From contig WFPF01000043.1 in NCBI GenBank assembly GCA_015487695.1, positions 1 through 34,985 on the forward strand: a stretch of DNA of 34,985 bases, written 5' to 3'. The DNA is from Chitinophagales bacterium. GTDB taxonomy: Bacteria > Bacteroidota > Bacteroidia > Chitinophagales > S012-47. Positions 1 through 34,985 of this stretch are shown in pieces. Numbering within the stretch: the stretch's first letter is position 1; each line of letters starts with the position of its first letter. The notes under the pieces were generated by a model. It saw only the letters and a program-made list of their open reading frames with translations. It was not told the origin of the DNA and ran no database searches. The position numbers and the translations under genes were made by a program.

Positions 1-1
1 G

Positions 2-352
2 GCGGCTCCTCCCCTGAGCGGTGTGCAGTATGAACTTGACGAGATCCGCTACGAAATTCCGGTGCTACAATATACCGAGACCAGTATCAAGGTGCCGGTG
101 GAGATCATCAATTCTGAGAAAGAAGCTTTGCTGCTCAACAAAGAAGCGGAACTCTCTTTTCAGCTTCCGCTGAACAAGATGGAAGAAATTGAAGGCCGGG
201 CGCCCGCTGAACTCTTTACCGTTGCTGCGGACTTCAGCCTGCTGCAAGCGGGCGACAGCACCGTTCCCCTCGTTAGCGAAGCGGCACCTCCCTATATCCG
301 CAACCTGAAGATAAAACCCGAAAGGGCCGCCTTTTTATACATCAATCCATGA
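2..352 (+). CDS. YbbR-like domain protein, C-terminal fragment (truncated by window edge)
   Basis: Reading frame open from the left edge to the stop at 352; beta-rich YbbR-like sequence (IRYEIPVLQYTETSIKVPVEIIN); directly upstream of coaE. Confidence 0.55.
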   Translation, partial: AAPPLSGVQYELDEIRYEIPVLQYTETSIKVPVEIINSEKEALLLNKEAELSFQLPLNKMEEIEGRAPAELFTVAADFSLLQAGDSTVPLVSEAAPPYIRNLKIKPERAAFLYINP

Positions 353-963
353 TCAAAGTGGGCATCACCGGAGCCATGGGCAGCGGAAAAACGACCGTCT
401 GCCGGATTTTCGGCACGCTCCATGTGCCGGTCTACAATGCCGATGAGCGGGCCCGCTGGCTGATGGAGCACGATGAAGAGTTGAAGGCCCGTCTCCGCGA
501 AAGTTTCGGAGCCGGAATTTATGAGCAGGGAAAGCTTCTGCGAAAAAAACTGGCTGCTATAGTCTTTGACGATGCCGCACGCCTCGAGGAGTTGAATGCC
601 CTGGTCCATCCGCGGGTGCGCAAAGATGCCCTGGCATGGATGAATAAGCGGAAAGATTATCCCTATGTCATCCGCGAAGCCGCCCTGCTTTTCGAAAGCG
701 GCAGCCACCGTGACCTCGATTTGGTCATCACGGTGACGGCTCCCCTCGAATTGCGCCTCGATCGCATCGCAGCCCGTGACAGAAGCAGCCGCGAAGAGGC
801 CCTGAAACGCATGGCCCGGCAATGGCCCGAAGAAGAAAAGGTCAAACGCAGCCAATATGTAATCGTGAATGACGGCAGAGCGTTGCTCGTGCCCCAGGTG
901 ATGGAGATCCATGGCAAAATAGTAGCTTTGAGCACAGATGAAAAAAATGAGCATGACCTTTGA
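349..963 (+). CDS. coaE: Dephospho-CoA kinase
   Basis: N-terminal P-loop MIKVGITGAMGSGKTTV and CoaE-like NALVHPRVRK...REAALLFESG. Confidence 0.92.
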   Translation: MIKVGITGAMGSGKTTVCRIFGTLHVPVYNADERARWLMEHDEELKARLRESFGAGIYEQGKLLRKKLAAIVFDDAARLEELNALVHPRVRKDALAWMNKRKDYPYVIREAALLFESGSHRDLDLVITVTAPLELRLDRIAARDRSSREEALKRMARQWPEEEKVKRSQYVIVNDGRALLVPQVMEIHGKIVALSTDEKNEHDL

Positions 964-2167
964 ATCCCTTTGTACGCGCGATTTTTTGCCGGGAGATGAC
1001 CCCGACCCCTATGGTGCGCACATTTTACCGGTGTATCAGACTTCCACTTTTGTATATGAAAGTCCGGAGAAGATCATGGACGTCTTCCGGGGAAAAGGAA
1101 AGGCCTATGTCTATTCCCGCTGGGCCAACCCCACAGTGGATGCCGTGGAGCGAAAGATTGCCGCCCTGGAAGCCTACGGCCTGAAAAAAGACGGGAAAGA
1201 GCTACCATTGAAGGCACTGCTTTTCAGCAGCGGAATGGCTGCCATATCGGCTTTGTTCATGGCGGCACTGAAGCCCGGAGAAAAAATACTCACGAGCGGA
1301 AACATTTACGGCACTACGGTGGAGCTCCTCAACACCCTGATGCACAGCCACGGAATCGAAAGCGTCTACAGAGACCTTTCGGATAAATCTGCGGTCGAAA
1401 GCGCCCTGGAGGAGGACGCGATGATCCGAATGATCTATTGCGAATCGCCCAGCAACCCGACTGTTCAGATCTATGACCTCTCGATGCTGTCGGAGCTGGC
1501 TCAGCGCTACGGAGCCACACTGGCCGTTGACAATACCTTTTCGTCTCCCTACCTTCAGCAGCCTTTTCGCTGGGGAGCCGACTATGTCGTGCATTCCACC
1601 ACGAAGTACCTCAACGGCCACGGAACGGCACTGGGCGGAATTCTGCTTTCAACCGATGCCGGCTTTATGGAAGAAAAGGCGTGGAAGATGCGGAAAATAC
1701 TGGGAGGAAACAGCAATGCGCTGGAAGCCTGGCTGCTGAACAACGGCTTAAAGACGCTGCCCCTCCGCATGGAGAAACACTGTAGCAATGCGGCCCTTCT
1801 GGCCCTGTTTCTCGAAAGCCATCGGGCGGTGGAGAAAGTGCATTATGCCGGATTGGAATCGCACCCCGCCTATTCCCTGGCGAAAAAACAGATGCGCCTG
1901 CCCGGAGGAGTGCTCAGCTTTGAGCTGAAAGGAGGCCTGCGGGCCGGCATTCGATTTATGAAACACATCCGCTTTTGCACCCTCACTTCCACCCTCGGCA
2001 CACCCGATACCCTTATCACTCATCCTGCAAGCATGACCCATGTGAGTGTGCCGAAGGCACAGCGCCTGGCCCATGGCATTGGTGACGGGCTCATACGTAT
2101 GAGCGTGGGGATCGAAAATGCAGATGATATTAAAAACGATCTGGAAAGGGCGCTGGCAGCGATTTAA
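938..2167 (+). CDS. Cys/Met metabolism PLP-dependent enzyme (cystathionine gamma-synthase / methionine gamma-lyase family)
   Basis: Family motifs YSRWANPTVDAVERKIAALE, FSSGMAAISA, AVDNTFSSPYLQQP, and PLP-lysine region DYVVHSTTKYLNGHG. Confidence 0.9.
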   Translation: MKKMSMTFESLCTRDFLPGDDPDPYGAHILPVYQTSTFVYESPEKIMDVFRGKGKAYVYSRWANPTVDAVERKIAALEAYGLKKDGKELPLKALLFSSGMAAISALFMAALKPGEKILTSGNIYGTTVELLNTLMHSHGIESVYRDLSDKSAVESALEEDAMIRMIYCESPSNPTVQIYDLSMLSELAQRYGATLAVDNTFSSPYLQQPFRWGADYVVHSTTKYLNGHGTALGGILLSTDAGFMEEKAWKMRKILGGNSNALEAWLLNNGLKTLPLRMEKHCSNAALLALFLESHRAVEKVHYAGLESHPAYSLAKKQMRLPGGVLSFELKGGLRAGIRFMKHIRFCTLTSTLGTPDTLITHPASMTHVSVPKAQRLAHGIGDGLIRMSVGIENADDIKNDLERALAAI

Positions 2168-3060
2168 TCTTCCGTTTTGCGAATGACGGGACTGTGTACT
2201 TTGACACTGCGGTCGATCTTGCGAATGAGCCCCTGCAATACACTTCCGGGCCCTACTTCAATAAACTCATCGGCTCCATCGGCAATCATATTGCGCACGG
2301 TCTGTGTCCAGCGTACGGGCGAAGTCAATTGGGCGATCAGGTTTTTCTTTATTTCTTCGGCATCGACATGGGGGCGGGCATCGACATTCTGATAGACCGG
2401 CACCCGGGCATTGCTGAATGAGGTCTGTGCGATGGCCGCTTCCAGCTCTTTGCGGGCCGGCTCCATCATGGGCGAATGAAATCCACCGCCCACTTTCAGA
2501 ATGACCGCTCTTCGTGCACCGGCTTCCTGCAATTTCTCCACCGCCTTTTCTATGCCGGAGACGCTGCCCGATATAACCAGTTGTCCCGGACTGTTGTAAT
2601 TGGCCGGAACGACCACATCGTCAATCGATTCACATACCTTCTCAACGCTTTCGTCATCGAGGCCCAGAATGGCGGCCATGGTCGAAGGTGCGGCCTCACA
2701 GGCTTTCTGCATGGCTTCCGCCCGTTTTTTTACAAGGGTCAGGCCATCGCGAAAGCTCAAAACATCGGCTGCGACAAGGGCTGAAAATTCACCCAGTGAA
2801 TGGCCTGCCACCATATCCGGCTCATATTCATTACCCAGGGCTTTGGCACTGACGATGGAATGGATAAATACCGCAGGCTGTGTGACCCGGGTTTCCTTGA
2901 GCTGCTCGATGCTGCCTTTAAACATCACATCTGTGATCGGAAAGCCCAGTACATCGTTGGCCTGCTCAAAAATATACTTCAACATGGTGCCCATTTCGTA
3001 CAGGTCTTTGCCCATACCTTCAAACTGAGACCCCTGCCCCGGGAATACAAATGCCCTCAT
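2164..3060 (-). CDS. fabD: Malonyl-CoA:ACP transacylase
   Basis: MRAFVFPGQGSQFEGMGKDLYE and active site VAGHSLGEFSALVAA; C-terminal EVGPGSVLQGLIRKI. Confidence 0.95.
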   Translation of the reverse strand: MRAFVFPGQGSQFEGMGKDLYEMGTMLKYIFEQANDVLGFPITDVMFKGSIEQLKETRVTQPAVFIHSIVSAKALGNEYEPDMVAGHSLGEFSALVAADVLSFRDGLTLVKKRAEAMQKACEAAPSTMAAILGLDDESVEKVCESIDDVVVPANYNSPGQLVISGSVSGIEKAVEKLQEAGARRAVILKVGGGFHSPMMEPARKELEAAIAQTSFSNARVPVYQNVDARPHVDAEEIKKNLIAQLTSPVRWTQTVRNMIADGADEFIEVGPGSVLQGLIRKIDRSVKVHSPVIRKTED

Positions 3061-3135
3061 AAATTGCTTTTAATCGCTTTGAAAGAATAAAAATACATTT
3101 TCCTTTTTGCATGGGCAATTTTCAAAACCCCGCAT

Positions 3136-3780
3136 TTAGCGATTCATCAGTTTTGATGAGATTAAACTGATGAACTCGCTTCTTGTACTTTGATTTTTAA
3201 ATTCTCCGGTGAAAGCGGAAGTGGTGGTAATTGAGTTTTGTTTTTCCGCTCCGCGCATCATCATGCAAAGGTGCTGGGCTTCAATAACTACGGCTACGCC
3301 CAGGGGATCGAGTACTTTATCAATGGTCTGCATGATCTGGCAGGTCAGTCTTTCCTGTACCTGCAATCTTCTTGCAAAGACATCCACCACCCTCGGAATT
3401 TTGCTCAGGCCTACAATCCTGCCGTTTGGGATATAGGCCACATGCGCCCGGCCAAAGAAAGGCAACATGTGATGTTCACAAAGCGAGTACAGCTCAATGT
3501 CTTTTACAATGACCATTTCGCTGTGCGACTCATTAAAAAGCGCACTTCTCAATATCTCTTCGGGATCGAGGTGATAGCCGTGCGTGATAAACTGCATGGC
3601 CTTGGCTGCCCGCTCGGGCGTTTTCAGCAGGCCTTCGCGGCCGGTGTCTTCACCGATCAGCTCTATGACTCCTTTATAGTGCTCCCGGAGTTTCTCCAGA
3701 GATTCGGCCTCATAAAACTCGTCTTTCCTGTACAGGCGGCCTTCGGACCATTCGTCCCTATCGTGTTGCTCATTCTCCAT
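3136..3780 (-). CDS. folE: GTP cyclohydrolase I (ORF extends to 3846; start likely at MENEQHD, about 3780)
   Basis: [58 protein letters not shown]. Confidence 0.93.
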
Positions 3781-4195
3781 AATAATCGGCATAAATGTTT
3801 TCGGTTTCATAAATCCGGACCCGGTGCAGTGTGAATCCTTTGGCATGGGGCTCCAGGCGCTGCCAGATGATTTTTACAAGATTCTCTGCCGTGGGCATGA
3901 TTCCTTGCATAAAACCCACATCCAGATTGAGATTCTTGTGGTCGAGGTGCTCAATGACCTCGCTTCTAATGATTTTTTTCAGCTCCGTGGCATTGATGAT
4001 CATTCCGGTTACCGGATCGGGTTCCCCTTTGATGGTCACATAGAGGATGTAGTTGTGGCCATGCCAGTTTTCATTGGAACAATTTCCAAAAATTTCCATG
4101 TTTTTCTCGTCATTCCACCCGGCAACAAACAGCCTGTGGGCGGCACAGAATCTTTCTCTACGCGTCAAATAAACCATCAGAAAATTTTCAGGCAA
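3770..4195 (-). CDS. 6-pyruvoyl-tetrahydropterin synthase / QueD-family protein
   Basis: [52 protein letters not shown]. Confidence 0.88.
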
Positions 4196-4221
4196 AGATA
4201 AAGAAAAGCGTGCGTGGCTGC

Positions 4222-4779
4222 TTACTGCAAAACAAAGCGAATCGAAGCTTCGGAAAAAGCCTCGTATTCTCTGAGCGATGCCTCTATTTTGCGCTGCCAG
4301 AGCCGCTGCAGCTTCGCCCGTGTGCCGTGGTGGCTTTCCCGGTCATATTCATCCTGCATCTTTTGCAGGGCAGCATTCACTTCGTCAAAGCTCTGCTCAA
4401 AGATCAGCGCCAGGTCGCGGTCCTGCCTGAAAGCATCCACCAGGCGCTTGCGCAGTATGCGGGCATGCAGTTCCGTAATGTCGAAATGCAATTGCTCATG
4501 GAGCAACAAAGCACGATCATCGCGAACCCGTGTCCATGAGCGGGAAGGGAGAAAGTAGGCACGAACCTCAATGTAAATGCTGTTGTCAATATTCTTAACC
4601 GAGGCATCGAGCATACAGTGGGTCTGTGCGTGATGCGGATTGTCTTTTTCAGCGGCTCCCCGAAACATGTCCCAGCTGAGCATGGCCCCATCCTGCCAGG
4701 CAATCATTCCCTCTCCGCCCACGGGCATAAAAGCCGATAAGGTGAAGAAAATCAATAAGAGGGGAAGCAGACGTTTCAT
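4222..4779 (-). CDS. Secreted DUF922-like putative zinc peptidase
   Basis: N-terminal signal peptide; LLLHEQLHFDITELHARILRK (HExxHxD metal-binding motif). Confidence 0.65.
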   Translation of the reverse strand: MKRLLPLLLIFFTLSAFMPVGGEGMIAWQDGAMLSWDMFRGAAEKDNPHHAQTHCMLDASVKNIDNSIYIEVRAYFLPSRSWTRVRDDRALLLHEQLHFDITELHARILRKRLVDAFRQDRDLALIFEQSFDEVNAALQKMQDEYDRESHHGTRAKLQRLWQRKIEASLREYEAFSEASIRFVLQ

Positions 4780-4789
4780 GCGCTTAACG

Positions 4790-4809
4790 TTAAGTTAACA
4801 TTAACTTAA
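4790..4809. promoter_or_regulatory. Near-perfect palindrome upstream of the DUF922-like gene (candidate operator)
   Basis: TTAAGTTAA-CA-TTAACTTAA: 9-bp perfect arms, 2-bp spacer, 11 bp upstream of the minus-strand start codon at 4779. Confidence 0.4.
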
Positions 4810-4917
4810 ACGTGAATTTACACAAAATGATACGCAGGCCCAAAATATAATGAGGCAAAATCATTCCGCAGCAGGAAGGGGAAGCGGCAGGATATGAATA
4901 AAGGGAAGTGCTGACCG

Positions 4918-6513
4918 TCAGAGCTTAAGCGCAATCAACTGCTTTTCGATGGGCTGCAGGGCAGCCTGCATCTCTTCGAGGAAGGAAGGGCCATATTTGG
5001 CATAATATCCGGCAACATTGTCCAATCGTTCGTGCAGTTTGCCACCCGGGAGAAGCCTTTCCTTCAATGTTTGGATTTGGCGGATCAGAATCTCGTGCTT
5101 TTTCTTCTCTGCACGCAGGATCTTACCTTCCAGTTTATCGAGGGCTTTGAGCATTTTCTGCATTTCTCCCTCTACGCTTCGCCCGAGGGTCGGGTCCACC
5201 TGAAGGGCCAGGTTCCTGACCCGCTCCATGGCTTTTCTGATCTCTGCTTTCTCCTCTTCGAGGGTGATCCGGCCATCGCTTTGCTGCATGACCAGCGAAC
5301 GGATCAGTTGCTCCTCCTCTTCAAAAACCTGCCGGAGTCCCAGATGCAACTGTTCCATCTTCTTCTGCACATTCTGTTCTATAAGCATCACACTGTTGCG
5401 AACTACCAACATGGGAAAATTCACGTGATATAGCTCGAAGACGCCTTTCAGCTCCAACCAGTAGGATATTTCACCGGCACCGCCCACATAGGCCAGATTG
5501 GGCAGGATAAGCTCCTGATAGACGGGCCGCAGAATGACATTGGGACTGAAATGGTTGGGGCACTTGCGCAATTCGGAAATCATCGTTTCGCGGTCAAAAT
5601 AAAGATGGGTGTTCAGCACTTTGTACGATCCCTCACCGGGCTGATACTCTATGCGTTCACGAATGCCGTCATTGAAATAAAAGAGATTCACCTCTCTGGG
5701 GCGGGCCTGTGCCTTGTATCCGTTCTCTTCCATCAGCTGCACTTTCTTCTCCACTTCCCCGCGGCTCTTCCTTTCGAGCAGTTCACGCTCCATCACAGGA
5801 AGAAAACGCTCTTTCAGGTCCTTCCGGTCACCGCTCATGATCAGCAGACCATGGCTTGCAAACAATTCATTGACCAGCCCGAAGGTGGCCTCGGCCAGCG
5901 TATGATCTGCATGGTAATGTTTTCTCAGCATGTGTACCCACTCTTGGGCCCAGCTGCTCTCGCCCAGAATCCCGGCCAGCTCGTCAATGACCGCATCAAT
6001 GCCTCTTAGCTTCAGCCGGCCCACCGGACCGCTGGCATCTTTGCTCCATTCGATCCGCTGCCGGTGTACAAAAAGATGATTGATCTCTTCAAAGTCATGG
6101 TCCTCACTCCCCATCCAGTAAACCGGAACAAAATCATTCTCGGGATATCTTTTTTTAAGCTCTTCGCTCAGGCGGATGGTGTCGGCAATCTTTACGATAA
6201 AATAGAGAGGCCCCGTCATCAGGCAGGGCTGGTGTGCCGTGGTTACCGTAAAGGTGCTTTCCTCTTTCAAAAGGGAAATATTTTTCTGCACGGCTTCGCT
6301 CTGTCCGAAAGGTTCGTAGAGCTCGTTGAGCACCGAAACCAAGAGCTCGCGGTCCACATTCTGGACCTGCTTTTCCTCCATTATGCGGGGGACAATATCA
6401 AATGATGGGGGATATTTATAAAGGTGCTGGGTCTTCTCATTGCCATCCAGATAGTCGCAAATCAGCCGGGGAAAGATCCCGGTTTCTTTAAATGAGAGAT
6501 AGCTGGCGTTCAT
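4918..6513 (-). CDS. bshC: Bacillithiol biosynthesis cysteine-adding enzyme BshC
   Basis: TVTTAHQPCLMTGPLYFIVKIADTIRLSEELKKRYP, PVYWMGSEDHDFEEINH, NVILRPVYQELILPNLAYVGGAGEISYWLELK. Confidence 0.93.
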   Translation of the reverse strand: MNASYLSFKETGIFPRLICDYLDGNEKTQHLYKYPPSFDIVPRIMEEKQVQNVDRELLVSVLNELYEPFGQSEAVQKNISLLKEESTFTVTTAHQPCLMTGPLYFIVKIADTIRLSEELKKRYPENDFVPVYWMGSEDHDFEEINHLFVHRQRIEWSKDASGPVGRLKLRGIDAVIDELAGILGESSWAQEWVHMLRKHYHADHTLAEATFGLVNELFASHGLLIMSGDRKDLKERFLPVMERELLERKSRGEVEKKVQLMEENGYKAQARPREVNLFYFNDGIRERIEYQPGEGSYKVLNTHLYFDRETMISELRKCPNHFSPNVILRPVYQELILPNLAYVGGAGEISYWLELKGVFELYHVNFPMLVVRNSVMLIEQNVQKKMEQLHLGLRQVFEEEEQLIRSLVMQQSDGRITLEEEKAEIRKAMERVRNLALQVDPTLGRSVEGEMQKMLKALDKLEGKILRAEKKKHEILIRQIQTLKERLLPGGKLHERLDNVAGYYAKYGPSFLEEMQAALQPIEKQLIALKL

Positions 6514-7829
6514 TCGATGGGTTTAATCATTCCGTAAAGGTCGAATTCATTGGCATCCGTGATGACAATATCGGTAAAATCTCCAATACGCAGGTATTGA
6601 TTTTTTGCATCGACAAGTACTTCATTGTCTACTTCCGGAGAATCGTAGGCCGTCCGGCCGATAAACCAGTCGCCCTCTTTGCGGTCGAAGAGTACCCGCT
6701 GCACCGTTCCTATTTTTGCCTTGTTTTTTTCGAATGATATCCCCGACTGCAGTTCCATCAGGCGGGCAGCCCGTTCTTCTTTCACTTCCTGCGGCACATC
6801 ATCCTGCAATTCATAGGCAGCGGTGTTTTCTTCGTGAGAGTACGTAAACACTCCCAGGCGTTCAAACTGCTGCGCCTGCACAAAATCCATCAGTTCTTCA
6901 AAGTCCTCTTCGCTTTCGCCCGGAAAACCTACGAGCATGGTCGTGCGGATATGGATGCCGGGCACTTTGGCCCGAATGCGGTCAAGCAGCTCCTCCGTTT
7001 CTTTTCTTGTGATTTGCCTGCGCATCCTTTTCAGTACCGGGTCGCTGGCGTGTTGCAGGGGCATATCCAGATAGGGAAGCACTTTTTCTTCCTTGCGCAT
7101 GACATCCAGCACGTCAAGCGGAAATTTGCCCGGATAGGCATAGTGCAGGCGTATCCACTCAATGCCCTCCACCTCAGCCAGCGCGCTCAGCAGGCGCGCC
7201 AGGGCCCTTTTTTTATAAATATCCAGGCCGTAGTAGCTGAGTTCCTGTGCGATGAGTATCAGCTCGCGCGTGCCGTTGCGTGCGAGAAAGCGTGCTTCCT
7301 TTACCAGCTCTTCGATGGACTTGGAGCGGTGTGCCCCCCGCATCAGCGGAATGGCACAAAAAGCGCAGGTCCTGTTGCAACCCTCGGAAATCTTCAGGTA
7401 AGCATAATGTGAGGGAGTGACCGAAACCCGCTCACCGAGCAGTTCGTGTTTGTAGTCGGCTTCCAGTCGCTCAAGCAAAAGGGGCAGCTCCATGGTGCCA
7501 AACCAGTCGTCCACTTCCGGAATTTCCTTTTTCAAATCATCGCGATAGCGCTGCGAGAGGCAACCCGTAACCAGCAATCGCTCTATGCGGCCGGCTTTCT
7601 TCTCGGCAGCATATTCCAGAATGGTCTCTATGGATTCCTCCTTGGCCCGGTCGATAAAGCCGCAGGTATTGATGATGACAATGTTGGCATTTTCATTTCC
7701 CGACTCGTGCGAAACTTTATAATCATTCGCCTCCAGCTGGCCCATCAGCTCTTCCGAGTCCACAAGGTTTTTCGAGCAGCCAAGTGTGATTACTTCCACC
7801 CTGTCCTTCCGGTAATTCTTAGTCTTCAT
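6510..7829 (-). CDS. rimO: Ribosomal protein S12 methylthiotransferase RimO
   Basis: ITLGCSKNLVDSEELMGQL, radical-SAM KISEGCNRTCAFCAIPLMRGAHRSKS, C-terminal TRAM-like region. Confidence 0.95.
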   Translation of the reverse strand: MKTKNYRKDRVEVITLGCSKNLVDSEELMGQLEANDYKVSHESGNENANIVIINTCGFIDRAKEESIETILEYAAEKKAGRIERLLVTGCLSQRYRDDLKKEIPEVDDWFGTMELPLLLERLEADYKHELLGERVSVTPSHYAYLKISEGCNRTCAFCAIPLMRGAHRSKSIEELVKEARFLARNGTRELILIAQELSYYGLDIYKKRALARLLSALAEVEGIEWIRLHYAYPGKFPLDVLDVMRKEEKVLPYLDMPLQHASDPVLKRMRRQITRKETEELLDRIRAKVPGIHIRTTMLVGFPGESEEDFEELMDFVQAQQFERLGVFTYSHEENTAAYELQDDVPQEVKEERAARLMELQSGISFEKNKAKIGTVQRVLFDRKEGDWFIGRTAYDSPEVDNEVLVDAKNQYLRIGDFTDIVITDANEFDLYGMIKPIE

Positions 7830-7835
7830 CGGGAA

Positions 7836-8792
7836 TCAGGACTTATTGAATAAGGCATCCACAAAATCGCGGCTGTTAAAAACCTGAAGGTCTTCTATGG
7901 CCTCACCGATGCCGATAAATTTGATCGGAATCTGAAACTGATCGGCAATACCCAGCACCACACCGCCTTTGGCCGTGCCGTCCAGTTTGGTCACGATGAT
8001 GCCAGTGACGGGCGTGGCCTGCGTGAAATGGCGGGCCTGCTCAATGGCATTCTGTCCGGTAGAGGCATCGAGTACCAGAAGCACCTCATGCGGGGCACCG
8101 GGCAGCACTTTGCTCATTACCTTTTTTACTTTCGTGAGCTCATTCATAAGGTTGACCTTGTTGTGCAGTCTTCCTGCCGTGTCGATGATGACCACATCGG
8201 CCCCTTCACTTACGCCTTTCTGCACCGTTTCGAAAGCTACCGAGGCGGGGTCGGACCCCATTTCTTTTCTGACCAGTTCGACACCGGCCCTGCCGGCCCA
8301 CACTTCCAGTTGATCTATGGCTGCTGCACGGAAGGTGTCGGCTGCGCCCAGAATAACTTTCTTGCCCTGATCTTTGAGCTGCTTAGCCAGTTTGCCGATG
8401 CTGGTGGTCTTGCCCACTCCGTTGACACCCACCACCATGATTACAAAGGGTTTTTTGTCATCCGGAATAAAGTAACCTTCCTGGTCGGTCGATTTGTTTT
8501 CATGGAGCAATCCCATGATCTCTTCGCGCAGCATGCTGTTGAGCTCGCCCGTATTGATGTATTTGTCGCGGGCCACGCGGGCCTCAATGCGGTCGATGAT
8601 TTTAAATGTGGTTTCGGCACTCACATCGGAAGTGATGAGAATTTCCTCCAGATCATCCAGAAAAGACTCATCCACTTTCGACTTGCCGGCCACGGCCCGG
8701 GTCAGCTTGCCCAGAAAACTATCTTTCGTTTTACTCAGGCCCTTGTCGAGCTCCTCTTTTTTATCTTTTGAAAATATTCCGAAAAATCCCAT
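7836..8792 (-). CDS. ftsY: Signal recognition particle receptor FtsY
   Basis: GVNGVGKTTSIGKLAKQLKDQGKKVILGAADTFRAAAIDQLEVWA, DTAGRLHNKVNLMNEL, TKLDGTAKGGVVLGI. Confidence 0.96.
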   Translation of the reverse strand: MGFFGIFSKDKKEELDKGLSKTKDSFLGKLTRAVAGKSKVDESFLDDLEEILITSDVSAETTFKIIDRIEARVARDKYINTGELNSMLREEIMGLLHENKSTDQEGYFIPDDKKPFVIMVVGVNGVGKTTSIGKLAKQLKDQGKKVILGAADTFRAAAIDQLEVWAGRAGVELVRKEMGSDPASVAFETVQKGVSEGADVVIIDTAGRLHNKVNLMNELTKVKKVMSKVLPGAPHEVLLVLDASTGQNAIEQARHFTQATPVTGIIVTKLDGTAKGGVVLGIADQFQIPIKFIGIGEAIEDLQVFNSRDFVDALFNKS

Positions 8793-8844
8793 TTGCCTCT
8801 TTTTGTTTTATTGAACAAAGATCACAGATTTCCATTCATACAAA

Positions 8845-8870
8845 AAAAGCTTCCCTTTTGAGAAGCTTTT
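8845..8870 (-). terminator. Rho-independent terminator at the end of the rpmB-rpmG-DUF4295 transcript
   Basis: AAAAGCTTC...GAAGCTTTT, 9-bp perfect stem; on the minus strand it is followed by a T-run (TTTTTTTG); 30 bp downstream of the DUF4295 stop. Confidence 0.75.
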
Positions 8871-8899
8871 CTTTTTAATCCATTATTTGAACTTCCCGA

Positions 8900-9067
8900 T
8901 TACTGGGCTTTCAGTTCTTCTTTTACTTTGTCTTTGTGCACCATTTTCTCCTTGTAGGAGTACGATCCGGTTTCGGGATTTTTTACGGCCACGATGATTT
9001 TCACCATGTCTTTCCCGCCTGAAAATTTACCCCGGTCTGTACGTGCGTTCTTACTGACTTTAGCCAT
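8900..9067 (-). CDS. DUF4295 family small protein (55 aa)
   Basis: Hand translation MAKVSKNARTDRGKFSGGKDMVKIIVAVKNPETGSYSYKEKMVHKDKVKEELKAQ; absent from the ORF track because it is shorter than 60 aa; next to rpmG/rpmB. Confidence 0.85.
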   Translation of the reverse strand: MAKVSKNARTDRGKFSGGKDMVKIIVAVKNPETGSYSYKEKMVHKDKVKEELKAQ

Positions 9068-9069
9068 GA

Positions 9070-9258
9070 TTACTTGATTTCTTTATGAATGGTATGCTTT
9101 CTTAAAATCGGATTGTACTTTTTCAGTTCCAAGCGGTCGGGCGTGTTGCGCCTGTTCTTGGTGCTGATGTAGCGTGATGTGCCGGGTATGCCGGTTGCCT
9201 TGTGCTCTGTACATTCCAGAATTACCTGAATTCTTGCGCCTTTTGCTTTCTTAGCCAT
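9070..9258 (-). CDS. rpmG: 50S ribosomal protein L33
   Basis: [54 protein letters not shown]. Confidence 0.95.
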
Positions 9259-9266
9259 TGCTCCGT

Positions 9267-9515
9267 TTATTTTGCGAGTTTGATTTCTTTACCTTTTTTC
9301 TTCATTTTTCTCAGGTAGGCCGCCAATCCCATTTTAGAGATGGTGCGAATGGCTTCCGTAGAAACCTTCAACCTGTACCATTTGTCCTCTTCTTCGTGGT
9401 AGAATCGCTTGCTCTGCAGATTCGGATAAAACTTTCTCTTCGTCTTATGATGCGAGTGCGACACATGATTGCCGGACAATGGTTTCTTACCGGTCAGTTC
9501 ACAAATTCTTGCCAT
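9267..9515 (-). CDS. rpmB: 50S ribosomal protein L28
   Basis: [38 protein letters not shown]. Confidence 0.95.
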
Positions 9516-9813
9516 GATTTTTTGGTTTTTTCGAAACGAAGTGCAAATATCCGGTTTTCCTCAATATTTTCAAAGTATTCATGGCGAATTTATCATCCCG
9601 AAAGATGCTTTTTTACTTCGCGTTCCGAAGAAATGCCGTCCGGCCCAAAGCATTCTCCTTTTTCAGGTCCCACGGCCTGTCAGCAGAGCGGCTTTTCGAT
9701 ATCTGTCTTTTGAAAATATTTTATTCACAAGCCGTATGTTTATTGTCAGCGATAAGCAGGCAATGAGTCTGGCGTAGATGCGGATCCGAAAATGCCTCCC
9801 GCCTGAGGTGCCC

Positions 9814-9840
9814 GCCCAATGCAGGAGAACGCGATTGGGC
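9814..9840. repeat. Inverted repeat in the intergenic region upstream of the cytochrome island
   Basis: GCCCAAT - 13 nt - ATTGGGC, 7-bp perfect arms. Confidence 0.35.
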
Positions 9841-10103
9841 AAGTTGCAAAAGAATGAAAAACAAAGCAACGGGTCCCGGGCCTCCTGATTATTTACTGAG
9901 GGGAACCTTCTGAAAAGAAAATTTCTCCGAATTTTCCGGATCTGAATTGTACAATCCTTGGTAATTTCACAGTTAAAAGGTGAGTGCCGGGAGTGTCGCT
10001 GCAAACGATGAGTAAGGTATATGTGCACTTCCTTTTGGCTTTCCCCATTCACACCAAAATCAGGATCACTTCAAAAGTAGATCAGAGGACGTTCTTTTTT
10101 TGA

Positions 10104-10958
10104 GTGAATGAAGAAAAAAACGGGTATATGGGAAAAGTAACGCATGCTATTTATATCGGAGTGATGACACTGATTGTGCTGGTCGTAACTGCGTGGCTGG
10201 CCTACACAGGATACAGCTACTACGAACTCCCCCTCGAAGAGCGCTTTTACCATCCGCAGTACCACTGGTTCAGGCCGGCCGGGCCGCTTGGACACGGGCT
10301 GGGCATCATTGGCACCTTTCTTATTCTTTTCGGTGTCGTCTTTTATATCGCCCGCAAGCGCTACGGATTTATGGAGCGCTACCTCCGCCTGAAACATGTG
10401 CTCGAGTTCCACATCTTCCTCTGCGTGCTCGGGCCCATTCTTGTCCTGTTTCATACCACCTTCAAATTTGGCGGCATGGTCTCGATTGCTTTCTGGAGCA
10501 TGGTTGCCGTGGTTTTGAGCGGGGTCGTTGGCCGTTTTATTTACATTCAGATTCCGCGTACGATTGAAGGACGGGCACTCAGCCTGGCAGAAGTCAACAA
10601 AGCCAAAGAAGAAATAGCACGTGAGCTTCGTCAGATGGAAGGCCTGGAAAGCTCCACGCTTGACCTCATTCTGAATGATGACGGACGGCAGCGCGGCTAT
10701 TTCGCCAGAAAACTTCAGCTCTCCAGAGTCAGGCGTGAGTTGAGACACAAACACATTGACCGGAGCAGGCGCAGGGCCATCATCGAGTTGGTCAAACAGG
10801 AAATGTCGCTGGCTGGAAAGGTAAGCCGCCTGCGACAAATGCAAAATCTTTTTAAATACTGGCACGTGGTGCATTTGCCTTTTGCCATTATCATGTTGGT
10901 CATTGTGGTGATCCATGTGGTGATCACCGTGATGCTGGGCTATAGATGGATCTTCTGA
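10104..10958 (+). CDS. Multi-pass membrane protein, candidate b-type (di-heme) cytochrome / quinol-interacting subunit (start may be ATG at 10128)
   Basis: About 5 hydrophobic TM segments with histidines placed in or near helices (GPLGHGLG; LKHVLEFHIFLCVLGPILVLFHTTF; YWHVVHLPFAIIMLVIVVIHVVITV); co-directional with and overlapping the flavoprotein gene. Confidence 0.65.
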   Translation: MNEEKNGYMGKVTHAIYIGVMTLIVLVVTAWLAYTGYSYYELPLEERFYHPQYHWFRPAGPLGHGLGIIGTFLILFGVVFYIARKRYGFMERYLRLKHVLEFHIFLCVLGPILVLFHTTFKFGGMVSIAFWSMVAVVLSGVVGRFIYIQIPRTIEGRALSLAEVNKAKEEIARELRQMEGLESSTLDLILNDDGRQRGYFARKLQLSRVRRELRHKHIDRSRRRAIIELVKQEMSLAGKVSRLRQMQNLFKYWHVVHLPFAIIMLVIVVIHVVITVMLGYRWIF

Positions 10959-12301
10959 TGAATATACTGACACAGGAAATAGTGATTTACGGAGTGCTTG
11001 GCCTCTTTTGCCTGGCCATCATCTGGATTTATGTACGCAAAGGTCAAAAAGCTTCGGCCCGTGTGCGCGAGAAGGTGGACATCGCGAAAAGGGAAGGGCG
11101 TTTTGAGCCCCTTTCCCTGCATCCCTACATCGACCTCGACACCTGCATCGGCAGCGGGGCCTGCGTAAAAGCCTGCCCGGAAAAAGATATCATCGGTATT
11201 ATCGACAACAAAGCCACAGTGATCAATGCCAGCAGTTGCATCGGACATGGTGCCTGTTTTCATGCCTGCCCGGTCGAAGCCATCTCACTGCGGATCGGCA
11301 CGGAGAAACGGGGGGTCGAGCTGCCGCATGTGAAGCCGAACTACGAAACCAACGTCAGGGGTATTTACATTGCCGGAGAACTGGGCGGTATGGGCCTGAT
11401 CAAAAACAGCGTGGAGCAGGGAAAACAAGCTGTGGAGAATATTGCGAAGAGCGGGAAAGAGCCCAAAGAAGGTGTGCTTGACCTTATCATTGTCGGGGCA
11501 GGGCCGGCCGGCATATCGGCTTCGCTGATGGCCAAAAAACTGAGGTTGAGTTTTAAAATATTCGAACAGGACAGCCTCGGAGGAGCCGTCTACACCTTTC
11601 CGCGTTCCAAAATTGTCATGACCAAGCCCATGGACCTGCCGCTGTATGGAAAGGTCAAACTTTATGAAAGTTCGAAAGACGAGTTGCTCAATCTCTGGAA
11701 CGAGGTGCTGAGTAAAAATAAAATAGAGATACAGGAGCGCAGCAAAGTGGAGAAGATCACTTTTGCAGACAACGAGGTTTTTAAGGTCATTCTCGCCAAC
11801 GGTGAGGAATACCTGGCCAATCATGTGCTTGTCGCCATCGGACGAAGGGGCTCGCCCCGAAAACTGAATATCCCGGGTGAAAATCTGCCCAAGGTCGCCT
11901 ATCGCCTGATCGAACCCGAACGCATCAGCGGGAAAAAGATCATTGTAGTGGGTGGTGGCGACTCGGCCGTAGAGTCTGCCATGCTCCTGATGGATCAGAA
12001 TGAGGTCACACTCTCCTATCGGAAAGCGCAGTTTGCACGCATCAAAGCCCGTAACCGCGAGAAAATAGAAGAGGCCATGCAAGAGGAAAAATTAAAAGTT
12101 ATTTTCAACTCCAATCTCGTTCGCATCAGGGAGGATGAGGTGGAACTGAAAATAAAGAACGGGGATCAAGAAGAGCTTGTAACCCTTGAAAATGACCTTG
12201 TCTATATTTTTGCAGGAGGAGAATTGCCCATAAAATTTCTGCAGAATGCAGGCATTGAGATCACAAAGAAATTCGGAACCATTGTCAAAAAGCACAAATA
12301 G
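10946..12301 (+). CDS. Membrane-anchored ferredoxin-flavoprotein oxidoreductase (TrxR/YpdA-like FAD/NAD(P) domain)
   Basis: N-terminal TM; CIGSGACVKACP and CIGHGACFHACP ferredoxin-like motifs; FAD motif LIIVGAGPAGISASL; NAD(P) motif IIVVGGGDSAVESAMLL. An alternative start at 10958 gives an ATGA overlap with the upstream stop. Confidence 0.88.
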   Translation: MDLLMNILTQEIVIYGVLGLFCLAIIWIYVRKGQKASARVREKVDIAKREGRFEPLSLHPYIDLDTCIGSGACVKACPEKDIIGIIDNKATVINASSCIGHGACFHACPVEAISLRIGTEKRGVELPHVKPNYETNVRGIYIAGELGGMGLIKNSVEQGKQAVENIAKSGKEPKEGVLDLIIVGAGPAGISASLMAKKLRLSFKIFEQDSLGGAVYTFPRSKIVMTKPMDLPLYGKVKLYESSKDELLNLWNEVLSKNKIEIQERSKVEKITFADNEVFKVILANGEEYLANHVLVAIGRRGSPRKLNIPGENLPKVAYRLIEPERISGKKIIVVGGGDSAVESAMLLMDQNEVTLSYRKAQFARIKARNREKIEEAMQEEKLKVIFNSNLVRIREDEVELKIKNGDQEELVTLENDLVYIFAGGELPIKFLQNAGIEITKKFGTIVKKHK

Positions 12302-13913
12302 AGCGCCATTGAAAACGCTGAAAGAAATCATCTTTTGTATTGCCCTGCTTGCCATGGGGACGCTTCAGGCCCAGATATCGCCCGGAAGCCTGAGTACGGC
12401 CCATGCCGACCTGGAAGGCGTATCGAATTGCACAAAGTGCCACGAACTGGGAAACCAGGTACCCGATTACAAGTGCCTCGATTGCCATAAGGAGATAGCC
12501 GCCCTGAACGAGCAGAACCGGGGCTATCACGTCTCAAAAGAAGTGAAATCGAAACGCTGCACAGACTGCCACAACGAGCACCATGGCCGCAAATTTCAGC
12601 TTATTCGTTTCGATACGGTCCGCTTCGACCATAAGCTCACGGGCTATACCCTTGAAGGCAAGCACGAGCGCATTGACTGCCGTGATTGCCACAAGCCCGA
12701 TTACATTGATGATCCCGACATACGCGAAAGAAGCAAAAGCTATCTCGGCCTGGATGCCGAGTGCCTGACCTGTCATGAGGATTACCATCAGGGTGAACTC
12801 TCAGAGGACTGCAGCTCGTGCCACAGCAATTTTGAAGATTTCAGGCCCGCTGACGGATTTGATCACAACGATGCAGACTTCAAACTGCGGGGGGCCCACA
12901 AAAAGCTGGACTGCGAAAAATGCCATAAAAAAAGCACACGCAACGGGAATGAATACCAGGAATTTACGGGTATAAAATTTGAGCGCTGTATCGATTGTCA
13001 CGAAGATGAGCACAACGGACGTTTCGGAAAGGACTGCAGCAAGTGCCACACCGAAAGCAGTTTCCTGGAGCTGAAGTCCATGAACCGCTTCAACCATGAC
13101 AAGACCCGTTTTCCGTTGCGCGGCCAGCACGTGGGCGTAGACTGCAAAGCCTGTCATAAGGGTAAGTTTACCGCGGCTATTCGCCACAACGAGTGCAAAG
13201 ATTGCCATGACGACTATCACGAGGGTGAATTCAACGAGGAAGCCTCCTCACCCGACTGCAAAGATTGCCACACGCTGGACAAGCCTTTCGGGTTCACAAG
13301 TTTTGGAATTGAAGAACACAATGAAGGTCATTTCAAACTCGAAGGGGCCCATCTGGCCACCCCCTGTTTTGCCTGCCACCTGAAAGACGACAGGTGGACA
13401 TTCAGAGACATCGGGGAGGAATGCAAAGCATGCCATGAGGATGTGCACGAAGGAAAAATAAGTGAGAAATACTACCCCGAAGGCAATTGTGCTTCCTGTC
13501 ACAATCCAGGCCGCTGGAACGATGTGAAATTTGACCACGACAAGACCGGCTGGCCGCTGAAAGGAGAGCATGACGGGCTTTCCTGCCGAAAATGCCACTT
13601 TGAAAGCAGCGCAGACGGGGAAACGGAAATACAAAAATTCTCATTACTTTCGAAAGAATGCAGTCAGTGCCACAATAATAAGCACGGAAATCAATTTGAA
13701 GAAGGAGGAAAAACCGACTGCCTGAAATGCCACAGTGAATCCGGTGACTGGAAAGCCGACTTGTTTGATCACAGTGCTACACGCTTTCCGCTGGAGGGCA
13801 AACATGCCGAAGTAGCGTGTGATGCCTGCCACAAGGCCAAAAAAGACGAGAACGGAGTGGAAATAATTGAGTATAAAATAAAGCGATTTGAATGTATAGA
13901 TTGTCATCGTTAA
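12246..13913 (+). CDS. 20-heme c-type cytochrome made of tandem triheme c7-like modules (start may be TTG at 12309, just before the signal peptide)
   Basis: 20 CXXCH motifs counted by hand; signal peptide LKTLKEIIFCIALLAMGTLQA; repeating F-D/N-H...G-x-H...CxxCH...CxxCHxDxHxG...CxxCH. Confidence 0.95.
   Translation: MQALRSQRNSEPLSKSTNRAPLKTLKEIIFCIALLAMGTLQAQISPGSLSTAHADLEGVSNCTKCHELGNQVPDYKCLDCHKEIAALNEQNRGYHVSKEVKSKRCTDCHNEHHGRKFQLIRFDTVRFDHKLTGYTLEGKHERIDCRDCHKPDYIDDPDIRERSKSYLGLDAECLTCHEDYHQGELSEDCSSCHSNFEDFRPADGFDHNDADFKLRGAHKKLDCEKCHKKSTRNGNEYQEFTGIKFERCIDCHEDEHNGRFGKDCSKCHTESSFLELKSMNRFNHDKTRFPLRGQHVGVDCKACHKGKFTAAIRHNECKDCHDDYHEGEFNEEASSPDCKDCHTLDKPFGFTSFGIEEHNEGHFKLEGAHLATPCFACHLKDDRWTFRDIGEECKACHEDVHEGKISEKYYPEGNCASCHNPGRWNDVKFDHDKTGWPLKGEHDGLSCRKCHFESSADGETEIQKFSLLSKECSQCHNNKHGNQFEEGGKTDCLKCHSESGDWKADLFDHSATRFPLEGKHAEVACDACHKAKKDENGVEIIEYKIKRFECIDCHR
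12624..13913 (+). repeat. Protein-level tandem repeat: five complete and one truncated triheme modules
   Basis: Module starts (Phe codon of F-D/N-H, or Ile of IEEH) at 12624, 12858, 13089, 13308, 13530, 13764; module lengths 78, 77, 73, 74, 78 aa, then a partial module with two hemes. Confidence 0.85.
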
Positions 13914-14908
13914 TCTTCTTTCTGCTGCTGGCGGGAAATGCATGGGCGCAAAACCCCCACGGTCCTGACCTCAAGATCGACTGCAAAGCCTGCCACACTT
14001 CGGGCAGCTGGAAAATCGACCGCGAACAGCTCAGCTTTAACCACGACACCGTGGGATTTGAGTTGGAATACCGCCACAATGAAATAGATTGCCGCGAGTG
14101 CCATACGACCCTGGTTTTTAACGAAGTGGAGAGCAATTGTGTATCCTGTCACGATGATGTGCACAGCATGTCGGTGGGCGATGATTGCGCAAGATGCCAT
14201 ACTTCAAAAAACTGGCTGGTAGATAAGATACCCGAGATCCATGAAGAAAACGGCTTCCCGCTCGTAGGTGCCCATTTCTCTCTGGCCTGTGTCGATTGTC
14301 ATGATTCCGAAACCGGCTTGCGCTGGGAGCGCCTGGGGAATGATTGTTTCAATTGCCATGACGACACCTACTACAGTACCACGGCACCCAATCACGAAGC
14401 TTCCGGCTTTTCAACGGATTGTATCCAATGCCACGATCCCCTCTCCGAAAGCTGGACCGGAAGCGGTAATTTTCATTTCTTCTTTCCGCTTACCGATGGA
14501 CATGACATTGCAGACTGCACAGCCTGCCACAAAGGAAGCAGCTACTCCGACATTTCTCCGGAATGCATATCCTGCCATCAGAGCGATTACAACAATGCGC
14601 AGTCTGTGGATCATGCGGGTTTGAATTTCAGCACGGATTGCACCCAGTGCCATGGCATGGGACCGGGATGGAGCCCGGCCAACTTTGACGATCATGACGG
14701 AAACTTCTTCCCCATATACTCCGGAAAACATCAGGGAACATGGAACACTTGCACGGATTGCCACCTGAATGTCAACGATTACTCGGAATTCAGTTGCATC
14801 ATTTGCCACGACAACCAAAGCGAACTGGCCAACGACCACGATGAGGTAAGCGGTTATACGTACAGCAGTGATGCATGCTACTCGTGCCACCCAAAAGGAG
14901 ATGAGTAA
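13892..14908 (+). CDS. 13-heme c-type cytochrome, module-related to the upstream 20-heme protein
   Basis: 13 CXXCH motifs counted by hand; signal peptide MYRLSSLIFFLLLAGNAWA|Q; overlaps the upstream cytochrome gene by 22 nt in another frame. Confidence 0.95.
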   Translation: MYRLSSLIFFLLLAGNAWAQNPHGPDLKIDCKACHTSGSWKIDREQLSFNHDTVGFELEYRHNEIDCRECHTTLVFNEVESNCVSCHDDVHSMSVGDDCARCHTSKNWLVDKIPEIHEENGFPLVGAHFSLACVDCHDSETGLRWERLGNDCFNCHDDTYYSTTAPNHEASGFSTDCIQCHDPLSESWTGSGNFHFFFPLTDGHDIADCTACHKGSSYSDISPECISCHQSDYNNAQSVDHAGLNFSTDCTQCHGMGPGWSPANFDDHDGNFFPIYSGKHQGTWNTCTDCHLNVNDYSEFSCIICHDNQSELANDHDEVSGYTYSSDACYSCHPKGDE

Positions 14909-14939
14909 TTTATTAGCGGGCACTTGAAGATTGGAGTTT

Positions 14940-16580
14940 ATGAAGTCTGTATTTTTTATGCTTTCCTTTTTCCTGATGGTCATGACTGTGAAGGCACAGA
15001 GTGGTGAAAAGACGGAGGATGGAGAAGTTACATTTATTACATCAGAGAATGTATATGTTCGTTTTTCCAGCACGGAGAACATCCGTATCGGTGATACGCT
15101 CCTGCAAAATGTAGGTAGCGGGTTGAAGCCCTGCCTTGTCGTGACCCAAAAGTCTTCTACTTCCTGTGTTTCCTATCCCCTGCCCTCCTGCTCTCCGAAA
15201 AAAGGAGACAAAGTCGTCCACCGCTACACCGTCAGCGAAACGGCATCCGCAGCCATGGAAAACGAAGCGGCAGCAGATTCCACAGAAAGCCAGGCCGGGC
15301 AAAGCAGCATTGGGAATAAAGAGCAGGAATCGGAGAAAGCCCGGGAAAGCTTTGAAGAAAAACCCTATTTCACAGAGCGCATCCGGGGGCGTGTATCCCT
15401 CGCTTCCTATAGCAATATCTCGTCAAGCAACAATGACGGCCACCGGGCCATGGCCCGTTTTTACCTCTCGGCCAGGCACATCGGCAACAGCCGCTGGTCG
15501 GTAGAAAGTTATGCCGCCTATCTGCAAAATTTCGTGCAGGGCGAACGGCCACAGGGTTATCGCACTTCATTTATGAGGGTCTACAATATGGCCGTGCGAT
15601 ATGATGCCGACAGCTCATTTTCGGTACTCCTCGGGCGCAGAATCAATCGCAGGATGTCTTCGCTGGGAGCCATTGACGGGCTCCAGGCCGAGAAACATTT
15701 CGGCCGCTTTTATGCGGGTGCCATAGCCGGTTTCCGACCCGATATCAGCAATTACGGTTTTAATTCGAAGCTCCTTCAGTATGGTGCGTATCTCGGATTG
15801 GGCAGCTCCGGACGAGGTTCCCGCAATGAAAGCACCATCGGTGTGCTGGAACAGAGAAACGGAGGACACATTGACAGACGCTACGCCTATCTGCAGCACT
15901 CGGCCACCCTTATGAAAGACCTTCATCTTTTCAGTTCGGCTGAGCTTGATTTCTATCGCAACGTAAACGGAGCGGCAAGCAGCGCACCCCGGCTGACCAA
16001 TTTCTATCTCTCGATGCGCTACAGGATCAATCGGAAATGGTCGGCCCATATCTCATACGATGCCCGCAAAAGGGTGATCTATTATGAAAGCATAAAAACG
16101 GAAGTAGAACGGCTGCTTGACAATGACATATCGAGAAACGGGCTGCGGCTGGGGCTGAGATATCGTCCGAACCGAAAGATTTCCACGGGTCTCAGCTACA
16201 GCAAACGCTTCCAGGCCGATCGTCTGAACCGCTCTGATAATGTGAATGCCTATCTAAGGTTTTCAGATCTGGCAGGCATTGGCGGCAGCCTCTTTATTGC
16301 ATACAACTTCAACCAGTCTATCTACCTGCAGAGCAATATCGCTTCAATCCGTTTCACCCACTCCATAGTAGAGAATAAGGCAAATGCCTCGTTCTACTAC
16401 CGCTATGTCAATTACAAATACCTGAGCTTTGAACGCAGCAATCCGGGACAGCATTATTTCGGAGTTCAGAGCAGTACGAAATTAAGCGGCAGCCTGAGCC
16501 TGGGATTGCTGGGCGAGTTTTCACTCCGGAACGGCCAAAACAATGTTCGTGTTAATACAAGCTTGATTAAACGATTTTAG
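14940..16580 (+). CDS. Outer-membrane beta-barrel protein with an N-terminal periplasmic domain (porin candidate; ORF track start 14931 is a TTG)
   Basis: Signal peptide MKSVFFMLSFFLMVMTVKA; small N-terminal domain plus charged linker; then alternating-pattern strands with aromatic girdles and terminal Phe (...NNVRVNTSLIKRF). Confidence 0.7.
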   Translation: MKSVFFMLSFFLMVMTVKAQSGEKTEDGEVTFITSENVYVRFSSTENIRIGDTLLQNVGSGLKPCLVVTQKSSTSCVSYPLPSCSPKKGDKVVHRYTVSETASAAMENEAAADSTESQAGQSSIGNKEQESEKARESFEEKPYFTERIRGRVSLASYSNISSSNNDGHRAMARFYLSARHIGNSRWSVESYAAYLQNFVQGERPQGYRTSFMRVYNMAVRYDADSSFSVLLGRRINRRMSSLGAIDGLQAEKHFGRFYAGAIAGFRPDISNYGFNSKLLQYGAYLGLGSSGRGSRNESTIGVLEQRNGGHIDRRYAYLQHSATLMKDLHLFSSAELDFYRNVNGAASSAPRLTNFYLSMRYRINRKWSAHISYDARKRVIYYESIKTEVERLLDNDISRNGLRLGLRYRPNRKISTGLSYSKRFQADRLNRSDNVNAYLRFSDLAGIGGSLFIAYNFNQSIYLQSNIASIRFTHSIVENKANASFYYRYVNYKYLSFERSNPGQHYFGVQSSTKLSGSLSLGLLGEFSLRNGQNNVRVNTSLIKRF

Positions 16581-16594
16581 AAAGACCACAAGAA

Positions 16595-17386
16595 ATGAAA
16601 AGAAACATTAAAGTCATTTATCTCAGCCTGGCTCTGATTGCAATTGCAGCCTGCAACGGAAAGCCAAAGGAAATAGCTCCGAGCAAGAGTGACCCGGGCA
16701 GCAGCGGCATATTCGAAAGCGAAAACCCTTCCGGCAGCATGGAAGGAGATATCCCTTCGGATGTGCATCGAGTTGTTGTTGAGGAAGTGCTTCCTACGGA
16801 CCAGTATCAGTTTCTGAGGGTCAGGGAAGGAAATGACGAGTACTGGATAGCCACCATGATACAGGGCATCGAGGTGGGAAAAAGTTATTATTTCAAAAAC
16901 GGAGTGCTCAAAACCGATTACGAGAACAAGGAATATCAGCGTGTCTTCAAACGCATGTATCTGGTCTCAAACATCGTGGAAGCCGGACATGGCAGCAAAA
17001 TGCAGGGAGCCGGCAGCGGGATGAAAAGCAACGTGGAATCCAATGCAAAATCCGGTATACACGGCATTCCCCGAAAATACGGACGCATAGAAATCGAAGG
17101 GTCTCTTCCCATTGCGGAGCTGATAGCCCATCCCGAAAAGTATGAAGGCAAACGCATTCAGATTTCAGGCGAGTGCGTAAAGCTTAATCCGAATATCATG
17201 GGCCGCAACTGGATTCACCTGAAAGACGGAAGCAAAGATGACTACGACCTGGTCATCACCTCCCAGGATATATGCCCCGAAGGCGAGGTCGCCACTTTTG
17301 AGGGCAGCGTGGCACTGAACAAAGACTTTGGAGCCGGCTATCGATATGAGCTCATTGTAGAAGACGGAAAACTAATCAGGAAATAA
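16595..17386 (+). CDS. Lipoprotein with a C-terminal OB-fold-like domain
   Basis: Lipobox-type signal MKRNIKVIYLSLALIAIAAC; C-terminal EKYEGKRIQISGECVKLNPNIMGRNWIHLKDGS...LVITSQDICPEGEVATFEGSVALNKDFGAGYRYELIVEDGK resembles the NrfJ-like/OB-fold proteins found near multiheme cytochromes. Confidence 0.65.
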   Translation: MKRNIKVIYLSLALIAIAACNGKPKEIAPSKSDPGSSGIFESENPSGSMEGDIPSDVHRVVVEEVLPTDQYQFLRVREGNDEYWIATMIQGIEVGKSYYFKNGVLKTDYENKEYQRVFKRMYLVSNIVEAGHGSKMQGAGSGMKSNVESNAKSGIHGIPRKYGRIEIEGSLPIAELIAHPEKYEGKRIQISGECVKLNPNIMGRNWIHLKDGSKDDYDLVITSQDICPEGEVATFEGSVALNKDFGAGYRYELIVEDGKLIRK

Positions 17387-17393
17387 GAAGATC

Positions 17394-20300
17394 ATGAAGG
17401 GGAAAGAGATCATCGAAAGGCTCAGGAGCATCCTGAGGCCCATGTTTACCACACGCGCAGCCGGCATCTACATCCTGCTATTTGCAGTAAGTATTGCCGT
17501 TGCCACTTTTATCGAAAACGACTACGGCACTTCGGCCGCTCAGAAGCTGGTTTACAAAGCCCGCTGGTTCGAACTGCTGCTTTTGCTTTTTTCCATTACA
17601 ATCGTGGTCAATATTGTCCGTTTCCGCATGGTCCGGCAAAAGAAGTGGGCCGTACTCACTTTTCACCTGGCCATGATTGTCATATTGATCGGAGCCGGAA
17701 TTACGCGCTATTTTGGCAACGAGGGCATGATGCACATCCGGGAGGGCGAAAGCTCCAATCGCTTTCTCTCGGCCGACACCTGGCTCAAATTTGAAGCCTT
17801 CCGTGACGGAACCCGGTTCGAATTTAACGAACCTGTACTTTTTGCCTCGCTGGGGCCCAATCGCTTCCATGAATCTTACCGTCTGGGCGATGATTTCATC
17901 GAAGTGAGGCTGAAGGAATTTATACCCAACCCCGTGCGCAGCCTCGAAAAGGACGAAAATGGCACGGCCATATTGAAAATCGTCTTTGGTGGAAGCAACG
18001 GCAGGTCCGAGTACTATCTGGCCCGGGGAGAAGTGAAGACCTTTGGCAATGTCCTCTTCAATTTTAGCGAAAAGGAGGTTCCCGGATCTGTCCGCATTCT
18101 CTACAGAAATGATACCCTGCTGATTGAGCCCGAACAGGTGATGGTCAGGCAGGTGATGGCTACACGGGAGATCGACACCCTCCATCCGGCTGACGGGCCT
18201 TCCCCGCTTCGGCTCCGTGCACTTTATACAGACGGGTCCCATCGTTTTGTTTTTGGGGATTTCAACCCCAAAGCCCGTATCAAACTGCAAAGCGGAGGAT
18301 CGAAGATGCAAAACGGCAGCGAAGCAGCCCTGCGCCTCGAAGTACGCATCAATGACGAAGTACACGATATTCTCGTCTACGGAAGCCGCGGGCTGCCGGG
18401 CACAGCTGCCGTCATTCATTCAGGCGACCTGAATCTGGCTGTTTCCTACGGTTCCAAATATTTTGAACTGCCCTTCAGGATCAAACTCTACGATTTTATT
18501 CTGGAACGCTATCCCGGCACCAACAGCGCAGCCTCCTATGCCAGCGAAGTGCAACTGATCGACCCGCGGAAAAACTACAGCAAAGATTACCGCATCTACA
18601 TGAACCATATCCTGAATTATGACGGATACCGCTTCTTCCAGTCGTCCTACGATCGCGATGAGAAAGGCACCTACCTGAGTGTCAATCACGACTACTGGGG
18701 CACTTTCTTTTCATACCTCGGGTACATCCTGCTTACGCTGGGGCTTATCCTCACGCTTTTCAGCCGAAAATCACGTTTCTATCAACTCTCGCAAATGATC
18801 AAACGACTCAAGTCGGCCGCTCCCGTGCTGTTGCTTTCTATAGCGCTTCTTGGCAACGGCTTGGATGCCTCTGCGCAGAAAGTAGTGGAAAGCAAACTTG
18901 ATGTCGTTTCAAAAGATCATGCCGGGCTCTTCAGCCGTATGATTGTGCAGGACTTCAAAGGGCGTCTCAAACCGATGCACACGCTCACGCGCGAACTCAT
19001 GCGCAAGGTCTACCGAAAAGAGAAATTCCGGGGCCTCACTGCCGACCAGGTAGTGCTCAGCATGTTTGCCAGTCCGCAAAGCTGGTATGAGGTGCCGCTT
19101 ATCAAAGTAGGGGCCAACAACGGTATCAGAGAACTGCTCGGTATCACAGGCGATTATGCGGCCTATGGAGACTTTTTTGATGAGCAGGGACACTACAAGC
19201 TGGATGAAGAAGTGAGCCGGGCTTTCAATATGCAGCCCGTTAACCGCGGTACGCATGAAAAGCAATTGATCAAGGTGGACGAACGGGTGAACATCGTAAA
19301 CATGATCTTTTCCGGCCGGATATTCCGGATTGTTCCCCTGATTGACGATCCGAATCATACCTGGGTCGGAGCCCGCTCGCATGGCAACGAGTCGGAATCG
19401 GAACTGGCCACCCGCTTCTTCTCGGCCTATCAGAGCGCCCTGCACGATGCGATGCACTCCGGTGATTACCGATTGCCCGATCAGCTGCTTGAAGAGCTTA
19501 AAAAATATCAGTATAAACACGATGCCGGACTCATTCCACCGGAATCCAAACTGCAGGCCGAGATTCTTCTCAATAACCTGCATGTGTTTGACCGGCTGGC
19601 CCTTTTCTATGGCCTTCTGGGGATGACCTTCCTGATATTGCTGTTTGTGACAGTATTCAAACCCACGCTGAACGTGCGAGTGATCAGCCGCATTCTGATT
19701 GTCTTGGTTCTGATTGGCTTTCTTTTTCACACCACAGGGCTGGGCCTTCGATGGTACATCTCGGGCCGGGCACCATGGAGCAACGGTTACGAGTCGATGA
19801 TCTACATCGCCTGGACCACCACTCTGGCCGGTCTGATCTTCACACGCAAATCCCCGGGTGGCATGGCTGCTACCATGGTATTGGCCTCCACCATTCTGCT
19901 GATCGCCATGCTTAGCTATCTCGATCCCCAGATCACACCGCTGGTGCCCGTACTCCGGTCCTATTGGCTGACCATTCACGTTTCGCTGGAGGCAGGGAGT
20001 TACGGATTCCTTATGCTCGGGGCCATTCTCGGGCTGATCAATCTGATCCTGATGATTTTCCTGACGGAGAGAAACAAAGAACACCTCAAAAGAATAATCC
20101 GGGAAATGTCTTACCTCAGCGAGATGACCATCACGGGAGGCCTGATCATGCTCAGCATCGGAACCTATCTCGGTGGAGTGTGGGCCAATGAATCCTGGGG
20201 CCGTTATTGGGGATGGGATGCCAAAGAAACCTGGGCGCTGGTGACCATTCTGGTTTATGCATTTATATTGCACATGCGGCTCATCCCGAAGATGAAAGGA

Positions 20301-20510
20301 TTTTATACCTACAATCTTGCCACCATTTTCGGATTGTCTTCGGTGATTATGACCTACTACGGAGTGAACTACTACCTTTCGGGTCTTCATTCCTACGCTG
20401 CCGGTGATCCCGTGCCGATTCCCTCCTGGGTCTACATCAGCGTAGCCAGCATCACGGCCATTTGCATACTGGCTTATTGGCGAAAGAAAAAGGTGATAGG
20501 AAGATTCTGA
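17394..20510 (+). CDS. ccsBA: Fused System II cytochrome c biogenesis protein (ResB/CcsB + CcsA)
   Basis: N-terminal ResB-like TMs and periplasmic domain; C-terminal CcsA WWD-type motif VWANESWGRYWGWDAKETWALVTILVYAFILHMRL; 1038 aa fusion. Confidence 0.92.
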   Translation: MKGKEIIERLRSILRPMFTTRAAGIYILLFAVSIAVATFIENDYGTSAAQKLVYKARWFELLLLLFSITIVVNIVRFRMVRQKKWAVLTFHLAMIVILIGAGITRYFGNEGMMHIREGESSNRFLSADTWLKFEAFRDGTRFEFNEPVLFASLGPNRFHESYRLGDDFIEVRLKEFIPNPVRSLEKDENGTAILKIVFGGSNGRSEYYLARGEVKTFGNVLFNFSEKEVPGSVRILYRNDTLLIEPEQVMVRQVMATREIDTLHPADGPSPLRLRALYTDGSHRFVFGDFNPKARIKLQSGGSKMQNGSEAALRLEVRINDEVHDILVYGSRGLPGTAAVIHSGDLNLAVSYGSKYFELPFRIKLYDFILERYPGTNSAASYASEVQLIDPRKNYSKDYRIYMNHILNYDGYRFFQSSYDRDEKGTYLSVNHDYWGTFFSYLGYILLTLGLILTLFSRKSRFYQLSQMIKRLKSAAPVLLLSIALLGNGLDASAQKVVESKLDVVSKDHAGLFSRMIVQDFKGRLKPMHTLTRELMRKVYRKEKFRGLTADQVVLSMFASPQSWYEVPLIKVGANNGIRELLGITGDYAAYGDFFDEQGHYKLDEEVSRAFNMQPVNRGTHEKQLIKVDERVNIVNMIFSGRIFRIVPLIDDPNHTWVGARSHGNESESELATRFFSAYQSALHDAMHSGDYRLPDQLLEELKKYQYKHDAGLIPPESKLQAEILLNNLHVFDRLALFYGLLGMTFLILLFVTVFKPTLNVRVISRILIVLVLIGFLFHTTGLGLRWYISGRAPWSNGYESMIYIAWTTTLAGLIFTRKSPGGMAATMVLASTILLIAMLSYLDPQITPLVPVLRSYWLTIHVSLEAGSYGFLMLGAILGLINLILMIFLTERNKEHLKRIIREMSYLSEMTITGGLIMLSIGTYLGGVWANESWGRYWGWDAKETWALVTILVYAFILHMRLIPKMKGFYTYNLATIFGLSSVIMTYYGVNYYLSGLHSYAAGDPVPIPSWVYISVASITAICILAYWRKKKVIGRF

Positions 20511-20543
20511 ATGCTACTGCCCGATTTTTAGTCAAAGCCTGGG

Positions 20544-21749
20544 TCAGGAGCGATCTTTCAATATGGCCTCTATGCCCGGGAGCTCTTTCCCTTCCAGAAA
20601 CTCGAGCAAGGCTCCTCCGCCTGTGGAAACATAGCTGACCCGGTCTGCCAGTCCCATTTGGGTGAGGGCTGACACCGAGTCGCCACCTCCTACAAGTGAG
20701 AAAGCGCCCCGGCCGGTGGCCTCGGCAATAAATTTTGCGATTTCCAGGGTTCCTCCGGCAAATTTTTCCATTTCGAAGACCCCCATGGGTCCGTTCCAAA
20801 GAAGGGTCTTCGAAGCCAAAATAACAGATCCGAAAGCGGCTACCGCCTTCGGTCCGATATCGAGGCCCATCCAGCCCTGGGGAATCTGTCCGGAAGGAAG
20901 AACTTTGGTATTTGCATCGGCAGAAAAGGCATCGGCTGCCAGCGTGTCTTCGGGCAGATGGATCGAAACACCCATTTCTGCCGCTTTTTTCAGTATCTGC
21001 CGGGCCTCTTCGAGGCGGTCTTCTTCCAGCAGCGAATTCCCGACTTCCCCGCCCTGAGCCCTGATAAAGGTAAAGGCCATGCCTCCGCCAATTATAATAT
21101 GATCGCTGCGGTCGAGCAGGTTGTGGATAATGGGAATCTTGTCGGAGACCTTGGCCCCTCCCAGAATGGCCGTGGAGGGTTTCTCCGAATGATGCAGCAC
21201 CCGGGAAGCCATCTCCACTTCCTTGGCCATCAGGTAGCCGAACATGCGCCTGGAAGGCTCAAAAAATTGAGCAATCACAGCCGTGCTGGCATGGGCCCGG
21301 TGGGCCGTTCCGAATGCATCATTCACATAAACTTCTGCCAGCGAGGCAAGTTGCTTTGCAAATTCGGGATCACCTGCTTTTTCTTCCTTGTGATAGCGCA
21401 GGTTTTCGAGCAGCAACACTTCTCCTGCCTTCAGGCCTGCCGAAAGCGCTTCCACTTCCGGCCCGATACAATCAGGGGCCATTAATACAGGCGTGCCCAA
21501 CAGTTTCTCGACCCGGGCCCGGATGTGACGCAGGGAAAAGCGATCCTCCCGGTCCTTCGGACGCCCTAGGTGCGACATAAGGATAGCAGATCCTCCGTCC
21601 TTCAGTATTTTTTTTATTGTCGGAACAGCCGCCCGGATGCGTGTATCATCCTGCAGCTCCATGTGCTCGTCAAGAGGAACATTGAAATCGACCCGGACGA
21701 TGGCTTTTTGCCCTTTGAAATTATAGTCGTCAACGGTAGGCAGCTTCAT
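20544..21749 (-). CDS. pgk: Phosphoglycerate kinase
   Basis: KAIVRVDFNVPLDEHMELQDDTRIRAAVPTIKKIL, SHLGRPKDREDRFSL, LVGGGDSVSALTQMGLADRVSYVSTGGGALLEFLEGKELPGI. Confidence 0.97.
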   Translation of the reverse strand: MKLPTVDDYNFKGQKAIVRVDFNVPLDEHMELQDDTRIRAAVPTIKKILKDGGSAILMSHLGRPKDREDRFSLRHIRARVEKLLGTPVLMAPDCIGPEVEALSAGLKAGEVLLLENLRYHKEEKAGDPEFAKQLASLAEVYVNDAFGTAHRAHASTAVIAQFFEPSRRMFGYLMAKEVEMASRVLHHSEKPSTAILGGAKVSDKIPIIHNLLDRSDHIIIGGGMAFTFIRAQGGEVGNSLLEEDRLEEARQILKKAAEMGVSIHLPEDTLAADAFSADANTKVLPSGQIPQGWMGLDIGPKAVAAFGSVILASKTLLWNGPMGVFEMEKFAGGTLEIAKFIAEATGRGAFSLVGGGDSVSALTQMGLADRVSYVSTGGGALLEFLEGKELPGIEAILKDRS

Positions 21750-21751
21750 TA

Positions 21752-22744
21752 TTATCCCAGTTTCATCACGTACTCGGTGAGGTCGGCCAGACGGGTGGCA
21801 TAACCCATCTCATTGTCATACCATCCCGTGATTTTTACCAGCTTGCCATCACACTGTGTGAGATCAGAATCGTAGATACAACTGTAGCTGCTTCCAATGA
21901 TATCGGTAGAGACAATCGGATCGTCACAATACTGAAGGATGCCCTTCAGGTTGCTGTCGGCTGCTTTCAGGAAAGCATGATTGACCTCTTCCACACTTAC
22001 CTCGCGGCTCAGTATGCAGGTCAGTTCGGTCAATGAGCCGGTGATGACCGGCACCCTGACAGCCCTTCCGTCCAGCCGGCCTTTCATTTCGGGAATGACG
22101 AGGGCGATCGCCTTGGCCGCACCGGTCGTTGTCGGCACGATATTCTGGGCTGCGGCACGGGCCCTGCGCAAGTCCTTGTGCGGGGCATCCTGAATGTTTT
22201 GATCCGCAGTGTAAGCATGAATGGTGGTCATAAATCCTTTCTCAAGGCCAAACTCATCATGCAGTGTCTTCACCATGGGCCCGAGGCAATTGGTGGTGCA
22301 GGATGCGTTGGAGAGCAGCACATCCCCTGCCGTCAGTTCCCGGTCGTTGACTCCCAGCACGATGGTCTTGATACCTCCTTTGGCCGGAGCCGAAAGGATG
22401 ACTTTTTTGGCCCCAGCCTGCAGGTGTTTGCTCATTCCGGCCTCATCGCGGAAGACCCCGGTGCACTCCAGAACCACATCTACGTCCAAACGCTTCCAGG
22501 GCAGATTTTCCGGGTTTCTTTCAGCATGAGCTTCAATGGCTTTGTCATCAATAAAAAGACTGTTTTCGTTGGCTTTGACGGCTTTGTCGTAAGATCCCTG
22601 GGCACTGTCGTACTTAAGCAGGTGAGCCAAGGTATAGTTGTCTGTTAAATCGTTTATGGCCACAATTTCAATACCTTCCCTGTCGAAAAGCGAGCGAAAA
22701 ACGAGGCGGCCGATTCTGCCAAAACCATTGATTGCAACTTTCAT
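21752..22744 (-). CDS. gapA: Glyceraldehyde-3-phosphate dehydrogenase, type I
   Basis: MKVAINGFGRIGRLVFRSL, active site SNASCTTNCLGPMVKTLHDEFG, WYDNEMGYATRLADL. Confidence 0.97.
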   Translation of the reverse strand: MKVAINGFGRIGRLVFRSLFDREGIEIVAINDLTDNYTLAHLLKYDSAQGSYDKAVKANENSLFIDDKAIEAHAERNPENLPWKRLDVDVVLECTGVFRDEAGMSKHLQAGAKKVILSAPAKGGIKTIVLGVNDRELTAGDVLLSNASCTTNCLGPMVKTLHDEFGLEKGFMTTIHAYTADQNIQDAPHKDLRRARAAAQNIVPTTTGAAKAIALVIPEMKGRLDGRAVRVPVITGSLTELTCILSREVSVEEVNHAFLKAADSNLKGILQYCDDPIVSTDIIGSSYSCIYDSDLTQCDGKLVKITGWYDNEMGYATRLADLTEYVMKLG

Positions 22745-22779
22745 CTTTTTTTGTTTTCTCTTTAGTCAATAATTAGCTG

Positions 22780-22787
22780 CAAAAATA
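22780..22787 (-). promoter_or_regulatory. Candidate Bacteroidetes -7 element for gapA-pgk
   Basis: Minus strand TATTTTTG matches TAnnTTTG about 36 bp before the gapA start; no clear -33 element seen. Confidence 0.35.
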
Positions 22788-22834
22788 GGCCTAAGTACCT
22801 AGAATGCACATTTTGAAAAATATTTTTTAAAAAG

Positions 22835-22867
22835 TTTTTTGAACAGAGATGAAAGATTATATCTTTG
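22835..22867 (+). promoter_or_regulatory. Bacteroidetes-type promoter for tRNA-Glu
   Basis: TTTTTTG (22835-22841), 18 nt, TATCTTTG (22860-22867), matching the TTTG ... TAnnTTTG consensus; ends 16 nt before the tRNA 5' end. Confidence 0.7.
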
Positions 22868-22883
22868 CATCCGCCAATGCAAC

Positions 22884-22958
22884 GGCCCCTTCGTCTAGTG
22901 GTTAGGACGCAAGGTTTTCATCCTTGAAACAGGAGTTCGATTCTCCTAGGGGCTACCA
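22884..22958 (+). tRNA. tRNA-Glu (anticodon TTC)
   Basis: GGCCCCT/AGGGGCT acceptor stem, anticodon stem CAAGG-TTTTCAT-CCTTG, T arm AGGAGTTCGATTCTCCT, encoded CCA. Confidence 0.95.
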
Positions 22959-22986
22959 AACCCGGTTCGATGAGCCGGGTTTTTTT
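22958..22986 (+). terminator. Rho-independent terminator after tRNA-Glu
   Basis: AAACCCGG ... CCGGGTTT hairpin followed by a T-run. Confidence 0.75.
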
Positions 22987-23125
22987 ATATCCTGTCCCCG
23001 GGGCGGGCAGGAACGAAGCTGCCAGGTGCAGCGGGCAGATCACAAGGCATGTTAAATAAAGATGATGGATTCCATTCTTCGGAGTAATTTGCGGAAATTG
23101 CATTCCAAAGATCAAGCCCTCAATA

Positions 23126-24265
23126 ATGAAAGCAACTCTTCTTCTCTTTTTGTCGCTCATGTCCTTTGCCCTTAGCGCTCAGCAGACCCTCTACGATACC
23201 ATTGTGCATGACGGACGAAAGCGGGCCTTCATACTTTACATTCCGGCCAACTACAGCGGTCAGGAAGAGGTGCCGCTGCTCTTCAACTTCCACGGTTATT
23301 CGAGCAATGCGCATGATCAGATGTATTACGGAGACTTCCGCTCCCTGGCCGATACGGCCGGTTTTCTTCTCGTTCATCCGCAGGGAACCAAACTCAACGG
23401 AGTGACGCACTGGAATGTGGGCGGCTGGACCATCGGCAGCACGGTAGATGATGTCGGCTTTACCGAGGCCCTGCTCGACACCTTGTCGGCACGCTATCGC
23501 ATCGACTCCATGCGTGTGTACTCCACCGGCATGTCGAATGGAGGATACATGAGCCTGCTGCTGGCCTGCCAGCTGAGCAATCGCTTTGCAGCCGTGGCAT
23601 CGGTTACAGGTTCGATGACACCAGAAATGTATAAGCAGTGCGACCCCCAGCGACCCATTGCCGTGATGCAGATTCATGGCACGGCCGATGGCATTGTGCC
23701 CTATACCGGCACCGGCTGGTCGATTTCCATAAAAAAAGTACTTGAGTATTGGGTCAAATCCAATCATTGCTATGAAGAAGCCGTGAAAGAAGAGATCAGC
23801 GACAAGAATCCCGATGACGGCAGCACAGTAGAGCATTTGACTTATTCCGGAGGCTCAGAGGGAGTATCCGTAGAGCATTTTAAGGTTCTGGGGGGCGGTC
23901 ATACCTGGCCCGGAACCGCATACGGCAGCACCGGTACCAATTACGACATTGATGCTTCGCTCGAAGTATGGCATTTCCTCTCGAGGTATACCCTTAGCGG
24001 GCGAAGGACAAGCGTAGGCATGGCATCTGCCCCGGCTGAGAATGATGATGCCCGCATCTATCCCAATCCGGTTGTTTCGACCCTGCATTTCCGGGCAGCA
24101 AATCTTAGCAATGAAAACTTCCGGATCTTTTCATCCTACGGAGCAGCGCTTTTCTCAGGCCGGGCAAAAGATGGAGAAATTGATCTTGACTTCTCGTCAT
24201 TGCCGGCCGGAATTTATATTCTGCAGTTGGGCAATCGCAGTTACAGAATCGTCCACAGCAAGTGA
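23126..24265 (+). CDS. Secreted alpha/beta-hydrolase (PHB depolymerase/feruloyl-esterase-like) with a T9SS type A C-terminal sorting domain
   Basis: Signal peptide; nucleophile motif YSTGMSNGGYMSLLLAC; GGGHTWPG; C-terminal ARIYPNPVVSTLHF...FSSLPAGIYILQLGNRSYRIVHSK. Confidence 0.85.
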   Translation: MKATLLLFLSLMSFALSAQQTLYDTIVHDGRKRAFILYIPANYSGQEEVPLLFNFHGYSSNAHDQMYYGDFRSLADTAGFLLVHPQGTKLNGVTHWNVGGWTIGSTVDDVGFTEALLDTLSARYRIDSMRVYSTGMSNGGYMSLLLACQLSNRFAAVASVTGSMTPEMYKQCDPQRPIAVMQIHGTADGIVPYTGTGWSISIKKVLEYWVKSNHCYEEAVKEEISDKNPDDGSTVEHLTYSGGSEGVSVEHFKVLGGGHTWPGTAYGSTGTNYDIDASLEVWHFLSRYTLSGRRTSVGMASAPAENDDARIYPNPVVSTLHFRAANLSNENFRIFSSYGAALFSGRAKDGEIDLDFSSLPAGIYILQLGNRSYRIVHSK

Positions 24266-24337
24266 TTCTTTCTCCCCGCCATTTGGTTTGAGGAGCATCG
24301 GTCAGATCTTACCTTTGCTCCCTGAAAAAGAAAGAAG

Positions 24338-24964
24338 ATGCCTGCGCTCCACCCGATCGAAATATTTGCCGTACTCTTTTTGCTGGCCTATGTCGTGCTG
24401 GCTGCCAGAGAATCGCGTTGGTGCTGGCCGGTAAGCATAATTGGTGTTGTGCTCTACAGCATCCAGGCGATCAAAGTACAGCTCTACGGTGAAATTCCCC
24501 TGCAACTTTATTATGTTCTCGTGTCGGTCTATGCCTGGTTTGCCTGGAAAGGGAAAAAGGGTGGCAAGGGCAAAGGTCTTGCCGTCAGCCGGATGAACAG
24601 CAGGCAGTGGCTGCTCTTTCTCGGCTCGGGCGCTGCCCTCACGCTTGTCTATGGCTATTTTCTTGCGCATATTGTCGAAAGTGCACAATTCCTGGGTTGG
24701 GAAAACGCGCCCCGTTATCTCCCTCCCTCCGCCTATCCTTATGCCGATGCTTTCACCACGGCATTTAGTTTTCTGGCCACCTGGCTCCAAGCCCGGAAAA
24801 AGATTGAAAACTGGCTGATCTGGCTCTTTGTCGACAGCGTGTATATTGCCCTCTGGTCTTTGCGGGGAGGCTATTTCTTTGCCCTGCTCAGTCTGCTCTA
24901 CCTCGGACTCTCGGTCTATGGCTACCTCGAGTGGCAAAAATCGCTTAAGCAAAAGGCCCTCTGA
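24338..24964 (+). CDS. pnuC: Nicotinamide riboside/mononucleotide transporter PnuC
   Basis: Multi-TM protein with YYVLVSVYAWFAW and KIENWLIWLFVDSVYIALW. Confidence 0.88.
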   Translation: MPALHPIEIFAVLFLLAYVVLAARESRWCWPVSIIGVVLYSIQAIKVQLYGEIPLQLYYVLVSVYAWFAWKGKKGGKGKGLAVSRMNSRQWLLFLGSGAALTLVYGYFLAHIVESAQFLGWENAPRYLPPSAYPYADAFTTAFSFLATWLQARKKIENWLIWLFVDSVYIALWSLRGGYFFALLSLLYLGLSVYGYLEWQKSLKQKAL

Positions 24965-24993
24965 TGAGGCAGCCGGCATTTATCCGATTAACC

Positions 24994-25242
24994 TTATGCC
25001 TCCTCTGAAGGAAGGCGCTCAATCTCATATCCTGCTTTTTGCACGGCCTCTACCACCACTGACTCGTTGTCATCTTCAAGGGTCACCTCCAGTATCTTAT
25101 CCGGATTTTCAATGTCCACTTTCCACAAATCGATATTGTCGAGTTCATTTAAAAATGGAGATACGGACTTGATACAACCGTTGCAATTGATGTTTGTTTT
25201 ATATCTGAGCTTTTTCATAATGATGCTTTTTTGGTTATTCAA
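24994..25242 (-). CDS. Heavy-metal-associated (HMA) domain protein, copper chaperone-like (start likely 25218)
   Basis: MKKLRYKTNINCNGCIKSVSPFLNEL: HMA fold with a CxxC motif; downstream of copA. Confidence 0.82.
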   Translation of the reverse strand: MNNQKSIIMKKLRYKTNINCNGCIKSVSPFLNELDNIDLWKVDIENPDKILEVTLEDDNESVVVEAVQKAGYEIERLPSEEA

Positions 25243-27508
25243 TATTCTTTTTCTTCAGTCTCAGGCTGTTGGCCAACACGGATACCGAACTCATGGACAT
25301 GGCAGCACCGGCTATCATCGGATTTAAAAGAAATCCGTAGAAAGGATAGAGTACTCCGGCCGCTACCGGTATCGCCACGATGTTGTATACAAAGGCCCAA
25401 AATAGGTTCTGACGAATGGTCTTCATGGTTTCCTGCGAAAGCCGGATGGCTTTTGCGATCTGTTTGAGGTCAGAGTGCATGAGGGTTATGCCCGCACTTT
25501 CCATGGCAATATCAGTACCGCTGCCCATGGCAATGCCCACATCTGCCTGTGCCAGGGCATGAGAGTCGTTGATGCCGTCACCGGCCATGGCCACTACCTT
25601 TCCCTTTTTCTGCAGTTCTTCCACAAATCCGCCTTTCTCCGAAGGCATCACAGCAGCCCGGTAATGCCTGATGCCCACCTGGGCAGCAATGGCAGCAGCT
25701 GTTTTTGCATTGTCGCCTGTGAGCATGTGCACATCAATGCCCATGTCAAGCAAGTGGCGAATGGCCTCGCCTGCGCCTTCTTTCACCTTGTCCGCCACGG
25801 CAATGACGGCTTCGATTTCATGCTTTGTGCCGAAATAGACCAGCGTATTGGCATTTGCTTCGGCCACTGCCGCCTTTTTCCTTAAGGCAGGCGGAATATC
25901 CGTCTTCATATCGTGGAGCAATCTTTCATTTCCCACGAAATATTCTTTTCCCTCGTATTCACCCCTGGCACCCAGTCCCGTCAGGCTCTGAAAATGTTCA
26001 ATCTCTATACTTTCCGTATTCATTTCGCGCAAATAACGTACAATGGCCTCTGCCACAGGGTGCTCCGACTGCGACTCGATGGCCAGCAATATCTTTTGCA
26101 ACTGCGGGCCTTTCTTCTCATCCTTCCAGAACAAGGCCGTGACCTCGGGGCGGCCCTCGGTGATGGTGCCGGTTTTGTCCAAAACCAGGGTATCCACCTT
26201 ATAGGCCGTTTCAAGCACCTGGGCATCTTTGATCAGAATGCCCTGCCCGGCTCCCTTTCCAATGCCTACCATCAGTGCCGTGGGCGTAGCCAGTCCCAGT
26301 GCACAGGGACATGCGATAATCAAAACGGTGATAAACGTAAGTATGGCATAGGTAAAAGTAGGACTCGGACCAAAGACATACCAGATACCGAAAGTCAGCA
26401 TCGCCAGGCCTAGGACCACCGGCACAAAGATCCCGGCTATCTTATCGGCCAGCTTCTGAATGGCCGGCTTGCTCGACTGCGCCTGCTCCACCAGTCTTAT
26501 AATCTGAGAAAGCAGGGTGTCTTCGCCTATCTTCTTGGCCAGAATACGCAGGCTTCCTTTCTGATTGATGGTTCCGGCATATACTTCGCTTCCTTTGCTT
26601 TTCTCTACCGGAATCGCTTCTCCCGATATCATGCTCTCGTCCACAAAGGAATGCCCCTTGCGAACCACTCCGTCCACCGGCACCCGGTCGCCCGGTTTCA
26701 AAACAATCATCTCGCCCAGTGCAATTTCTTCGTACGGAATGACGGTCTCCTCGCCATTGCGGATCACCATCACTTCCTTCGGCTTGAGGCCCATCAGTTT
26801 TTTGATGGCCGAAGAGGTCTTGCCTTTGGCTTTTTCTTCCAGAAAGCGGCCCAAAAGGATCAAAGTAATGATGATCACGGCCGACTCAAAATAAACGTGG
26901 GGAGTCATGCCCCGGCTCAGGAAATAGCCCGGATTGAGGGTATTGAACACGCTGAATGTAAAAGCCACACCGGTACTGAGCGCCACAAGGGTATCCATAT
27001 TGGCCGAATAGTGGCGAAGTTTTTTCCAGGCATTGACAAAGAACTCCGAGCCACCCCAGAACATGACCGGGACCGAAAGGACCATCATGACCCAATTGCT
27101 GTAAGCGATGTCTTCGCTGAAAAACATGGCAATGACAAAGACGGGAATGGAAAAGAGGGCCGAAAACAGAAGCTTCAGCCGCAAAGACTTCAATCGCTTT
27201 TTCTCCATCTCATCAAATACGCGGGCACTGTCTTCTTTCTTTCCCAGCAGGAGTTTGTAGCCGATCTCTCCTACTTTTTTCTCTATGGTCTCCAGGCTGA
27301 TTTTTTCGCTGTCGAATTCCAGTTCTACCGATTGATTGGGATAATTCACGGCCACTTTTCGTATTCCTTCGAGGGGCGAAAGGTAGGTTTCGACACTGAT
27401 GGCACATGCTGCGCAGGTCATGCCCGCTACCTTATAATTCCCTTTTACCACTTCTCCGTTCTTAGCTTCCATAATCCATATTATTGAATTACAAATTTCG
27501 CATGGCAA
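25235..27508 (-). CDS. copA: Copper-translocating P1B-type ATPase (start likely 27472)
   Basis: HMA GMTCAACAISVE, CPC motif IIACPCALGLATPTALMVG, DKTGTITEG, SEHPVAEAI, GDGINDSHALAQADVGIAMGSGTDIAMESAG. Confidence 0.95.
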   Translation of the reverse strand: MPCEICNSIIWIMEAKNGEVVKGNYKVAGMTCAACAISVETYLSPLEGIRKVAVNYPNQSVELEFDSEKISLETIEKKVGEIGYKLLLGKKEDSARVFDEMEKKRLKSLRLKLLFSALFSIPVFVIAMFFSEDIAYSNWVMMVLSVPVMFWGGSEFFVNAWKKLRHYSANMDTLVALSTGVAFTFSVFNTLNPGYFLSRGMTPHVYFESAVIIITLILLGRFLEEKAKGKTSSAIKKLMGLKPKEVMVIRNGEETVIPYEEIALGEMIVLKPGDRVPVDGVVRKGHSFVDESMISGEAIPVEKSKGSEVYAGTINQKGSLRILAKKIGEDTLLSQIIRLVEQAQSSKPAIQKLADKIAGIFVPVVLGLAMLTFGIWYVFGPSPTFTYAILTFITVLIIACPCALGLATPTALMVGIGKGAGQGILIKDAQVLETAYKVDTLVLDKTGTITEGRPEVTALFWKDEKKGPQLQKILLAIESQSEHPVAEAIVRYLREMNTESIEIEHFQSLTGLGARGEYEGKEYFVGNERLLHDMKTDIPPALRKKAAVAEANANTLVYFGTKHEIEAVIAVADKVKEGAGEAIRHLLDMGIDVHMLTGDNAKTAAAIAAQVGIRHYRAAVMPSEKGGFVEELQKKGKVVAMAGDGINDSHALAQADVGIAMGSGTDIAMESAGITLMHSDLKQIAKAIRLSQETMKTIRQNLFWAFVYNIVAIPVAAGVLYPFYGFLLNPMIAGAAMSMSSVSVLANSLRLKKKNIE

Positions 27509-27583
27509 GGGGCATCAGCCATTACATAATTCCGACTTTCATTTACAAAGTTTTGAGAGAAGCGAAGTCCGCTGACACGCATA

Positions 27584-28171
27584 TCAGATGGAATCGAGGG
27601 CTATGCGGCCCGATTGGCGATTTTTCCTGAACTCACTGGGGGTCATGCCTGTCTCTTTCTTAAACTGTGACGAGAGATGTGCCACACTGCTGTAATTCAG
27701 CTGGTAGGCTATTTCTGACAAGCTCAACTGGTCGTAAAAGATGAGCTCTTTCACCTTTTCGATTTTTTGCTTCAGGATAAAACGCTCGATGGTCATGCCC
27801 TCCACGGAGGAAAAAAGCTTGCTCAGCGAAGTATACTCGTGATGCAGCCTCTCGGAAAGCAAAGCTGAGAAGGTAGTCTTCATTTCGCCCTGTCGCTGAT
27901 GGATCTGCTCTATGATGATGGATTTGATTTGTGCGATCAGCCTCGACTTCTGATCTTCCAGCAATTCGAAGCCGTGCTCCTCCAGCCTTCTGCTAAGCTC
28001 TTCTTTCTGATGCTCCTGCATTTCTCCGGACAGGGACACCTCTCCCAAACCGACCTCCAGAACACCGAGATTCATTTCCTCAAAGATATTCCGCACCGTG
28101 GCGATGCAACGGGGACAAACCATATTCTTTATATAAATCCTGCTTTTCATTCTTTTTTTCTTCATGTCCAT
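27584..28171 (-). CDS. AraC-family transcriptional regulator with an N-terminal HMA-like domain
   Basis: N-terminal KNMVCPRCIATVRNIFEEM (CxxC); C-terminal LSEIAYQLNYSSVAHLSSQFKKETGMTPSEFRK. Confidence 0.88.
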   Translation of the reverse strand: MDMKKKRMKSRIYIKNMVCPRCIATVRNIFEEMNLGVLEVGLGEVSLSGEMQEHQKEELSRRLEEHGFELLEDQKSRLIAQIKSIIIEQIHQRQGEMKTTFSALLSERLHHEYTSLSKLFSSVEGMTIERFILKQKIEKVKELIFYDQLSLSEIAYQLNYSSVAHLSSQFKKETGMTPSEFRKNRQSGRIALDSI

Positions 28172-28381
28172 CAGACGAACTTCCTTTTTAAACGGAAAGG
28201 CAATATAGATAACCCGGATGATTAATGGATATGCCCGGCTAATGGTTCCTGTCTGCCGTCAGTGGCCGGACCTGAAGCTGGCAGGTGGAAAACGGTGCAG
28301 TGCATTTTTCCCAATCATTAAAATACGCATTGATATCGCGATATTTACAGGCCGGACAGCAATTCACGGAGGACTTTCAAA

Positions 28382-28909
28382 ATGAAAAGCAAAGCGCTCA
28401 AAATCGTTCTTACAGGACCCGAGTCTTCGGGAAAGACAAGTCTGGGAGAGAAACTCAGCCGTCATTTTTCCTGGCCCCTGCTGGAGGAATATGCCCGCAG
28501 CTACCTTGAAAAAAACGGCCCTCACTACGGGCTTGAGGATCTGAAAAAGATCGCTGCCGGACAGATAGCAGGCGAAAAAGCCATGGCGGCCCGGCAGGAA
28601 CCCTTTTTTTCAGATACCGACCTGCTGACCCTCCGCATCTGGCTCGAAGATAAATTCGGCCTGCACTGGCCCTTTCTTGATGCACATCTGAAAGTCTATC
28701 CGGCCAGCCATTACCTGCTGCTCTATCCCGATATACCCTGGTCTCCCGATCCGCTGCGCGAAGACCCTGACAGACGCGAATTTCTTTTTGAAAGACACCT
28801 CGAAGAGATACGCGCAACAGGACGCCCTTTCACAATCATACGCGGAACAGGGGCTCAGCGCGAAGAGCGCGCCTTACGGGCCGTGAAGGAGCTATTGCAG
28901 CAATACTAA
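28382..28909 (+). CDS. NadR-type AAA ATPase / ribosylnicotinamide kinase
   Basis: IVLTGPESSGKTSLGEKLSRHF, EEYARSYLE, DTDLLTLRIWLEDKFG, YPDIPWSPDPLREDPDRREFLF. Confidence 0.88.
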   Translation: MKSKALKIVLTGPESSGKTSLGEKLSRHFSWPLLEEYARSYLEKNGPHYGLEDLKKIAAGQIAGEKAMAARQEPFFSDTDLLTLRIWLEDKFGLHWPFLDAHLKVYPASHYLLLYPDIPWSPDPLREDPDRREFLFERHLEEIRATGRPFTIIRGTGAQREERALRAVKELLQQY

Positions 28910-28914
28910 AACAA

Positions 28915-28938
28915 AGCCCCTGCCGAAACGGAGGGGCT
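28915..28938 (-). terminator. Rho-independent terminator downstream of ftsZ
   Basis: AGCCCCTgCCG-AAA-CGGAGGGGCT stem-loop (one bulge); the minus strand continues TTTGTTTT. Confidence 0.6.
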
Positions 28939-28966
28939 CTGTCAACCTATTGCTATGAGAAAAATC

Positions 28967-30502
28967 TTAATCTACGCTGTCATGGAGATAGGAGTTGTTT
29001 TTGCGCAACTCCACCCTTGCGTTCTCACCCTCCTCTCCTTCGGAAGTCTCGCTCAGGGTGATGCGCGAAATGCTTTGCTCTGACGAGTGAGGTACATCAT
29101 TCAGTTCGACCTGCCTGCGCTTGTAGGCCGGTTCCTCTTCCAGCTCACGCAGTTTCTCGGGGTTGTTGAAACGCACGCTGCTCATTTGACGCAGTTTCCG
29201 GATGCGTTGCATTTGCTCATCTTCCTGTATGGGCGGATGAGTGGCTGAGGCCGGAGTGCTGATATCAAGGTCAAATCCATCCTGCTTTAATGCAGGAGTT
29301 TCCTTGCTTTCCTCCTTCACAGGCGGCCGCTTCTCATCCCGCTTGCTCAGAAACGGATCGATGTCCCGCGACATGCGCGGTTCATTCTGAAAATCAAAGG
29401 TAAATTGATTCTCGTCCTGCTCTTCTTCCGTCAGTTCATGCCCTTCCATCCGATATTCCTCATTGGTCTCCGTCTCTTTATCATCAAGAGGGATGACGGT
29501 GCGGGCTCCGCTGGCTATTTTCTGCTTTTGTTTCTCCTGCTCTGCTTCAAAACCTGTTGCAATGACGGTCACACATATTTTTTCTCCGAGAGACTCATCG
29601 AAGCAATTGCCCCAGATGATGTCGGTCTCGTTGCCGGCCTGGCTTTGCAGATATTCGGTGATGATATCGATTTCATCCATAAGCACTTCGTTGGTGCCCG
29701 AAGTGATGTTCAGGAGAATATTTTTGGCACCTGAAATGTCATTATCACTCAGCAACGGAGAAGAAAGTGCGGCTTCGACAGCCAGCATGGCACGATGCTC
29801 GCCTTCGGCCTCGGCCGATCCCATGAGGGCCACCCCGCTGTTGGTCATTACGGTTTTCACATCTTCGAAGTCAACATTGATATATCCCGGTACCGTAATA
29901 ATTTCGGCAATTCCACGGGCCGCGGTGGACAAAATCTCATCGGCCTTCCGGAATGCCTCGCTGATCGTTTGGTTCCCATATATTCTCCGGAGTTTGTCGT
30001 TGCAGATCACAATGAGGGTATCCACATTTTTTCTTAACTCCTCGATACCTTTCGCAGCCTGTACTGCCCTTCTTTGACCTTCAAATGAAAACGGCTCCGA
30101 AACAATTCCTACGGTGAGTATACCCATATCGCGACAGAGTTGTGCAATGACAGGTGCCCCGCCAGTTCCGGTACCACCGCCCATTCCGGCAGTAATAAAT
30201 ACCATCTTGGTATTGATGTTGAGTAATTCTTTGATATCTTCAATCGACTCTTCGGTCGCTTCGCGGCCCACTACCGGCTTGGAACCGGCACCGCGGCCCT
30301 CCGTCAGCGATGGGCCAAGCTGTATTTTGTTGGGTACGGGACTTTTATCAAGGGCCTGTTGGTCGGTGTTGCACACCACAAAATTGACCCCTTTGATTCC
30401 CTGTTGAAACATATTGTTTACAGCATTGCTGCCACCACCGCCAACTCCTATCACTTTTATGATGGACGACTTTTCTTTTGGCATATCGAATTCCATAGGC
30501 AT
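28967..30502 (-). CDS. ftsZ: Cell division protein FtsZ
   Basis: IIKVIGVGGGGSNAVNNM, tubulin signature ITAGMGGGTGTGGAPVIA. Confidence 0.98.
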   Translation of the reverse strand: MPMEFDMPKEKSSIIKVIGVGGGGSNAVNNMFQQGIKGVNFVVCNTDQQALDKSPVPNKIQLGPSLTEGRGAGSKPVVGREATEESIEDIKELLNINTKMVFITAGMGGGTGTGGAPVIAQLCRDMGILTVGIVSEPFSFEGQRRAVQAAKGIEELRKNVDTLIVICNDKLRRIYGNQTISEAFRKADEILSTAARGIAEIITVPGYINVDFEDVKTVMTNSGVALMGSAEAEGEHRAMLAVEAALSSPLLSDNDISGAKNILLNITSGTNEVLMDEIDIITEYLQSQAGNETDIIWGNCFDESLGEKICVTVIATGFEAEQEKQKQKIASGARTVIPLDDKETETNEEYRMEGHELTEEEQDENQFTFDFQNEPRMSRDIDPFLSKRDEKRPPVKEESKETPALKQDGFDLDISTPASATHPPIQEDEQMQRIRKLRQMSSVRFNNPEKLRELEEEPAYKRRQVELNDVPHSSEQSISRITLSETSEGEEGENARVELRKNNSYLHDSVD

Positions 30503-30529
30503 AGATCTGGTTTTATATTGGGCAATCGT

Positions 30530-31891
30530 TTATTCAAATTCAGAGTCATCTTCCTCAAAGAAGCGCTTCCCGGTATTCAGTATCCGGTCAAACCAGCGCA
30601 TCTTCGGAGCTTTTGTACTCTTGGTTTCTTCTCTTTCTTCCGCTTCACTATCTCCGGCTTCTTCACCGGCCAGCGTGCGCACAGGTTCTTTTTGCCGGGC
30701 TCTTTCCCGCTCGTAGTCAAAATCTTCAAATCCTTTGATATTGAGCCCGATTCCCGTTGCATACATCGGGTGTTTGATCTCATCCGTGTATCCCTTGCAG
30801 AGGTGCTCGGTCGGATAACCCACCCGGGCGTTCATTCCGGTGATATATTCCACCAGTTGCGGCAGGCTTTTCAATTTGCTTCCGCCCCCTGTGAGGACAA
30901 TGCCTCCGATCAGCTTGTTGCGAAAACCGGAGTGCTTGATTTCGTAGAATACATGCTCCACGATTTCTTCCATGCGTGCCTGAATGATGTGAGAAAGGTT
31001 CTTGACCGAGATTTCGCGCGGAGGCATGCCCCGCAGACCCGGAATGGAGACAATCTCATTTTCCTGGGCTTCCACGGCAAAGGCCGATCCGAATCGCACC
31101 TTCAGCTGCTCGGCCTGGTTGCGCATGATCATGCAGCCTTCCTTGATGTCCTCGGTGATTACATTTCCTCCAAATGGGATGACGGCTGTATGCCGTATGA
31201 TGTTGTCCTGAAAGATGGCAATGTCCGTGGTTCCTCCCCCGATATCAACGAGGGCCACTCCGGCTTCTTTTTCTTCATCGCTGAGTACGGCAGCGGAAGA
31301 AGCCAGTGGCTCGAGGATGAGGTCCTTCACCTCAAGTCCCGCTTTTTTTACGCATTTATATATGTTCCGAATCGGGTTAACCTGGCCGGCAATGATGTGG
31401 AAGTTGGCCTCGAGGCGCACCCCGGCCATTCCGATCGGCTCTTTGATGCCCTGCTCATGGTCCACAATATAATCCTGGGGCAGCACATGGATAATTTTCT
31501 CACCGGGCTGCAGCACCAGCTTGTGCATGTCGTTGACCAGGCGCTCCACATCCCGCCCGCTGATCTCGTCATCCTGGTTGTCGCGCACCAGGATGCCACG
31601 GTGCTGGAGGCTGCGGATATGTTGTCCTGCAATACCCACATAGACTTCACGGATATCGAAACCCGCCTTGGCAGAAGCCTCGTCCACCGCATCGCGAATG
31701 GAGTTGACCGTTTTGTCAATATTGGAGACCACCCCCCTCAGTACGCCCAGCGATTCGGCCCTTCCGGAACCCAGCACTTCCAGTTTTCCGTGCTCATTTC
31801 GCCTGCTGACGATCACCGAAATCTTGGTAGTCCCAATGTCGAGGCCTACGATTATTTTGTCTTGTTCATTCATGTTTATCTCCTTTTGCAA
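30530..31891 (-). CDS. ftsA: Cell division protein FtsA (start likely 31873)
   Basis: IIVGLDIGTTKISVIVSRR, VALVDIGGGTTDIAIF, GIVLTGGGSKLKSLPQLVEYITGMNARVGYP. Confidence 0.96.
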   Translation of the reverse strand: MQKEINMNEQDKIIVGLDIGTTKISVIVSRRNEHGKLEVLGSGRAESLGVLRGVVSNIDKTVNSIRDAVDEASAKAGFDIREVYVGIAGQHIRSLQHRGILVRDNQDDEISGRDVERLVNDMHKLVLQPGEKIIHVLPQDYIVDHEQGIKEPIGMAGVRLEANFHIIAGQVNPIRNIYKCVKKAGLEVKDLILEPLASSAAVLSDEEKEAGVALVDIGGGTTDIAIFQDNIIRHTAVIPFGGNVITEDIKEGCMIMRNQAEQLKVRFGSAFAVEAQENEIVSIPGLRGMPPREISVKNLSHIIQARMEEIVEHVFYEIKHSGFRNKLIGGIVLTGGGSKLKSLPQLVEYITGMNARVGYPTEHLCKGYTDEIKHPMYATGIGLNIKGFEDFDYERERARQKEPVRTLAGEEAGDSEAEEREETKSTKAPKMRWFDRILNTGKRFFEEDDSEFE

Positions 31892-32658
31892 ACGATTTGC
31901 TTCTTAAATCTTAAGTCGATCTGACGATAATTCTGCCATCCTGCCTTTCTGATCCCTTTGCTGTAGAAAAGCTCCAGTTTCTCTTTTTTTTGCTTTGATT
32001 CCGAAAGATCACCCCAGAGTATGCTGTGGTTGTCAATTTTCGGTATCAGTTCAAAAAGACCATCGGGTCTCACAATTATTTCATCAACAAGCGCCCTCAA
32101 AAAGGGGTCGTGATAAATAAATTCCGCCAGTTCAAAGAGCTTTTTCAATCCTTCCCTTTCGAGGCCACCCCGGCTTTTTCCATTGTCCTCAATGGCCCCT
32201 GTAGCTACAGCTACTCTAGGAGTAAATTTACCCGAGAAGGGCATTTTGCGTCCGCTTTCACTTATATAATAACTAACACGGGAGCTGTTAATAACCCTTA
32301 AAATGGGCCTTTCCTGTTCGATGTTCACGTGAAGCTTCCCATTGATATCGGCAAAGACTTCTGCCTGTCTGATATAGGGATTTGACGTTAGTTTTTCTTC
32401 GAGCTGCCGGATGCCTATGTCGGCAATCGTATACTGGTTTAATGCTTTACCGAGGTCTCTGGTTATCAATTGCTCCACCTCTTCCGGAGAAACAAAATAA
32501 TCTCCGTTTCCATAGTTTATATCCACCAAAATGCCCTCTTTCAGCGGGGTTTCGGCCTGCTTGCGCGATGCCGAAAGCAGCAAAAAGAGAAGTCCGGCAC
32601 TGACGGAGAGTGTCAGGGTGGCTCTGAGCAGTTTTTTTACTTTTCTGTTGATTCTCAT
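31876..32658 (-). CDS. ftsQ: Cell division protein FtsQ/DivIB-like
   Basis: Single N-terminal TM; position between murC and ftsA; POTRA/FtsQ-like LEEKLTSNPYIRQAEVFADINGKLHVNIEQERPILRV. Confidence 0.85.
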   Translation of the reverse strand: MRINRKVKKLLRATLTLSVSAGLLFLLLSASRKQAETPLKEGILVDINYGNGDYFVSPEEVEQLITRDLGKALNQYTIADIGIRQLEEKLTSNPYIRQAEVFADINGKLHVNIEQERPILRVINSSRVSYYISESGRKMPFSGKFTPRVAVATGAIEDNGKSRGGLEREGLKKLFELAEFIYHDPFLRALVDEIIVRPDGLFELIPKIDNHSILWGDLSESKQKKEKLELFYSKGIRKAGWQNYRQIDLRFKKQIVCKRR

Positions 32659-34016
32659 ACGCTTCGATTTTTTAATGCTTCCTCTATGGTCTGCAATTCA
32701 CGGTCGATGTCTCCGGCACCGGCCGTTAGCAGAAGCCCGGGCTTCAGGCTGAGAAGGGTGTCTATTAAATCGGACTTTTCAATCAGATGTACCTTCATTG
32801 CGGGGAGTTTTTCGGCTATCAGGTGACTCGAAACACCGGGAATGGGCTCTTCGCGGGCCGGATATACGGGCAGCAGAATGAGTTCATCCACTTCGCTGAG
32901 TACACGTGCAAACTCCGCAGCCAGGTCGCGGGTGCGGCTGTAAAGGTGCGGCTGGAAGACAAGCGTCAGTCTGCGGGTCGGATACATTTCGCGCACACTT
33001 CGTATCAGCAGTTCAATCTCCTTCGGGTGGTGGGCATAGTCATCTATAAATACAATATCTTCCCGCCTTAAACGATATTCAAATCGCCTTTTAATGCCTT
33101 TGAAACGCGGCAGGGCCCTGCGTATATCACCGGGGGAAACACCCATTTCAAGAGCCACTGCGATGGCCGCCACCGCGTTTTCTACATTGTGAATGCCCGG
33201 GAAAGCAAGTTCCAGCCCCTCGATCTGCAACCCGGGAGACACAAAGTCAAAGCGATAAGTTCCTTCTCCCGCATGTATGTTCGCGGCATGCAGCGGGGCC
33301 TTCGCATCCAGGGCATATTCCTTTGCTTCCGTGCCGGAAAAAGGCCGAAGCGGTAGTCCTTTTTTGATAATCAGCCGGCCCTGATCAGACAGCAATGCTG
33401 CAAAATCGGAATAGGCCGCCTGCAAATGCTCCAGATCGCCATACACATCGAGGTGATCGGGATCGATAGCCGAAATAACAGCCAGGTCGGGATGAAGGTG
33501 AAGAAATGAACGGTCATATTCATCGGCCTCCACCACCAGAATGTTTTCTTCGGCCGGCAGAAAATTGCCGTTAAAATTTCCCGAGATTCCTCCCAGAAAA
33601 GCTCCTGTCCGGATAGATCCGCTGCGCAGCAGATGGGCAATCAGCGTGCTGATGCTTGTTTTGCCATGCGTACCGGCCACGGCTATGGTAAAGGGTTCAC
33701 GTGTGATGTCTCCCAGAATCTCGGCCCGCTTTTTTACCGCTATTCCCTTTTCTTCGGCCCGGCTTATCTGGGGATGCGATACGGGCACAGCCGGAGTATA
33801 GACCAGAAGGTCAATATCCTCCCACATCGAGGAGACCTGCTCATCCTTTGTTATGTATGCACCTTCGTGGCTGAGGGCATCGCTGATTTCAGACTGAACC
33901 CGGTCATATCCGCCCACCTTGATGCCCTGGTGCATAAAATAGCGCGCGAGGGCGCTCATGCCGATGCCGCCAATGCCCACAAACCATGCTTTTTTTATGT
34001 TCTTAATGCGCTGCAT
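32655..34016 (-). CDS. murC: UDP-N-acetylmuramate--L-alanine ligase
   Basis: AWFVGIGGIGMSALARYF, AVAGTHGKTSISTLIAHLL, FIDDYAHHPKEIELLIRSVREMYP. Confidence 0.97.
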   Translation of the reverse strand: MQRIKNIKKAWFVGIGGIGMSALARYFMHQGIKVGGYDRVQSEISDALSHEGAYITKDEQVSSMWEDIDLLVYTPAVPVSHPQISRAEEKGIAVKKRAEILGDITREPFTIAVAGTHGKTSISTLIAHLLRSGSIRTGAFLGGISGNFNGNFLPAEENILVVEADEYDRSFLHLHPDLAVISAIDPDHLDVYGDLEHLQAAYSDFAALLSDQGRLIIKKGLPLRPFSGTEAKEYALDAKAPLHAANIHAGEGTYRFDFVSPGLQIEGLELAFPGIHNVENAVAAIAVALEMGVSPGDIRRALPRFKGIKRRFEYRLRREDIVFIDDYAHHPKEIELLIRSVREMYPTRRLTLVFQPHLYSRTRDLAAEFARVLSEVDELILLPVYPAREEPIPGVSSHLIAEKLPAMKVHLIEKSDLIDTLLSLKPGLLLTAGAGDIDRELQTIEEALKNRSV

Positions 34017-34985
34017 CCTCTCTTTTTTTGATGATTTCTATCACATCGGAAGCGATGCGATCGGCTGCATCATGAATGGCCATTTTGCGGATATTGGCGC
34101 TCATGCGCTCGCGCAGTCCACCGTTTTCGACCAGTTTGATAATTTGCTCAACGAGGCGCTGTGGTGCATCCCGGTCGCTGACGGTCATCGCTGCATTGCG
34201 ATCCTCCAGCGCCTGGGCATTTTTGCTTTGATGATCTTCGGCCACGTTGGGCGAAGGCACCAGAATGACCGGCTTGCCAACAATCTGAAGCTCGGAAACG
34301 GCAATGGCACCTGCCCGCGAAACAATGACATCCGCAGCGGCATATGCCGAGGCCATATCGCGGATGAACGGAACGATGCGAATTTCGGGCTGATCCCTTG
34401 CCATATCTTTGTAGCGATCATAGTAGAGTTTACCTGTCTGCCAGATAAGGCGCAATCCGGCATGTCTGAATTTTTCGATATCCCCGGCTATGGAGCGGTT
34501 GATGGTCAGAGAACCCAGACTCCCACCGACTACAAGCACTACGGGTTTGCTTCGGTCCCAGCCATATCTATCGAGTGCTTCTTCCTTCGTCACCCGGGAG
34601 TTCCGAATGGCTTCCCGCACGGGATTGCCGGACTTCACGATTTTGCCGGCATCAAACCAGCGCTCCATGCGGTCGTAGGCCACGTAAATGCGATCCACGT
34701 AGCGGGCGAGCAATTTGTTCGTAATACCGGGATAAGAGTTTTGTTCCTGAATTACCGTGGGTATTTTCCTGCGCGATGCCACCCAGAGTGTGGGGCCGCT
34801 GGCATATCCGCCCACCCCGATCACTACCTGGGGGTCAAACTTCCGGATAATGCCACGCGCTTTGAGAATGCTGCCCAAAAGGCGGAACGGCAGACCGAGG
34901 TTCTTCAGCATATTTTTCCGGTCGATGCCCCGGATGGGCAGCCCTTCAATTTCATAGCCGGCATCGGGTACGCGTTCCATCTCCA
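34003..34985 (-). CDS. murG: Undecaprenyldiphospho-muramoylpentapeptide beta-N-acetylglucosaminyltransferase (5' end beyond window)
   Basis: VIGVGGYASGPTLWVASRRKIPTVIQEQNSYPGITNKLLARYVDRIYVAYD, VVGGSLGSLTINRSI; N-terminus truncated by the window edge. Confidence 0.95.
   Translation of the reverse strand, partial: EMERVPDAGYEIEGLPIRGIDRKNMLKNLGLPFRLLGSILKARGIIRKFDPQVVIGVGGYASGPTLWVASRRKIPTVIQEQNSYPGITNKLLARYVDRIYVAYDRMERWFDAGKIVKSGNPVREAIRNSRVTKEEALDRYGWDRSKPVVLVVGGSLGSLTINRSIAGDIEKFRHAGLRLIWQTGKLYYDRYKDMARDQPEIRIVPFIRDMASAYAAADVIVSRAGAIAVSELQIVGKPVILVPSPNVAEDHQSKNAQALEDRNAAMTVSDRDAPQRLVEQIIKLVENGGLRERMSANIRKMAIHDAADRIASDVIEIIKKREDAAH

Follow-up and report, generated by a model that had tools for sequence, protein, structure and literature searches.

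A c7-type triheme module apparently divided between two overlapping cytochrome genes in Bacteroidota and Ignavibacteriota

To our knowledge, little is known beyond Geobacter and Shewanella of how electrons are handed over across a fixed joint between different multiheme cytochromes. The window analysed here, 34,985 nucleotides of contig WFPF01000043.1 from a Chitinophagales bacterium, raises the question of whether two adjacent cytochrome genes encode the parts of one triheme module. Gene 1 (12246..13913, on the forward strand like all features below) encodes an exported 20-heme cytochrome, as indicated by its motif count and a match to Pfam Cytochrome_C7. Its start is uncertain, being either ATG 12246 or a TTG near 12276, the latter common to a sister genome. 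The 20 CxxCH motifs form an N-terminal three-heme unit, five triheme units and a sixth unit limited to hemes I and II. An internal unit reads F-x-H, G-x-H, CxxCH (heme I), a linker, CxxCH (heme II), a nearby His and CxxCH (heme III). The sixth, incomplete module (13734..13910) contains two distal His residues, heme I (13818-13832) and heme II (13893-13907), followed by Arg and the stop. Thus, as a previous sequence-only reading of this locus had stated, gene 1 ends at the second heme of its sixth unit, one residue after the motif (...RFECIDCHR, with the stop ending at 13913).

Gene 2 (13892..14908) starts with an ATG at 13892 in a frame different from that of gene 1 and encodes an exported cytochrome with 13 CxxCH motifs, arranged as a third-heme segment followed by four triheme units. 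The predicted signal peptide MYRLSSLIFFLLLAGNAWA (13892..13948) contains a hydrophobic stretch that is present in all relatives, and the predicted mature protein begins with QNPHGPDLKIDCKACH. After the signal peptide, the head of gene 2 consists of a distal His (13958-13960), seven residues and a CxxCH motif (CKACH, 13982-13996); this stretch (13949..13996) represents the candidate third-heme segment of a composite module. On the DNA the order of hemes I-II-III is intact, and the putative signal peptide sits where heme II would give way to the third-heme segment, parting the two halves of the composite module.

The two genes overlap by 22 nucleotides in different frames (13892..13913). The gene 2 start codon (13892-13894) takes its A from the third position of a Glu codon and its TG from the codon for the first Cys in the final heme motif of gene 1. 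Scanning a genome collection with gene 1 yielded 80 loci, the best 80 of 159 relatives, and 72 sets were tabulated, the window included; some of them are near-duplicates and hence not independent. In 61 of the 72 loci the ATG of gene 2 falls, in the same phase, within the last heme motif of gene 1. The base preceding the nested Cys codon is A in 61/61 cases, as compared to 21% at internal motifs. Most further loci inspected likewise show the nesting, the exceptions being L084, L145 and L146, and L127 employs GTG. In the window, the CxxCH codons at 13893-13907 are read in two frames and force Leu-Ser or Leu-Pro at residues 4-5 of gene 2. Moreover, the XX residues of the last gene 1 motif are biased (ID, EN, EA) in overlapping loci and not in separate ones.

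In the remaining 11 loci the genes do not overlap and are separated by gaps of 47 to 1838 nucleotides. In all of these, gene 1 still stops one residue past heme II and gene 2 starts with xPHG...CxxCH. Ends fixed by the overlap on the DNA alone would be expected to drift after separation; as both truncated ends are kept, that overlap is an insufficient explanation for them. A joint at the protein level is suggested chiefly by this persistence of the ends, which is not proof, since additional gene-2-like paralogs bear the PHG head as well and could use it for another purpose. In the three Paludibacter-type separated loci examined (L048:9590-11126, L031:9533-11170 and L058:4721-6027), a leucine-rich-repeat-like (BspA-like) protein is encoded between gene 1 and gene 2.

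The heme counts follow the same rule. Gene 1 contains 20 motifs in 57 loci and 23 in 15, corresponding to 3n+2 in 72/72, and throughout the tabulated sets its stop falls a few residues beyond the last motif. A count of 3n+1 CxxCH motifs was observed in 47 of 60 complete gene 2 proteins (range 13 to 70), and six more reach it once CX3-4CH sites are counted; the remaining exceptions comprise one copy with a decayed motif and six copies of a Paludibacteraceae clade without the last heme. Raw counts of 24, 30, 35 and 42 hemes were explained by CX3-4CH sites or the one decayed motif. Neither window protein contains a CX3-4CH site. With the Paludibacteraceae clade set aside, no module end is incomplete except the pair facing one another at the junction. 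The head of gene 2 carries His at position -8 (spacing 8) in 71/72 loci and PH in 70/72; L039:5716-6174 is the sole relative of the 72 whose head lacks the PHG distal His, with CxxCH kept. Gene 2 can become very large: L024:9581-14797, L085:9782-14992 and L021:4478-9094 encode 70, 70 and 61 heme motifs, respectively, in single open reading frames of up to 1739 amino acids that retain 3n+1.

The fit of the two halves was scored with a profile of the internal units of gene 1, which was trained on half of the loci and tested on the remaining ones. Internal units of gene 1 in the test loci reached medians of 70-80 bits, the tail of gene 1 alone 41 bits, and the tail joined to the first heme segment of gene 2 58 bits. 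The best completions of the tail were obtained with hemes 4, 10 and 1 of gene 2. As these are third-position hemes, heme 1 of gene 2 belongs to the third-position class. At the level of sequence, the earlier proposal that gene 2 supplies the missing third of the module is borne out, and the recurrence of the pattern in 72 loci makes it more than chance. From the junction outward, the gene 2 units scored 59.7, 48.0, 35.0 and 18.0 bits; this falling likeness to gene 1 would fit one array that once crossed the junction, and is suggestive only, the profile being trained on gene 1. By contrast with the 70-80 bits of the internal units, the N-terminal three hemes of gene 1 scored a median of 21.7 bits as a module and constitute a different unit. 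The previous count of eleven complete modules was therefore overstated, and the 33 hemes correspond to ten modules, the composite one included, and a further triheme unit of another kind. The likeness in His-to-Cys spacing between the gene 2 head and internal units, on which the sequence-only reading had also relied, holds in part: the spacing of 8 recurs in units 1-2 of gene 1, whereas units 3-5 mostly have 12-14.

Taken together, these results suggest an array of c7-like triheme modules distributed over two chains that are exported separately, a near-constant chain encoded by gene 1 (20 or 23 hemes) and a variable chain encoded by gene 2 (13 to 70 hemes). The break would lie within a module, between the second heme and the third-heme segment with its distal His and CxxCH. 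The N-terminal third-heme segment of gene 2 would pack against the pair of hemes at the C-terminus of gene 1, so that a full module is restored and both chains are linked end to end in a single uninterrupted heme chain. That each half-module supplies in trans what the other lacks, with the chains docked end to end following an old fission, is what we infer as slightly more probable than not; the 3n+2 and 3n+1 heme counts, the restriction of incomplete ends to the facing pair outside one clade, the His at -8, the truncated ends in separated loci, the nested start, the third-position score and the synteny speak for docking. We are a little more hesitant, with doubt slightly prevailing, about the fuller proposal of a two-chain wire whose joint is a shared folding module, where an exchangeable chain of 13-70 hemes would plug into the chain of 20-23 hemes and the nested start would couple their synthesis. 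Some observations count against docking. The same head occurs on gene-2-like paralogs that have no gene 1 of their own close by, so that it may be a family trait. In addition, L039 is devoid of the PHG, and the six gene 2 tails of the Paludibacteraceae clade likewise stop after heme II, an end for which no partner is known.

The nearest solved protein to gene 1 is GSU1996 (PDB 3ov0, E 6e-9, aligned motif for motif; also 3oue), the dodecaheme c7-type nanowire cytochrome of Geobacter sulfurreducens, which likewise consists of tandem triheme domains with a linear heme chain. GSU1996 is one chain with four complete triheme domains, each containing one His-Met heme (PMC10138318). The window proteins share with c7-type triheme polymers the tandem triheme units and the two His residues before the first motif. 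However, they differ from GSU1996 in that the candidate ligand of the third heme is the His after motif II and that no Met is invariant, which does not agree with a His-Met heme per domain. They differ further in that all domains of GSU1996 lie in one polypeptide, while here one unit is divided between two genes. With the model TIGR04257 ('nanowire_3heme'), gene 1 scored 36.0 bits, below the cut-off of 40, and gene 2 was not listed. The alignment places our unit on the triheme domains of GSU1996, each of which holds hemes I, III and IV together, and this would count for a shared module.

Gene 1 contains exactly 20 invariant non-motif His residues, the distal His candidates, for 20 hemes (56 sequences), and gene 2 contains 13 such residues, invariant or nearly so, for 13 hemes. 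As the His residues are balanced within each chain (20/20 and 13/13), neither chain needs the other for ligation, and the balanced counts argue against net heme ligation in trans. By analogy with c7 cytochromes, the His pair before heme I may serve hemes I and II, and the His before heme III may serve heme III. With each heme served in cis, the composite module would be a matter of packing and not of ligation in trans. Completion in trans, which had been put forward as one of two explanations of the split module, is strengthened by the survival of the truncated ends in separated loci and weakened by the ligand balance within each chain. AlphaFold2 models of the single chains reached pLDDT 78.9 and pTM 0.40 for gene 1 and pLDDT 63.1 and pTM 0.36 for gene 2, the latter being a poor model, and fold searches gave no significant match.

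The ligand balance is also what makes the foremost alternative worth weighing, in which the ends merely reflect the register of the repeat. The repeat would then fold in the order third-first-second, each chain would be complete, no composite module would result from the old fission, and the ends would be kept for folding in cis. The same head on gene-2-like paralogs and the lack of a unique register in tandem arrays also fit this explanation. However, homology to c7 cytochromes puts hemes I, II and III of the unit in one domain, and gene 2 nearly always ends on a complete I-II-III unit, leaving only the facing ends incomplete. We regard the register explanation as unlikely, though it deserves to be taken seriously.

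A joint between heme proteins could also involve ligation across the interface. In the OmcS, OmcE and OmcZ filaments the heme chain is continued across subunit borders, as we propose here; in OmcS and OmcE a His of one subunit ligates a heme of its neighbour, which is not the case in OmcZ (PMC9473688). Correspondingly, His23 of gene 2 might act as the distal ligand of the last heme of gene 1, with the other ligands shifted. The head His is nearly invariant and close to the N-terminus, and OmcS and OmcE do use the His of the adjacent subunit (PMC9473688). Nevertheless, we consider this arrangement improbable, as gene 1 has no ligand deficit and gene 2 no surplus, the His preceding the last motif would by c7 analogy serve that motif, and OmcZ shows docking without a shared ligand (PMC9473688). 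In contrast to these homopolymers, two different chains face each other here, and the ligand counts balance in cis.

Somewhat more improbable still is a homopolymer, in which the head of gene 2 would dock mainly on another gene 2 chain and not on gene 1. Gene 2 of the Paludibacteraceae clade prompts this idea: in L031, L033, L041, L045, L058 and L064 it encodes 12 hemes, with a third-heme head and a tail stopping after heme II. Such a protein is self-complementary end to end, and judged by these ends it might homopolymerise. Most gene 2 proteins, however, close on a full module with a CHPxG tail and consequently offer no open end. Finally, one long gene interrupted by an assembly or sequencing frameshift, or read by programmed frameshifting, would be in line with the overlap in different frames and has next to no probability, since the same split with a gene 2 signal peptide recurs in many independent assemblies from two phyla, isolates included; this conservation rules out an assembly frameshift.

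As to the origin of the two half-modules whose docking we favour, 396 genomes of the phylum were sampled; 41 of them, representing 33 genera, carry gene 1. The split is kept across two phyla, Bacteroidota and Ignavibacteriota, and the operon also occurs in the isolates Maribacter sp. PR1, Hanstruepera neustonica and Mariniphaga sediminis. The gene 1 tree indicates three changes between the overlapping and the separate arrangement: the separated loci form one Paludibacteraceae clade and two Saprospiraceae rows, which are separate derived groups, and the Ignavibacteriota rows have overlapping genes. Fused single-gene homologs, which the sequence-only reading had proposed to look for, were not present in the 80 loci (the best 80 of 159 relatives), and no fusion of gene 1 and gene 2 was found among the 41 genomes with gene 1, where the longest gene 1 frame has 680 amino acids. 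The lack of fused homologs together with the gene 1 tree indicates that the split is old. Gene fission, the other explanation put forward earlier, agrees with the intact order on the DNA and with the gene-1-like character of the gene 2 units near the junction, and does not find a counterpart in a fused homolog. The reading that fits best is that a c7-type triheme array underwent fission long ago, in which case the ancestral fusion would be deduced from the present-day genes. Fission and completion in trans are both partly supported and, as far as the sequences tell, compatible with each other.

Both cytochrome genes belong to a conserved operon, for which neighbours were counted over 80 loci, several of them truncated. 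A membrane protein with invariant His residues, a probable b-type cytochrome (10104..10958; 71/80 loci), is encoded directly upstream in most related operons and has no match in Pfam, NCBIfam or the PDB. It is followed by a membrane-anchored oxidoreductase with two [4Fe-4S] sites and a flavin/NAD(P) domain (10946..12301; 75/80 loci). In the window (10104-12301), the cytochrome b gene overlaps the FeS/flavin gene, which in turn overlaps gene 1, resulting in a chain of four overlapping genes. Downstream of gene 2 lie a probable outer-membrane beta-barrel protein (14931..16580; 64/80 loci), a conserved lipoprotein (16595..17386; 27/80 loci) without a Pfam or NCBIfam match, and a CcsBA-like protein for covalent heme attachment (17394..20510), assigned by its ResB and Cytochrom_C_asm domain matches. 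Many homologs of the barrel end in -RF and one has a weak Porin_4 match; the window barrel gave no convincing match to a known porin family, and a PDB search with it was empty.

We read this operon as an envelope electron conduit, with direction and location deduced from the neighbours. The FeS/flavin protein and the cytochrome b in the inner membrane would feed electrons into the conduit; these would traverse the periplasm along gene 1 and be handed to gene 2 near the outer-membrane barrel. If the downstream gene does encode such a barrel, the arrangement would resemble that of porin-cytochrome complexes (MtrAB, OmbB-OmaB-OmcB), where multiheme cytochromes have their genes beside that of a barrel; it differs from them in the window barrel's lack of a convincing porin family match. 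The DmsE/MtrA model (TIGR03508) gave 42.3 bits on gene 1, far below its cut-off of 192.2.

A link to extracellular electron transfer has been drawn for multiheme clusters of Bacteroidetes and Ignavibacteria (PMC7399161, PMC8258643). The Bacteroidetes_1 cluster from a bioanode, with six multiheme genes matching only hypothetical proteins, is of this Bacteroidetes/Ignavibacteria type and tied to extracellular electron transfer; the likeness to our operon is one of description only, and the accessible part of that report does not mention a split module (PMC8258643). Giant secreted cytochromes with very many heme motifs, themselves undescribed, have been noted in wastewater Saprospiraceae and other Bacteroidota; in contrast to the present work, the accessible part of that report gives motif counts only and no split module, overlap or partner gene (PMC11495043). 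In the literature searched, mostly without subscription papers, we found no description of a split module or nested start codon, and the widespread operon of Bacteroidota and Ignavibacteriota is likewise undescribed there. If the proposed joint is real, a module common to two chains would act as a built-in plug. The meeting of 3n+2 with 3n+1 would then provide a sequence-level rule to predict partners in genomes, and a test of how heteromeric wires assemble. Extra gene-2-like cytochromes with an SPHG/NPHG...CxxCH head adjoin the operon in L021, L055, L062, L065, L075, L076 and L087, and judging from this head they are possibly exchangeable partners of gene 1.
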